Positions 1-64,000 of a stretch of DNA of 64,000 bases are shown one piece after another. Location of the stretch: contig JASGLT010000004.1 in assembly GCA_030156945.1 (NCBI GenBank), forward strand, positions 1 through 64,000, read 5' to 3'. The DNA is from Thermococcaceae archaeon. GTDB lineage: Archaea > Methanobacteriota_B > Thermococci > Thermococcales > Thermococcaceae. A model generated the notes under the pieces. It saw nothing but the letters and a program-made list of their open reading frames with translations, made no database searches and was not told where the DNA came from. Both the position numbers and the translations under genes were made by a program. The first letter of the stretch is position 1; each line of letters starts with the position of its first letter.

Positions 1-935
1 ATCGGCTTTCCTTCGACTTCCACGATATCGAGGGAGAAGTCAACCGGTTTAGCGCTTGCTATTGAGCCACCGACCCCGAAGGCGTCCGCCACATCCGCCA
101 GTTCCTTAAGGCTCTCCTCATCAAGACCGCCGCTGAGGAAGATTTTGACGTGGTTGTACCCCCTTAAATCCAGCTCCCAGCGAACTTCTTCCACGATCTT
201 CTTGAAGTTGCCCCTCCTCGAGCCGGGAGTGTCCAGTCTTACGGCGTTGAGCCTATCTCCAAGTGCCTCTGCCGCCATTAAAGCTTCGAACTTCTCGTCG
301 CAGAGGGTATCAACAAGAGCCGTCCTTGGAACTTCCGGGGGCATGACCTCATCGTAGTACTTCCAGGCCTTCACCTGGTCACCGATTGTTAAGATCAGCG
401 CGTGGGGCATGGTTCCAACGGGCTTTTCGCCTATCATCTCCGCTCCCAGTACTCCTGAAACGCCGTCACAGCCACCAATGAATGCGGAGCGGTCTATCAT
501 TGGGGCTATCGCTGGGTGCATGTGCCTTATCCCAAAGGAGTAGACAGGCTTGAATTTCGCCGCTATCTTGATCCTGAGGGCGGCGGTGGCGATTCCACTC
601 GCCTGACTGAGCATGCCGAGCAAAGCCGTCTCGTAGATGCCGAACTCGTCGTAGTAGCCCTCTATCTGGAGAACTGGTTCGTAGGGGTGGAATATCGTTC
701 CTTCGGGCATTGCATAGACGTTCACGGGGAGCCCCTCGAGGAGCTTTGCAACCTCTTCTATCCCCGCTAAAACTCCCCACTTCCAGCCGTGCGGAAGTGA
801 AGTCGTTGAAACGTCGGCGAAGACCTTCTTCCTTATCCCCTTCTCGCGGAGGATTTTCTGGGTTCGGATGAAGTAAACGTCGGTGGTTCTTCCAGCCCTT
901 ATATCCTCTTCATGGGCGATGTAGAAGTCTCTCAT
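1..935 (-). CDS. Nicotinate phosphoribosyltransferase, 3' end cut by the window edge
   Basis: This enzyme joins nicotinate and PRPP to give nicotinate mononucleotide, the first step of NAD salvage. The gene reads leftward from ATG 935-933 and stays open to base 1, so about 311 codons are visible and the C-terminus is missing. The translation begins [20 protein letters not shown] and contains [27 protein letters not shown] and [11 protein letters not shown], which fit the NAPRTase/QAPRTase-like barrel. A ribosome binding site, AGGTGAGAG, lies six or seven bases before the ATG. Its role complements the de novo genes nadB, nadA and nadC found at 33-38 kb. Family identity is from recognised sequence character, not from a search. 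Confidence 0.85.
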
Positions 936-1024
936 GGCTCTCACCTTGGAAAATATTTAAGCCCCTCCATATAAGGGGTTTTTGGTCTCCGCAGGCCTTA
1001 TGAGGGATGAGTCCGTATTAACCC

Positions 1025-1828
1025 ATGGGGATTCCTATGAGAGATCCCATCTCCAAACTCATATCCCTCGCCGGAAGGAAAGCCCTCATAACTGGCGCGG
1101 CCTCTGGGATAGGAAAAGCAACTGCACTCCGCTTCGCCGAGGCCGGGGCGTCACTTGAGCTGGTTGACATAGACGAGCTGGGCCTCAAAGGGGTCAAGAA
1201 GGAGGCCGAAGAGTTCGGCGTCGAGGTGAACATCCACCGCGTTGACCTCTCGCGCAAGGTCGAGATCGATGCCCTCTGGAAGGCCCTTGAGGGGAGAGAG
1301 CCCGACATCCTCGTCAACAACGCGGGCGTCTACTGGTTCAGGGACTTTACCGAAGTTAATGAGAACTTCTATGAGAGGGTGATGAACATCAACCTCCACT
1401 CCGTCTTCTGGACCTGCCAGCACTTCGTGAGGGCAAGGAAAGATGAAGGCGGCGTTATCGTCAACGTGAGTTCAATCGAGGCATTCCTGCCCTTCGCGAG
1501 GGGTCTCGTTCATTACGACACTGCAAAGCTGGGAGTCGTCGCCCTCACGAGGGCCATAGCCAGGGAGTACGGAAAGAAAATAAGGGCCAACGTCGTCGTC
1601 CCAGGGGGCATAGAGACGGAGGGTGTAAAGAAACTCAAAAAGGAGGCGATAATGAAGTTCGACACCGAGAAGATTGGCATATCCTTCCACTTCAACGCAC
1701 GCCTTCCGATGGGCCGCTTTGGAGAGCCCGATGAAGTGGCGAGAGTAATCCTCTTCCTCGCGAGCGATTTGGCGAGCTACGTGAACGGGGCAATAGTTCC
1801 CGTGGACGGGGGCTTTCTCTCAACATAG
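1025..1828 (+). CDS. Short-chain dehydrogenase/reductase (SDR)
   Basis: A 267-residue classical SDR, expected to be an NAD(P)-dependent oxidoreductase in the cytoplasm. The dinucleotide-binding motif TGAASGIG is at residues 23-30, NNAG at 98-101, and the catalytic triad is Ser150, Tyr164 and Lys168 (YxxxK). The C-terminus has the usual NGAIVPVDGG stretch. The ATG at 1025 follows a GAGGGATGAG stretch; a second ATG at 1037 (MRDPIS) is an alternative start, since the fold begins only around residue 15. It is divergent from the nicotinate phosphoribosyltransferase and convergent with the secreted protein that ends at 1867. The substrate cannot be told from sequence; 3-oxoacyl-ACP reductase or sugar dehydrogenase would be typical family labels. 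Confidence 0.85.
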   Translation: MGIPMRDPISKLISLAGRKALITGAASGIGKATALRFAEAGASLELVDIDELGLKGVKKEAEEFGVEVNIHRVDLSRKVEIDALWKALEGREPDILVNNAGVYWFRDFTEVNENFYERVMNINLHSVFWTCQHFVRARKDEGGVIVNVSSIEAFLPFARGLVHYDTAKLGVVALTRAIAREYGKKIRANVVVPGGIETEGVKKLKKEAIMKFDTEKIGISFHFNARLPMGRFGEPDEVARVILFLASDLASYVNGAIVPVDGGFLST

Positions 1829-1866
1829 AGAGCATACAGCCAATTATGACACACCACAACTCAGTG

Positions 1867-3369
1867 TCATCGCTTCCCATCGTTTCTCCGTCTAAGGATG
1901 GCGACCGCCACCAACGCGGCAATAGCAGCAAGACCGCTCTTGATAACTGCCCCCAGCGGAATGCCACTCCTTGGTTTTTTGTACAATGACGAAAGCATCT
2001 TGATAGTCAGGTTCTCGAATTCGCCGTTCTTAAAGGCGTACACGCTATCATCGCCAAACACCAACCACTCTCCGCAGCAAAACACCACCCCGTACTCGCT
2101 GCCTTTTAGGGAACCTGGCAGCTCAACGCCCTCCCCCGATGTGAGGTTAAAGACGTGGGTTAGATTAAAAAAGAGAACCGAACTTCCGCCGGAGACTACA
2201 AGAGGGAATCTCGGTTCGACTTTTAATCCAGATAGAGTCCTCCACGGCCAGTCAGCTCCGAAACTGCCGTAATACCTCACGTACGCTATCCCAACAACTG
2301 AATCGTTGACGTTAAGGGAGTTTACAGGAACGAGCGAGAGGTTCCTGAGCTCGAACAGCTCAAGCCTTAGGCTGGCCCCCTCGGAATTCCCGAAAATCGG
2401 AGTGGTCGATAGGATGTAGCCCTTATTGGAGGTCACTAACGCGTGGAGTTCAGTGTAGTCGTTTTCGTCTTCAAAAGTGCGAATTTTGGCGAAGTCCGTG
2501 CCGTTGAACACCCAGACTGCCACAGTAGAACCGTTTTGAGATTCTCTAAAGAGTATCGGGCTCCCGATCCAGAAATCGGGTAGATAAATTCCCGCGTTTT
2601 CTGGAGTCCTGTTTTCTAGCCTCCTATTGTAAGTCAACACCAGCGACGAATTCTCTATGGTGAACATTCTAACCCATCCACCGTCAGCCGAGACTACCAG
2701 GAAGGTTCTGTTACCATCGACGGCTATTTCAGTTGAGTACCAGCCTGTTTCGCTAATTTTGCGCTTCGTGAGAACATTGCCATTCTCATCAACCAGATAG
2801 ATCCAGGAATCAGCAACGACTAACCAGGCATTGAGCTGGGGCACCCATCTCTCAAGCCCCGTGACGTTGAGAAGTAAGACTGTTCCATCCTTCAGGAGGT
2901 AGTCCCTGAACTCATAAGAACACTCCCCGTGCGCGAGGTCGTCGTTTGGCCCTGCCCCCAAGAAGGTGATGTAGTACTCCCTGCCGTTCCAGGCGATATC
3001 AAGGTCGTTGTCGGTGCACGCACTTCCCCCACGGAAGGTGTGTACGAGCTCAAACTTGCCGTGGCGGTAGAGATAGAGCTTCACTGTTACGGTGTTCCCC
3101 TTCTGAAGGAGCCAGTATTTTCCATTCCAGTGCCTCACGATGTACTCCCTGCCGAAGGGGAGCTTCTCGGCCTCGAAGGAGCGGCCGTCGTAAACCACGC
3201 CGTAGAACCCGTTCGAGGTTTCGTTGAGGAGCAGGAACGCAATTTTATCGCCTGCCGGGTAGGCGTTCACGATTTTTAAGCTACTTTCAATGCCCAGTGC
3301 TGGAGCGGGGCTCACGATCAGAAAAATAAAGACAAAAGCGAGGGCAGCGCAGGTCACCAATCGGGGCAT
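1867..3369 (-). CDS. Secreted, C-terminally membrane-anchored protein of unknown function
   Basis: A 500-residue protein with an N-terminal signal sequence (hydrophobic stretch LAFVFIFLIVSPAPALG, about residues 10-26) and a single C-terminal membrane segment (about residues 473-493) followed by RRRNDGKR. The large middle part is therefore probably outside the cell. It is rich in short beta-type segments with repeating NGREYY, NGKYWL and NGTDFA patterns, which suggests a beta-propeller; that is inference. Its ATG (3369) lies inside the last codons of the upstream gene, overlapping it by 16 bases, with GGTGAGGGAGAA as binding site, so the two are translationally coupled. I do not recognise a named family. 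Confidence 0.75.
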   Translation of the reverse strand: MPRLVTCAALAFVFIFLIVSPAPALGIESSLKIVNAYPAGDKIAFLLLNETSNGFYGVVYDGRSFEAEKLPFGREYIVRHWNGKYWLLQKGNTVTVKLYLYRHGKFELVHTFRGGSACTDNDLDIAWNGREYYITFLGAGPNDDLAHGECSYEFRDYLLKDGTVLLLNVTGLERWVPQLNAWLVVADSWIYLVDENGNVLTKRKISETGWYSTEIAVDGNRTFLVVSADGGWVRMFTIENSSLVLTYNRRLENRTPENAGIYLPDFWIGSPILFRESQNGSTVAVWVFNGTDFAKIRTFEDENDYTELHALVTSNKGYILSTTPIFGNSEGASLRLELFELRNLSLVPVNSLNVNDSVVGIAYVRYYGSFGADWPWRTLSGLKVEPRFPLVVSGGSSVLFFNLTHVFNLTSGEGVELPGSLKGSEYGVVFCCGEWLVFGDDSVYAFKNGEFENLTIKMLSSLYKKPRSGIPLGAVIKSGLAAIAALVAVAILRRRNDGKR

Positions 3370-4277
3370 TTCTCCCTCACCAGGTTAACATTCCTCAGGT
3401 TGGTACCGTAGTAGTAAGCTCTATTGGGCCATACGTGCCCCTTAATTCTTTTCTGGACTTTAACATAGTCACATGCCTTGTTTACTAAATCCGGATATAA
3501 GTTTATAGCCTCATCAACTTCCATTTCGATAGAACCATTCGGGATGTCTTCTATCCATCTAAAAACTTTGGTTAGCTCATCAAGCCTTTCTTTTTCATCT
3601 GTGTTTAGATATGGATATTCACCTGGTGGTTTCTGTAAACTTCCTGAGTAGTAGTCCCGCCATGTTTGATAATAATGTGGTTGGACAAAAACGTGGGTGA
3701 AGTGCTGTGATAGAAGTTTTATATCAGTTCTATCTAGATCTACCCTATCGTTTACATACGGTATCCAGATGAACTGCTGACCCCAGTCCTTTATCTTCTC
3801 AGAGAGAGCTATGATGTCCTCCTCGTAAACCACTGCTCGCACAATCTGCCAAGGAAATTCTAAGTTCCAGTAGAACCCCCTCTGAAGTCCGCTTGTATGG
3901 GTATACACCCCATCAAGCCATCCCCTCCAGTAGTCCAAACCTCTGATCCGGGGTTTTATTGTGTAATTTGAGTTCTTAAAGAGCTCCCACTGCTCTTTAT
4001 CATCCCTGACGAGTACAGGAATCTCGACGAGATAGGGGAGTTCAGGGTTTACCTCTTGTTCCAGCCATTGTGCCAGCTGCTTGCCGCCGTTGTAGCCATT
4101 ATCGTAGGAGTAACCGCTCATCGGCATCTGCCCATACTCTCCATCCCTACCAGGGGCATGGAGGACTATCATGTAGTCAAACCCGAGATCCCTCAGCTTA
4201 GAGGTCGGCATGTTGGTATCAAAGGCCGCGTAGCTCCCGTACTGCGGCTTGAAATACCACAGCACATACGTCGTCAT
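3354..4277 (-). CDS. Hypothetical protein, possibly DUF4855-like barrel
   Basis: The start is placed at ATG 4277 (MTTYVLWYFKPQ), 307 residues, because GGTGG sits five bases upstream; a TTG at 4289 would put that binding site inside the gene. The protein has no signal peptide that I can see. Stretches such as FIWIPYVNDR and VFVQPHYYQTW resemble DUF4855, a barrel-like family of unknown function, but I hold this loosely. It is the first gene of a two-gene unit with the secreted protein downstream (16-base overlap), so the two probably act together. A good box A (CTTATAAAT on the plus strand, 4310-4318) lies about 33 bases upstream of the ATG. Confidence 0.65.
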   Translation of the reverse strand: MTTYVLWYFKPQYGSYAAFDTNMPTSKLRDLGFDYMIVLHAPGRDGEYGQMPMSGYSYDNGYNGGKQLAQWLEQEVNPELPYLVEIPVLVRDDKEQWELFKNSNYTIKPRIRGLDYWRGWLDGVYTHTSGLQRGFYWNLEFPWQIVRAVVYEEDIIALSEKIKDWGQQFIWIPYVNDRVDLDRTDIKLLSQHFTHVFVQPHYYQTWRDYYSGSLQKPPGEYPYLNTDEKERLDELTKVFRWIEDIPNGSIEMEVDEAINLYPDLVNKACDYVKVQKRIKGHVWPNRAYYYGTNLRNVNLVREKCPDW

Positions 4278-4309
4278 GATACCACCCAACTTAGTTTTTA
4301 CCTTAGATA

Positions 4310-4318
4310 CTTATAAAT
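4310..4318 (-). promoter_or_regulatory. Box A promoter of the 4277-1867 two-gene unit
   Basis: On the minus strand this reads ATTTATAAG, with an A-rich element just upstream. It would place transcription start near 4288, about 10 bases before the ATG at 4277. That supports the chosen start over the TTG at 4289. Confidence 0.6.
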
Positions 4319-4419
4319 TTTTTGGATTCAGCATTTAAACAATGTGATAAAATTCATGTTTCAATAATAAACTCCAATGCCATGTATCAAAACACAACAG
4401 AATAAGGGGAAAGCGTTGA

Positions 4420-5319
4420 TTACAGTCTGAAAGGAACCTCAGCCCCTTCTCCCTTCTCGATCTTGTGAAGCTCCCTCCTGTAGGCCTCAAGCGGTCTGTC
4501 CTCTACCTTGAGGTAGCCGGCGAAGGTCTTGGGCCTCTTCTCAAGCTCGTCAAAGAACTCCGGGTAGCGCTTATCCCTCACTATGTGGTGGTCGAGGATT
4601 ATCTCGGCGTTGGTCTCGCGGATTATCTCGTTGAGGTTTTCAACGCCAATTTCCCAAGAGCCTGCTGCCCTCGGGCCGAGGTAAGTTGGGGGCCCGCCGG
4701 TTATCAGCAGGTCGGGGTTCTTATCGATTATCCACTCGATAGCCTTTCTGCTAAGCAGCTGAATGTCGCTGGCGTGGATTACCCTCTCCCTCCCATCGTC
4801 GATGAGAACCATCACGACGAAGCCGAGCTTCGAACCCTCGCTCCCATGGGGGACAGCAGGAGAGAACTCGAGCGTAACGCCTCCGAGGTCGAAGCTCCTT
4901 CCGTCGGCGTACTCTATCTTTTTCGCTATTGGCTCGGCGTTCTTGAGGAAGGCCCAGGCACGCTTTCTCTGGCTGAAGTTGATGTTCTCCCTCGGGTGCT
5001 TGATGAAAAGGAGCTTTCCCGCGTAGATTTCCTTAGCAAGAGCCTCACTGGAGCTCTCGTAGAGGCCTTCAAAGAAGGGGGTGTGGTGGTCATAGTGGTA
5101 GTGGGAGATCGTTACAACGTCGGCTTTCCTCGCGTAACCCTGGATTTTCCTTCTCATCTGATGCAGGCTCTCTATCTCCACATTGGCCGGAGGAAGACCG
5201 TAGCGCCTTGGCCCAAGGGCCACCCCTGGATCTATGAGAATTTTAATTCCCCCGGCTTCCACGAAGGTCGCCAAACTCCTCACTCCAAGGCTCTCAGCAG
5301 CAAGGGGGATCACCCGCAT
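4420..5319 (-). CDS. UPF0282 family metallo-beta-lactamase-fold hydrolase
   Basis: A 299-residue protein opening MRVIPLAAESLGVRSLATF, followed by ILIDPGVALGPRRYGLPP, which is characteristic of the archaeal UPF0282 family. The metal-binding motif HYHYDHH is at residues 73-79, and later histidine/aspartate motifs (VPHGSEGSKLGF, HASDIQLL, LDHHI) complete the fold. It should be a zinc-dependent hydrolase, but the substrate is unknown. The start is taken at ATG 5319, preceded by AGGTGGTAGA; a GTG five codons upstream is less likely because it overlaps that site. It stands alone between two promoters. Confidence 0.85.
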   Translation of the reverse strand: MRVIPLAAESLGVRSLATFVEAGGIKILIDPGVALGPRRYGLPPANVEIESLHQMRRKIQGYARKADVVTISHYHYDHHTPFFEGLYESSSEALAKEIYAGKLLFIKHPRENINFSQRKRAWAFLKNAEPIAKKIEYADGRSFDLGGVTLEFSPAVPHGSEGSKLGFVVMVLIDDGRERVIHASDIQLLSRKAIEWIIDKNPDLLITGGPPTYLGPRAAGSWEIGVENLNEIIRETNAEIILDHHIVRDKRYPEFFDELEKRPKTFAGYLKVEDRPLEAYRRELHKIEKGEGAEVPFRL

Positions 5320-5427
5320 TCTACCACCTGCCACTCATTGTTTGCAAGGGTTAATAAGCATGACCACCCGAATTTGAAGCCCCTAAATGGTTGTATCCAT
5401 TGAGTCGCACTCCGAAGGAGGCGCAAG

Positions 5428-5436
5428 ATTTAAAAG
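5428..5436 (+). promoter_or_regulatory. Box A before the transglutaminase-like gene
   Basis: ATTTAAAAG lies 26-34 bases before ATG 5462. Transcription would start near 5458, giving a nearly leaderless message, and would exclude the upstream ATG at 5387 as the real start. Confidence 0.5.
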
Positions 5437-5461
5437 AGTCTCCTGCGCTATTTTTGGGTGT

Positions 5462-6346
5462 ATGGGAGTGTATAGAGCCGCTGCAATCCCAATAATAGTG
5501 CTATTTTTCACGGCTGGACTGGTGGGCCACAATACGGGTAGGCTCAGGGAGCTGCCGGTAGTGGGCCCTCCATGGGATGACCTGATGAGTAGCACCATAG
5601 AGGGTGTTTACGCCCTTACAGGATTTTATCTCGGGACCGTTGGTGTTGTTGATAGTGCAGTCTCCGAGACGATGCCACTCAATGCACGGGATGAGTACAT
5701 TTACAGGGTTCAGAACAGCTCCTACGTCTATCCCTACTGGAGCTACACCGCTTTTCCCCGTGAGAAGCTTCCCGAGATCCTCAAATCTAAGGTGGTTCAG
5801 GATTTTCTCGATTCCGTGATAGAGGAAGCCGAATCCAGGCTCAGTGGGAAGAAAATTCCAAAAGACGAGTATGTGCTATACCTTCGTGCCACAGCCTACG
5901 AGGTTATGGTTGAGAGGCACAAATACTGTGCCGGCGGTCCGACTAAAGACCCCCGCTACGTCGTGACCCGCTGTGGGGACTGCGATGACTGGCACGTTGT
6001 GGCCTACGCGTTAATCTCAAAGATAAACGAGAGGTACGGTATAGACGCGAGGTACGACTGGTTCCCGCCCATAGGTCGGCTTTACAAGGGGGAATATTCG
6101 AGTGATATTGGTTCGGACTACATTGAGCTGAACGGACACTGCCCGATGCTTCTGGATTCAAAAAATGACTGCGTTGTGAAGATAAGGAGGTTCAAAAAGT
6201 ACTCTTCCCTAAGCGCATTCTACGCCCGTAACGGAGAGGGGGGTATAGTTTATCTTTTCGAGTTTCCAGAGCTCAGATACGTTTCCATTGACGACATCCT
6301 CAAAGAGGAAGGCAATCCCGCGGTAAAGTATTTAAACGGAGCCTGA
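5462..6346 (+). CDS. Membrane-anchored transglutaminase-like (papain-fold) protein
   Basis: From ATG 5462 the product has 294 residues with one N-terminal hydrophobic segment (about residues 5-22, AAAIPIIVLFFTAGLVG), so the rest is probably extracytoplasmic. The stretch CGDCDDWHVVAYALI places Cys174 at the head of a helix, as in transglutaminase-like cysteine proteases, and NGHCPMLLD (His226) could provide the catalytic histidine. Both are pattern matches only. The frame is open from 5387, but box A at 5428-5436 argues for the later start. The last 20 bases carry a possible promoter (AGTATTTAAAC near 6328-6337) for what follows. Substrate and role are unknown. Confidence 0.65.
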   Translation: MGVYRAAAIPIIVLFFTAGLVGHNTGRLRELPVVGPPWDDLMSSTIEGVYALTGFYLGTVGVVDSAVSETMPLNARDEYIYRVQNSSYVYPYWSYTAFPREKLPEILKSKVVQDFLDSVIEEAESRLSGKKIPKDEYVLYLRATAYEVMVERHKYCAGGPTKDPRYVVTRCGDCDDWHVVAYALISKINERYGIDARYDWFPPIGRLYKGEYSSDIGSDYIELNGHCPMLLDSKNDCVVKIRRFKKYSSLSAFYARNGEGGIVYLFEFPELRYVSIDDILKEEGNPAVKYLNGA

Positions 6347-6357
6347 CAATGAAAAAC

Positions 6358-6418
6358 GACCGATGAGGAGTGTCATCCCTCCTGACGTCGAGATGATGAC
6401 ATTATCCCCACCTGAGGT
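6358..6418 (+). ncRNA. Candidate box C/D guide sRNA
   Basis: In order: a C-like box CGATGAG (6361-6367), a 14-base guide, CTGA as D' (6382-6385), a seven-base spacer, a perfect C' box ATGATGA (6393-6399), a 12-base guide CATTATCCCCAC (6400-6411) and CTGA as D (6412-6415). Box spacing and length fit archaeal box C/D sRNAs that direct 2'-O-methylation. Box A at about 6328-6337 would start transcription near 6358, just at the C box. The D box runs straight into GAGGTG, the ribosome binding site of the gene at 6425. I could not identify rRNA or tRNA targets. Confidence 0.55.
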
Positions 6419-6424
6419 GTTCAT

Positions 6425-6892
6425 ATGATTGGACTGTTCAGGAAAAAGAAGGAGAAAACCGGACCTTTCATATATCTGAGTGAACCAACGATGCTGTACC
6501 ATACCCGGACAGAGAAGGCCATAGTCGAGATAATCAATGAGAAGCTCGGCTCAGAAAACATACTCGTGCCGTCAAAATACGGAATGAGGGACACGAGTCA
6601 CAGGATCGAGGAGGCGGAGTACTTCGTCGCCGTTGCCCCGCTCGGAAAATTTACATCCCTCGTGGGGCGGGAAGTGAAGATAGCCCTTGAAAGGGGATTA
6701 AAGGTGTTTACCCTGCTCCTTGCCAGGGAAGGAGATGAGCTCGTCTACCTGTGGGTAGAGGGAGTTCCAGAGGACGTTGAGTGGCTTTCTCCCGATGAGA
6801 CCATGGAGTTCACAAAACTCTTCGTGAACTCAGAGTTCATGGACATACTCAAACACGGGCTTCTAATTGGATCAAGAAAAAGGGAATGGTGA
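6425..6892 (+). CDS. Hypothetical protein with Rossmann-like pattern
   Basis: A 155-residue cytoplasmic protein. After a basic start (MIGLFRKKKEK) it alternates strands and helices: FIYLSEPTML, EKAIVEIINEKLG, NILVPSKYGMRD, IEEAEYFVAVAPLGKF, REVKIALERGLKVFTLLL. The layout recalls small nucleotide-binding folds such as nucleoside deoxyribosyltransferase-like or TIR-like proteins; this is inference from pattern and I cannot name catalytic residues with confidence. The binding site GAGGTG (6415-6420) sits directly after the D box of the candidate sRNA at 6358-6418, so expression of the two may be linked. It is convergent with nfnL. Confidence 0.7.
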   Translation: MIGLFRKKKEKTGPFIYLSEPTMLYHTRTEKAIVEIINEKLGSENILVPSKYGMRDTSHRIEEAEYFVAVAPLGKFTSLVGREVKIALERGLKVFTLLLAREGDELVYLWVEGVPEDVEWLSPDETMEFTKLFVNSEFMDILKHGLLIGSRKREW

Positions 6893-6898
6893 AAAGGG

Positions 6899-8347
<1,449 letters not shown>

Positions 8348-9202
8348 TCAGATCACCCCCTTCTCGCGGAGCTTTGCAAGGTATCTTTCCCTCGCGAAGG
8401 CCTGCTGCTCGGCAAAGCGGGAGTCTCTCCTTATCACGTCGTCCCAGTCCACCTTGTGGGCATAGAACATTGGCCCGTCCCTGCAGGCGAACTTTATCTC
8501 ACCGTCGTAGAGAATCCTGCACGAGCCGCACATTCCAGTTCCATCCACCATTATCTGCCTCACGGTGGTTATCGTGGGAATGCCGTAGGGCCTTGTTAGT
8601 TCGGCGAGCTTCTTGAGGCTCCCGAGCTTTCCACCCGCGAAAACGATGTCAACCTTGTCCTGCTCGATCAGCTCCTTCAGGACGTCGAGGTAGTGACCCT
8701 TCCTCCCAACGCTCCCGTCCTCGGTCGTTATGTAGAATTCATCGGCGACAGGCTTCGAGAGAAACTTCTCAGGATAGACGTGGTCTTTGGTCTCAAAGCT
8801 GTGAATCGCTATGGTGTAATTGCCCGCTTCCTTCATTGCCTTGAGTGTGGCATAACATTCAGCTTGGGCACAGACGGCATCGGCGGCAAAAACAACGTTG
8901 CCGTAGTGTTTGACTTCAATTGGCTTCCCAAGCGGCCCGGCAACGCTCAGAAGCTCGTCTCCAACCTGCTTCTCGTACCAGAGCTTGAAGGTCGTAACGC
9001 CGTGGCGCCTTATGAACATGCCCACCCTTCCAGTGTCTTTATCTGCATAGTAGACTGACATCGGCACCCTTTCGCCTTTCTCGTCCACTATTAGGACTAT
9101 GAACTGCCCCGGCTTCCAAGAGCGGGCCACGTGCGGCGCTTCCACCTCCATGAAGAAGTCTATCACGGACAGGTTTTCTTTGGCCGTTATCTTATACCCC
9201 AT
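8348..9202 (-). CDS. nfnS: NfnS-type small subunit (SudB), FAD and [2Fe-2S] protein
   Basis: A 284-residue ferredoxin-NADP reductase-like subunit, first gene of the nfnS-nfnL unit. It has the flavin-binding RVPMSVYYA region, a nucleotide-binding VFAGGKLGSLKKL, and a C-terminal cluster motif D-x4-C-x2-C-x11-C (VDGTGMCGSC, then FAC). The leading aspartate fits the unusual Asp/Cys3-ligated [2Fe-2S] cluster reported for the Pyrococcus sulfide dehydrogenase. It should bind NAD(H) and FAD and pair with NfnL. The promoter has a TATA element and two SurR-type sites (see 9245-9295). Confidence 0.88.
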   Translation of the reverse strand: MGYKITAKENLSVIDFFMEVEAPHVARSWKPGQFIVLIVDEKGERVPMSVYYADKDTGRVGMFIRRHGVTTFKLWYEKQVGDELLSVAGPLGKPIEVKHYGNVVFAADAVCAQAECYATLKAMKEAGNYTIAIHSFETKDHVYPEKFLSKPVADEFYITTEDGSVGRKGHYLDVLKELIEQDKVDIVFAGGKLGSLKKLAELTRPYGIPTITTVRQIMVDGTGMCGSCRILYDGEIKFACRDGPMFYAHKVDWDDVIRRDSRFAEQQAFARERYLAKLREKGVI

Positions 9203-9211
9203 AATGCACCA

Positions 9212-9239
9212 CCTTGTTCACGTGAACAGCCTTGTTCAC
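9212..9239. repeat. Direct repeats and palindrome in the nfnS leader
   Basis: CCTTGTTCAC occurs at 9212-9221 and again at 9230-9239, 18 bases apart, and GTTCACGTGAAC at 9216-9227 is a perfect 12-base palindrome. The elements lie between the predicted start of transcription (about 9240) and the nfnS ATG (9202). They may be an operator or an mRNA structure. Confidence 0.5.
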
Positions 9240-9244
9240 TTTAG

Positions 9245-9295
9245 GTTATGAACGCAAGGTGTTTATATACATTTTTTGAACCAAAGGTTTAGAAC
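9245..9295 (-). promoter_or_regulatory. nfnS promoter with two SurR-type sites
   Basis: Read on the minus strand: GTTCTAAACCTTTGGTT (9295-9279) matches the extended SurR pattern GTTn3AACn5GTT exactly; then an A-run BRE (9277-9271), TATA element GTATATAAAC (9270-9261), and a core GTTCATAAC (9253-9245) in the region just before the start of transcription. SurR is the redox-sensitive sulfur-response regulator known from Pyrococcus furiosus. The site upstream of BRE would be in an activating position and the one downstream in a repressing position. Confidence 0.6.
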
Positions 9296-9406
9296 CCAAA
9301 TTTTCACCAAAAACTCCTGAGAGGTCTTCTTTAAAGGAAGGTGAGAGCTCCATTTCGACAGGCAATACTTTTTAGTTAGTTCAGCAAACTGTGAGCAGGT
9401 GATAGC

Positions 9407-10192
9407 ATGGTGAACATCCCGAGGAGTCACCCACGCTACTGGAGCCTCTACTACCGTGAGAAGATAATCGAGGGAATGGAAAAGGGAATGACGGCCAAGG
9501 CCGGCTTAATAGCTCACGGACGTGGAGAGGCCTTTGACTACCTTATCGGTGAGAAAACGATAGAGCCGGCTGAGAGGGCCATGAGGGCTGCCGTTGCGAA
9601 GTTCCTTCTGGCTGAGCATCCAGTAATCTCAGTGAACGGAAACGTCGCAGCTCTCGTTCCAAAGGAGACAATAGAGCTGGCAAAGGCCCTCAACGCGAAG
9701 CTTGAGATAAACCTCTTCTACCGCACGGAGGAGAGGGTTAGGGCCATAGCAGAGGAGTTGAGGAAGTATGACCCGGAGATAGAGATACTCGGCATCAACC
9801 CGACGAAGAGAATCCCAGGTCTTGAGCACGAGCGCGGGAAGGTGGATGAAAACGGAATATGGAAGGCTGACGTTGTTCTCGTCCCGCTCGAAGACGGCGA
9901 CAGGACGGAAGCGCTTGTGAGGATGGGCAAGTTCGTCGTTACCGTTGACTTGAACCCCCTCTCAAGGAGCGCCAGGATGGCGGACATAACCATAGTGGAC
10001 AACATAGTGAGGACCTATCCGAGAATGATAGAGCTCGCGAGGGAGATGAAGGACTACAGCAGAGAAGAGCTTCTCAAAATCATAGAAGAGTACGACAACG
10101 GCAGAACTCTCAGCGACGTGCTGCTCCACATAAGGGACAGGCTAACGAAGCTGGCCGAGGAGGGCATCTGGAGAAAAAAGAGCCTGGATTGA
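9407..10192 (+). CDS. 4-phosphopantoate--beta-alanine ligase (archaeal phosphopantothenate synthetase)
   Basis: A 261-residue cytoplasmic enzyme that joins 4-phosphopantoate and beta-alanine with ATP, the archaeal replacement for PanC in coenzyme A synthesis. The opening [18 protein letters not shown], then [24 protein letters not shown] and [20 protein letters not shown], are highly characteristic of the family described in Thermococcus kodakarensis. The ATG has GGTGATAGC just upstream, and a box A-like TACTTTTTAG lies near 9366-9375. It is convergent with the HTH regulator and divergent from nfnS. Confidence 0.9.
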
Positions 10193-10197
10193 GGTCT

Positions 10198-10920
10198 CTA
10201 ATCCTTTTTTTCCACGAGCTTTCTTAGGGAGAGGATGAGCTCAGACTCGCTCTGAGCATGGGAGACAACGAGGGGAACTCCCTCCCGTTCAGCAAGCTTG
10301 ACTGCCAGTTCATCGAGCTTTTTCACACCGTGGAGAACAACCACTGCCGGCTTAAGCCCCTGGACGCGGACAGCTATCATTGGACTCCTGCCAGTACTGA
10401 CCTTCGTGAAGATGAGAGCTCTCTCGGTAGTCCACCCATAGAGCTTCAGAAACTCCTCGCTGCTCATCTCGAGGATAGCCTTTATACTGTCTATGACGGT
10501 GTAGCCGTAGATCCTTCTGTCGAGGAGGTGCATGTTGGCAACGACTTCCCCCTTGACGGCCTTAACCACGTCTTTTATCGTGAGTGGGAGCGAAAACTCC
10601 CTGATATCGAGGATTGCATTTGTGGGAAGTTCACTTCCAAGGGTCTTGCTAAAGGCCTTTATCACGTTTCCTCCTCGCTTCTCGTCTATCGTGAGGAGGG
10701 CCTCTATGAATTTCCTTATCGTGGAAACACCAGGACTCTTCCTGCGCCCGCCCTCATAGTCGCTTATGACGGAGGAAGAAACCCCAAGGTACTCGGCAAG
10801 CTCGGTCTGACTTATTCCGAATATCTCCCTCCACTTCCTCATGGTCTTTCCGGGGTCTGAGGAGAGTGTAATCTCGCCAGCTATCCTCTTCGCAAGGGCC
10901 TCTTTCTCCTTTTCTAACAT
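10198..10920 (-). CDS. HTH-type (XRE) transcriptional regulator with conserved archaeal C-terminal domain
   Basis: A 240-residue protein. Residues about 25-75 form a helix-turn-helix: EIFGISQTELAEYLGVSSSVISDYEGGRR. The remaining 160 residues (REFSLPLTIKDVVKAVKGE..., YTVIDSIKAILEMSSEEFLKLYGWTTERALIF, VVVLHGVKKLDELAVKLAERE) match the archaeal family usually labelled putative HTH-type regulatory protein. The ligand is unknown. There is no convincing ribosome binding site; box A (CTTATAAT, minus strand, 10950-10943) places the start of transcription at about 10920, so the message is probably leaderless. It sits five bases from the convergent phosphopantothenate synthetase. Confidence 0.8.
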   Translation of the reverse strand: MLEKEKEALAKRIAGEITLSSDPGKTMRKWREIFGISQTELAEYLGVSSSVISDYEGGRRKSPGVSTIRKFIEALLTIDEKRGGNVIKAFSKTLGSELPTNAILDIREFSLPLTIKDVVKAVKGEVVANMHLLDRRIYGYTVIDSIKAILEMSSEEFLKLYGWTTERALIFTKVSTGRSPMIAVRVQGLKPAVVVLHGVKKLDELAVKLAEREGVPLVVSHAQSESELILSLRKLVEKKD

Positions 10921-10942
10921 GGAACTAGGTAATCAAAAGTTG

Positions 10943-10950
10943 ATTATAAG
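10943..10950 (-). promoter_or_regulatory. Box A of the HTH regulator, leaderless
   Basis: Minus-strand CTTATAAT, centred about 26 bases before ATG 10920, so transcription would begin at or next to the start codon. Confidence 0.5.
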
Positions 10951-11027
10951 CTTTTCGGCAATTGCAGAAAGGGTATTCTGAGATAGGAGCACCTGGATAG
11001 TCCGAGAAGAGCCTTTTCCCCAAAGTT

Positions 11028-11105
11028 TGGTGCGGTGGCCGGGATTTGAACCCGGGTCACCGGCTTGGAAGGCCGGTGTCCTAGACCAGGCTAGACTACC
11101 ACCGC
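11028..11105 (-). tRNA. tRNA-Gly (anticodon TCC)
   Basis: Reading from 11105 down: acceptor GCGGTGG, an anticodon arm CCGGC-CTTCCAA-GCCGG (anticodon TCC), a T arm with GGGTTCAAATCCC, acceptor CCACCGC, discriminator A and an encoded CCA (11030-11028). All stems pair. It lies downstream of tRNA-Phe on the same strand and shares its promoter. Confidence 0.95.
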
Positions 11106-11115
11106 ACTTGAAGAA

Positions 11116-11192
11116 TGGTGGGGCGAGGGGGATTTGAACCCCCGACACCCGGATCTTCAGTCCGGCGCTCTCCCAGGCTGAGCTACCGCCCC
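11116..11192 (-). tRNA. tRNA-Phe (anticodon GAA)
   Basis: From 11192 down: acceptor GGGGCGG, D arm GCTC...GAGC, anticodon arm CCGGA-CTGAAGA-TCCGG (anticodon GAA, G at position 37), T arm GGGGG-TTCAAAT-CCCCC, acceptor TCGCCCC, discriminator A and encoded CCA. G37 is the base that becomes wyosine derivatives; the Taw3 enzyme of that pathway is at 28545-29141. Confidence 0.95.
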
Positions 11193-11219
11193 ACGTCCAA
11201 AGATAAGGGGAGACGGGTA

Positions 11220-11229
11220 ATTTATAAAT
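11220..11229 (-). promoter_or_regulatory. Box A of the tRNA-Phe/tRNA-Gly unit
   Basis: ATTTATAAA-type element (TTTATAAAT at 11221-11229 on either strand) about 30 bases upstream of the tRNA-Phe 5' end. Confidence 0.65.
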
Positions 11230-11361
11230 CTTGCGGTAGCCTCCAGTGGAGTCCTATTCCCGGACCAATTCCAGAGTTGTTGGGACGTTTTCCCCAGAAA
11301 GAGCGCTCGATGCGAGGTTTAATGCGGATTGTGGTATTTTGACGAAAAGAGATGAGGATAC

Positions 11362-12039
11362 TCAAAGAAGTTCTTTCAAGAGCTCTTGTAGCTTAATTGT
11401 AACGCTTGTGCCCTCTATCTCGGGATTAGCAGACTTCTCAACCCTCAACCTATAGAGGCCGCCCTCAGATTCCCATTTAACGATGGTCGTCGCCATTTCC
11501 TCAAGAAGTGGGAGCGCTTCGGGAACCGTTTCACGCAGGAGGGGCTCGTTTACGAAGTACAGGGCAAAGCGTCTCTTGTTTCCGGTCTCCCCACCTATGC
11601 TCCTTATGAGTCTCCTGACCTCCCTCTCCTCAAGGGCCGAAATGACCTTGTATACGCCCAAAACGGGGTTACAAGCTGTTTCCTCCGGCATGTGACTATC
11701 AAATATGTCCCAGTAGGGATTGAAGTCTCTTACGTACTTTTCTATGTCAAAACCCCCGATGACGTTTCCCGTCTCGATTCTTCCGCCCATCTTTATAACT
11801 GGGACCTTTAAAAGGCTCTCAACGTTTAATCCCTTAACCTCCAGCCTCTTTACGTACTGGGAGAAGGTGTCGGCGATATCATCGATGAGAACCGGGACTT
11901 TATCCTCAAGCGCCCTTGATACCACGAGATAAAGCAGCAGTTCAGGAGAAGAAGCTGGAGTGTACTCCACCAACACAGTCTCTCCGGGCCTAAAACTCCG
12001 CAGTATGGAATTTATGTCATCGATTTCAGGCACGCTCAT
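11362..12039 (-). CDS. DUF257 family protein (RecA/KaiC-like fold)
   Basis: From ATG 12039 (MSVPEIDDINSILRSFRPGE) the protein has 225 residues. The phrases GETVLVEYTPASSPELLLYLVVSRAL and VPVLIDDIADTF are typical of DUF257, a family mostly found in Thermococcales with a RecA-like fold that lacks a normal Walker A motif. No function is known. The open frame extends 32 codons further upstream, but a box A (TTTTTATAC, minus strand, about 12073-12065) puts the transcript start near 12040, so the ATG at 12039 is probably leaderless. Its neighbours (tRNAs, queC) give no clue. Confidence 0.75.
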   Translation of the reverse strand: MSVPEIDDINSILRSFRPGETVLVEYTPASSPELLLYLVVSRALEDKVPVLIDDIADTFSQYVKRLEVKGLNVESLLKVPVIKMGGRIETGNVIGGFDIEKYVRDFNPYWDIFDSHMPEETACNPVLGVYKVISALEEREVRRLIRSIGGETGNKRRFALYFVNEPLLRETVPEALPLLEEMATTIVKWESEGGLYRLRVEKSANPEIEGTSVTIKLQELLKELL

Positions 12040-12131
12040 CACCAGGATGGTAATGGACGTCGATGTATAAAAACTTTTTTCGATGTGTGTTTGTATACCC
12101 GGTTTCGGGCAAGCTCGGGAAATTGAGAAAC

Positions 12132-12847
12132 TCAAATCCCCGGCTCAATAGCATAAACCGTTCTGTCCTCCCCGATGCCCTCGATTAAGCCCCTATGTCG
12201 CCTTACGCAGCTCTCGCACTCTCCACAGTGGATCGGCTTTCCGTCCTCGGTGAAGCCCTTGGGCATGTAGCAGGAGTTGGAGTACTCGTACTTGGCATTC
12301 AGCTCCTTCAGGAGCTTTGCTATCCCTTTCTTATCGAGGCCTATGAGTGGCGCGACGACCTTCACTTCCGCCATCGTTCCGTATCTGAGCATCTCATTCA
12401 TCTTTTCAACGAACTCTGGCGTGTTGTCCGGGAACGTGGCTCCTTCCTCGGCGTTGAAGCCGACCACTATATCCCCGCCGCCGAGGGCATCGAGGAGCGA
12501 AGCTGCTACCGCTATTAGAACCACGTTTCTCGCCGGAACCCAGACGCTCTTGGCTGTCTCCTGAGCAATTTCCATGTCCTCAAGCTCTTCTCCAGTAACC
12601 TTCGGCGTCTCTCCGCCGACGAGCGTCGTCCCGCGGAGCTTCGAGAACTCCTCGAGGAAGTCAAGCTTAACTATCTTGAGCGGGACGTCCAGCTCCTTCG
12701 AGAAGAACTCCGCCACCCTGTTAGTAACTTTCTCCTCGTTGCTCCCGTAGTTGGCCGTGAGCATTATAACTTCGTCATAGTTCTTCTTCGCCCAGTAAAG
12801 GCAGGCCGTGCTGTCAAGTCCGCCGCTGAAGAGAACGACCGCGCGCT

Positions 12848-12851
<4 letters not shown>
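12132..12851 (-). CDS. queC: 7-cyano-7-deazaguanine synthase QueC
   Basis: A 239-residue ATP-dependent enzyme that turns 7-carboxy-7-deazaguanine into preQ0, the precursor of archaeosine in tRNA. The PP-loop [15 protein letters not shown] is at residues 9-23, and the C-terminal zinc site is CYMPKG...[12 protein letters not shown]. It is the third gene of vapB-vapC-queC; its ATG overlaps the vapC stop codon as ATGA (12851-12848), so it is translated by coupling to the toxin gene. Confidence 0.92.
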
Positions 12852-13488
<637 letters not shown>

Positions 13489-13499
13489 TCACCGTAGTA

Positions 13500-13517
13500 T
13501 AGTAGATATCTCTACTA
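13500..13517. promoter_or_regulatory. Inverted repeat upstream of vapB, likely operator
   Basis: TAGTAGA, four bases (TATC), then TCTACTA: a perfect seven-base inverted repeat centred about 26 bases before the vapB ATG. AbrB-type antitoxins commonly bind such repeats in their own promoters. Confidence 0.55.
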
Positions 13518-13531
13518 GATAACTCTTTCGC

Positions 13532-14434
13532 TCACTCCAGAGCCAAACCTACTATCTCCCTCACGCTTGAAAACCCCTCCTCCTCAAGGTAGCGCTCAAT
13601 GCCCTCAGCTATCTCCCTGAAGACCTTCCAGCCGCGGAGCGAAACGGCTGTACCAATCTGAAGTGCCGATGCTCCAGCCAGGAGAAACTCCACAGCATCC
13701 TGCCAGGTCGTTATCCCCCCAATGCCAATCACCGGTATCTCGAGGGTTCTCGCGAGGTCGTAGACTGCCCTAAGCGCTACCGGCTTGACGCCCGGTCCGG
13801 AGTAGCCGCCAACCTTGTTGCTCAAAATTGGTCTCCTGGCGTAGACGTCTATCGCTATGGCCTTTAGAGTGTTTATGGCTGAAACCGCATCAGCTCCCGC
13901 TCTCTCTGCCGCCAAGCCGAGCTTTGTTATATCGTCTATGTTGGGGGTGAGCTTGGCTATAACCGGCTTGTCCGTCGCGTCTTTGACGGCCTTGACGACT
14001 TCATGGACATTCTCCGGCTTCTGTCCTATCTCCATGCCGTAACCCTTTGCGTGCGGGCAGGAGAGGTTAAGCTCGAAAGCATCCGCTACCTCGCTCAGCT
14101 TCTCCGCGAGGAAGGCGAACTCCTCAGGTGTTCCTCCGAATATCGAGACTATGAGCGGAAAGTCAAACTTGTATCCTTCAACCATCTCAAGGAAGCCCTT
14201 CCAGCCCGGATTTGGGAGACCCATGGCGTTTATCAGCCCATAGGGGAGTTCAACGATAGTGGGGTTGTCGTAGCCCTCCCTCGGCTCGATGCCGATCGAC
14301 TTCGTGACAACGCCTCCAGCTCCCTCCTCATGAGCGCGTATCCACTGCTCCGGAACCTTGTCGTTTATTCCCGACGCGAGAATGAGCGGGTTCTCAAACT
14401 CGATTCCAATGAGCTTTATAGAAAGTTTCCCCAT
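13532..14434 (-). CDS. pyrD: Dihydroorotate dehydrogenase, class 1B type
   Basis: A 300-residue FMN enzyme oxidising dihydroorotate to orotate in pyrimidine synthesis. It shows the N-terminal LIGIEFENPLILASGI, the active-site cysteine in LNLSCPHAKGYG, FMN contacts (VIAKLTPNIDDI, VIGIGGITTWQDA) and GASALQIGTA. Class 1B enzymes usually work with an iron-sulfur subunit PyrK, which is not in this window. The start is ATG 14434, preceded by GGTGGAG; the frame remains open upstream through the tRNA-Lys region but that is fortuitous. The box at 14498-14507 could serve both this gene and the tRNA. Confidence 0.9.
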   Translation of the reverse strand: MGKLSIKLIGIEFENPLILASGINDKVPEQWIRAHEEGAGGVVTKSIGIEPREGYDNPTIVELPYGLINAMGLPNPGWKGFLEMVEGYKFDFPLIVSIFGGTPEEFAFLAEKLSEVADAFELNLSCPHAKGYGMEIGQKPENVHEVVKAVKDATDKPVIAKLTPNIDDITKLGLAAERAGADAVSAINTLKAIAIDVYARRPILSNKVGGYSGPGVKPVALRAVYDLARTLEIPVIGIGGITTWQDAVEFLLAGASALQIGTAVSLRGWKVFREIAEGIERYLEEEGFSSVREIVGLALE

Positions 14435-14497
14435 GCGCTCCACCAATTGGAGGAGGTGAGAAACCATTAAAAAACCTTGGGCTTTCCCGGGGCAAAG

Positions 14498-14507
14498 CTT
14501 ATAAAAG
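14498..14507. promoter_or_regulatory. Shared, symmetrical box A for tRNA-Lys (+) and pyrD (-)
   Basis: CTTATAAAAG is close to palindromic, so it works as a box A in both directions. It lies about 30 bases before the tRNA-Lys 5' end and about 65 bases before the pyrD ATG. Confidence 0.5.
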
Positions 14508-14532
14508 CTCCACCCGGTTACACATCGGGGAT

Positions 14533-14610
14533 GGGCCGGTAGCTCAGCCTGGTTAGAGCGCGGGGCTTTTAACCCCGTGGCCGCGGGTTCGAATCCCGCC
14601 CGGCCCGCCA
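14533..14610 (+). tRNA. tRNA-Lys (anticodon TTT)
   Basis: Acceptor GGGCCGG, D arm GCTC...GAGC, anticodon arm CGGGG-CTTTTAA-CCCCG (anticodon TTT), T arm GCGGG-TTCGAAT-CCCGC, acceptor CCGGCCC, discriminator G and encoded CCA. All stems pair. Confidence 0.95.
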
Positions 14611-15090
14611 TCAGCCCTTTCTAACGAAAGCGCTGGCGGAAGGAGGGTATGCTTTTTGAACATACTAATTTTTATGAGGGGTTTACTCCTCAATCTGCCA
14701 ATCTTACAGGATTTTCTCATGGTATAGCGCTCGAAGAGCGCTAAAAAGAAAGCTGAAATCGTGCTCAAAGAAGTTTTTGGAAGCGAAGCCAGCGAATAGT
14801 GCCTTCCAGAAGAGCCCAACGCTCAGAAAGAGGAGAAACGCTTTTGACCAAGCCTCGCGCAAGTGTTTACAACATAGTTCCGGTTTTCGACCCTATTCGT
14901 CAATACCTAATTCCAAGAAGCTCTGAACCGTGGACCCCGCTTGCTCCTTTAAAAAGGGATTTTACACTGAGCCCCTTGAAATAAGTGCCGGAATCATCAA
15001 CACCAGCTCTCAAACTTCAACGGCTTCCGGAGAAAAGCTTATAAACAACCCTCCCAATGCCCTCCAGTGGATTAAAACCACCTTTCTTGG
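14611..15090. other. Gene-poor stretch downstream of tRNA-Lys, possible decayed coding sequence
   Basis: About 480 bases without a convincing gene. A 31-codon frame begins at ATG 14649 after a strong AGGAGG site, encodes MLFEHTNFYEGFTPQSANL and stops at 14742-14744. Coding-like sequence continues in another frame from 14740 (AKKKAEIVLKEVFGSEASE, ending in TAG). This looks like a broken small gene. A box A (AAGCTTATAAAC, near 15035-15046) marks the promoter of the zinc-ribbon/aEF-1beta unit at the right end. Nothing else stands out. Confidence 0.35.
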
Positions 15091-15107
15091 AGGTGTTCGC
15101 AGTGGAG

Positions 15108-15281
15108 ATGAAGTTCGAGGTACCCGTATGCACCTCATGCGGAAAGGAAATAACCCCAAGGGAGCACGCCACCCACTTCGTCTGCCCGAACTGCGGCGAG
15201 GCGATCATCTGGCGCTGCGAATCCTGCAGGGTCTTGAGTGTCCCGTACAAGTGCCCCAACTGCGGCTGGGAGGGGCCGTGA
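15108..15281 (+). CDS. Small double zinc-ribbon protein
   Basis: A 57-residue protein with four CxxC knuckles: CTSC, CPNC, CESC, CPNC, forming two zinc sites, as in the archaeal HVO_2753-type zinc-finger family sometimes labelled Zn-ribbon RNA-binding protein. It ends 17 bases before the aEF-1beta ATG and is very probably in the same transcript, which suggests a translation-related role. GGAGGTG lies at 15090-15096; the start could be GTG 15102 or ATG 15108, and I use the ATG because the domain begins MKFEVPVC. Confidence 0.8.
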
Positions 15282-15298
15282 ATTAGGAGGTGAATGAT

Positions 15299-15574
15299 AT
15301 GAGCGACTACAACCTTGTTGGTGTCATAAAGGTTATGCCGACCGACCCGGATGTAAACCTCGACGAGCTCGAGGAGAAGCTTAAGGCAGTCATCCCCGAG
15401 AAGTACGGCCTTGCCAAGGTCGAGAGGGAGCCGATAGCCTTCGGCCTCGTCGCCCTCAAGTTCTACGTCCTCGGAAGGGACGAGGAGGGTTACTCATTCG
15501 ACGAAGTTGCAGACCTCTTCAGGCAGGTCGAGAACGTGGAAAGCGCTGAAGTCGAGACCGTTTCGAGGATCTGA
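15299..15574 (+). CDS. Translation elongation factor 1-beta (aEF-1beta)
   Basis: A 91-residue guanine nucleotide exchange factor for aEF-1alpha. The pattern VGVIKVMPTDPDVNLDELEEKL, PIAFGLVALKFYVLGRDEEG and VENVESAEVETVSRI is diagnostic of the archaeal family. ATG 15299 follows AGGAGGTG by eight bases; an upstream GTG at 15290 overlaps the binding site. It forms a unit with the zinc-ribbon gene. Confidence 0.92.
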   Translation: MSDYNLVGVIKVMPTDPDVNLDELEEKLKAVIPEKYGLAKVEREPIAFGLVALKFYVLGRDEEGYSFDEVADLFRQVENVESAEVETVSRI

Positions 15575-15654
15575 GGGCCCTGCCCTCTCCAAAGGTTTTT
15601 CGGCTGTAATGCATGCAAAAAATTTTTATGGCTTTTTTGTTACCTTTCTCAGCC

Positions 15655-16629
15655 ATGAAAGCCGTTGAAGTGGTCAACCTCAAAAAAAGCTACCCCAAAA
15701 AGATACCGCTTCCCTTCAGAAGGGTCGAATGGGTTGAGGCTGTAAAGGGGATAACCTTCAGCGTCAGGAAGGGAGAGCTCTTCGGCCTCCTCGGGCCCAA
15801 CGGAGCTGGAAAAACCACCACTATAAAGATACTCACCACACTCCTCGAACCCAGCGGCGGGGAGGCGAAGGTACTGGGATACGACGTCGTAAAAGAGGCC
15901 AGGGAAGTGAGGAGGCGCATAAACCTGGTAGCCGAGGGGGAGAGAACCCTCTACTGGCGCTTATCGGCCTACGAGAACCTCAGGTACTTCGCCAGCATAT
16001 ACCACGTTCCAAAACGCGATGCGGAGAGGAGAATAAACGAACTCCTCAAAATGGTCGGCCTCTGGGAGAGGAGGAACGACCTGGTGATGGGCTTTTCAAG
16101 GGGAATGAAGCAGAGGCTGGCCATAGCCAAGGCCCTCATAAACGACCCGGAGGTCCTCTTTCTCGACGAACCAACCCTCGGCCTCGACGTCCAGAGCACC
16201 ATCTTCGTCAGGGACTTCGTTAAAAGCCTCGTCAAGGAAGAGGGCAAAACGGTACTTCTCACCACCCACTACATGGTGGAGGCTGAAAAGCTCTGCGACC
16301 GGATAGCAATAATCGACCACGGGAAGATAATCGCAATGGACACTCCCCAGAACCTCAAAAAGTTAGTTAGGGACGAGGAGGCCGTTGAGATTCGGGTCAA
16401 GGACTTCAGTCCCGAGAAAGTCAAGGAGGTAGACGAGAGGCTCGTAGTGGTGGAAAAAGAACCAGAGAAGGGAACGCTGGTCCTGAGGGGGAGCATTGAC
16501 GAAGAGGACCTGCCGAAAGTTGTGGAGCGCCTGATAAGGGCCGGGGCCAAGATACTCTCGGTCGAGAAGAAGGAGCCGACCCTGGAGGACGTTTTCATAA
16601 AGCTCACCGGAAGGGCGCTGAGGGATTGA
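15655..16629 (+). CDS. ABC transporter ATP-binding protein (ABC-2 / drug-export type)
   Basis: A 324-residue ATPase: Walker A GPNGAGKTT, signature FSRGMKQRL, Walker B VLFLDEPTLGLDV, H-loop LTTHYM, and a C-terminal DUF4162-like extension ending EPTLEDVFIKLTGRALRD. It energises the two membrane proteins that follow, with a one-base gap to the first. ATG 15655 lacks a ribosome binding site, and a box A (AATTTTTATG, about 15620-15629) would start the transcript within a few bases of it, so translation is probably leaderless. Substrate unknown. Confidence 0.88.
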   Translation: MKAVEVVNLKKSYPKKIPLPFRRVEWVEAVKGITFSVRKGELFGLLGPNGAGKTTTIKILTTLLEPSGGEAKVLGYDVVKEAREVRRRINLVAEGERTLYWRLSAYENLRYFASIYHVPKRDAERRINELLKMVGLWERRNDLVMGFSRGMKQRLAIAKALINDPEVLFLDEPTLGLDVQSTIFVRDFVKSLVKEEGKTVLLTTHYMVEAEKLCDRIAIIDHGKIIAMDTPQNLKKLVRDEEAVEIRVKDFSPEKVKEVDERLVVVEKEPEKGTLVLRGSIDEEDLPKVVERLIRAGAKILSVEKKEPTLEDVFIKLTGRALRD

Positions 16630-16630
16630 C

Positions 16631-17434
16631 ATGGCCCTTGTAGCAGTGATTGATAAGGAGTTCAGGATGTTCTTCAGGTATCCCCTAAGGGTCGTGAGCT
16701 CGCTTATAGTGGGCCTCGTGTTCCTCCTCCAGTTCGTCTACTTTGGGCAGGCAGTACTGGGTGGCAGGTACTCGGCCCTCCTCCAGAGCTCGACTGGAGT
16801 CGGCGACTACCCTACCTACGCCCTCATCGGCTACGTCCTCTGGTGGGTCTCCGTTTCGCCTATGGAGGCATCGGTGTGGGGCGTGAGGAGGGAGCTCCAG
16901 AGGGGCACCCTCGAGAGCAACGTGGTCTCTCCGATGGGTTTGGTGGAGATGGTAGTAGCGCTCTCCCTCAGCTGGATGCTGATGGATTCAGTTATAATGG
17001 CAGTAGTGTTCGTTATGGGGGCGGTTATCTTTGAGATACCCCTCTCCGGAGCCGTCGTTGTCAAGTCCCTGCCCGTTATCGGACTTTCTTTCCTCGCTTT
17101 CCTCGGCTTCGCTCTGGTCTTTGCCGGGCTCGTGATGGTGCTGAAGAACATAGGGCCCTTCGCCCAGATATTCGAGTTCCTCATCCTGTTCCTTTCTGGG
17201 GCCTTTTTCCCGCTCTCCACGCTTCCTGGATGGGTTGCCAACCTCTCAAAGGCCTTTCCCCTAACCCACGCGGCCAGCGCCGTCAGAAAGGTATTCGTGG
17301 GAATGCCCTATTCGGCAATAGAAGGGGAAATAGCGTGGCTCCTACTCCTTTTACCCCTCTACTGGGCTGTGAGCTACCTCTCCTTCAGATGGGCTGAAAA
17401 AACGGCGAGGATGATAGGCTATGGCGGTTACTGA
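16631..17434 (+). CDS. ABC-2 type membrane permease
   Basis: A 267-residue integral membrane protein with about six hydrophobic segments (VVSSLIVGLVFLLQFVYF, YALIGYVLWWVSVS, MLMDSVIMAVVFVMGAVIF, VIGLSFLAFLGFALVFAGLV, IFEFLILFLSGAFFPLS, LLLLLPLYWAVSYLSF). LSGAFFPLSTLPGW is the usual ABC-2 permease motif. It overlaps the next gene by 14 bases and is one half of a two-permease exporter. Confidence 0.85.
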   Translation: MALVAVIDKEFRMFFRYPLRVVSSLIVGLVFLLQFVYFGQAVLGGRYSALLQSSTGVGDYPTYALIGYVLWWVSVSPMEASVWGVRRELQRGTLESNVVSPMGLVEMVVALSLSWMLMDSVIMAVVFVMGAVIFEIPLSGAVVVKSLPVIGLSFLAFLGFALVFAGLVMVLKNIGPFAQIFEFLILFLSGAFFPLSTLPGWVANLSKAFPLTHAASAVRKVFVGMPYSAIEGEIAWLLLLLPLYWAVSYLSFRWAEKTARMIGYGGY

Positions 17435-18242
17435 GGAGCTTGGGGCCCTTATGGGGGTTGCCAGAAAGAGCTGGAAGGTGTTCCTCAGCTACAAGGTCTG
17501 GTTCATCAGCGACATACTTACCGGTTTCTTCTTCGTGGGCAACGCCCTCCTGATCGGGATAGGCCTCACTGGAAGGAGGTACTCTTCCTCACTGGCCGAG
17601 ATGACCGGCTATTCCGACTACATCCTCTTTGCGGTCCTGGGCTTCATGGTTCTCGGCTTCGCAATGAGCTTCCTCAGCGGCTTCGTGTGGAGCGTGGTGG
17701 ATGAGCTCTACGCTGGAACCCTTGAGTACTCCTTCGCCGCGCCCATGAGGCGGATAACATTCTTCCTCGGCAACATAATGGTCAGGCTGATCCTCAACGG
17801 CCTGTATTTGGCCGTTTACATCCCCCTCTTCGTCCTGATCTTCGGGATAAAGCTCGATGCCCTCGCGTTTTTGAAGGGTCTGCTGGTTCTCCTACTTGGC
17901 ATTCCAGGAATGATAGGCCTTGGTTTAGCGGCCGCCGGGCTGGTGCTCTATCTAAAAGACCCAGGCCCCTTTGTAACCATACTCGAGATGCTCCTCTTCG
18001 CCCTCAGCGGGGCTATGTATCCGATAAGCATACTCCCAAGGCCCCTCCAGCTCATGGCAAAGGCACTTCCCTACGCCCCAACCACCGAAGCCCTTAGAAA
18101 GGTCGTCGCATCGGGCTTTTCCGGGGCTGAAAGCCAGATACTGTACCTCGCCTCCGTGTCGCTTTCCTACGTCCTCATAGGCTACGCAGCCTACCGGTGG
18201 AGCGAAAGACAGGCCAGAACCGTTGGGCTCAAGAGCTACTGA
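17421..18242 (+). CDS. ABC-2 type membrane permease
   Basis: A 273-residue integral membrane protein, second permease of the exporter, with the same architecture (LLFALSGAMYPISILPRPLQ replaces LSGAFFPLS). The start lies in the end of the preceding permease gene (14-base overlap). The two permeases are related to each other and presumably form a heterodimer. Confidence 0.85.
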   Translation: MAVTEELGALMGVARKSWKVFLSYKVWFISDILTGFFFVGNALLIGIGLTGRRYSSSLAEMTGYSDYILFAVLGFMVLGFAMSFLSGFVWSVVDELYAGTLEYSFAAPMRRITFFLGNIMVRLILNGLYLAVYIPLFVLIFGIKLDALAFLKGLLVLLLGIPGMIGLGLAAAGLVLYLKDPGPFVTILEMLLFALSGAMYPISILPRPLQLMAKALPYAPTTEALRKVVASGFSGAESQILYLASVSLSYVLIGYAAYRWSERQARTVGLKSY

Positions 18243-18368
18243 AAAAGTTCCAAGTGCTCAACTCTTGGCTTTGGAAGCCGGAAATAAGCCAACCCACCCT
18301 TTAGATTATTGGCCCTTTCAAGCAAACCTTTAAAAGCCCAACGTTTTTATTAACTTTTGGTGATGAAA

Positions 18369-19037
18369 ATGCTCGAGGGATACTACATAGTTGAGAACAC
18401 CGGCGTCGTCCCGGCTGAGAGGAGGTTCAAGTTTAAGGACCTCAAGGCCTGGGGCTACGATCTCCACCTTGGGACAATAGACGGCAGGGAAGCTTACTTC
18501 GTCTCAAAGGCCGGTACCAGGGGAGAGGGGGAAACTTACACGGAAGGAGGAAAGGAATACTACATCAGCGAAACCCAGAGCGAGATTCCCAGAGATGCAA
18601 GGCTCCTTGCCAGAATAATCATCGAGAAGGGTCAGCCCTACCTTGAGTTCTGGCTTGACACCGAGGACGGCAACTTCCCGCTGGCAAAGGAAGACCCGAG
18701 ACTAATACTCCACCGCTTCTGGACCGAGAAGAAGTTCAACCAGCTCGAGAAGCACGTGGGAAGCGTCGGCCTGACAACGGACTTCTTCAAGGACAGAGTC
18801 TTCGTCAAGAGTATTCCCCTTCCCTACGAGGAGTACCCACCGAAGGTCAGGAGGGTTCTAAGGGCTGTCAGGGACGTCCACAGAGACCTGACTGGCTTCG
18901 GAAGGTTCGTCTTCCAGTACTTCGGCGAGGAGGACAAGACCCACCAGTACCGCCTCTGGTGGCTCCTGCCGACGATACACCTGTTCGACGTTGAGGTCTC
19001 CAACGAGGTCGACAAGATACTAGCTATGCTCGACTGA
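18369..19037 (+). CDS. Conserved hypothetical protein
   Basis: A soluble protein of 222 residues starting MLEGYYIVENTGVVPAER, with no motif I can name. It is rich in aromatic residues and short beta-type segments in the first half (YFVSKAGTRGEGETYTEG, YLEFWLDTEDGNF) and helical in the second (EEYPPKVRRVLRAVRDVHRDL). ATG 18369 follows GGTGA by five bases; ATG 18363 is an alternative. A CTTTAAAAG element near 18328-18336 is the likely promoter. Probably a single-gene unit, or co-transcribed with 19079. Confidence 0.7.
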   Translation: MLEGYYIVENTGVVPAERRFKFKDLKAWGYDLHLGTIDGREAYFVSKAGTRGEGETYTEGGKEYYISETQSEIPRDARLLARIIIEKGQPYLEFWLDTEDGNFPLAKEDPRLILHRFWTEKKFNQLEKHVGSVGLTTDFFKDRVFVKSIPLPYEEYPPKVRRVLRAVRDVHRDLTGFGRFVFQYFGEEDKTHQYRLWWLLPTIHLFDVEVSNEVDKILAMLD

Positions 19038-19078
19038 AGGGCTTTAAGCCGTTTTTCCAATTTTCTCCGGGTGGGAAT

Positions 19079-19507
19079 ATGGACATCAGAAAGCTCGTAC
19101 GGACGAGGGACTTGTTAGTTTTGTGGAAACTGAAGATAACGAGGGCAGCGAGCTACCTCAGCATCGCCAACAGCTTCATGATACTCTTCGTTTTCGTCAA
19201 GGAGCTCTATTCGGTCCCGTGGATAGCGGAGAGGTTCTCCTTCAGGGAGTTCGTGGGCATCGCCTACGCCTTGGCGATTGTCGGGTTTATAGTTCTGGCC
19301 CAGCTCGACTGGCACTTTATGTACAAGAGGGAGCAGAGCTACGCCCTGACGAGGAGCCCACTCCTCCCGGCCCAGTGCTTTACCACACTATACCTCCTTG
19401 AGAAGGCCGTTGAGGAGGGCAGGATAACCGAGGAAGAAGCCAGAAAAATTCTCTCCTCCCTCAGACTGGCGGGATGTGAGGAGAGAATACACAGGCGGGA
19501 GTTATAG
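19079..19507 (+). CDS. Small membrane protein of unknown function
   Basis: A 142-residue protein with two likely membrane segments (about residues 23-41, AASYLSIANSFMILFVFV; and 60-79, FVGIAYALAIVGFIVLAQL) and a helical cytoplasmic tail (EKAVEEGRITEEEARKILSSL). GGTGGGAAT precedes the ATG. It starts 41 bases after the preceding gene and may be co-transcribed. No family recognised. Confidence 0.65.
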   Translation: MDIRKLVRTRDLLVLWKLKITRAASYLSIANSFMILFVFVKELYSVPWIAERFSFREFVGIAYALAIVGFIVLAQLDWHFMYKREQSYALTRSPLLPAQCFTTLYLLEKAVEEGRITEEEARKILSSLRLAGCEERIHRREL

Positions 19508-19605
19508 GCACACGGATTCGCTCAACATTTATGAACCTCCAGGTAGTGAGAGGGTGATTCCGAAGAACCTATAAAGCTGCACCCCTTACAACATTAGGCG
19601 AAATC

Positions 19606-20238
19606 ATGAACCGGATTCCCAGGAAAGAACTAATCAGAAAAGCCTGGCACGTATCCCCCGGCATACTCGGGCCGCCCATCGTTCTTTTCACTCCACGGTG
19701 GGTTACACTGATCGTCGTCTGGTCTCTGGCTTTCCTGTATACACTCCAGCATTTAAAACTCAAGCGTGGCTGGTCTTTTACGGTGCCAGTGGCAGGTTTG
19801 AGCTACGAAATGATGGCAAGGGAGAGTGAGGGGGATAACTACCTTGGCAGCTTCCTATTCTGGGTAAACCTCGGAATAATCTGTACAGTCTTCCCAAAGC
19901 TCCCCGTGCTGGCGGCCCTGTGGGTCTCGACTCTCGGCGACTGCTGCAACGCCATAGCGGGGATGAGCATTGGCGGACCAAAAATTCCCTGGAATCAAAA
20001 GAAAACCATCGTAGGGAGCGCAACGATGTTCATAGTCTCCCTCTTTGCAATATGGTTAGCCCACGCGGTTCTTGGCTCAAAAGCAGATTGGACCGTCGCA
20101 ACACTCATAGCGCTCGTCGCCACCCTCCTAGAGAGCCTGCCGATCCATTCGGCCTACGATGAGTTTACAGTACCCTTTGGAACCGCACTGCTTATGTGGT
20201 CGGCATATGGAGGAACGCTTCTGTCTCCGACATGGTGA
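19606..20238 (+). CDS. Dolichol kinase / phosphatidate cytidylyltransferase-like membrane enzyme
   Basis: A 210-residue membrane protein with an N-terminal RKELIRKAWHVSPG motif and the later LGDCCNAIAGMSIGGPKIPW...KKTIVGSATMF region, both typical of CTP-dependent polyprenol/dolichol kinases and related cytidylyltransferase-type membrane proteins. It probably phosphorylates an isoprenoid alcohol for glycan or lipid synthesis; the exact substrate is inference. There is no clear ribosome binding site. A box A (CTATAAAG, 19569-19576) would start the transcript about six bases before the ATG, so it is effectively leaderless. Confidence 0.75.
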   Translation: MNRIPRKELIRKAWHVSPGILGPPIVLFTPRWVTLIVVWSLAFLYTLQHLKLKRGWSFTVPVAGLSYEMMARESEGDNYLGSFLFWVNLGIICTVFPKLPVLAALWVSTLGDCCNAIAGMSIGGPKIPWNQKKTIVGSATMFIVSLFAIWLAHAVLGSKADWTVATLIALVATLLESLPIHSAYDEFTVPFGTALLMWSAYGGTLLSPTW

Positions 20239-20300
20239 TCGGAGCTTGATGAGCTTCTGTGCATAACACCCCAGCCTTTTACCCCAAAGGAAAAGAAAAG

Positions 20301-21326
20301 TCAGAGGTTCAGACCGAGAGCCAGCTTCGGCCTCTTCCACTCATCGAGGATTTCTTTCAGTTCTTCGTTCTCGACCTTCTCATAAAGTTCATCAAAGCGC
20401 TTCTTAGCCCCATTGTCTCCCGCCTTCCACCTGGCGAGCTCCCCGATAGCCCTGAAGAAGTAAGCGGTATCGTCCTCGAACAGTTCTGCAAAGGCCTCCA
20501 TGTTCTTTGCAACGGCCTCGTAGGGGCCTTCCTCAAAGAGGCCGCTGATGAAACCAACCAGGGTGTCGAAGACTATTCCAAAGATATCATCGCTCACGTC
20601 TATCGCTTTGACGAGGGCCTCGCGCAGGGCCTTGAAGGCTTTATCGTAGTCTCCCCTTCCAGCCCAGATTTCGGCCTCAATGAGCTTGGCGTTTATCTCT
20701 ATTTCGTCGTCCCTCGGGTTCCTGAGGACTTCTTTTATCAGGGCTTCGGCCTCGTCGTACTCACCAAGCTCGTACTTGAAGTGAGCCAAGTCGAGGAGGC
20801 TTATCATGTGGTTCTTCTCGTCGTTGAGTCTCTCGAATATCTCCCTGGCCTTCTCCATGAGCTCTATGGCCTTTTCTGTCTCCCCAATCTCGTCGTAGTT
20901 CACCGCAAGGTTCGCTAAAGTTAGGCCTATCTCCTTCTCGTTCTTCAGGACTTTCTCTTCATGCTCAAGGAGCCTCTGATATGTCTCGATTGCCTTTTCC
21001 GGCATTCCAAAGTGCTCGTATGCATCGGCGAGGTAATAGAGCGCCGTCGCGTACTCTTCGGGATCGTCCTTCTTCATCTCGACGAGCTTTTTGTAGAGTT
21101 CAATTCCAGCCTCAACATCGCCGAGGTGGGAGTAAACGTGGGCTACCTCGTGGGCCAAGTCGTAGGGGTCTTCGCACTCAAGGGCAACTTCTTTGAGGCG
21201 CTCAAGCTCCTTTCTAAGGGTCTCCTCGTCCTCGATTGAGTCAATGTAATCATCAAAGAGCTCAAAGAGCTTCTCGCAGTCCTTCTCTTCGAGGGCCTTT
21301 TCCCATTCGAGTTTAATTTCACTCAT
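20301..21326 (-). CDS. Tetratricopeptide repeat (TPR) protein
   Basis: A 341-residue soluble, all-helical, acidic protein. At least five TPR-like units are visible in the middle: LAHEVAHVYSHLGDVEAGIE, ALYYLADAYEHFGMPEKAIE, TLANLAVNYDEIGETEKAIE, SLLDLAHFKYELGEYDEAEA and AEIWAGRGDYDKAFKALREA. Such proteins act as scaffolds; the partner is unknown. The ATG 21326 has a GGTGATC site just upstream. It is divergent from nrdD across a 300-base region full of repeats. Confidence 0.82.
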   Translation of the reverse strand: MSEIKLEWEKALEEKDCEKLFELFDDYIDSIEDEETLRKELERLKEVALECEDPYDLAHEVAHVYSHLGDVEAGIELYKKLVEMKKDDPEEYATALYYLADAYEHFGMPEKAIETYQRLLEHEEKVLKNEKEIGLTLANLAVNYDEIGETEKAIELMEKAREIFERLNDEKNHMISLLDLAHFKYELGEYDEAEALIKEVLRNPRDDEIEINAKLIEAEIWAGRGDYDKAFKALREALVKAIDVSDDIFGIVFDTLVGFISGLFEEGPYEAVAKNMEAFAELFEDDTAYFFRAIGELARWKAGDNGAKKRFDELYEKVENEELKEILDEWKRPKLALGLNL

Positions 21327-21627
21327 TTCTGATCACCGGGCTCTATCTTGGTTGAGAGGTTAAAAAGGTATGCCGTCCAGATTTGGAGCATTTTGTCAGA
21401 AAAATCTTTCTATTTTTGAATAAATGTCAAAATTCTGACGCATTTTATTTGGGTATGGGGTTCTTCTGACGTTTTGACCTGTAGGAACGTCAATAATTAA
21501 GCGGTTAATTTGGATAATTTATCCATAAATCGCCACGTTTATGGAGTAATGACCATCGGTTCAAAGGCAATCGTTATTAAATCCCTTCTCATTCACTCTG
21601 TTTGGATAAATTATCCAGGTGTTGAAA
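21327..21627. promoter_or_regulatory. Repeat-rich region between the TPR gene and nrdD
   Basis: A non-coding stretch of 301 bases. It holds GTCAGAA (21396-21402) and two copies of TTCTGACG (21433-21440, 21464-21471) towards the TPR side, and two similar palindromes towards nrdD: TGGATAATTTATCCA (21511-21525) and TGGATAAATTATCCA (21603-21617). A box A-like TTATTAAATC is at 21574-21583, so the second palindrome covers the expected start of transcription and touches the nrdD ribosome binding site AGGTG (21617-21621). Confidence 0.6.
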
Positions 21628-23466
21628 ATGGAGGCAGTGAAGAAGGACGTGATCCAAGAATACGCCGGCTGGAAAAGTCTGGACGTGCTCGAAAACGCCA
21701 ATCGCTACCCGGGCCCAACGGGATTCTTCGCCTACGTCATGGAGGAGGCCCTGAAGGAGAGCACGGCCTTGGTTCCAGAGGACGGGAGGAAGGCGCACTT
21801 CTCGGGAGATATCTACATCCACAAGCTCCCCTACAGCCTGTACATACCGTACTGTTCAGGCCACAGCACCTCAAGGCTGCTCAAAAAGGGGCTGAGAACG
21901 CCGACTATAACCTCAAGGCCAGCCAGACACTTCGACACCTACGTTGACCACATAGCGAACTACCTCATAACCATGCAGCACTATTTCAGCGGCGCTCAGG
22001 CCCTCTCAAGCGTCGAGTGGTACGCGGGGCCTTTCATAAGAAAGGACGGCCTGAGCAGGGAGAAGATACGCCAGCACGTTCAGAGGCTCGTCTACAACCT
22101 CAACTACCCGAGCAGAGTAGGGATGCAGACACCTTTTACAAACTTCACGGTGACCCTCGACGCTCCCAAGGAGATGCTCACGGGCGATATGGCCGTCTAC
22201 GACGGGAAGGAGGTTGGCCCGCTTGGGGACTACGAGAGGGAAGCAAAGGAGTTTTTCCTGGCTCTTGTTGACGTTCTCAGAGAGGGAGATGCTAAGGGCC
22301 AGCCCTTCACCTTCCCGATACCAACGATAATGGGGACCGCGAAGATTCTCTGGGACGATCCCGAGGTGTTCGAGGCCGTTTTCACGACGGCTGCAAAGAG
22401 GGGGAGCTTCTACTGGCTCAACACGAACGTGGTTGACCCGGATGCGAGCTACTCGATGTGCTGCAGGATAAACATAGACAAGAGGGAGTTCGCCTTCGCC
22501 TTCAGCGCTTCCCCAAAGAGCGCCGAGGAGGAGGCGATGGAGCGGCTTGAGAGACAGCGCTTTGGCGGCCTCTGGGCGATGCCCGACGTAACCGGTTCTG
22601 TGAACGTCACAACGGTTAACCTGCCGAGGCTCGCGCTGAAGGCGGGGGACGACGATAGGTTCTGGGAGGAGTACGCCAGAATCCTCGAAACCATCAGAAA
22701 GACTACCGACTGGTTCAGGGAAAGGTATGTTAAGCTGCTGACGAACTACCGCGAGATGTACAGCATGATACACACCTACCTTGGGGAGTTCCCGTCAAGC
22801 CACTTCAACACCATCGGAATCCTCGGTCTGCCAGAGGCAGCGGCGATATACCTCAACGAGCCCGATCTGTGGAAGGAGGGCTCGAGGGCCGAGTGGATGA
22901 AGGCCGCGAAGCTGATGAAGAGAATGGTGGAGTTCGCGGTTGAAAAAGCGAGGGAGTGGATGAGGGAGAGCGGAACGCCGTGGAACGTTGAGGAAGTCCC
23001 CGGAGAGAGCGCCGCGGCAAAGCTGGCCATCAAAGACCTTCGCGAGTTCCCAGAGCTGAGGGATTACCTCGACGACCCCGAGAACCCGATATACTCAACG
23101 AGTATCGCCCCCTACTATGGACCGATTGAGCTCGCCGACAGGATAAGGATCGAGGAAAAGGTTCAAGGGAGCTTCACTGGTGGAGTCATGATGCACATCT
23201 TCCTTGGAGAAGAACCCGACCCAGAGGCGCTGGCAAAGCTTACGAAGAGACTCCTGAGGACGAAGCTGGTCTACTGGAGCTACACACCTGCAGTAACGGT
23301 CTGCAATGCCTGCGGGAGGTCATCAACGGGACTCCACACGGCTTGCCCCCACTGCGGGAGCGAGGACGTTGAAGTATGGAGCAGAATCATAGGCTACTAC
23401 CGCCCGCTCAAGAACTGGAACCCCTACAGGAAGAGGGAGTTCTGGAGCAGGAGGCACTACTCCTAA
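21628..23466 (+). CDS. nrdD: Anaerobic ribonucleoside-triphosphate reductase NrdD
   Basis: A 612-residue glycyl-radical enzyme that makes deoxyribonucleotides without oxygen. The radical glycine is in SRIIGYYRP near the C-terminus, preceded by the zinc site CNACGRSSTGLHTACPHC. Further family features are IPYCSGHST near residue 75 and SYSMCCRINID, where one of the paired cysteines should be catalytic. It lacks the N-terminal ATP-cone found in E. coli NrdD, so allosteric control must differ. ATG 21628 follows AGGTG by six bases; a TTG three codons upstream overlaps that site. Its activase nrdG follows 21 bases after the stop. Confidence 0.92.
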   Translation: MEAVKKDVIQEYAGWKSLDVLENANRYPGPTGFFAYVMEEALKESTALVPEDGRKAHFSGDIYIHKLPYSLYIPYCSGHSTSRLLKKGLRTPTITSRPARHFDTYVDHIANYLITMQHYFSGAQALSSVEWYAGPFIRKDGLSREKIRQHVQRLVYNLNYPSRVGMQTPFTNFTVTLDAPKEMLTGDMAVYDGKEVGPLGDYEREAKEFFLALVDVLREGDAKGQPFTFPIPTIMGTAKILWDDPEVFEAVFTTAAKRGSFYWLNTNVVDPDASYSMCCRINIDKREFAFAFSASPKSAEEEAMERLERQRFGGLWAMPDVTGSVNVTTVNLPRLALKAGDDDRFWEEYARILETIRKTTDWFRERYVKLLTNYREMYSMIHTYLGEFPSSHFNTIGILGLPEAAAIYLNEPDLWKEGSRAEWMKAAKLMKRMVEFAVEKAREWMRESGTPWNVEEVPGESAAAKLAIKDLREFPELRDYLDDPENPIYSTSIAPYYGPIELADRIRIEEKVQGSFTGGVMMHIFLGEEPDPEALAKLTKRLLRTKLVYWSYTPAVTVCNACGRSSTGLHTACPHCGSEDVEVWSRIIGYYRPLKNWNPYRKREFWSRRHYS

Positions 23467-23487
23467 TTCTTTTTTGGAGGTGGTTTC

Positions 23488-24246
23488 GTGCTCACAAGCG
23501 GCTGGAAGAGCGTCAGCATGGTCGATGTACACGGGAAGGTGACCTTTACCCTCTGGCTCTGCGGCTGCAACCTGAGGTGCCCCTTCTGCCACAACTGGCT
23601 GATAGCGGAGGGTAAGGAGTGCTTCCCCCTTGATAGAGGTGCTCTTCTCGGCGACTTATCTTCCAGCTCCTTCCTCGTGGACTACTTCCACGTAACCGGC
23701 GGCGAGCCGCTGATGCAGTGGACCGAGCTGTCGTCCCTGCTTGCGGAAGTTAAAGAGCTCCTCCCCGTCAGTCTGAACACCAACCTCACGCTCTTGAAAC
23801 CCCTTGAGAGACTCCTGAAGGCCGAGCTGGTTGACCACATAGCTACCGACCTGAAGACCCCTCCCGCTGAGCTCTACGGCCTCCCAGGGGAAGCATCAAA
23901 GCGCCTCTGGGAGCTATTCCTTATGGGTCTTGATTTAATCTCAGAGTACGGCATCCCCTTGGAGCTCAGAATACCAGTGGCCAGGGGGCTCGACCAGTGG
24001 CCGTGGATAGAGGAGGGGCTTAAGCACGTTGACACTGACTTTTACGCTGTCCTGAATCCCCTCGTGGGCCCACCTTTGACCAACCCCAGAAACGGAGCGT
24101 GGTGCTCGGAGCACTGCTGGCCGAAGAAAGAGGTGGAAGAACTGAAGGAAAGGCTGGAAGAAATTGGGGTTGAAACCTACGCCAGCGACTTCATTAGGCC
24201 AGGTGCACTTACCGAAAACTTTATAAATAGCACAAAAGAACAATAG
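23488..24246 (+). CDS. nrdG: Anaerobic ribonucleotide reductase activating enzyme NrdG (radical SAM)
   Basis: A 252-residue radical SAM protein with the cluster motif CGCNLRCPFCHNW (CxxxCxxC) at about residues 28-40, followed by HVTGGEPLMQW, the SAM-binding GGE motif. It installs the glycyl radical on NrdD. Start is GTG 23488 after GGAGGTGGTTTC. The final codons overlap the thermosome promoter (TTTATAAAT, 24220-24228). Confidence 0.88.
   Translation: MLTSGWKSVSMVDVHGKVTFTLWLCGCNLRCPFCHNWLIAEGKECFPLDRGALLGDLSSSSFLVDYFHVTGGEPLMQWTELSSLLAEVKELLPVSLNTNLTLLKPLERLLKAELVDHIATDLKTPPAELYGLPGEASKRLWELFLMGLDLISEYGIPLELRIPVARGLDQWPWIEEGLKHVDTDFYAVLNPLVGPPLTNPRNGAWCSEHCWPKKEVEELKERLEEIGVETYASDFIRPGALTENFINSTKEQ
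24220..24228 (+). promoter_or_regulatory. Box A of the thermosome gene, inside the end of nrdG
   Basis: TTTATAAAT, about 90 bases before the thermosome ATG; transcription would start near 24250, giving a leader of about 65 bases ending in the strong site GAGGGGAG. The element is strong, as expected for an abundant chaperonin. Confidence 0.55.
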
Positions 24247-24316
24247 CGCGGAAAACACGTATTGTAACTAAAACTCATACACCCCTGAAAATAAAAACGG
24301 GAGGGGGTGAGGGGAG

Positions 24317-25957
24317 ATGGCCCAGCTCGCAGGCCAGCCAGTTGTTATTCTGCCCGAGGGAACCCAGAGGTACGTCGGAAGGGACGCCCAGAGGCTCAAC
24401 ATTCTCGCCGCGAGAATCATAGCCGAGACGGTTAGAACCACCCTCGGTCCGAAGGGAATGGACAAGATGCTCGTAGACAGCCTCGGCGACATCGTCATCA
24501 CCAACGACGGTGCTACAATACTCGACGAGATGGACATTCAGCACCCCGCTGCCAAGATGATGGTTGAGGTCGCCAAGACCCAGGACAAGGAGGCTGGTGA
24601 CGGTACTACTACTGCCGTCGTCATCGCTGGTGAGCTTCTCAGGAAGGCTGAGGAGCTTCTCGACCAGAATATCCACCCGAGCATAATCATTAAGGGTTAC
24701 GCCCTCGCCGCTGAAAAAGCCCAGGAGGTACTCGACAGCATCGCCAAGGACGTTGACGTCGAGGACAGGGAGATCCTCAAGAAAGCTGCTATGACCGCCA
24801 TCACCGGAAAGGCCGCCGAGGAGGAGAGGGAGTACCTCGCTGAGATAGCGGTTGAGGCCGTCAAGCAGGTCGCAGAGAAGATTGGGGACAGGTACTACGT
24901 TGACCTCGACAACATCAAGTTCGAGAAGAAGGAAGGCGGTGCAGTCAGCGACACCCAGCTCATCAAGGGTGTCGTCATCGACAAGGAGGTTGTCCACCCA
25001 GGCATGCCGAAGAGGGTCGAGGGTGCTAAGATCGCCCTTATCAACGAGGCCCTCGAGGTCAAGGAGACTGAAACAGATGCCGAGATCAGGATCACCAGCC
25101 CGGAGCAGCTCCAGGCCTTCCTCGAGCAGGAGGAGAAGATGCTCAAGGAGATGGTCGACAAGATCAAGGAGGTTGGAGCGAACGTCGTCTTCGTCCAGAA
25201 GGGTATCGACGACCTTGCCCAGCACTACCTGGCCAAGTACGGCATAATGGCCGTTAGAAGGGTCAAGAAGAGCGACATGGAGAAGCTCGCCAAGGCCACC
25301 GGCGCCAAGATCGTCACCAACGTCCGCGACCTCACCCCGGAGGACCTCGGTGAGGCCGAGCTCGTCGAGCAGAGGAAGGTCGCAGGCGAGAACATGATCT
25401 TCGTCGAGGGCTGCAAGAACCCGAAGGCGGTAACAATCCTCATCAGGGGCGGCACCGAGCACGTCGTTGATGAGGTCGAGAGGGCCCTCGAGGATGCAGT
25501 CAAGGTCGTCAAGGACATTGTCGAGGACGGCAAGATCGTCGCTGCCGGCGGTGCTCCGGAGATCGAGCTCGCCATCAGGCTCGACGAGTACGCCAAGGAG
25601 GTTGGCGGCAAGGAGCAGCTCGCCATCGAGGCCTTCGCAGAAGCCCTCAAGATAATCCCGAGGACCCTCGCTGAGAACGCCGGTCTCGACCCGATCGAGA
25701 CCCTCGTTAAGGTCATCGCCGCCCACAAGGAGAAGGGACCGACCATCGGTGTCGACGTCTTCGAGGGCGAGCCGGCCGACATGCTCGAGCGCGGAGTTAT
25801 AGCTCCGGTCAGGGTTCCGAAGCAGGCCATCAAGAGCGCCAGCGAGGCTGCCATAATGATCCTCAGGATCGACGACGTCATCGCCGCCAGCAAGCTCGAG
25901 AAGGACAAGGAGGGCGGCAAGGGCGGTAGCGAGGACTTCGGAAGCGACCTTGACTGA
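24317..25957 (+). CDS. ths: Thermosome (group II chaperonin) subunit
   Basis: A 546-residue ATP-dependent protein-folding subunit. The ATP site is [12 protein letters not shown] near residue 90, with [27 protein letters not shown] before it and the C-terminal ATPase part [13 protein letters not shown]-like ([18 protein letters not shown]). Length and the tail [14 protein letters not shown] resemble the CpkB type of Thermococcus; there is no Gly-Met-rich tail. The codon choice is strongly biased (highly expressed gene), which also creates long spurious frames on the other strand. Confidence 0.95.
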
Positions 25958-26015
25958 AGTCTCTAATCTTTTCTCCTCTTTTGGCCCATTTTAGCTGATT
26001 CTGGAAATTAGAGCA

Positions 26016-26060
26016 CTTTTTATACATCACAGGGAACATTTTTGATTAACTATCAAAAAT
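26016..26060 (+). promoter_or_regulatory. Promoter with a nine-base inverted repeat over the start site
   Basis: Box A CTTTTTATAC (26016-26025) is followed by a perfect inverted repeat, arms ATTTTTGAT (26038-26046) and ATCAAAAAT (26052-26060) around TAACT. The expected start of transcription, near 26046, falls inside it, a position typical of repressor operators. It serves the lipoprotein gene at 26128. Confidence 0.5.
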
Positions 26061-26127
26061 CATATGAACCTTAAACGCTATACTCCGAAATAACGGTTGT
26101 AGAAGTGTGCAAGCAGGAGGCAGAGAT

Positions 26128-26691
26128 ATGAACTCTCAGTTAAAACGTCCTCTGGCAGCTTTTTTCATCCTTTGGGCACTCTTATCGGCCGCTTGCATTC
26201 AGGATAACCAAAAAACGACCGACACAATCACTAAGCCTTCATCTAATCCCCCTTCCTTTCCCCAAGACCTTTACTCCACCGGAAACCTCTCTCTCGAAAT
26301 AAAAGCTCCCGAATGTTCTTCGGGAGAATTTAACGTAAGTGTAAAGCTATCAAACGTTGGGAACACTACAGTGGCGATACTACCACCCACACCATTCATT
26401 GTTCTCAATTTCAAGCTCTACGCCCAGAACGGGAGCGAAATGAGGTACAATGGACCGGTTACTACATATCTCCCCTTCAAGAACTCTGACCTGATAGTAC
26501 TCAGACCGGGTGAGTTTTATGAACGAGAAGTAGTGCTCAATAAGGACTACTGGCTGGCAGGTAACGGAACTTACAAACTCGTTGCTATCTACGACTCACG
26601 GGAGATACATGCAGAAGTCAGCGTTCCAATTTGGAGGGGCAAGCTGGAGGAGTTTACCTGGATAACCTTTGGGGAGTGCGACCAAAACTGA
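26128..26691 (+). CDS. Predicted lipoprotein with Ig-like (BsuPI-like) domain
   Basis: A 187-residue exported protein. The signal peptide ends in a lipobox-like LLSAAC (cysteine near residue 23), followed by a Ser/Thr/Pro-rich linker (TKPSSNPPSFPQD). The folded part (LEIKAPECSSGEFNVSVKLSN, VLNFKLYAQNGSEM, LRPGEFYEREVVLN, GTYKLVAIYDS) has the strand order of intracellular proteinase inhibitor BsuPI-like/CARDB-like Ig domains; this is a fold guess. GGAGG precedes ATG 26128. Codon use is more AT-rich than in the thermosome gene before it. Confidence 0.7.
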   Translation: MNSQLKRPLAAFFILWALLSAACIQDNQKTTDTITKPSSNPPSFPQDLYSTGNLSLEIKAPECSSGEFNVSVKLSNVGNTTVAILPPTPFIVLNFKLYAQNGSEMRYNGPVTTYLPFKNSDLIVLRPGEFYEREVVLNKDYWLAGNGTYKLVAIYDSREIHAEVSVPIWRGKLEEFTWITFGECDQN

Positions 26692-26745
26692 ATCTCATCC
26701 CCTCCCCCAAAAACTTTTTTATTGGGCTTCGCCTAAACCTCTTGT

Positions 26746-27627
26746 ATGTCCCCGATCAAAGCGGAGAACATCTCAAAATCCTTCGGCTCAAAGCGCGCCC
26801 TCGATGGCGTTTCTTTTTCCATAGAAGGGCCAGGGATAGTCGGAATAATCGGCCCCAACGGTGCTGGAAAGACCACCCTGATCAGAATCCTTACCGGACT
26901 GTTAAAGCCTGATTCTGGAAGGGTGAGCCTCTTTGGGAGAGAACCCGAGAAAGCCAGGGAGCTATTTGCGCTCCTGCCCCAAGATGTTAGGGCCCACTTC
27001 TACACGCTCACGCCGAGGGATTACGTCTATCACTACCTGAGAATGCGCGGTCTCTCAAAGGAAGAGGCAAGGGAGAAGGCCGATGAAGCAATGGAGGCCT
27101 TCGGGATAGAGTATGCGGATGAGCTCTTTTCTACCCTTTCCGGAGGCATGGTGAGGAGGGCCCTTCTGGCCATGGTTCTCTCCGCTGAGGTTCCTCTTTA
27201 CTTCCTCGACGAGCCTACCGTCGGCCTCGACGTCCAGAACAGGCTTAGGCTGTGGGAAACCCTTCGCGAGAGGGCTGAGAAAGCTACCATAATCCTCACG
27301 AGTCACTACCTAAACGAGATATCGAGCGTTTGTGATCGAGTGCTCCTCCTCAAAGCTGGGAAGATAGTCATAGACGGCAGACCTGAGGAGATAGCGCGGG
27401 ACTATCTAAGTGGTTTTGCCTCGAAGATCGTAGCTTTTGAGGGAGTTTCCCTTGAGAGCTTTATCCTGAGGAGGGCAGGCCGGCATACCTACATCTACGC
27501 GCGCTCCAAAGCGGAGGAGAGGGAAATAATCGAAAGGCTTGAGGGGCTTGGGGTTCCCTTCAGGAGGGAGGAGGTAACGATAGAGGACGTCTTCCTGGTC
27601 GGTGGTCTCGATGATGGCGCTGATTGA
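26746..27627 (+). CDS. ABC transporter ATP-binding protein (ABC-2 type)
   Basis: A 293-residue ATPase: Walker A GPNGAGKTT, signature LSGGMVRRA, Walker B LYFLDEPTVGLDV, H-loop LTSHYL. It pairs with the permease that overlaps its last 17 bases. There is no ribosome binding site; box A ACTTTTTTATT near 26712-26722 gives a nearly leaderless start. Related to, but shorter and more diverged than, the ATPase at 15655; this is a second, single-permease exporter. Confidence 0.85.
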   Translation: MSPIKAENISKSFGSKRALDGVSFSIEGPGIVGIIGPNGAGKTTLIRILTGLLKPDSGRVSLFGREPEKARELFALLPQDVRAHFYTLTPRDYVYHYLRMRGLSKEEAREKADEAMEAFGIEYADELFSTLSGGMVRRALLAMVLSAEVPLYFLDEPTVGLDVQNRLRLWETLRERAEKATIILTSHYLNEISSVCDRVLLLKAGKIVIDGRPEEIARDYLSGFASKIVAFEGVSLESFILRRAGRHTYIYARSKAEEREIIERLEGLGVPFRREEVTIEDVFLVGGLDDGAD

Positions 27628-28291
27628 GTACTACGCGAGGGCCCTAACCAAGGGAAAGTTCGCGCTGGTGAGCTTTGCTCTTCAGCCACTCTCTTTCATC
27701 TTCATAATCTACGTCGTGAGTGGCGGGAGATTCCTCGACAGGGCTCTGGCGGGAGCAATCGTGAGCTTCATAGCCGGAGTAGGTATAGCCGACCTCTCCA
27801 TCGAGCTCGTAGGTATGAAGGCCCGTTCGAAGTTCTACGACATAATAATGTCCCTCCCCGGTGGAAACTGGAGGAAGGCCCTTGGAATATCCATTGGAAT
27901 GAGCATCCCAGCCTTTCCCTACGTCACCCTCCTAACGCTCCTGATCTCGTGGCGTCTCGGATTGGAAGCAATACCCGGAATCTTGTTTGGAATAGTTTCT
28001 CTCTGGCTCTGGAGTGCTGGAGTTGGCTTCCTCATGGGGGTCAAGATAAAGGAGCCGCTCACCGTTATGAGACTCTCCAACCTAACCGTCACGGCCCTGA
28101 CGGTCTTCCCACCGGTCTACTATCCCGAAAGCGTCCTCCCGAAGAAGATCGCCCCACTGATGGGCCTTCTCCCAACGGTGAGCGTAGCCCAGTTGATGAC
28201 GGGGGGTGGTAGAAGCGCTTTTCTGATCTCGCTTTTCTGGGCCTTTTTCGGAGCGCTCCTCCTCTGGAGGTTTAGAGGGTTTGAAAGTTAG
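27611..28291 (+). CDS. ABC-2 type membrane permease
   Basis: A 226-residue integral membrane protein (LVSFALQPLSFIFIIYVVS, IVSFIAGVGIADLSIELVG, FPYVTLLTLLISW, GILFGIVSLWLWSAGVGFLMG, a VFPPVYYPESVLPKK loop, and a final LISLFWAFFGALLLW). Starts at ATG 27611 or 27614 with GGTGG just upstream, inside the ATPase gene. Substrate unknown. Confidence 0.8.
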   Translation: MMALIEYYARALTKGKFALVSFALQPLSFIFIIYVVSGGRFLDRALAGAIVSFIAGVGIADLSIELVGMKARSKFYDIIMSLPGGNWRKALGISIGMSIPAFPYVTLLTLLISWRLGLEAIPGILFGIVSLWLWSAGVGFLMGVKIKEPLTVMRLSNLTVTALTVFPPVYYPESVLPKKIAPLMGLLPTVSVAQLMTGGGRSAFLISLFWAFFGALLLWRFRGFES

Positions 28292-28303
28292 AATCTCTGG
28301 TAA

Positions 28304-28536
28304 TCACTCCATGATGTTTTCAAGTTTCGAGACCAATCTTACCATGGCGGTACGATGGAGGAAATAGAGACAGTTTACGTCGCGGAGAACATACACCCCG
28401 GGCCGTTGATGCATACCACATAGCGACCACCATGCGTACTGGTAGTAATCTTGTGTCAAACGATAGAATCATAGTTCAAAACAGTAGGAGAGCTGACACC
28501 AATGCCTTTTATCTGCTTGAGGAGCTTGAAGACTGA
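28304..28536 (+). pseudogene. Decayed vapC (PIN domain) remnant
   Basis: No intact frame, but two pieces of a PIN domain are readable in different frames. The first runs to MEEIETVYVAENIHPGP from 28355; after a shift of frame it continues as DAYHIATTMRTGSNLVSNDR and ends NAFYLLEELED with a stop at 28534-28536. The DAYH...SNDR...LEELED order is the usual C-terminal half of a VapC. The N-terminal aspartate region is gone. A frame change after an ABC operon points to a dead toxin gene whose antitoxin has been lost. Confidence 0.6.
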
Positions 28537-28544
28537 AACAAACT

Positions 28545-29141
28545 TCAAACCTCAGATAACTCCTCAATCTCTGCTTCCAGCCTCTTCAGCTTTCCCTTGA
28601 ACCTTCTGACCTGGGCGTTTGCTAAGTTTACGATTTTCTTAATGTAAGCTTCATCGACCCACAGTTCCCCGTTCTCACCAAGCGGGACGTCCATCCTCTC
28701 GGTTGAACGTATTTCAACGACCAGCTTCTTGTGGCTTACGCTCTTTATGTTGGAGTACTTAAAGCCCAAACCTATCGCGAGGTTTAGGAGCTTCACCGCG
28801 TCCTCAAGGGTTCTCGCCCCAACGTGGAGTATTGGGCTCCTGACCAGAAACCAGAGCTGGCCGGAGCGGTGTTTTCCCACCGCCTCAAAAACTTCCTCGA
28901 CGGTTACCTCCCTGTGCCACTTGCCGAGCCAGACGGAGTTCACCTTGTCACCAAAGTGCGGCATCTCCATGACCGAAATCCTTCCCGAGCAGGATGATGT
29001 CGTGAAGTAGTTTTGGAGGGCGTTTATCTTCTCCAGGAGCGGGATTATGTCATGATCCACCTTGTCCTCTTCAAGGGCCTTTCTCAGGCCTTCCATCGCC
29101 TTTTTCTTCTGATCGTCGAAGTTTTCAGTGTAGAGGAACAC
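28545..29141 (-). CDS. taw3: tRNA-Phe wybutosine/wyosine synthesis methyltransferase Taw3
   Basis: A 198-residue SAM-dependent enzyme that N4-methylates the wyosine intermediate at G37 of tRNA-Phe. The motif SSCSGRISVME is diagnostic of the TYW3/Taw3 family, with WFLVRSPILHVGARTLEDA later. The start is GTG 29141 preceded by GAGGTGATC, 11 bases after the stop of the helicase gene, so the two probably share a transcript. Its substrate tRNA-Phe is at 11116-11192. Confidence 0.9.
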   Translation of the reverse strand: MFLYTENFDDQKKKAMEGLRKALEEDKVDHDIIPLLEKINALQNYFTTSSCSGRISVMEMPHFGDKVNSVWLGKWHREVTVEEVFEAVGKHRSGQLWFLVRSPILHVGARTLEDAVKLLNLAIGLGFKYSNIKSVSHKKLVVEIRSTERMDVPLGENGELWVDEAYIKKIVNLANAQVRRFKGKLKRLEAEIEELSEV

Positions 29142-29152
29142 GCCTGATCACC

Positions 29153-31123
29153 TCACACCTCTATTAAAGTGCCTCTCCTCTTCACGAACTCGATAAACCT
29201 CCTGTAAGTTGGATGGTTCGAAAGCGTTGAGGAGTCCCCAAAAGCTATTAACTTTCTCTTGGCCCTCGTGAGTGAGACGTTGAGCCTCCTAAGGTCTGTA
29301 AGGAAGCCAAGTTCTCTCCTTCTGTTGGAGCGGACGAAAGACAGCACGATGACATCTTTTTCCCTCCCCTGGTAGCCGTCAACCGTTTTTACCTCGATAT
29401 CTTCGCCCACCATTGAGCTTATCAGGTCCCTCTGGTCGTCATAGGGCGTGATTACACCTATCCAGTCAGGCTTCACGCCCATCTCAAGGAGCTTCTCAAC
29501 GGTCTCCGCGACGAGCTTCGCCTCAATCGGGTTCTCTCTGCTGTCGCTCCCGCGCCTCTGCCTCTCGAAGCGGTCTTCCCTCTTTGAGGTGTCAATGAAG
29601 ACCAGCACGTTTTCAGGCTTAAGGGCTTCGTCCCAGGAGTTTCCGAACTCGGGCTCGCTGACCCCAAGGTCGGCCAGCATGATATTTTTAACGCTCTCGT
29701 GGGCCTCTATCTTTCCGTCGTAGAACTCCCTGCTCGGGAACTCCATCAGCCTCTCGTTCATCCTGTACTGGACCGTAAGCATCTCACTCTTTTCTGGATA
29801 GCGCTCGATGAGGCCTTCAAAGAGGGTCTTTGACAGCTCCTTTGCCTTCTCGCTCAGTATCGTCGGTGGAAGCTGTTTGTGGTCTCCAGCAAGCACGAAC
29901 CTTTTTGCTCTGTTTATCGGGATGAGGACGCTTGGGATGGTTGCCTGAGTCGCCTCATCTATTACAGCAACGTCGTATTCGCCGTAGTCAACCACTTCCA
30001 AGCCGGCTGAGGCGTTCGTCGTCAGAACCACGTCGGCTTCCTGGATTATCTCCCTCGCTATTCTTTCTTCAAGCTTCCTCGCATCGTCGAACGTCTTTTG
30101 CACCTGCTGGTTTATCATAATCCACTCCGCCATCTCCCTGATGAGTCTTGCAGGAACTCCCCTCGTCCCGATTCCCTTGTCAGCGAGTCTCAGAATCTCC
30201 TTATCGCTCAAACCCCTCCTGTATTTTGGTGCGGGCTTTGTGAAGGTGTCCCTCTTCTCCTTGAGGTTCTCACCGATGATTCTAAGCTCCCTAAGCTCGC
30301 CGTAGAGGTCGTGCTGGGTGATCAGGTAAGCTAACGTCGTCTCGTGGAGGGCTTTTGAGACCCTGCTCGGGTGGCCAACCCTCACCACCTTCAACCCTGA
30401 ATCTGCGAGCCTCTCGACTATATTGTCCACGGCAACGTTGCTCTCGGCGGTTGCGAGAACCTTATGGCCCCTCGCCACCTCCTGCCTTATCAGCTCCACC
30501 AGGGTTCTCGTTTTTCCAGTTCCAAAAGGCCCGTGAACGAGGAAGAAGTCTCCGCTACCGAGGGCCTTCGCTATTGCCTTCCTCTGGCTCGCGTTCAGGC
30601 TCTTGTCGAAGGGCTGGAACTCAACGGGTTCGCTCTCCTCAGGCTCCCTAAGGCCGAGGTACAGCTCAAGGGCCTTTCTCCCGCTCTCCCTCAGGTTGTC
30701 GAGGTTCTCCATCCAGCGCTTGAAAGTTATGTCGTTCGCGTATAGGTCAATCCTAACGCCCTTAAGCGCCCACTCCGGGACGGTTTCGAGGGCAACGGTG
30801 AGAAAGCGCTTTCCCTTCTCCACGACGGTTCCAACGAGGTCGCTCTTGAGCGGGTCGCGTTTGCTGATTACAACGAGGTCGCCGACGCTTATCTCGGTCT
30901 TTATCTCCCTATCCCTTCCATACCTCACCAGAAAATAGCCGAGCTCCTCCCCGATTACCTTTCCGTTGAGGCCAAGAACCGCCCTTCCAACCTTCTCTCG
31001 CTCCCTGCCGCTGAGGCGCCTCATCTCTAGGCGCATAGCCTCTATCTCGGCCTTCCGCTCCATCTCAACGAGTTCCTTGAGGTAAGCGATGAACTTCAAA
31101 AGCTTCTCCTGTTTTTCACCCAT
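29153..31123 (-). CDS. Superfamily 1 (UPF1/IGHMBP2/DNA2-like) helicase
   Basis: A 656-residue ATP-dependent nucleic-acid helicase. Walker A is [17 protein letters not shown] near residue 200, motif [11 protein letters not shown], motif [13 protein letters not shown], motif [20 protein letters not shown] and motif [11 protein letters not shown]. The N-terminal 190 residues include an OB-like insert region ([21 protein letters not shown]), as in IGHMBP2. It could act on DNA or RNA; coupling with taw3 gives a mild hint towards RNA. AAGGAAA precedes ATG 31123. Confidence 0.88.
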
Positions 31124-31171
31124 TTTCCTTCCCGGGTTCGAGAAAGAGGGGGTGCTTAAAAGTGTTGAGGG

Positions 31172-31227
31172 TGGTCAGCCCATGCGAGTTTCCTCATCGC
31201 TCGGACGAAACTTCCCTCATCATCCCG
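31172..31227 (-). ncRNA. Box C/D guide sRNA
   Basis: Reading on the minus strand: C box ATGATGA (31223-31217), 12-base guide GGGAAGTTTCGT (31216-31205), D' box CCGA (31204-31201), a short spacer, C' box GCGATGAG (31199-31192), 13-base guide AAACTCGCATGGG (31191-31179) and D box CTGA (31178-31175). Order and spacing match archaeal box C/D sRNAs. A box A (CTTTTTAAC, 31255-31247) puts the transcript start at about 31225, right at the 5' end. By the fifth-base rule the D guide would methylate a U within CCCAUGCGAG and the D' guide an A within ACGAAACUUCCC; I could not place these in rRNA. Confidence 0.7.
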
Positions 31228-31255
31228 GAGGGAATAGAAGGGAGGGGTTAAAAAG

Positions 31256-31519
31256 CTAAGCTCTTCGTCCCGCTGAGACAAGCGCCAGTATCTCCCTGTG
31301 GAATGAGCGCAGCGCCCTTAGGTGCTTCTGCTCTATGCGGCCCTCCCACGAAATCCGCTCGTAGAACAGTTCGAGTTCGCTGAGAATACCCTCAAGCTCC
31401 TCCTTTGCACGGCCACTGTACCCGTTGCTCAAAAGTTTGCCCCTCAGGAACGGCATTACCTCCCGGGGACGGCCAAGTGCAGCCCAGAAAAGACCTTCCT
31501 TCAGGATTTCACCAATCAT
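31256..31519 (-). CDS. Small conserved hypothetical protein
   Basis: An 87-residue basic, helical protein (MIGEILKEGLFWAALGRPRE ... RALRSFHREILALVSAGRRA). GAGGAC lies just before the ATG. No family recognised; the composition and binding site suggest it is real. It precedes the sRNA and helicase on the same strand, and its stop region overlaps the sRNA promoter. Confidence 0.6.
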   Translation of the reverse strand: MIGEILKEGLFWAALGRPREVMPFLRGKLLSNGYSGRAKEELEGILSELELFYERISWEGRIEQKHLRALRSFHREILALVSAGRRA

Positions 31520-31736
31520 GTCCTCAAATTTGAAGCCGCTTCTCCTCTCAACTTTCTCCTTAGCGATGGGTTTGGTACTCCCCCCTCATGGCGAATCACC
31601 GGCTTCCACTTTACCCTCAACTATTTTAACTTTTTGGAAAGTTGGCTGAACATATGGCAAGATTGGGCCGAAAACAGAAGGCAAAATTCGAAGTTCTGTC
31701 AAAAACCCTTAAAAACCCCTGCTTAGTTCATGTTAA

Positions 31737-33221
<1,485 letters not shown>

Positions 33222-33287
33222 CCTCTTTTCACCCTTTTCTGTCCAAAAGCGTTTAAACCCAATTCCCAACCCTAACTTGGTGGTGAC

Positions 33288-34688
33288 ATGGCCTCAATTG
33301 GAATCGTTGGCGGTGGCATCGCTGGACTTACAGCCGCTCTTGCTCTAGCGGAGCGCGGTCACGAGGTCACCCTCATCCACACCGGAATAAAGAAAACGAA
33401 CTCCTACCTCGCCCAGGCGGGCATAGCCCTCCCGCTCCTGGAGGGAGACTCGATAAAGGCCCATGTTATTGACACATTGAGGGGCGGAAAATACCTTAAC
33501 GACGAAGAAGTCGTGTGGAATGTTGTATCAAAGGCCAGCGAGGCCTATGACTTCCTCCTCTCGCTCGGCATGGAGTTTGAAACCAACGAAACCGAGGGCG
33601 GGCACTCTTTTCCAAGGGTCTTCACGATAAAGAACGAGACCGGGAAACACCTCACCAAGATACTATACCTCCACGCGAAAGAGAGGGGGGTTAGCTTCAT
33701 CAAAGGAGTTGGAGAAGAGCTCGCAATAAAGCACGGGAAAGCCTATGGTGTTTTTGTGAACGGCGAATTCCTCAAGTTCGATGCCACGGTTGTGGCTTCT
33801 GGCGGCTTCACTGGGCTTTTCAAATACACCGCAGGCTCTCCTATGAACCTCGGAACCCTCATTGGGGATGCAGTATTGAAGGGCGCTTTTGCGAGGGATT
33901 TGGAGTTCGTTCAGTTCCATCCGACCGGATTCATGGGAAAGGAGGGCGTTAAGCTCATCAGCGAGGCCGTGAGGGGAGCCGGTGCGAAGCTCGTAACCGA
34001 AGATGGAGAGCGCTTCGTGAACGAGCTTTCCACGAGGGACATCGTGGCGAGGGCAATCTATCTGAAAATGCAGGAAGGAAAGCGAGTATTCCTCGATGCG
34101 ACTGGTATAGGAGACTTTAAGAAGAAGTTTCCACAGATCTACGCCTTCCTTCGGAAAGAAGGTATAGATCCTTCAAGGGACTTGATACAGGTATCACCGA
34201 TAGCCCACTACACGATAGGTGGCATAGCGGTTGACCTCTGGTACAGAAGTAGCATCAAAAACCTCTACGCTATCGGTGAAGCCGCGAGCAACGGCTTCCA
34301 TGGAGCCAACAGACTCGCGAGCAACTCGCTCCTCGAGTGCATTGTTTCCGGCCTCGAAGTTGCCAGGACAATAGCGAGGGACAAACCGAGGGTCAGAGAG
34401 GTAAAAGACCCTCCCTATCACGGCTACGAGACTGGAGATGTCGAATCCCTGCGGAGGATCCTCTGGGAGCACGCGGGCATAGTTAGAAATGCAAAGAGCC
34501 TCAGGGAAGGGTTGAAGAAGCTGGAAGGCGTTGAAGCAGACCCGAGGCTCAAGCTCCTGGCCAAGGGCGTCCTTGAGTGTGCTTTAGCAAGGGAGGAAAG
34601 CAGGGGAGCCCACTATAGGGAAGACTTCCCTCTCATGCGCAAGGAGTTCGAGAGGCCGAGCTTCTTCGATGGGAAGTGCATGCTCTAA
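33288..34688 (+). CDS. nadB: L-aspartate oxidase NadB
   Basis: A 466-residue FAD flavoprotein converting L-aspartate to iminoaspartate for quinolinate synthesis; in an anaerobe fumarate is the probable electron acceptor. FAD motif GIVGGGIAGLTAALALAERG at the N-terminus, then LAQAGIA, VVASGGFTGLFKYTAGSP, EFVQFHPTGF, HYTIGGIAVD and GLHGANRLASNSLLE-type GFHGANRLASNSLLECIV. Shorter than E. coli NadB (about 540). GGTGGTGAC precedes the ATG. nadA follows 63 bases later. Confidence 0.92.
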   Translation: MASIGIVGGGIAGLTAALALAERGHEVTLIHTGIKKTNSYLAQAGIALPLLEGDSIKAHVIDTLRGGKYLNDEEVVWNVVSKASEAYDFLLSLGMEFETNETEGGHSFPRVFTIKNETGKHLTKILYLHAKERGVSFIKGVGEELAIKHGKAYGVFVNGEFLKFDATVVASGGFTGLFKYTAGSPMNLGTLIGDAVLKGAFARDLEFVQFHPTGFMGKEGVKLISEAVRGAGAKLVTEDGERFVNELSTRDIVARAIYLKMQEGKRVFLDATGIGDFKKKFPQIYAFLRKEGIDPSRDLIQVSPIAHYTIGGIAVDLWYRSSIKNLYAIGEAASNGFHGANRLASNSLLECIVSGLEVARTIARDKPRVREVKDPPYHGYETGDVESLRRILWEHAGIVRNAKSLREGLKKLEGVEADPRLKLLAKGVLECALAREESRGAHYREDFPLMRKEFERPSFFDGKCML

Positions 34689-34751
34689 CCAAAGGTGTCC
34701 AAAAACCCTTTTAATGCCCTTTCACATACCACCAGCACAAGGGGTGAGACG

Positions 34752-35660
34752 ATGGAGATGGAAAAGCTCATCGAGGAGATAAACCGGCTTAAAGAGGAGA
34801 GAAACGCGATAATCATGGCTCACAACTACCAGTTGCCTGAGATACAGGACATAGCGGACTTCCTCGGCGACAGCCTTGAGCTCGCGAGGAAAGCTGTAAA
34901 CGTTGAGGCGGACGTGATAGTGTTTGCCGGCGTTGACTTCATGGCCGAGACGGCTAAGATACTCAACCCCGAGAAGACCGTCCTCCTCCCAACCAGAAGG
35001 GCCACCTGCGCGATGGCCAACATGCTCACCGTGAATCACATCCTTGAGGCCAAGAAACAATATCCAGATGCCCCCGTGGTGCTCTACGTGAACAGTTCAG
35101 CGGAGGCCAAGGCCTACGCTGACGTTACGGTTACCTCAGCCAACGCCGTGAAGGTGGTTGAAAAACTCGACTCCGATGTCATAATCTTCGGCCCGGACAA
35201 GAACCTTGCCCACTATGTAGCGAAGGTTACCGGCAAGAAGGTCATCCCCATCCCGGCCCACGGGCACTGCTACGTCCACGAGAGGTTCACGCTCGAGGAC
35301 GTGGAAAGGGCGAGAAAGCTCTATCTAAACGCCAAGCTCATGGTTCACCCCGAGTGCAGGCCGGAGGTGCAGGAAGAGGCCGACGTTATCGTCTCAACCG
35401 GCGGTATGATTAAGAGAGCACCCGAATGGAACGAGTGGGTCGTCTTCACGGAGAGGGAGATGGTTTACCGCCTGAGCAAGCTCTATCCAAACATAAAGTT
35501 CCACCCGGCGAGGGAGGACTTCTTCTGCATCGGCATGAAGGCGATAACCCTCAACCACATCTACGAGTCGCTGAGGGACATGAAGTACGAGGTTGAAGTA
35601 CCGGCGGAGATAGCGGAGAGGGCGAGGAAAGCCATAGAGAGAATGCTGGAGATGAGCTAA
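34752..35660 (+). CDS. nadA: Quinolinate synthase NadA
   Basis: A 302-residue [4Fe-4S] enzyme condensing iminoaspartate with dihydroxyacetone phosphate. The three cluster cysteines are in [19 protein letters not shown] and [30 protein letters not shown] is the N-terminal signature. ATG 34752 follows GGGTGAGACG; the frame is open 19 codons further, but a CCTTTTAAT box A-like element (about 34708-34717) lies inside that extension. Confidence 0.93.
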
Positions 35661-35806
35661 GTTTTCAGGAATTTAAGCTCTTTTCTAGGTTTCTCCCCTA
35701 AATTCAAACTCCAAAAACGCAGGACATACTTTAATGAAGTCCTGAAAACCCCCAGATTATTACACCAGATGTCTTTCGGGAATTTGGACAAAATATCCAC
35801 AGAACA

Positions 35807-35815
35807 ATTTATAAG
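35807..35815 (+). promoter_or_regulatory. Box A of the NSS transporter gene
   Basis: ATTTATAAG, placing the start of transcription near 35838. This rules out TTG 35819 and supports TTG 35849, which follows the binding site GGAGAGGG by six bases. It also shows that the transporter is not simply read through from nadA. Confidence 0.6.
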
Positions 35816-35848
35816 AACTTGCTAAATCTCCAAAGGAGAGGGAAGGAC

Positions 35849-37159
35849 TTGAGGAGGACCGGAACTCTTTACTTAGTGCTCGTAGTCGGGGCTTACATGG
35901 TTGGCCTTGGGAACGTGTGGCGATTTCCCAAACTTCTGCTGGAATATGGTACGGGAGGATTACTGTTATACCTCGTGTTCGTCGTGATTTTCGCCGAGTT
36001 TATAGCAATAACCCTCGAAGTTGCGAGAAGGAAAGTGGGCAGGCTCATAGAGTACTACAATAGGGAATTTGGATTGCCCTCGCTTCCTCTCGCTTTCCTG
36101 ATATTTGACATCATGTTTCTTGGGTACTACTCAACCGTTGGTGGCTGGTCCATATCCGGCCTATTTGTGGAGGATCCACCCAAGAGCGTTTTCTGGACCC
36201 TTCTAAGCGTTGTCGCCTTTATAATTCTGGTCTTTCTAATACCCCTTTGGGGAAGGGACAGGGTCTTTGATTTCATGGTAGTCTCCCTTTTGATTTTCAT
36301 TGCCATGATGGGTTATATAATCTGGGACATGTACATTCACGTCGGGGGTAATGGACCGACCTTGGAAAAAATACATGAAATTATGGTATGGAAGGGGCTT
36401 TCAATAAAAATGGCGGTGGAAATGGCGGCACAGGCTGCCTACTCCCTCGGAGTGGGTCTCGGCTTCTATTTGATACTCGGGACATACCTTCCCTCCAAAG
36501 TCTCCCCCAAAAGCCTGGCCTTTGGTGGCGCCCTTTTGGACACCCTTTCATCGTTCCTTGGACTGGGAATGACATTGCTGGCAGTATCCATAGTCCCCAC
36601 TGCCGCTGCTACCGGAACTGAAATCGTCTTCCACCTGGTGCCCTGGATAATCTCAAACGAGCTCAACCTGCCCCTGCTGAGGTTCGGATTTAACGTCACA
36701 GTACTCCTCGCGGCAATCTCCAGCATGATACCCCTTGGAGAGGTGGCCAGCACAATATACGCGGACGCAACTGGAATGCACAGGGAAGACGGGATACTGA
36801 CGGTCGCCATCATCACCATCTTCATAGGGGTCCTGAATACGCTCCTGATCAGCTACGGAGTGGATGCCATTGGGCTATTTGACAGCATCATATCAATGTT
36901 CATCTTCTTTGGAGCCATAATCTCCATCATGGGATTCGGTAGAGAAAACATCTCCCTCCCAGAGAAACTATTTGCAGGCATCTCGGTAGTTCTAACGGGG
37001 GCAATTGGACTCCATTACCTCATCACCACACTATTAAGAGGGGATTATCTCGCTCCCGGAGCCATAATAGCAGCTTTCATAACTATTATCCTGCTGAACA
37101 GACCCCTGCGCAAGAGTCTTGGAAAGATAAACCGGAGGAGATACCTCTCCCATCTATGA
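35849..37159 (+). CDS. Sodium-dependent transporter, NSS/SNF family
   Basis: A 436-residue integral membrane protein with about eleven membrane segments. The first carries the family signature GLGNVWRFPKLLLEYG, which forms sodium and substrate sites in LeuT-like symporters. Members mostly carry amino acids. It lies between nadA and nadC, so a substrate linked to NAD synthesis (aspartate, for instance) is possible but unproven. The start is an uncommon TTG, chosen from promoter and ribosome binding site positions. Confidence 0.85.
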   Translation: MRRTGTLYLVLVVGAYMVGLGNVWRFPKLLLEYGTGGLLLYLVFVVIFAEFIAITLEVARRKVGRLIEYYNREFGLPSLPLAFLIFDIMFLGYYSTVGGWSISGLFVEDPPKSVFWTLLSVVAFIILVFLIPLWGRDRVFDFMVVSLLIFIAMMGYIIWDMYIHVGGNGPTLEKIHEIMVWKGLSIKMAVEMAAQAAYSLGVGLGFYLILGTYLPSKVSPKSLAFGGALLDTLSSFLGLGMTLLAVSIVPTAAATGTEIVFHLVPWIISNELNLPLLRFGFNVTVLLAAISSMIPLGEVASTIYADATGMHREDGILTVAIITIFIGVLNTLLISYGVDAIGLFDSIISMFIFFGAIISIMGFGRENISLPEKLFAGISVVLTGAIGLHYLITTLLRGDYLAPGAIIAAFITIILLNRPLRKSLGKINRRRYLSHL

Positions 37160-37233
37160 AATTGTGCTCCATCCCTTCGAATCAAACGGAAGAGAAATAA
37201 ACCCCCAAGTTCCCCTTTCTTCGAGGTGGTGGG

Positions 37234-38067
37234 ATGGTTCCGCTTAACTACCTGCTCCGTTTCATTGAGGAGGATGCACCTTTTGGAGACATCACAAGTG
37301 AAGCCGTGATTCCGGAGGATGTAAAAGCCAAGGCTATCATAATAGCAAAGGGGGATGGCGTTATTGCGGGCGTTGAAGAGGCTAAAGCGCTTTTTGAGCA
37401 CTTTGGGGTCAAAGTGAGTGTCAAAAAGCACGATGGTGAACGGGTTAAAAAAGGAGACGTGATACTTCAGCTCGAAGGTAACGCGAGGAAAATCCTTCTG
37501 GTGGAGAGAACAGCCCTGAACGTTATGGGCAGGATGAGCGGGATCGCTACGGAGGTCAGAAGGCTCGTGGATAAAGTTAAGGCCATGAACCCAAAGGTCA
37601 GGATTGCAGGGACAAGAAAAACCCTCCTAAAACCAATAGACAAGCGCGCGATCCTCATTGGAGGCGGAGAGCCCCATCGCTTCTCGCTCAGCGACGCGAT
37701 ACTCATAAAGGACAACCACCTGGCGTTAGTTCCACTCGAAGAGGCCATAAAACGAGCTAAGGAGTTCTCCGTCTATAAGGTCGTCGAGGTTGAAGTGGAG
37801 AACCTTGAGGATGCCCTGAAAGCCGCCAGAGCCGGGGCGGATGTCATCATGCTCGACAACATGAAGCCGGAGGAAATCGAGAAGGTTCTTGAGGCACTAA
37901 AGCGTGAGAGACTAAGGGATAAGGTCAAAATCGAAGTTTCCGGCGGGATAACCCCCGAGAACATAACGGAGTACGCGAGGCTCGACATCGATGTTATCAG
38001 CCTCGGCTACCTAACCCACTCCGTCAGGAACTTCGACGTCAGCCTTGAGGTCATTGGGAGGGCTTGA
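37234..38067 (+). CDS. nadC: Nicotinate-nucleotide pyrophosphorylase (carboxylating) NadC
   Basis: A 277-residue quinolinate phosphoribosyltransferase, making nicotinate mononucleotide from quinolinate and PRPP. Motifs: EEDAPFGDITSEAVIP, LLVERTALNVMGRMSGIAT, IAGTRKTLLKPIDKRAIL-type GTRKT, KDNHLALVPLEEAIKRA, DVIMLDNMKPEEI and VSGGITPENI. GAGGTGGTGGG precedes the ATG. It completes the nadB-nadA-nadC set, with the transporter between. Confidence 0.93.
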   Translation: MVPLNYLLRFIEEDAPFGDITSEAVIPEDVKAKAIIIAKGDGVIAGVEEAKALFEHFGVKVSVKKHDGERVKKGDVILQLEGNARKILLVERTALNVMGRMSGIATEVRRLVDKVKAMNPKVRIAGTRKTLLKPIDKRAILIGGGEPHRFSLSDAILIKDNHLALVPLEEAIKRAKEFSVYKVVEVEVENLEDALKAARAGADVIMLDNMKPEEIEKVLEALKRERLRDKVKIEVSGGITPENITEYARLDIDVISLGYLTHSVRNFDVSLEVIGRA

Positions 38068-38160
38068 ATTGGGAGATTAACCCATTAGTGGCCCCTTTCC
38101 GTTTCTCTCATTGACCCCAGGATTGAAACTTCCATTGTGCAATCTACCGCACAGGGACAA

Positions 38161-38170
38161 GGTTTATATT
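38161..38170 (+). promoter_or_regulatory. Box A of the pdxS-pdxT unit
   Basis: GGTTTATATT, about 55 bases before the pdxS ATG; transcription would start near 38191. Confidence 0.5.
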
Positions 38171-38221
38171 CAAGTTTTGCCTTGAAATTATTGCAAGTAA
38201 AAACTTGAAAAGGTGATGGAG

Positions 38222-39229
38222 ATGGGAAAGCTGGACGTTATTCAGGCTAAGGGTACCGAGAGGCTGAAGAGGGGATTCGCCAAGATGGTGAAGGGCGGCG
38301 TCATAATGGACGTCACCAACGCTGAGCAGGCGAGAATAGCCGAAGAGGCAGGAGCAGTCTCCGTCATGGCCCTCCACCGCGTCCCTGCTGATATCAGAAA
38401 AGCCGGCGGCGTCGCCAGGATGGCACCGATAGAGAAGATCCAGGAGATTATGGACGCCGTTACAATTCCTGTGATGGCGAAGGTCAGGATAGGCCACGTC
38501 GCCGAGGCGAAGATACTCGAAGCCCTTGGAGTGGACATGATAGACGAGAGTGAGGTTCTCACTCCCTCAGACCCGTACTTCCACATTGACAAGCGCGAGT
38601 TCACAGTACCTTTCGTCTGCGGGGCGAGAAACCTTGGTGAGGCCGTCAGGAGGATATGGGAAGGCGCTGCCATGATCAGAACCAAGGGCGAGGCTGGAAC
38701 CGGAAACATCGTTGAGGCAGTAAGGCACGTCCGCCTCGTTGCTGAGGGCATCAGGCAGATTCAAGCAATGACTGACGATCAGGTCTACGCCGTTGCCGAA
38801 AAGTTCGCGGAACCCTACCTCAGGCTCTCCCTCAACGTCAAGGAGATAGCTGGACTTCCGCAGAGAGTCCTCGACAACGAGCCGATCTACGGCCACTATA
38901 CCTACCGCGAGATCGTTGACGGGCTCTACAAGATACTCCTTGAGATCAAGAAGCTTGGAAGGCTTCCTGTCGTCAACTTCGCTGCCGGTGGCGTCGCAAC
39001 GCCCGCAGACGCGGCACTCATGATGCAGATGGGCATGGACGGTGTCTTCGTCGGCTCTGGAATCTTCAAGAGCTCCAACCCGCCGAAGATGGCGAGGGCG
39101 ATAGTTGAAGCCGTCAACCACTGGGACGAGCCTGACGTTCTCGTCGAGATCAGCAAGGAGATAGGCGAGCCTATGCGCGGGCAGGACATCGAGGAGCTTG
39201 AGGTAAGGCTCGAGGAGAGGGGCGTCTGA
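38222..39229 (+). CDS. pdxS: Pyridoxal 5'-phosphate synthase subunit PdxS
   Basis: A 335-residue barrel enzyme that builds PLP from ribose 5-phosphate, glyceraldehyde 3-phosphate and ammonia. The sequence [41 protein letters not shown] and [17 protein letters not shown] is very strongly conserved in the family. ATG 38222 is used because GGTGA (38212-38216) lies five bases before it; GTG 38213 and ATG 38216 overlap that site. PdxT follows after 34 bases. Confidence 0.96.
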
Positions 39230-39263
39230 TTTCCTCTTTTCTTTCCGCTTTGGAGGTGATAAA

Positions 39264-39857
39264 ATGGTCAAGGTAGGTGTCATTGGCCTTCAGGGCGATG
39301 TCGAAGAGCACATTTGGGCGGCTAAAAAGGCCCTTGAGAACCTCGGCGTCACAGGGGATGTTATCTGGCTAAAGAAGCCGGAAGGGCTTGAGAACATCTC
39401 GGCCATCATAATTCCTGGCGGCGAGAGCACGACAATCTCAAGGCTCATGGTGAAGAACGGCCTCTTTGAACCTGTAAAGAAGCTCGGCGAGGAGGGGCTT
39501 CCAATCATGGGAACCTGCGCCGGTCTGATAATGCTCTCCAAGGAGGTTATTGGGGCAACTCCGGAGCAGAGGTTCCTCGAACTTCTCGACGTGAAGGTCA
39601 ACAGGAACGCCTACGGCAGGCAGGTGGACAGCTTTGAGGCCCCAATAAAGCTTGCCTTCAGCGACGAGCCGTTTCCTGGTGTCTTCATCCGCGCTCCCAG
39701 AATAGTAGAGCTCCTCAGCGAGAGGGTGAAGCCGATAGCCTGGCTCGGGGACAGAATCGTTGGAGTTGAGGGGGACAACATCATAGGCCTGGAGTTCCAC
39801 CCAGAGCTTACCGACGACACGAGAGTTCACGAGTACTTCCTGGGGAAGGCCCTTTGA
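39264..39857 (+). CDS. pdxT: Pyridoxal 5'-phosphate synthase glutaminase subunit PdxT
   Basis: A 197-residue class I glutamine amidotransferase that feeds ammonia to PdxS. GVIGLQGDVEEH at the start, PGGESTTISRL, nucleophile cysteine in GTCAGLIML, and the His-Glu pair in EFHPEL. GGAGGTGATAAA precedes the ATG. A T7 run (39866-39872) nine bases after the stop is a likely terminator. Confidence 0.95.
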   Translation: MVKVGVIGLQGDVEEHIWAAKKALENLGVTGDVIWLKKPEGLENISAIIIPGGESTTISRLMVKNGLFEPVKKLGEEGLPIMGTCAGLIMLSKEVIGATPEQRFLELLDVKVNRNAYGRQVDSFEAPIKLAFSDEPFPGVFIRAPRIVELLSERVKPIAWLGDRIVGVEGDNIIGLEFHPELTDDTRVHEYFLGKAL

Positions 39858-39865
39858 TTGACAAG

Positions 39866-39872
39866 TTTTTTT
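39866..39872 (+). terminator. T-rich terminator after pdxT
   Basis: Run of seven T directly after the pdxT stop, with a further T-rich stretch to about 39905, typical of archaeal termination without a hairpin. Confidence 0.45.
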
Positions 39873-39929
39873 AAATTTACACCAAAAAACTTTTTAATTT
39901 TGACTTTTTCTTGCTAAACAGGTGGTAGT

Positions 39930-41954
39930 GTGAAGAAGGTCGTCTGTCCCTACTGCGGCTTTGGCTGCAACCTTCTCGTTGACCCTGCAACCCTCAAGGT
40001 GAAACCATACAAGGGCGAGCCAAACAGGGGTAAACTCTGTCCCAAGGGCCTCTATTCCACCGAAATCGTCAAGTCCAAGGACAGACTCAAAAGGCCACTC
40101 AAGCGCGTCGGCTCCAAGATGGTTCCAATAAGCTGGGGGCAGGCTATTGGAGAGGTATCAAATGGACTTTTGGAGATAAGGGAGCTATACGGCCCCGATG
40201 CCGTTGCGTTCATTGCATCCTCAAAGGTCTCCAACGAGGAGAACTACCTGCTCCAGAAGATAGCGCGCCTCTTCGGCACGAACAACATTGACAACTGTGC
40301 AAGGCTGTGCCACGAAGCTTCTGTCCACGCCCTCAAGCTGGCCGTTGGTACTGGGGCACAGACCAACCCATATGAGGACATACCGAAGTTCAAATCCATC
40401 CTAATCTGGGGATATAACCCGGCCGAGACGCACCCAGTCGTCATGGACTATATTCTGAGGGCGAAGAAGAACGGGGCCAGGGTTATAGTGGTGGACGTGA
40501 GAGAAACGAGGAGCATGGCCTTTGCAGATTACAAGCTCGTGATAAGGCCTGGAACCGACATAGTCTTGGCCAACGCTCTCGCTCATGTCATAATCGAGGA
40601 GGAGCTCTACAACGAGGAGTTCATCAGGAGCAGGACAACTGGCTTCTCAGAGGTGAGGATGGCGGTTAAAAAGTACACTCCAGAATACGCCGAGAGGGCA
40701 GCTGGAGTTCCTGCAGAAAATATTCGGAAAGTTGCAAGGGAGTTGGCCCTGGCCGGAAGCGGGGCGGTGATGTGGGGAATGGGTTTAACACAACACGTCT
40801 CTGGAGTCGAGAACGTCTTAGCGATCATAAACCTCGCACTCCTCCTCGGTTACATCGGCGAGAGGGGCGGCCTCTACCCGATGCGCGGCCAGAACAACGT
40901 GCAGGGGGCCGCTTACATGGGTGCTCTGAGCGAGTTCTTACCCGGCTACGTCCCGCTCACCGACGGGAAGTTCAGGAAGAGAGTTGCAGGGCTCTGGGGC
41001 GTTGATGACCTCCCGACGGAGAGGGGCCTTTACCTAACCGAGCTGTGGGATGCGATAGAGAAGGGTGACGTTAGGGCCCTCTACATCGTCGGCGAGAACC
41101 CAGCTGTCAGCGAGGCAGATTTCATGAGGGTGAGGAGGGCCTTAAGGAAGCTCGACCTCCTCGTCGTCCAGGACATCTTCCCAACGAGGACGGCTCGCTA
41201 CGCCCACTATCTCCTGCCGGCTTCGGCGTTCTGCGAGAAAGCTGGAAGCTACATGAACAGCGAGAGGAGAATTCAATGGAGCGAGAAGGCCTGCGAGCCG
41301 GCATACGAGTCAAAGCCAGACTGGGAGATACTGACGATGCTGGGAAGGGCGCTCGGCCTGCCGGGCTTTAACTACACTTCCGTCGAGGAGATCACCACCG
41401 AGTACTTCAGGCTCTTCCCGGAGCTTGAGGAGAAGAGCGTTGAGGAGCTGAAGAACTCGGACGGAGTCTTTCTGCCCAAGAAGAGGCTCCACACCTGGGA
41501 GTTCGCAACGCCGAATGGAAAAGCCCGCTTTATGGCAGTTGAGTGGATACCACCCTGGGAGAGCTCCGACAGTGATTACCCCTTTGTCCTCACAACAGTC
41601 AGGCTCATTGGACACTACAACACTGGGGAGATGACACTGAGGAGCCCGTCACTTGTCAGACTCATGGGCGAGCCGAAGGCGCTGATAAGCCGCGAAGATG
41701 CCGAGAGACTCGGAATAGAGAGCGGGGACTGGGTGGAGGTAGAAACCAGGCGCGGGAAGATACGGATGAGGACGGAGATTGGGAACGTGCCCCAAGGAGT
41801 TATTGCAGTTCCATTCCACTTCAAGGCCAACAAGCTGACGAGCCATGCGCTAAACAAGGCAGGAACGCCCGAGTTCAAGTTCGCGGCGGCGAGGGTTAAG
41901 AAACTTGGCAACCCAAATGATTTAAAAAGTGTGAAGGCAAACTTCCAAATATGA
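39930..41954 (+). CDS. fdhA: Formate dehydrogenase alpha subunit-like molybdopterin oxidoreductase
   Basis: A 674-residue protein with an N-terminal [4Fe-4S] site (CPYCGFGCNLLV ... GKLCPKG) and a bis-pterin Mo/W domain. The metal ligand is a cysteine in NCARLCHEAS, where some homologs have selenocysteine; there is no in-frame TGA there. Further motifs: IWGYNPAETHPV, GMGLTQHVSGVENV, RGGLYPMRGQNNVQGA, LTTVRLIGHYNTGEMT. GTG 39930 follows GGTGGTA. There is no beta subunit or hydrogenase next to it, so the electron partner is unknown. Its stop overlaps the next gene's ATG (ATGA). Confidence 0.88.
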   Translation: MKKVVCPYCGFGCNLLVDPATLKVKPYKGEPNRGKLCPKGLYSTEIVKSKDRLKRPLKRVGSKMVPISWGQAIGEVSNGLLEIRELYGPDAVAFIASSKVSNEENYLLQKIARLFGTNNIDNCARLCHEASVHALKLAVGTGAQTNPYEDIPKFKSILIWGYNPAETHPVVMDYILRAKKNGARVIVVDVRETRSMAFADYKLVIRPGTDIVLANALAHVIIEEELYNEEFIRSRTTGFSEVRMAVKKYTPEYAERAAGVPAENIRKVARELALAGSGAVMWGMGLTQHVSGVENVLAIINLALLLGYIGERGGLYPMRGQNNVQGAAYMGALSEFLPGYVPLTDGKFRKRVAGLWGVDDLPTERGLYLTELWDAIEKGDVRALYIVGENPAVSEADFMRVRRALRKLDLLVVQDIFPTRTARYAHYLLPASAFCEKAGSYMNSERRIQWSEKACEPAYESKPDWEILTMLGRALGLPGFNYTSVEEITTEYFRLFPELEEKSVEELKNSDGVFLPKKRLHTWEFATPNGKARFMAVEWIPPWESSDSDYPFVLTTVRLIGHYNTGEMTLRSPSLVRLMGEPKALISREDAERLGIESGDWVEVETRRGKIRMRTEIGNVPQGVIAVPFHFKANKLTSHALNKAGTPEFKFAAARVKKLGNPNDLKSVKANFQI

Positions 41955-42142
41955 CCTCAAAAGAGATAGTCGCAATATATAGGGGGGACGTGATAATCCC
42001 CCTCGAGAAGCTTGATATCCCCCCAGGAGTGAAGCTTCGGATAAAGATAGAAAAAATTGAGAGCAGAGACGCTCTCAAAGAGCTTGGATACCTGAAGCTT
42101 CTCCAGGAGGGAGAGGATGCCGAGGAACTCTTTGAAATTTAA
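41951..42142 (+). CDS. Antitoxin-like protein (AF2212/DUF104-like)
   Basis: A 63-residue protein: VAIYRGDVIIPLEKLDIPPGVKLRIKIEKIE, a short strand-rich DNA-binding-like part, then an acidic helix [19 protein letters not shown]. Such proteins pair with PIN toxins; here the partner is a MazF-like toxin that overlaps its last 26 bases. Its ATG overlaps the fdhA stop by four bases, so it depends on fdhA translation or on an internal promoter. Confidence 0.75.
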   Translation: MTSKEIVAIYRGDVIIPLEKLDIPPGVKLRIKIEKIESRDALKELGYLKLLQEGEDAEELFEI

Positions 42143-42476
42143 ACAGGGAGACATAGTACTCCTTGAACTCCCCTTCACGGACTACGCAGGTAGTAAGCTT
42201 AGACCTGTTCTGGTTGTGAGTTCTAACGAGCTGAACTCCATAAGCGACGATCTGATAGTCCTGAAGATAACGAGCAAACCTCATTTCAGAGAGTTCCAGG
42301 TTGAGCTGACCCAGAACGACCTAACCATAGGCAGACTCAAAAAGAAGAGCTTTATAGACTGCTCTTCCGTTTTTACAGTTGAAAAGTCATTGGTCATTAA
42401 GAAAATAGCTGGGCTTAGGAATGAAAAGCTCGAAGAAGTCAAAAGGGCCCTTAAGAGGACTTTTGAGATAGACTAA
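42117..42476 (+). CDS. mazF: MazF/PemK-type toxin (mRNA endonuclease)
   Basis: A 119-residue protein with the MazF barrel: [30 protein letters not shown], then [40 protein letters not shown]. It should cut mRNA when not bound by the antitoxin encoded just before. The GGGAGAGG site is inside the antitoxin gene. Convergent with purF, with a four-base overlap at 42473-42476. Confidence 0.82.
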
Positions 42477-43822
42477 AACCTGAACGCCCACTCCGGGTAC
42501 TCCCCGGTGAGGCAAGCCAGGCAGAGGTCTTTCTTGCCAACGGCCCTGATAAGACCCTCAACGCTCAAATAGGCGAGACTGTCGGCACCTATCGCTTCCC
42601 TCACCTTCTCGACGCTCCCGAAGGCAGCTATAAGCTCGTGCCTCGTCGGGATGTCTATGCCCATGTAGCAGGGGTGCCTTATAGGCGGCGACGCTATTCT
42701 CACGTGCACTTCCTTCGCTCCCGCTTTCCTCAGAAGGGAGACTATTCTCCTCATGGTGGTTCCGCGGACTATGGAGTCGTCCACGAGAACGACCCTTTTG
42801 TCCCTGATTACCCCCTTCACAGGGGAAAGCTTTAGCTTTACCTTAAGCTCCCTGTAGAACTGGCCTGGAGTTATGAAAGTCCTCCCGATGTAGCGGTTCT
42901 TTATCAGCCCCTCCGAGTAGGGAATCCCGCTCTCCATCGAAAAACCCAGCGCGGCTGCCCTCCCAGAGTCGGGAACCGCTATCACAACGTCGGCATCGGC
43001 GGGACTTTCCCTAGCCAGTTCCCTCCCCATCCTAACCCTCGCCCGATAGACGTTCACACCATCCAGGGTGCTGTCTGGCCGGGCGAAGTAGATGTACTCG
43101 AAGACGCAGTGGTGGTGTCTCTCCTTTGTCAGAATCCTGCTCTCCACATCCTTTTCAGAAAGAAGAAAAACCTCACCGGGCCGAACGTCCCTTATTTCCC
43201 CGCCCTCAGTCTCGTCAACGAAGAGCCTTAAAGCTGAGTCCTCGCTCGCGAAGTAGTGGCCGTCTCCAATTCCATAGCTCAGCGGCCTGAAGCCGACTGG
43301 ATCCCTTGCGACGAGGATTTTACCATCAAAGAGCAGAGCAACGGAGTAGGCCCCCTTAACCTCGCTAAACACTCTCCCCATGGCCTCAAACTCGTCGCCA
43401 GTCTCATTCAGGTGCCAGAGAAACGAAATCCCAAGAAGCTCGGAGTCGACGGATTGGTGAAATTTAACCCCCTTATTCTCATACCTCTTTCTCAGGGGGA
43501 GAAAGTTCGTGAGGGTGCCGTTGTGGGCAACTGCTATCCTCTTCCCACAGCACTCCGTTTCAAGAGGCTGGGTCTCGGTGAGGGAGCCGGATGTGGAGTA
43601 GCGGACGTGACCGATTGCAAGGCTGGAGCGGAGAGAGGAGAGGGTTTTCCCATTGAAAACGTCCTGGACAAGTCCCCTGCCAGCAACGGTTCTTATTTTG
43701 TGCTTCCAGACGCTTATTCCAGCACTCTCCTGGCCGCGGTGCTGGAGGGCTATGAGGGCGTAGTATGCTTTCTTCGGCGCGTTCTCTGAGAGTGCTGCAA
43801 AGACCCCGCACTTTTCGCGCAT
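42473..43822 (-). CDS. purF: Amidophosphoribosyltransferase PurF
   Basis: A 449-residue enzyme making phosphoribosylamine from PRPP and glutamine, the first purine step. The start [13 protein letters not shown] shows a four-residue propeptide before the catalytic cysteine Cys5. Cysteines in [17 protein letters not shown] and [11 protein letters not shown] fit the [4Fe-4S] form of the enzyme; the PRPP loop is [19 protein letters not shown] 43822 follows GGTGATAGC; a GTG three codons upstream overlaps that site. Divergent from purC, across a region with pur-type repeats. Confidence 0.93.
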
Positions 43823-43855
43823 TGCTATCACCGGGCACCTTCTTGGAAGGAGTTT

Positions 43856-43915
43856 TTGATTTAAACGTGCTAATTTAAACGTTTCATGCGGTAGTTTTTT
43901 GCAGATTCGAGTTTA
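43856..43915 (-). promoter_or_regulatory. Weak pur-box pair in front of purF
   Basis: Two 5-8-5 elements on the plus strand, TTGAT...GCTAA (43856-43873) and TTTGC...GTTTA (43898-43915), again start 42 bases apart, as in the purC, purD, purS and purT promoters. The match to the consensus is poor, so this is tentative. Confidence 0.3.
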
Positions 43916-43932
43916 AAAACTTTGCCCATTGA

Positions 43933-43992
43933 TTGACACTTTAATGGCAAAAAATTCTTAAAAAGAACAAGCTTTTTACATAAAAATGGTGA
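43933..43992 (+). promoter_or_regulatory. purC promoter with paired 18-bp pur boxes
   Basis: Upstream box TTGAC-ACTTTAAT-GGCAA (43933-43950), box A CTTAAAAA (43957-43964), downstream box TTTAC-ATAAAAAT-GGTGA (43975-43992). The two boxes start exactly 42 bases apart. The downstream box covers the expected start of transcription and ends in the ribosome binding site GGTGA. The 20 bases 43973-43992 are identical to 50939-50958 in front of purD. Confidence 0.7.
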
Positions 43993-43997
43993 TTGGT

Positions 43998-44705
43998 GTG
44001 GATGTCTACGAAGGAAAGGCCAAGAAGATAATCCCCCTCGATGACGACAAGGTCGTTATGGAGTTCAAGGACGACGCAACCGCTTTTAATGGTGAGAAGA
44101 AGGCCCAATTCAGAGGAAAGGGCTGGCTCAACGCCCAGATAAGCGCCCACCTCTTCAGGGTTCTTGAGGAGAACGGCGTTAAGACCCACTTCATTGGGGT
44201 TGCCGGGGACAACAGGCTCATAGTCGAGAGGCTGAAGATGTATCCCCTTGAGGTCGTGGTGAGGAACGTCGTCGCTGGAAGTCTAAAGAAGCGCCTCCCG
44301 CTTGAGGAGGGTACAAGACTCCCGGAGCCGATAATAGAGCTCTACTACAAGAACGACGACCTTGGAGACCCCATGATAAACCAGTACCACGCAAAATTGC
44401 TGGGCATAAGCGAAGCCGAGCTTAAGGAGATGGAAATGACGGCCCTCAAGGTGAACGATGTCCTGAGAAAGTACTTCGCCGAGCGCGGGATAATCCTGGT
44501 TGACTTCAAGCTGGAGTTCGGAAAGAACGCGAGGGGCGAGATAGTCCTCGGCGACGAGATAAGCCCCGACACCTGCCGCTTCTGGGACGCGGAAACCAAG
44601 GAGAGCCTCGACAAGGACGTCTTCCGTTTCGACAAGGGCGACCTCATCTCGGCCTACGAGAGGCTATACGAGAGGATCACCGGCGAAGCTCCCGCTCGTA
44701 GGTAA
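43998..44705 (+). CDS. purC: Phosphoribosylaminoimidazole-succinocarboxamide synthase PurC
   Basis: A SAICAR synthetase of 235 residues (VDVYEGKAKKIIPLDDDK, DDATAFNGEKKAQF, PLEVVVRNVVAGSLKKRLPLEEG, LVDFKLEFGKNARGEIVLGDEISPDTCRFWD). I place the start at GTG 43998, five bases after GGTGA; the ATG at 43986 would lie inside the regulatory box and before the binding site, and would add only MVIG. It is transcribed from the paired pur-box promoter just upstream. The 3' end overlaps a small gene on the other strand. Confidence 0.92.
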   Translation: MDVYEGKAKKIIPLDDDKVVMEFKDDATAFNGEKKAQFRGKGWLNAQISAHLFRVLEENGVKTHFIGVAGDNRLIVERLKMYPLEVVVRNVVAGSLKKRLPLEEGTRLPEPIIELYYKNDDLGDPMINQYHAKLLGISEAELKEMEMTALKVNDVLRKYFAERGIILVDFKLEFGKNARGEIVLGDEISPDTCRFWDAETKESLDKDVFRFDKGDLISAYERLYERITGEAPARR

Positions 44706-44841
44706 TCATGACGGTGTAGCAGCCCTTATCGTCCTCTTTTATCTCCACTATCTTCAGGCCAGTGCCGTACTCCTCAACGGCCTTTCTCACAAGGTCTGGA
44801 AGCTCCTCGAGGAATGCCTTCTTTCTGATCGTCAGCTCCAT
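44677..44841 (-). CDS. Small hypothetical protein, 54 residues
   Basis: Reads MELTIRKKAFLEELPDLVRK in the first part, then an amphipathic strand segment LKIVEIKEDDKGCYTVMITYE. ATG 44841 has GGTGGTCCC just upstream, and codon use is normal for the genome, so I believe it is a real gene. It overlaps the 3' end of purC tail to tail by 29 bases. No family recognised. Confidence 0.65.
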   Translation of the reverse strand: MELTIRKKAFLEELPDLVRKAVEEYGTGLKIVEIKEDDKGCYTVMITYERELRR

Positions 44842-44854
44842 GGGACCACCAACC

Positions 44855-46036
44855 TTATTCGATAAATTGTTGTAACGCAGTATTCTTCAAATAGTCATGT
44901 ATCTCTGTGAATTTCTCAGAGGGTAACCCTATATTGAACCAACGTTTGGTATCTATCAGTTTTTTGGACTCAAGTGTCACTATTTCTGAATCTGGCTTGA
45001 ATATCAATTTGCAATCAAATACAGCGTATAATTCTACGATATTCTTTATTAGAAGTTCCTTCAGACTCCATTCTAATGCAGTACTATTTTTTAGTTGCTC
45101 TTGAGATGATCGAGAATTTTCAAGTAGTGGACTTAATTGTTTTATGGTTTCTGACAATCGCTTTGAGTATGTTTTGATTTCCTTAACAACTTCCGTTATT
45201 GGTGATTGTAGAGTGTCTTGCTCTACAGCAGCATATCGGTTACTGAGTTCTTCTGACGGGCCATTTTTATCTTTATCTTGCTTATTTGGAGTATTTTGGA
45301 CAATCTTTTCTGTGATATATAAAATGCCCCTAGTCCAAGCAACTAGCACTTTAAATATTGTATCTCTGTCCTCTATATACACTCTTTTCCCACTTATTAC
45401 TGGAGACACAGGTATTATTTGTGACCTCTCTGGTGTTGCAGGTAAGAGCAAGTACTTGATTTCCATTATCAGCTCTTCAAGATCTTCTCTCGAATTTGCA
45501 AGAAGTAGTTCTAAATCTTCGTTCTCTAATTTAAGTAAAAGACCGTCAAAGATGAAATCAATATCAGAAACTGCAGCCAGCGTTTTAGGAGTTCCAAAAA
45601 TGGCACTTTCACTATCAAGTTTTTGGGAATGCTTAAGATACCTTAACATTTCTTTTATTGACACCGAAATGGATTCCAAGAAGATACGTGCTTGAGAAGG
45701 AAGGTATTTTTCAAAAGTTCTATAGTTGAGCTTGTAAAAATTCCTCGAATACATTATGCTCAGTTTGGTAATCATGCCATAGTACATCTTATGCATCCTA
45801 TACACACTCTCTATTATCCTCGTATCAAGATTAATATCATTAGATAACTCTTGATGGTGTCTTACCAAAAAGTCAGCATAAATCTCGCTTAATGTTTGTA
45901 CGAGATCCTCAATAATCTCGGGGGGAATTGCTGAAGCTGAATTAGTATGTTCCATGTTGTTTACCACTGTGTCAATAACTTCAAGTGTTTGGCTTAATCT
46001 CAGGATATCTTTAGAAAAATCAGTAGTTTCATTCAT
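44855..46036 (-). CDS. Helical protein of unknown function, second gene of an AT-rich module
   Basis: A 393-residue, largely alpha-helical protein without signal peptide or membrane segment, rich in Ser, Asn, Lys and Ile (MNETTDFSKDILRLSQTLEV, LVQTLSEIYADFLVRHHQEL, LKNTALQQFIE at the end). I recognise no motif or family. It overlaps the preceding membrane gene by eight bases. Base composition is clearly unlike the neighbours: bases 45001-45060 contain only 16 G or C. This, and its position inside a purine gene cluster, suggests horizontal arrival. Confidence 0.6.
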   Translation of the reverse strand: MNETTDFSKDILRLSQTLEVIDTVVNNMEHTNSASAIPPEIIEDLVQTLSEIYADFLVRHHQELSNDINLDTRIIESVYRMHKMYYGMITKLSIMYSRNFYKLNYRTFEKYLPSQARIFLESISVSIKEMLRYLKHSQKLDSESAIFGTPKTLAAVSDIDFIFDGLLLKLENEDLELLLANSREDLEELIMEIKYLLLPATPERSQIIPVSPVISGKRVYIEDRDTIFKVLVAWTRGILYITEKIVQNTPNKQDKDKNGPSEELSNRYAAVEQDTLQSPITEVVKEIKTYSKRLSETIKQLSPLLENSRSSQEQLKNSTALEWSLKELLIKNIVELYAVFDCKLIFKPDSEIVTLESKKLIDTKRWFNIGLPSEKFTEIHDYLKNTALQQFIE

Positions 46037-46685
46037 AGGATATTTTTTTAAGTAACTTTAAAAACCGTATTAAAACGTCCCTTGAGTCATATATTAATGT
46101 TGCGTCTTTTAAAGAAATCACCAGTAGCTCAGACATGCCCTTAAATTCTTCAAATATCTCCTGAAATGACTTGTAACTATTTTTGTCTCCCAGCTTTTTT
46201 TCAACGATCCATTTGGCAAGTTTAGATGGAGTAACTGACATGACTTCTATTAAATGCTTGTAAATCACGTATAACAAAAGACCAGACACCAAAAACTCAA
46301 CGAATAATCCAGTTTTAAGAATAAACTCATATGAAAACTCAATCATCGGTATATCAGGATAATTTGGAAACAGTATAAGAGCAACAGAAGCGATACCCAT
46401 TAAAGTGAACAATGGAAGAATGTACTCTTTGACTCTATCAATTGCAAATTGGAGGCCACTACGACCATATTTAGAGTGCAAATAGGATGAATAAAAGGCA
46501 AATGGAATAGCGATTAACGCGGCAAATGACTGAATTAATGCACTCCCAAGATATTTTAGTGTATCAGACTCTACTAATTCTCCAACATTTGGAACAATAA
46601 GAGCACTGATGGATATTAGGATTACAACACTAACCACCAGCACGTCTTGTTTTTCTCTAATTGACTTGAGAATTTTGAGATCCAT
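46029..46685 (-). CDS. Four-segment membrane protein, first gene of an AT-rich module
   Basis: A 218-residue protein with four likely membrane segments: VLVVSVVILISISALIVPNV (about 15-34), LGSALIQSFAALIAIPFAFY (46-65), ILPLFTLMGIASVALILFP (88-106) and FVEFLVSGLLLYVIY (about 127-142), then a soluble C-terminal helical part of about 75 residues. No known family recognised. GGGAGTAT precedes the ATG; CTTTTATTAA (minus strand, about 46722-46713) is the likely box A. AT-rich like its partner. Confidence 0.6.
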   Translation of the reverse strand: MDLKILKSIREKQDVLVVSVVILISISALIVPNVGELVESDTLKYLGSALIQSFAALIAIPFAFYSSYLHSKYGRSGLQFAIDRVKEYILPLFTLMGIASVALILFPNYPDIPMIEFSYEFILKTGLFVEFLVSGLLLYVIYKHLIEVMSVTPSKLAKWIVEKKLGDKNSYKSFQEIFEEFKGMSELLVISLKDATLIYDSRDVLIRFLKLLKKISYE

Positions 46686-46740
46686 ATACTCCCAGTTTAA
46701 GTTGAAAATTAATAAAAGTATCGATAAGCCCGAGAATGAT

Positions 46741-47745
46741 TTAGAGCTTTACTCCGTAGTTCTCGACCCTTATTCCGGGCTCCTCCACGACCCTTCCGAG
46801 CTCGAAGCTCTCGAAGTGTCTGTTTAGGAGCTCGAGGGCCTCTTCCTTTCCCTCCTGCGGGACAACGGCAACCATCCCGACGCCCATGTTGAAAACACGG
46901 AACATCTCCTCAAGAGGGACACCGTTATCGTGAATGAACCTGAAGATTCCCTCAATAGGCGGCATCTCCATGGAGAAGCCATAGGGAGTAAGGCGCTTGA
47001 GGTTGAGAAGGCCGCCACCTGTAATGTGTGCCAAGCCGTGCACCTCAACCTTTTCGATTAGCTCAAGGACGGCCCTAACGTAAATCCTTGTAGGTTCGAG
47101 GAGCCACTCCCAGAGCTTCTTCCCTTCGTAATCGTAGTCGAGACCGTACTTTGGAATGAGGAGCTTTCTCGCGAGAGTAAGACCGTTGGAGTGTATCCCC
47201 GAGCTCGAAATTCCGATGACTGCATCGCCGGGTCTTATCTTCTCGCCCGTAATCAACCTCCCCTTCTCAACGACTCCGATGGCCGTTCCAGCCAGATCAA
47301 AGCCGTTGATTAGATCAGGCATCACAGCGGTCTCTCCACCAACGATGGCTATTCCAGCTTGCCTTGCCCCCTCGTAGAGGCCCTTCGCTATCCCCTCGAA
47401 CACTCTTTCATCAGGCTCTCTAACGGCCAGATAGTCGACCAAAGCAACGGGCTCGGCCCCAACGCAGAGCAGGTCGTTCACGTTCATCGCTATCATGTCT
47501 ATTCCTATCGTGTCGAACTTCCCGACGGCTTCAGCCACTAAAACCTTCGTCCCTACTCCGTCTGTTGTCATGGCAAGATAGAAGTCGCCAAAGTCCATTA
47601 AGGCCGCGTAGTGGCCGAGGTCTTCGGCCGGTTCTCCAATCTTGCCCCTCCTGAACTCGAAAGTTCTCTTGGCAAGCGAGATTATGCTTTTCAAGGCCTT
47701 CGAAGTCTTTTCATCATCAACTCCCGCCTGAGCGTAGGTCAGCAT
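46741..47745 (-). CDS. purM: Phosphoribosylformylglycinamidine cyclo-ligase PurM
   Basis: A 334-residue AIR synthetase ([102 protein letters not shown]). ATG 47745 follows GGTGGTGCTC. It is divergent from purT, and the 120-base gap between them holds one pair of pur boxes that could serve both. Confidence 0.94.
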
Positions 47746-47785
47746 GAGCACCACCGATGGGAGTTGGAGAAACGGCTTAAAAGGT

Positions 47786-47845
47786 TTGTCATTTTTATGA
47801 CTAAAAAGGCTTAAATATTTTGAATTTTAAACATTTAAACGTCAA
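47786..47845. promoter_or_regulatory. Divergent purT/purM control region with paired pur boxes
   Basis: Box 1 TTGTC-ATTTTTAT-GACTA (47786-47803), box A CTTAAATA for purT (47810-47817), box 2 TAAAC-ATTTAAAC-GTCAA (47828-47845). Starts are exactly 42 bases apart. On the minus strand the same pair is correctly arranged for purM (TTGAC...GTTTA first). One pair therefore probably controls both genes. Confidence 0.65.
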
Positions 47846-47862
47846 AACAAGAGGTGGTGCTC

Positions 47863-49152
47863 ATGATAAAGCCCCGCGATGAAATTGGAACTGCCACGAC
47901 TGATTCCGCTCAGAAGATAGTCCTCCTTGGGAGCGGAGAGCTTGGAAAGGAGATAGCGATCGAGGCCCAGCGTTTGGGAGTTGAGGTCATCGCCGTTGAC
48001 CGCTACGCCAACGCCTCAGCTATGCAGGTTGCCCACCGCTCCTACGTGGGGGATATGAGGAACGCGGACTTCCTCTTCTCGGTCATCGAGAGGGAGAAGC
48101 CGGATGCGATAATTCCAGAGATAGAGGCGATAAACCTCGACGCCCTCTTCGAACTTGAGAAGGACGGTTACTTCGTCGTCCCAAACGCCAAAGCAACGTG
48201 GATAGCGATGCACCGTGAGAGGACGAGGGAAACCCTGGCCAAGAAGGCCAAGGTTCCCACTTCCAGATACGCCTATGCCTCAACTCTCGACGAGCTCTAT
48301 GAGGCCTGTGAAAAGATAGGCTACCCCTGCCACACCAAGGCCATAATGAGCTCCTCGGGGAAGGGCTCCTACTTCGTCAAAGGCCCTGAGGACGTCCCGA
48401 AAGCCTGGGAGGAGGCCAAGAAGAAAGCCAGGGGAAGTGCCGAGAAGCTGATCGTTGAGGAGCACATAGACTTCGACGTGGAGATTACGGAGTTAGCTGT
48501 GAGGCACTACGACGAGAACGGAGAGATCGTCACGACTTTCCCGAAGCCAGTCGGCCACTACCAGATTGACGGGGATTATCACGCCAGCTGGCAACCGGCC
48601 GAGATAAGCGAAAAGGCCGAGAGGGAAGTCTACAGGATAGCGAAGCGCATAACCGATGTTTTGGGTGGACTCGGCCTCTTCGGCGTCGAGATGTTTGTGA
48701 AAGGAGATAAGGTATGGGCCAACGAGGTCTCTCCGAGGCCACACGACACAGGCATGGTGACCTTAGCATCTCACCCCACTGGATTTTCGGAGTTTGGGCT
48801 CCACCTTAGGGCAGTCCTCGGACTTCCGATACCGGGCGAGTGGGTGGATGAGTACAGGCTCTTCCCGCTCTTAACTCCAGCGGCCACTCACGTCATAAAG
48901 GCCAACGTTGCTGGTTACTCACCGCGCTTCAGGGGGCTGACAAAGGCTCTCAGCGTCCCGAACGCCACAGTGAGGCTCTTCGGCAAGCCCGAAGCCTACC
49001 CAGGAAGGAGGCTCGGCGTGGCAATAGCCTGGGACAAAGATGTGGGTGAGGCCAAGAGGAGGGCTGAGATGGTGGCCCACTCGATAGAGCTGAGGACGAG
49101 GTCAGCAGACTGGCACTCCCAGGACTACGAGAAGAGAAAGCATTTGCTCTGA
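47863..49152 (+). CDS. purT: Formate-dependent phosphoribosylglycinamide formyltransferase PurT
   Basis: A 429-residue ATP-grasp enzyme that formylates GAR with formate and ATP, replacing the folate-dependent PurN. VLLGSGELGKEIAIEAQRLGVEVIAVDRY at the start, then AIIPEIEAIN, GKGSYFVKG, FDVEITELAVRHYDENG and NEVSPRPHDTGMVTLAS. ATG 47863 follows GAGGTGG; a GTG three codons upstream overlaps the site. Confidence 0.95.
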   Translation: MIKPRDEIGTATTDSAQKIVLLGSGELGKEIAIEAQRLGVEVIAVDRYANASAMQVAHRSYVGDMRNADFLFSVIEREKPDAIIPEIEAINLDALFELEKDGYFVVPNAKATWIAMHRERTRETLAKKAKVPTSRYAYASTLDELYEACEKIGYPCHTKAIMSSSGKGSYFVKGPEDVPKAWEEAKKKARGSAEKLIVEEHIDFDVEITELAVRHYDENGEIVTTFPKPVGHYQIDGDYHASWQPAEISEKAEREVYRIAKRITDVLGGLGLFGVEMFVKGDKVWANEVSPRPHDTGMVTLASHPTGFSEFGLHLRAVLGLPIPGEWVDEYRLFPLLTPAATHVIKANVAGYSPRFRGLTKALSVPNATVRLFGKPEAYPGRRLGVAIAWDKDVGEAKRRAEMVAHSIELRTRSADWHSQDYEKRKHLL

Positions 49153-49427
49153 TTTGATTGGGTTGAATTTTCATTTTTGTTCTTAATGGACTGAAATGGG
49201 ATTGGGCTTAGATTTTGGTAGTGATCTTATGTGTGCCTCAAAATCCCAACATGTCAATGGATGTCCGAAAAATTTAAATTTCATTACCACCATTAACCCC
49301 CGTGAAAGTCTCATGTTAAAATAAGGATCTCAAATTGACCAAAGTTGAGCTAAAATTGACAACTCATGGAATCAGAGAGGATGAAATAACGGGGGCATCC
49401 CCCCACTTTTCAGGTTAATATTCCTAC
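49153..49427. other. AT-rich intergenic stretch between convergent genes
   Basis: About 275 bases, T-rich just after the purT stop (termination likely). It contains a small perfect hairpin GGGGG-CAT-CCCCC (49391-49403) followed by ACTTTT, close to the end of the convergent gene at 49428. No gene-like frame. Confidence 0.4.
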
Positions 49428-50186
49428 CTAAAATTCCTCAAAGATGATTCTGTGGTCTCTTACAGCGTATTCAAAGCTCAATATGTCCTCCAATTCAGGA
49501 GCCTTTACCACAATGAGGTTTCTGACAACCTTGTCTCCTTCTATTGAGCTCCCGGTCTTTAGGACGTAGTCTGCTTTTCTGTAGAGGAAGGGCAGTATCA
49601 CCCTGTCGACTCCAGAATAAACCCAGAGGTTCGTGCCCGACGGATACTTCCTGTAAACGTCAGCCGTGTGTCGCTGAGCATCGACGAGCTCGAGGTACCG
49701 GAGGGTTGGCTCCTCCCCGAATATCCATTTGTAGTCCGAGTTTGAGACCGTTATCCCCCACAGCTCCCTTCCCTCAAACATCCCCTTTTCAGCCCAGCGG
49801 CGCTTGTGTTCTCGGATTACTTCAATGTACCTATCGTTGAGCGTTTCAAGCGAAACAGGGGTTCTCAGGTACTGAACGTTCTCAAAATCCACCCTCTGAC
49901 CATAGATGCTCCCGAAGGTATCCACCAGGAAGAACCTATCCTCATCAAATGCGCGCCTGTAGTCTATACCCATCTTATCAAAGAGTTCAAAAAGAACGCT
50001 GATTGGCATTCCCAAGTTGAAGTAGCCAACGAGGTGACCGCCATCCAGCTTTTCCCGGAGGACCTCAAGCGCCATTAGCTTCCCAAGAGATCGGGGGTCC
50101 TCTTCATGGAGCAGTATGAGAGACTTTTCCCTCACGCCCCCCAGAGCCTTGTCTAAAGGTCTCAAACCCGTCTTCACAAGCTTCAT
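49428..50186 (-). CDS. KaiC/RecA-like protein with degenerate ATP site
   Basis: A 252-residue protein with the KaiC-type opening TGLRPLDKALGGVREKSLILL, but where a Walker A motif should follow it has HEEDPRSLGKLMALEV, so ATP binding is doubtful. RFFLVDTFGSIYG sits where Walker B normally lies. It overlaps the preceding gene by four bases (ATGA), and the two are similar in layout. They belong to the set of RecA-fold paralogs common in Thermococcales, like DUF257 at 11362. Function unknown; perhaps a sensor or regulator. Confidence 0.7.
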   Translation of the reverse strand: MKLVKTGLRPLDKALGGVREKSLILLHEEDPRSLGKLMALEVLREKLDGGHLVGYFNLGMPISVLFELFDKMGIDYRRAFDEDRFFLVDTFGSIYGQRVDFENVQYLRTPVSLETLNDRYIEVIREHKRRWAEKGMFEGRELWGITVSNSDYKWIFGEEPTLRYLELVDAQRHTADVYRKYPSGTNLWVYSGVDRVILPFLYRKADYVLKTGSSIEGDKVVRNLIVVKAPELEDILSFEYAVRDHRIIFEEF

Positions 50187-50830
50187 GGCAGTACCCCCTT
50201 TGTTAGAATCGCCTTTCTTTGATTTTCTTCCACAAACCCCTCTATCACAAAATCCGAACCCATATACAGGAATTCCTCAAGAGTTGGACATTCAGGCTGA
50301 AGATGCGTGGAGATTTTCAAAACCTGGAAGGGAACCTCTCTTCTAAGGCCCCAAACCAGCCGCTGAACCTTTACAGGGTTGCGGAAAATCCTGCACATCC
50401 CCGATTCGTTGTATCCAAGTACGTAAACCCTTTTCGGAACTTCCGGAAGCGAGTTCAAAACGTTTTTTATCGCCTCCCTATACTTTAGGACGAAGACGTT
50501 GTCATCTATGTAACCTGAAAGCGTTATTATGCCCTCCATCGGTGCGGTAGGAACCCTCTTCACCGAACCAAAGGCATCGAGTATGAACAAGGTCTTACCA
50601 AGGTAGCTCCCGTAGTCTATATCCATCCTTTTAAGGTCCCTCAGGGTGTTCTGTAGGGAGTCGTAAGCCACTATCCATACGTATTCCCCACTCTGTATGG
50701 GCTGTTTAAGTGCCTCGATTGCATCCAAATAGAGCATTGACTCGAGATCACGGTCTATAACCGAGATTACAGCGTTAAGACCGCCAGTTTTTTCAAGATG
50801 CTCCAGCAATCTGCTCACTAAGTTTTCCAT
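50183..50830 (-). CDS. RecA/KaiC-like (DUF257-like) protein
   Basis: A 215-residue protein: MENLVSRLLEHLEKTGGLNA, VWIVAYDSLQNTLRDLKRMDI, LGKTLFILDAFGSVKR. The segment LFILDAFGSV matches FFLVDTFGSI in the next gene, showing common origin. There is no Walker A motif. GGAGGAGGT precedes the ATG directly; GTTATTTATCC near 50861-50871 is a possible box A. First gene of a coupled pair, divergent from purD. Confidence 0.7.
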   Translation of the reverse strand: MENLVSRLLEHLEKTGGLNAVISVIDRDLESMLYLDAIEALKQPIQSGEYVWIVAYDSLQNTLRDLKRMDIDYGSYLGKTLFILDAFGSVKRVPTAPMEGIITLSGYIDDNVFVLKYREAIKNVLNSLPEVPKRVYVLGYNESGMCRIFRNPVKVQRLVWGLRREVPFQVLKISTHLQPECPTLEEFLYMGSDFVIEGFVEENQRKAILTKGVLP

Positions 50831-50898
50831 ACCTCCTCCCCTTCCTCAATTCGCTTGGGATGGATAAATAACTTTCGGAACTCCTCCCAATCAAGTTA

Positions 50899-50958
50899 TT
50901 GACATAAAAAAGTCAAGAAAACGCTTAAAAATACGAAATTTTTACATAAAAATGGTGA
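50899..50958 (+). promoter_or_regulatory. purD promoter with paired 18-bp pur boxes
   Basis: Upstream box TTGAC-ATAAAAAA-GTCAA (50899-50916), box A CTTAAAAA (50924-50931), downstream box TTTAC-ATAAAAAT-GGTGA (50941-50958), starts 42 bases apart. The downstream box ends in the purD ribosome binding site. Confidence 0.72.
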
Positions 50959-50963
50959 ACATC

Positions 50964-52259
50964 ATGCGCGTCCTGCTCGTTGGTGCAGGTGGGAGAGAAA
51001 ACGCTATCGCTGAAGTCCTTGCCAGAGATGCAGAGCTATACGTTGTGGCAGGCCACAAAAACCCCGGAATCGTGAGGCTCGCAAAGGACTACGCCCTCGC
51101 GAAGGAAACCGACGTCCCGAGAGTCCTCGACTTTGCCCTCAAGTGGGGCATAGATATGGCATTCATAGGCCCTGAGGCGCCCCTTGAGAAGGGCATCGTC
51201 AACGTTCTGGAAGAGAACGGAGTTCCAACGGTCGGCCCCACAAGGGAAGCGGCCATGCTGGAAACAAACAAGGCTTTCGCGAGGCAACTCATGGAGGAGC
51301 ATAAAATCCCTGGGAGGAAACTCTTCAGGGTCTTCGACGACGTTTCAGAAATGAAATCCTGGATCGACGACTTTGGAAGGCCCGTTGTCGTCAAGCCCCT
51401 TGGCCTCACAGGTGGAAAAGGGGTCAAAGTCGTCGGCTACCAGCTGAAGGACAACGAGGAGGCCAAAACCTACGCCGAGGAGCTGATAAAGAGGGACGGG
51501 AAGGTCCTCATAGAGGAGCGCACCGACGGCGTGGAGTTCACCTTCCAGGTCTTCACCGACGGAAAGAGAGTCGTTCCAATGCCCCTCGCACAGGACTACC
51601 CCCACGCTTACGATGGCGACGTTGGTCCGATAACAGGCGGCATGGGTTCATATTCCTGCGAGGACCATCTCCTACCCTTCATCCCCAAGGAAGATTACGA
51701 GAAAGCCCTTGAAACGCTCAAAGCGACCGTCGAGGCCATGAGGAAAAACGGAACCCCCTACAAGGGCATCCTCTACGGCCAGTTCATGCTCGCCAAGGAC
51801 GAGCCGAAGATAATAGAGTTCAACGCCCGCTTCGGCGATCCGGAGGCAATGAACGTCCTTCCGATTCTGAAGAGCTCTCTTGTGGAGATAGGCGAGGAAA
51901 TAGTGGACGGCAACCTGAAGGGGGCGGAGTTCGAGCGGAAGGCAACGGTTGTGAAGTACATCGCTCCAAAGGGCTATCCTACGAACCCGGTGAGAGGAGT
52001 AAAGCTTCACGTGGATGAGGCCAAAATTAGAGAGGAGGGCGCCAAGGTCTACTACGCTTCCCTCGACGAGAACTTCACGATGCTCGGCTCAAGGGCTTTG
52101 GCCGTTGTTGGAATCGCCGACTCGCTGGAAGAAGCCGAGAGAATAGCTTCTGCCGGAATAAAGCACGTGAGTGGGGAGATTTTCTACAGGAAGGATGTGG
52201 GGACGAGGGAGAGCATAGCCAGGAGGATAGAGCTTGTTAGGGCTATGAGGGGTGAATGA
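50964..52259 (+). CDS. purD: Phosphoribosylamine--glycine ligase PurD
   Basis: A 431-residue ATP-grasp enzyme (MRVLLVGAGGRENAIAEVLA, GPEAPLEKGIVNVLEENG, VVVKPLGLTGGKGVKVVGYQ, NARFGDPEAMNVLPIL). ATG 50964 is used: GGTGA (50954-50958) is five bases before it, whereas the in-frame ATG 50952 lies inside the pur box. The stop is directly followed by the purP-like gene. Confidence 0.94.
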   Translation: MRVLLVGAGGRENAIAEVLARDAELYVVAGHKNPGIVRLAKDYALAKETDVPRVLDFALKWGIDMAFIGPEAPLEKGIVNVLEENGVPTVGPTREAAMLETNKAFARQLMEEHKIPGRKLFRVFDDVSEMKSWIDDFGRPVVVKPLGLTGGKGVKVVGYQLKDNEEAKTYAEELIKRDGKVLIEERTDGVEFTFQVFTDGKRVVPMPLAQDYPHAYDGDVGPITGGMGSYSCEDHLLPFIPKEDYEKALETLKATVEAMRKNGTPYKGILYGQFMLAKDEPKIIEFNARFGDPEAMNVLPILKSSLVEIGEEIVDGNLKGAEFERKATVVKYIAPKGYPTNPVRGVKLHVDEAKIREEGAKVYYASLDENFTMLGSRALAVVGIADSLEEAERIASAGIKHVSGEIFYRKDVGTRESIARRIELVRAMRGE

Positions 52260-52260
52260 A

Positions 52261-53403
52261 ATGATTGAACGGGAGCAAATTCTTGAGGTTCTCGAAGGGT
52301 ATGAGAAGGATAAGATAAAGGTGGGCGTCATCGGAAGCCACTCGGCCCTTGACATAGCCGATGGGGCCAAGGCCGAAGGTTTTAAGACGGTCGTAGTTGC
52401 GCAGAAGGGGCGGCACAGGACTTATGCCGAGTACTTCAAGGAGAAGAAGACGAGGGACGGCCTGACTAAGGGTTTCATTGACGAAGTAATCGTTCTTGAG
52501 AAGTTCGGCCAGATAATCGACATCCAAGAAGAACTGAGGAAGAGGAACGTTATCTTCGTTCCGAACCGGTCCTTTGTTGTCTACACTGGCATTGATAGGG
52601 TTGAGAACGAGTTCCTTGTGCCCCTCTTTGGAAGCAGAAACCTTCTGAGGAGCGAAGAGAGGAGTGAAGAGAAGAGCTACTACTGGCTCCTTGAGAAGGC
52701 GGGTCTACCCTACCCAGAACCCGTTAAGCCGGAAGAAATCGACGAGGTAGGCCTCGTCATAGTCAAGCTCCCCCACGCAAAGAAGAGACTTGAAAGGGGC
52801 TTCTTCACGGCCGCTTCTTACAGGGAGTTCAGGGAGAAGGCAGAACGTTTAATCAAGCTCGGCGTCATCACAGAGGAAGACCTCGCCAAGGCAAGGATAG
52901 AGCGCTACATCATCGGCCCGGTCTTCAACTTCGACTTCTTCTACTCGCCGCTCGACGAGGAGATAGAGCTCCTCGGGATAGACTGGCGCTTCGAGACGAG
53001 CCTCGACGGCCACGTTAGGCTTCCAGCGAGCCAGCAGCTCACACTTCCCGAACACCAATTCGAGCCAGAATATACTGTCTGCGGCCACGCTTCCTCAACG
53101 CTTCGCGAGTCCCTTCTGGAGAAGGTATTCGACATGGCCGAGAAGTACGTCAAAGCCACTCAAGAGTACTATCCTCCAGGTATAATCGGGCCGTTCACAC
53201 TCCAGACCGCTGTGGACAAAGACCTGAACTTCTACATCTACGACGTTGCCCCGAGGACCGGAGGCGGAACGAACATCCACATGGCTATGGGACACCCCTA
53301 CGGCAACGCCCTCTGGAGGAAGGAAATGAGCACGGGAAGAAGGGTTGCGCTCGAAATCAAGAGGGCAATTGAGCTGGACGAGCTCGAAAAGGTCGTTACC
53401 TGA
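52261..53403 (+). CDS. PurP paralog (FAICAR synthetase-like ATP-grasp protein)
   Basis: A 380-residue protein similar throughout to PurP at 58467: IGSHSALDIADGAKAEGFKTVVVAQKG, VYTGIDRVENEFLVPLFGSRNLLR, FNFDFFYSPLDEEIELLGIDWRFETS, DVAPRTGGGTNIHMAMGHPYG. PurP uses formate and ATP to turn AICAR into FAICAR. Thermococcales are known to carry a second, diverged PurP whose role is less clear. GGGGTGA precedes ATG 52261, one base after the purD stop, so it is in the purD transcript. Confidence 0.82.
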   Translation: MIEREQILEVLEGYEKDKIKVGVIGSHSALDIADGAKAEGFKTVVVAQKGRHRTYAEYFKEKKTRDGLTKGFIDEVIVLEKFGQIIDIQEELRKRNVIFVPNRSFVVYTGIDRVENEFLVPLFGSRNLLRSEERSEEKSYYWLLEKAGLPYPEPVKPEEIDEVGLVIVKLPHAKKRLERGFFTAASYREFREKAERLIKLGVITEEDLAKARIERYIIGPVFNFDFFYSPLDEEIELLGIDWRFETSLDGHVRLPASQQLTLPEHQFEPEYTVCGHASSTLRESLLEKVFDMAEKYVKATQEYYPPGIIGPFTLQTAVDKDLNFYIYDVAPRTGGGTNIHMAMGHPYGNALWRKEMSTGRRVALEIKRAIELDELEKVVT

Positions 53404-53430
53404 TTCTTTTAACTTCTTTGGGTGAAACCC

Positions 53431-53943
53431 ATGCAGATAGCGGTTGCAGGCTCAGGAGACGATGTGTTGATTCCGAAGGCAGAGAAGAAAGCCAGAGCCT
53501 TCGCAAGGGCCCTTCCGCGGGAAGCGGTTCTGCTGACGGGAGGAAAGGGCGGAATAATGAGAGTGGTTTCAGAGGAATTCAGGAGAAGGGGCGGAACCGT
53601 CGTTGGGATTCTGCCCTACAGGGAGGATGGGAACGAGTTCAACTCCGTAAGGATCAAAACCGGCCTCAATCCTGTCGGGCGAAGCGTTGTATTAGTGGGC
53701 TCGGCCGACGTCCTCGTCGTCCTCGGGGGCGGTGCAGGGACGATGATCGAAGCTCTGATGGCCTACAACCTTGGAATTCCAGTGGTCTTGCTCACCGGTA
53801 CCGGCTATCCAAGCGATGGACTCTCTGAGCTCCTGGTAAACGGCTACTTCGACCACAGAAAGAGGGCAAAAGTTCTCGTTACCGAAGACCCGGAGGAAGC
53901 AGCCGGCCTGGCAGCTGAACTCAGCTCCAAGCACTCCGGATGA
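53431..53943 (+). CDS. TIGR00725/LOG-like Rossmann protein
   Basis: A 170-residue protein of the SLOG superfamily: MQIAVAGSGDDVLIPKAEKK, LTGGKGGIMRVVSEEFRRRGGTVVGILP, and the catalytic-type GGGAGTMIEALMAYNLGIPVV (GGxGTxxE). Relatives are nucleotide-5'-monophosphate phosphoribohydrolases or DprA-like nucleotide sensors. Its place after purD and purP-like suggests nucleotide salvage or sensing. ATG 53431 follows GGGTGAAACCC. Confidence 0.78.
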   Translation: MQIAVAGSGDDVLIPKAEKKARAFARALPREAVLLTGGKGGIMRVVSEEFRRRGGTVVGILPYREDGNEFNSVRIKTGLNPVGRSVVLVGSADVLVVLGGGAGTMIEALMAYNLGIPVVLLTGTGYPSDGLSELLVNGYFDHRKRAKVLVTEDPEEAAGLAAELSSKHSG

Positions 53944-54061
53944 TGTTTCCTTTTATTCCTCAAATTTCCGGATTTAATTCGTGGAGTGCTTTCGAACGCC
54001 GCATCTCCTTCGAGGAACGTTTTTAAGACCTAAGCCGGGCACTTCTCCCGGAGGGATTCGA

Positions 54062-55261
54062 ATGGACAAGAGGTGGAGGACTGTCATCCTGGATATGTTG
54101 CTCGTGGCCGCTGGGTTCGGCACGATGCACATGCTCGAAAAGTTCAAAGATGCTGTCCTGCTCCACTACGGGATAGCCGAGAGCGCTCTGAGGTACCAGC
54201 AGACGGCCTACGTCGTCGGCCTGTTCGTGGCTTTTCTCCTCGGTGGAACCGGACTCTTCAAGGGTTCCTTCAAGAGGAGCGTCGCTTTGATAGTCAGCTT
54301 CGCCGCAGTACCACAGTTTATAATCCCCTTCGTGGGCAACTGGTGGATAGTGGTTGTCCTGCGCTTCTTCCAGGGCTTCATAGTCGCGTTGATAGCGGTC
54401 TTCAGCACCCAGATAGCGAGGCTCTTTCTCGCTGAGAGACCCTTTGCCAAGGGCGTAGTTCTCTCTGGAATTTTCTGGGGCGGAATCTACGGCATAGGGC
54501 TCGCGAGATGGGCCGGTGGAAAGAACGCCGCGTGGGGAGACGTTCAGAAGGTCTTCCTCCTCTCGGCCGTTGTTATGTACGCCATGCTCGCCCTCTGGTG
54601 GCTCCTCGTGGAGGACTTTGAGATACCGAAGGAGAAGCACAGATCCAAAGGAACAAACGTCTGGAAGATGCCCTTCACCTGGGTCTTTGGGCTCACCTTC
54701 TTCCCCGCCCTCTGGATAATCTTCACCCTCGGCTCGTTCACCCTCCACCACGCTGAATTCACCGAGAGCCAGACGGCCAACCTCGTCATGGCCCTCGAAA
54801 TCTCGATGGGCCTCTGGTCGATCATAATGGGCTATTTGGGCTACCGCTTCTCAGTTAAGAACACATCCAACCGGGGCCTCTTCAAGGCCATCGTAAGCGT
54901 CATGACTATCTCCTATGCAGTAACCCTCCTCGGCCTCGTGGCCGTGTGGAAGGCAACCGGGGCAAGCGACTATACCATGGCCCTCATAGGCTTCGCGATA
55001 GCGGGAATAGTTCAGGGAACCGGCCCAGCATTCTGGACGACTGCACCGGCGGCATATCCAAAGGAAATCTATCCTGAGGCCAGCTTCGCCCTTGGGCTCA
55101 TTTCCAACAGCGCCAACATCTTCGCACCCAACGTGATGCTCATCCTGGTCAGTGGGCTCAACACTGGGATGCTAATATACATGGCCATGCCCCTGCTCGG
55201 AATACTCCTCCTCCTGGCCTCCTCCAGGATGAGGCTCCCGGTTGAGGAGTTCGGGGCTTGA
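54062..55261 (+). CDS. Major facilitator superfamily transporter
   Basis: A 399-residue integral membrane protein with about 12 segments (TVILDMLLVAAGFGTMHML, VVGLFVAFLLGGTGLF, ALIVSFAAVPQFIIPFVG and so on) and the typical RFFQGFIVALIAVFSTQIARL in the N-terminal half. Substrate unknown. It stands between purine genes but has its own box A (GTTTTTAAG near 54018-54027) and no pur box. ATG 54062 follows GGAGGGATTCGA; the frame is open 27 codons further upstream, through that promoter. Confidence 0.82.
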   Translation: MDKRWRTVILDMLLVAAGFGTMHMLEKFKDAVLLHYGIAESALRYQQTAYVVGLFVAFLLGGTGLFKGSFKRSVALIVSFAAVPQFIIPFVGNWWIVVVLRFFQGFIVALIAVFSTQIARLFLAERPFAKGVVLSGIFWGGIYGIGLARWAGGKNAAWGDVQKVFLLSAVVMYAMLALWWLLVEDFEIPKEKHRSKGTNVWKMPFTWVFGLTFFPALWIIFTLGSFTLHHAEFTESQTANLVMALEISMGLWSIIMGYLGYRFSVKNTSNRGLFKAIVSVMTISYAVTLLGLVAVWKATGASDYTMALIGFAIAGIVQGTGPAFWTTAPAAYPKEIYPEASFALGLISNSANIFAPNVMLILVSGLNTGMLIYMAMPLLGILLLLASSRMRLPVEEFGA

Positions 55262-55338
55262 ATGCCCCTTTCCTTTTCTGCAACTCCCTTGTTTGTAGTT
55301 TGTTCTTGGTTTCTCGGGTTTGAGAGTTCCCTTCTTGA

Positions 55339-55398
55339 TTTACATTTTTATGTTAAAATAAACCTTAAAAACTCCAGATTTTTACATTTTTCTGACAA
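55339..55398 (+). promoter_or_regulatory. purS operon promoter with paired 18-bp pur boxes
   Basis: Upstream box TTTAC-ATTTTTAT-GTTAA (55339-55356), box A CTTAAAAA (55364-55371), downstream box TTTAC-ATTTTTCT-GACAA (55381-55398), starts 42 bases apart. This would control purS, purQ, purL and purP together. Confidence 0.72.
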
Positions 55399-55408
55399 GG
55401 TGGTGGGC

Positions 55409-55651
55409 ATGAAGTGGAAGGTCAATGTCATCGTCCGGCTTAAGGAGGGCCTCAACGACCCGGAGGGAAGGGTCATCCAGAACGCTCTGAGGAACCTCGG
55501 GTTCAATGTGGAGAACCTGCGCGTTCCCAAGTACTTCGAGTTCGAGCTTGAGAGCGAAAATCCCGAAAGAGAAGCTGAGGAGATGTGCAGGAAGCTCCTC
55601 GCCAATCCTCTTATCCATGAGTGGGAGTACAGCATAGAGCCGGTGAGCTGA
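55409..55651 (+). CDS. purS: Phosphoribosylformylglycinamidine synthase subunit PurS
   Basis: An 80-residue subunit ([35 protein letters not shown]) that bridges PurQ and PurL in the FGAM synthase complex. ATG 55409 follows AGGTGGTGGGC. It is the first gene of purS-purQ-purL-purP, and its stop is one base before the purQ ATG. Confidence 0.93.
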
Positions 55652-55652
55652 G

Positions 55653-56324
55653 ATGGTGAAGTTCGCTGTAGTTGTATTCCCTGGAACGAACTGCGACTTC
55701 GAGACAGAGAGGGCAATAAGAAAGGCTGGAGGGGAAGCTGAACGAGTCTGGTACAAGACCTCGCTGAAGGACTTCGACGGCGTCGTCCTTCCCGGGGGCT
55801 TCAGCTACGCCGACTACCTCAGGGCGGGGGCGATAGCGGCGAGGCAGGAGATAATGGAGGAAGTTAAGGAGTTCGCCCGCGAAGGAAGACCTGTCCTCGG
55901 AATATGCAACGGCTTCCAGGTTCTCACGGAGTCAGAGCTTCTTCCCGGAGCACTGAGGCCGAACAGGGTTCCGAGGTTCATCTGCAGGTGGGTTCACCTC
56001 AGGGTTGTTGATACTGAAACGCCCTTCACCCAGTTCTACGAACCCGGGGAGGTCATCAGGATGCCGATAGCACACGCGGAGGGCAACTACTACACTGACG
56101 ACCCCTCGAAGGTTAGAGTGGTTTTCCAGTACAGCGACGAGAAAGGCAACATCACGGAGGAAGCGAACCCCAACGGCTCCATCATGAACATAGCGGCGGT
56201 AGCTAACGAGAGGGGCAACGTTTTGGGAACCATGCCGCACCCGGAGAGGGCAAGCGACCGCTTTTTGGGCAGTGAGGACGGGCTGAGACTGTTCAGGAGC
56301 ATGGTGGAGTGGGCAAGGAGGTGA
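55653..56324 (+). CDS. purQ: Phosphoribosylformylglycinamidine synthase subunit PurQ
   Basis: A 223-residue glutaminase subunit: [37 protein letters not shown], nucleophile cysteine in [17 protein letters not shown], and MPHPERASD. It supplies ammonia to PurL. GGTGAGCTGAG, in the end of purS, precedes the ATG. Confidence 0.94.
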
Positions 56325-56328
56325 AATC

Positions 56329-59484
<3,156 letters not shown>

Positions 59485-59524
59485 AAAGGGTCGAATTAGG
59501 CGTAAAGGCGTTTAGGTGATGAAA

Positions 59525-60448
59525 ATGTGGGAGAGCTTCATCGAGGAGAAGGTTAGGGAGATAAGGGAGACAGTTGGAGATGGAAAGGCCATCATTGCGC
59601 TCTCGGGCGGTGTTGACAGCTCAACGGCAGCGATTCTGGCGCACAGGGCTATAGGCGACAGACTGCATGCTGTCTTCGTGAACACGGGCTTCATGCGCAA
59701 GAACGAACCCGAGTTCGTGGTCAAAACCTTCCGCGACGAGTTTGGACTGAACCTCCACTATGTGGATGCCAGCGAGCGCTTCTTCATGGAGCTCAAGGGC
59801 GTTACCGACCCAGAGGAGAAGAGAAAGATAATCGGCAGAGTCTTCATCGAGGTCTTTGAAGAGATAGCGAAGGAGATAAACGCCGACTTCCTGATTCAAG
59901 GCACGATAGCCCCGGACTGGATAGAGAGCCAGGGCAAGATAAAGAGCCACCACAACGTTGGCGGGCTTCCAGAGAGGCTCAACCTCAAGCTGATTGAACC
60001 TTTGAGAGACCTCTACAAGGACGAGGTTAGGGAGCTGGCGAAGGAGCTAGGGCTTCCAGAGAAGATATACAACCGCATGCCCTTCCCTGGGCCAGGCCTA
60101 GCGGTCAGAGTTCTCGGAGAGGTCACGCCTGAGAAGGTCGCCATCGTCAGGGAAGCAAACGCGATAGTCGAGGAGGAGATCGAGAAGGCCGGACTCAAGC
60201 CCTGGCAGGCCTTCGCAGTTCTGCTGGGCGTTAAAACCGTGGGAGTTCAGGGCGACATAAGGGCCTACAAGGAGACGGTAGCGGTTCGCGTTGTTGAGAG
60301 CCTTGACGGGATGACCGCCAACGCGATGAACGTCCCGTGGGAAGTTCTCCAGAGGATAGCATTCAGGATAACGAGCGAGATTCCCGAGGTCGGGAGGGTG
60401 CTCTACGACATCACCAACAAGCCTCCGGCGACGATAGAGTTCGAGTGA
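59525..60448 (+). CDS. guaAB: GMP synthase ATP pyrophosphatase subunit (GuaA subunit B)
   Basis: A 307-residue subunit that amidates XMP to GMP, using ammonia from the separate glutaminase subunit. PP-loop [64 protein letters not shown], and the C-terminal dimer part ending [13 protein letters not shown] 59525 follows AGGTGATGAAA. The glutaminase gene lies 703 bases downstream, after a vapBC pair. Confidence 0.95.
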
Positions 60449-60490
60449 AAGCCTTATCTACTTTGACGACGAAGTTAGAGCGGTGGGAGA

Positions 60491-60709
60491 ATGGGAGAGA
60501 ACGTTGAGGTCGTTGAAGCGGTTTACGAGAACGGCGTGCTGAAGCCGCTCAAGCCGCTGAAGCTGAAGGAGGGGGAGCATATAGTGATAAAGCTCTACAG
60601 GAAGGGCATAGTTGAGAAAACGGAAAAATTCAGGAAAATAATATCCCCCGAGAACTTCAAAGAAAGCCCTGAAGAGTACCTCCAGAAGCTCAGGGAGGAG
60701 AGGCTATGA
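60491..60709 (+). CDS. vapB: VapB-type antitoxin (AF2212/DUF104-like)
   Basis: A 72-residue protein: VEVVEAVYENGVLKPLKPLKLKEGE, the family's VYENGVLKPL hallmark, then a basic/acidic helical tail. GGTGGGAGA precedes the ATG. It overlaps vapC by four bases (ATGA). Confidence 0.88.
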   Translation: MGENVEVVEAVYENGVLKPLKPLKLKEGEHIVIKLYRKGIVEKTEKFRKIISPENFKESPEEYLQKLREERL

Positions 60710-61155
60710 AGGCTGTCCTCGATACCTCTGTTGTGGTTAATCTTTTTTCCAGTTTTTATCCCAACAGGTCTGAAGTCGCCAAAAGGATCGCCAGGCTCTC
60801 GGAAATGGGCGTTCTTGAAATCTATGCTCCGAGGCTCGGGGAGTTCGAGTTCATATCAGTCCTATCTAGATTCCTTCCCCAAGAGATGGTGAGGGAAGCT
60901 CACGAAGTATATATGGAACTCGTTGCAGATTTTGTGGGGGAAGGCCTTTTGTCCGATAGAATCCTTGAACTCGCCTTTTCAACCGGTTATCGCGTTCCTG
61001 ACCTTTACTTCGTTGCGACTGCGCAGTATATCAAAGCTTTCCTCCTCACAAACGACCGAAAAATGGCCGATATGGCCAGGTCCGCTGGTGTGAAGGCTTT
61101 CTACCTCGTTGAAGAGGCCGATGAGTTTTTCAAGCTTGCGGGGGTGAGTGGATGA
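60706..61155 (+). CDS. vapC: VapC-type PIN-domain toxin
   Basis: A 149-residue predicted RNase: [15 protein letters not shown] at the start, ELEF-type [12 protein letters not shown], then [35 protein letters not shown]. It overlaps vapB (four bases) and the GMP synthase glutaminase subunit (four bases), so it sits inside one translationally coupled unit. Confidence 0.9.
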
Positions 61156-61718
61156 TAGTCATAATGGATAACGGCGGGCAGTACGTCCACAGGATTTGGA
61201 GAACCCTCCGCTACCTCGGCGTCGAGGCGAAAATAATCCCAAACACGACGCCGCTTGAGGAAATCAAGGCGATGAAGCCGAAGGGGATCATCTTCTCGGG
61301 AGGCCCGGACATCAACAAAACCGGGAACTGTTCCGCCATCCTGGAGCACTACGATGAGTTCAACGTTCCTATCCTCGGAATATGCCTCGGCCACCAGCTC
61401 ATAGCGAAGTACTTCGGCGGAAAGGTGGGAAGGGGCGAGAAGGCTGAGTACAGCCTTGTCGAGATAGAGATACTCGATGAGGATGATATCTTCAAAGGGC
61501 TTCCCAAGAAGCTGAAGGTCTGGGAGAGCCACATGGACGAGGTCAAGGAGCTTCCGCCCGGCTTTAAGCGCCTGGCTAAGAGTGAGACCTGTCCCGTCGA
61601 GGCAATGAAGCACGAGAGCCTCCCGATCTACGGCGTCCAGTTCCACCCAGAGGTCGCCCACACCGAGCATGGAGCTGAAGTATACCGCAACTTCGCGGAG
61701 CTGTGTGGAGAGCTTTAG
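61152..61718 (+). CDS. guaAA: GMP synthase glutamine amidotransferase subunit (GuaA subunit A)
   Basis: A 188-residue class I glutaminase: [31 protein letters not shown], nucleophile in [15 protein letters not shown], and the His/Glu pair in [11 protein letters not shown]. It hydrolyses glutamine for the ATP pyrophosphatase subunit at 59525. Its ATG is part of the vapC stop (ATGA), and GGGGTGAGTGG provides the binding site. Confidence 0.95.
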
Positions 61719-61811
61719 TTCCTTCACCCATTTATTAAGTTCAAACCGACTGGATGTATTTTCTGACGAAAAACTTTTAAGCCATTTTTTCTTACATCAA
61801 TCTGTGGTACA

Positions 61812-62087
61812 ATGGGGCACACCATTTATTACAACACTGAGATAAGAAGATGGGAGGACTTCAAGAAGTTCCTGAAAAGGATTGCCCGCGGGCTTGGTTA
61901 TAGTTTGCTTCCTGAAAAGGAATGGATTATCCTGGTCCCTGATTCTGATGGGGTCGAGCCGCTCAAAATAAAGAAGTCAGGAGCCCATTCCGCAAAAACT
62001 TACCTCCGGGAGCCGTACCACTCAATATACCTGTTGATCCTCTACTCAGCCTCCGCTTTTGGTTCCGTTGAGGTCTGGGAGGACTGA
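61812..62087 (+). CDS. Small conserved hypothetical protein
   Basis: A 91-residue protein (MGHTIYYNTEIRRWEDFKKF, LLPEKEWIILVPDSDGVEPL). No family recognised. A box A (CTTTTAAG near 61777-61784) lies about 30 bases before the ATG; there is no strong binding site, so the message may be nearly leaderless. Its last 46 bases overlap the convergent gene at 62042. Confidence 0.6.
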   Translation: MGHTIYYNTEIRRWEDFKKFLKRIARGLGYSLLPEKEWIILVPDSDGVEPLKIKKSGAHSAKTYLREPYHSIYLLILYSASAFGSVEVWED

Positions 62088-62803
62088 GTTTCCTCTAAGA
62101 AGACCTCAAGAATTCTGACCGGGACACTGCTCCTGAACCTCCTCTCCTCCACGAGGAGTTTGACAATGCTCCCCACCCTGAGATCATCAACCGCCTCCAC
62201 CCAGTAAAAGCCGGGTTTAACGTTGGCAGCTATATCATCGTGGACGAAAACCCTTGCAAGGTCGTTTTTGATTTCCTCAACGACGCCATAGGTATAGTCC
62301 CTACCGTATCTCTCCTTAAAATACCATCTGAATGCAAGAACCACAACAAACACGGCAAATATGTAGAGGTAGTAGTGATAGAGCTCGGTAGCCACCCTCC
62401 TGAAGATGAGATACCCAAGGAAGGCCACAAAGGAAATTGTGGAGAGGACATAGTAGAAGAATCTATAGGGCTCGAGGTCTACAAAGTAATCCCCGTACTT
62501 TTTGAAAATCCACCTAAAGTAGAGGAGAAGCAGCAAGAAAAGCCCTGACAGGGGGATTATCCCACACCTGAAGACCACACAGATAAACGAGGCGACCAGG
62601 TAGGCAAGGAAAGCTATCTGGAGCCTGAGACTGAGGAATTCATGCGGAGTTAGCTCCCTCTTTACGAACCTGCGCAAAATGGTAAAGGATGGCGGCCTTT
62701 CCGCGGGGTGCGGGTTGATTATATCAACGACCGCCCGCGAAATACTCCTTGCAAAAGCCTCCCCCCTCTCGCCAACTGTGTAGAGAAAGTCCTCGAATCC
62801 CAT
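62042..62803 (-). CDS. Membrane protein, possibly DUF2101
   Basis: A 253-residue protein with about four membrane segments in the middle (LRLQIAFLAYLVASFICVVF, GIIPLSGLFLLLLLYFRWIF, YYVLSTISFVAFLGYLIF, YYLYIFAVFVVVLAFRWYF) and a C-terminal soluble part with small beta strands (KPGFYWVEAVDDLRVGSIVKLLVEE). The layout recalls DUF2101, an archaeal membrane family of unknown function; not confirmed. GAGGTGATAGC precedes the ATG. Confidence 0.65.
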   Translation of the reverse strand: MGFEDFLYTVGERGEAFARSISRAVVDIINPHPAERPPSFTILRRFVKRELTPHEFLSLRLQIAFLAYLVASFICVVFRCGIIPLSGLFLLLLLYFRWIFKKYGDYFVDLEPYRFFYYVLSTISFVAFLGYLIFRRVATELYHYYLYIFAVFVVVLAFRWYFKERYGRDYTYGVVEEIKNDLARVFVHDDIAANVKPGFYWVEAVDDLRVGSIVKLLVEERRFRSSVPVRILEVFLEETQSSQTSTEPKAEAE

Positions 62804-62812
62804 GCTATCACC

Positions 62813-64000
62813 TCAGGGACAGGTGTAGCCGTCCAGCAGCTGGCAGGCCCCCTGCGTTCCGAGGATCACCTTGGCGGTGTCTACGTCCAGGAAGAGGGGA
62901 ATCCGCGAAAGGTATACGGAAGTACCAAGGTCGATGTTGTAATAGTCCCCCTGTGAAATTCCCCACACCCGGTAACCATCTACCTTGCTACCCCCGCCAA
63001 AGTAGTATTTGAGGAAGTAGTAGTCAACGCTACTCTGTCCCTCCTCCAGGGGGATCTCGAGGAGCCTCATGAGGTTAAAGAGCTTCTCGTCATAGTTTGC
63101 ATGGGGCACCATGAAGCTTACAAGACCAATGGGATAATAACCCACCGGAGGCTTGTAGTTCAGCTCATCCTGCATTTCATGCGCCAAGGCAACGTAATCT
63201 TCGTGGTTCTCGTCGCTTCCCTCAAGGCGCTCGAAGAAGGACCAGCCGTCCTCGATGGCGAAGTACCTCTGATCCTGAATGCAGTCTATGAGAGGCTGGA
63301 GGTCGTATACGCTTCCTCCGATGGAGGCGCCTCCCGTGCTCGGCTTGAGCTCTACCGATGAAGAGACTGTGGCAGAGGGCATTACGGTGGCGTACTTCCT
63401 TATTCTGAGGGAGTCCACGTAATACTCGTAGCCCCCATGTATAACCACACGGTCAAAGGAGTTGTACGTGGTATCGCTGGCCGGAACCTCTGCGTAGGGC
63501 GTCGAAGTGGTGAGGTACCTGAGTGCCCAACCGGCACTTCCCTGCGTGTAGATCTGGAAGGTAATTTGAGGATTATCGAATATCATCCTGAAGAAGTACC
63601 ATTCATCCTCTGGAACGGACGTAGAGATAGACCACGACCCATCAGCTCCCCCATTATCCCTGATATCTATTTTTATGGATTCCCTGTTCTGGTTGTTGTT
63701 GTGAACCACGCCCATCGTGTATCCATCGTTGTTGGAATCCTCCAGCCCAAGCCTGTCCTGAGACCCTCCTCTCCAGTTCCTTGGTCTGTAAACATATCCC
63801 TCAAGTATGTAACCCCTTCCAATAGTTTTACCAATGAGCTTGTATCCACCGTTGGGATCATTCCTTTCGTCCTTCTTTAGACTGTATATCCCATCATAAG
63901 CCTGTTCACTTGATTGATACACGGCACCGTTACTGTAGTTTGACCACCCCTGCCAAGTCTCAAAGTCATCAAAAAAGTCGAACACTTTACTGGCGTCTCC
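62813..64000 (-). CDS. Large surface protein (DUF2341/LamG-like), N-terminus beyond the window
   Basis: The frame is open from its stop at 62813 to the right edge, so at least 395 codons are present and the N-terminus is missing. It contains DDFETWQGWSNYSNGAVYQS, RVVIHGGYEYYVDSLRIRKYA and a PSATVSSSVELK linker: the jelly-roll plus linker arrangement of archaeal DUF2341/concanavalin-like exported proteins. The C-terminal 150 residues (ALAHEMQDELNYKPPVGYYP, VILGTQGACQLLDGYTCP) are not recognised. It ends nine bases before the downstream membrane gene and is probably in the same transcript. Confidence 0.65.
   Translation of the reverse strand, partial: GDASKVFDFFDDFETWQGWSNYSNGAVYQSSEQAYDGIYSLKKDERNDPNGGYKLIGKTIGRGYILEGYVYRPRNWRGGSQDRLGLEDSNNDGYTMGVVHNNNQNRESIKIDIRDNGGADGSWSISTSVPEDEWYFFRMIFDNPQITFQIYTQGSAGWALRYLTTSTPYAEVPASDTTYNSFDRVVIHGGYEYYVDSLRIRKYATVMPSATVSSSVELKPSTGGASIGGSVYDLQPLIDCIQDQRYFAIEDGWSFFERLEGSDENHEDYVALAHEMQDELNYKPPVGYYPIGLVSFMVPHANYDEKLFNLMRLLEIPLEEGQSSVDYYFLKYYFGGGSKVDGYRVWGISQGDYYNIDLGTSVYLSRIPLFLDVDTAKVILGTQGACQLLDGYTCP

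Follow-up and report, generated by a model that had tools for sequence, protein, structure and literature searches.

Does a guide RNA whose last bases are also the ribosome-binding site of the next gene act as a translational switch, or do RNA and gene simply share bases? The question is raised by positions 6358-6424 of the window, the 64,000-nt stretch of a Thermococcaceae genome analysed here (contig JASGLT010000004.1), for which the original prediction had proposed a guide RNA and a switch in one. We find that this interval is the box C/D sRNA sR55. Its 3′ end doubles as the Shine-Dalgarno site of a gene for a 155-aa protein, probably a passively shared site at which two fates of one transcript would compete.

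Positions 6359-6417 score 74.5 bits (cut-off 35; E 2.6e-17) with the Rfam model sR55 (RF01307), a family of archaeal box C/D sRNAs that guide methylation. The C, D′, C′ and D boxes are all present in the sequence as predicted, with guides of about 12 nt, among them the predicted 12-base second guide. The predicted box A also sits at the right distance from the start of the RNA, and the predicted interval agrees in extent with the 67-nt RNA of T. kodakarensis described below. The D box had been said to run directly into GAGGTG; this contact is real, but the two elements have GA in common and therefore overlap by two bases rather than merely abut. sR55 bases extend in this way into the start region of a genuine downstream gene, whose ATG lies 9 nt past box D. 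The features of the locus are:

6331-6336, + strand: TATA box (box A) TTTAAA, in the 3′ end of the upstream ORF, about 24 bp before 6357, the equivalent of the T. kodakarensis start
6358-6424, + strand: sR55 box C/D guide RNA; Rfam core 6359-6417, mature extent expected from the 67-nt T. kodakarensis RNA (1476851-1476917)
6359-6361, + strand: 5′ strand of the terminal stem, ACC, pairing with GGT at 6416-6418; ACC/GCC and GGT are kept in nearly all of 70 loci
6363-6369, + strand: C box ATGAGGA, from sequence and Rfam alignment, one mismatch to RTGATGA
6370-6381, + strand: D′ guide, 10-11 nt complementary to 23S rRNA (near 2422, E. coli numbering) in three genera, with a compensatory change
6382-6385, + strand: D′ box CTGA, from sequence
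6393-6399, + strand: C′ box ATGATGA, from sequence
6400-6411, + strand: D guide CATTATCCCCAC, 12 nt, of which 9 nt are complementary to 23S rRNA (G2446, E. coli numbering), more weakly in genome G004
6412-6415, + strand: D box CTGA, from sequence
6414-6419, + strand: Shine-Dalgarno site GAGGTG, overlapping box D and terminal stem
6425-6892, + strand: gene for the 155-aa protein, start codon 9 nt after box D, with orthologues in nearly all genomes of the family

Box D and the 3′ strand of the terminal stem together form the 3′ end of sR55, CUGAGGUG. Aligned on the C box, 70 loci show an A+T-rich peak at -38 to -32. The upstream ORF that harbours the sR55 promoter in its 3′ end (5387-6346, 319 aa) has no match in Pfam or NCBIfam.

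We found no match to 16S or 23S rRNA in the window's own draft assembly (rated 99.7% complete), which is probably an assembly gap, and guide targets were therefore sought in relatives. The D′ and D guides pair with two 23S rRNA sites 22 nt apart, located by alignment to E. coli near 2422 for D′, where the exact number depends on local gaps, and at G2446 for D. The compensatory change concerns the D′ guide: CCCTG facing CAGGG of the rRNA in G004 becomes CCCAG facing CTGGG in G078. Pairing of the D guide with the second site holds in G021 and G078, but in G004 this guide has its best matches elsewhere, and the D target is less certain in that genome. Overall, the comparative evidence supports sR55 as a working 23S rRNA guide, with methylation itself as a predicted outcome.

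The predicted stable RNA of about 60 nt has a counterpart, and the proposed common start of sRNA and mRNA has support, in published work on T. kodakarensis. Table 1 of PMC9014305 lists sR52/Tko-sR54 of T. kodakarensis as a 67-nt RNA at 1476851-1476917 with 28,701 reads. Circular reads numbered 467, and 6 without RNA ligase, with junctions given to within 5 nt, and a transcription start was mapped at 1476850, one nt before the sRNA (PMC9014305). In G024, which we take to be the T. kodakarensis genome, the readable coordinates of this table fall on C/D sRNAs. sR52/Tko-sR54 is the sR55 homologue there and the downstream start codon follows at 1476918, so that the RNA as published stops one base short of the AUG and the whole ribosome-binding site lies inside the mature guide. 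Comparable tails, extending some 6-10 nt beyond box D, are present in other circular C/D sRNAs of the table irrespective of the sequence that comes next. The 3′ end of sR55 is therefore the usual mature boundary, which here takes in the whole ribosome-binding site. As a switch would require, the C and D boxes flank the Shine-Dalgarno site and the T. kodakarensis start lies upstream of both; transcription from this start would have to read through into the gene.

sR55 is conserved across the window's family. It was detected in 85 of 94 genomes, with each of the six genera represented, whereas 14 control genomes gave no hit, and outside the family only sub-threshold matches at the level of the controls were obtained. 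Most family genomes without a detected sR55 also lack the gene, but they add little because they are largely incomplete. We read 70 loci from 70 genomes (one of them, L005, printed from two bases further upstream). At 66 of these, box D is separated by 9-11 nt, including GAGGTG, from the start of one orthologous gene, whose product shares 45-100% identity with the window protein. The same layout was present in seven further genomes (G038, G039, G046, G049, G057, G081 and G090; in G049 the sRNA lies at the contig edge). The proposed fusion of sRNA and ribosome-binding site is thus deeply conserved, being found in 73 of the 77 genomes read. The upstream neighbour is not conserved: crude ORF calls at 64 loci sorted it into 31 clusters, and the biggest of these holds 13 loci. 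At 69 of 70 loci the bases after box D are GGTG, and nearly all loci have ACC/GCC ahead of the C box, which indicates that the same bases serve terminal stem and ribosome-binding site.

The 155-aa protein itself is conserved, with 22 invariant columns. It has no match in Pfam or NCBIfam, and a PDB sequence search gave a best E of 0.02. A fold search with its model returned a weak likeness to nucleoside 2′-deoxyribosyltransferases, below the firm threshold, and nothing evident connects the protein with RNA modification. Inspected by eye, the gene's distant homologues from other families of the class showed no obvious C/D leader.

The four loci that deviate from the common layout amount to a natural uncoupling of guide and gene. 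In G075, G079 and G084, sR55 and the gene for the 155-aa protein are kept apart by another ORF that looks flavodoxin-like by eye (L055, L059 and L062). The genes are preceded there by CTGAGGTG or TTGAGGTG and then ATG, and have retained TGAGGTG without the guide body. An Rfam scan of two of the three interrupted loci detected no sRNA beside the gene, only an intact sR55 further upstream. In G001 the gene is on another contig behind GGGGGTG, apart from sR55, and the unlinked sR55 reads CTGAGGCA, having lost the TG. An essential switch would be expected to keep its k-turn wherever the gene is kept, yet all four genomes have the gene without an adjacent sR55. Guide and gene can each exist alone, the gene needs the Shine-Dalgarno site and not the guide body, and control through the guide is not essential.

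sR55 is not the only guide RNA with this layout. In one complete relative, G021, read in stretches, a home-made finder gave 39 C/D candidates. GGTG and a start codon 8-13 nt on followed the D box in three of the 39, compared to 0.27% of other CTGA sites (p 2e-4). The three cases are sR55 and two sRNAs that precede a RidA-family gene and a Nudix gene, respectively; the latter two have counterparts in the window's genome:

G000:C1:134812-134846 (L107): Nudix-linked C/D sRNA, with relatives at L108-L114, L117 and L118
G000:C24:11117-11152 (L116): RidA-linked sRNA, which is sR45, with its G021 counterpart near 1120148

The Nudix pair (Pfam NUDIX) occurs in 10 of 13 genomes of the genus searched, and its box D runs into GAGGTG and ATG. 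Rfam left this sRNA unnamed at its cut-off in the two loci scanned; in T. kodakarensis it corresponds to sR61/Tko-sR67, and the published RNA ends two bases before the AUG. sR45 stands directly before the RidA-family gene with CTGAGGGGTG or CTGAGGTG ahead of the start. The RidA-linked sRNA of T. kodakarensis has its box D apart from the ribosome-binding site, which makes this case less stable. Another C/D sRNA, with CCTGAGGTG and then the ATG of a membrane-like ORF of about 60 aa, was noticed at G030:C1:1788206-1788237 (L119) and near 1371875 in G021.

How could one transcript serve both purposes? sR55 would be transcribed from its own promoter, with the transcript continuing into the gene for the 155-aa protein. 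If L7Ae, Nop5 and fibrillarin came first, trimming at the AUG, about 8-9 nt beyond box D, would yield a linear or circular guide, and the molecule would be lost as mRNA. If the ribosome came first, the same transcript would be translated. The k-turn that L7Ae binds in box C/D RNAs is made up of the box D GA and the stem next to it. A leader folded into a C/D RNP would withhold GAGGUG from the 30S subunit, and maturation of the guide would cut the ribosome-binding site off the mRNA. That L7Ae or the C/D RNP masks the site, as had been suggested, is structurally likely, since the mature RNA holds the whole site and L7Ae hides the site of its own mRNA. For the same reason, the whole ribosome-binding site lying within the mature guide, the two fates look mutually exclusive; we further infer read-through and that the gene is translated at a low level. 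Folded for minimum free energy, a method that cannot represent k-turns, the leader was unremarkable (z -1.65).

Could the arrangement have been selected as a switch? Free L7Ae or C/D core proteins would then bind the leader k-turn, hide GAGGTG and turn the gene off, and output would follow the supply of C/D RNP proteins. As a selected function this is plausible by analogy, since L7Ae represses its own mRNA via a k-turn beside the Shine-Dalgarno site (PMC5539422, PMC6298567), and it would fit both the near-constant retention of the fused layout and its recurrence before the Nudix gene. However, the uncoupled genomes, where the loci scanned with Rfam had no sRNA immediately ahead of the gene, lower it as the main reading; the protein shows no evident link with RNA modification, and base sharing by itself accounts for the fixed spacing. 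We therefore regard the switch as unlikely. We are equally doubtful that selection maintains the two fates so that competition between RNP assembly and ribosome sets the translation of the 155-aa and Nudix proteins, which, if true, would tie both genes to L7Ae and the supply of C/D RNP proteins. Still, the long persistence of the pair could reflect selection for regulation.

At the other extreme, guide and gene could be independent units that happen to abut, the gene starting within or after the sRNA with a short leader or none and GAGGTG being a mere terminal stem. The GG after box D belongs to this stem anyway, so that GAGG comes free, and leaderless transcripts make up about 14% of the mRNAs in T. 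kodakarensis (PMC4247193). Box D is only 9-11 nt from the start codon, however, and a second promoter would need to be inside the sRNA; a separate mRNA start there is formally allowed. Moreover, GGTG with a start codon is enriched after the sRNA D boxes of G021, the unlinked sR55 of G001 lacks the TG, and uncoupled genes retain GAGGTG. Together these observations make two independent units quite improbable. That the locus resembles a C/D sRNA by chance and gives rise to no real RNA could draw on the one mismatch in the C box but has hardly any probability in view of the Rfam E value, the family-wide conservation, the covariation of guide and rRNA and the published RNA; conservation and published reads rule it out. 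We favour the passively shared site over a dedicated switch because of the uncoupled genomes and a protein not known to be linked with RNA modification. Shared bases that make guide and gene hard to separate are the most likely reason for the persistence of the arrangement, and any dependence on L7Ae levels would be a by-product or a secondary use.

The end of a C/D guide is a ready-made ribosome-binding site, as CUGAGG contains GAGG, and sR55 offers a conserved case, testable in T. kodakarensis, in which guide-RNP assembly and translation may compete for one transcript. Even if only gene packing is involved, this would still explain why guide and gene stay together despite a changing upstream neighbour. 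The window copy is a member of the Rfam family, represented in T. kodakarensis by Tko-sR54/sR52, and agrees with it in sequence, boxes, guides and extent; the Rfam family covers the sRNA only, and the position of box D inside the ribosome-binding site of the next gene, family-wide, is added here. A position at the start of a protein gene is shared with the archaeal C/D genes that overlap the 5′ end of an ORF, about 7% of those studied, where box D often comes before the start codon (Tripp et al. 2017, reviewed in PMC7994747). According to the same review such 5′ overlaps lower downstream reporter expression, and snoRNAs in 5′-UTRs have been reported as well (PMC4247193). Compared to this class, the overlap described here is one of box D and Shine-Dalgarno site with fixed spacing, before one gene and in six genera. 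The autoregulatory k-turn in the 5′-UTR of l7ae (PMC5539422, PMC6298567) likewise puts a k-turn where the ribosome binds an archaeal leader, and bound protein would hide the site. However, l7ae leaders are simple k-turns on the l7ae mRNA without a guide RNA, and their regulation was shown experimentally, whereas any regulation at sR55 would be an inference. We did not find a prior description of conserved sharing between box D and the Shine-Dalgarno site of one gene in the open-access texts searched. In conclusion, the sRNA sR55 and the 5′ overlap of C/D genes as a class are already known; new here are the deep conservation with which box D shares bases with the Shine-Dalgarno site of one particular gene, and a second such pair before a Nudix gene.
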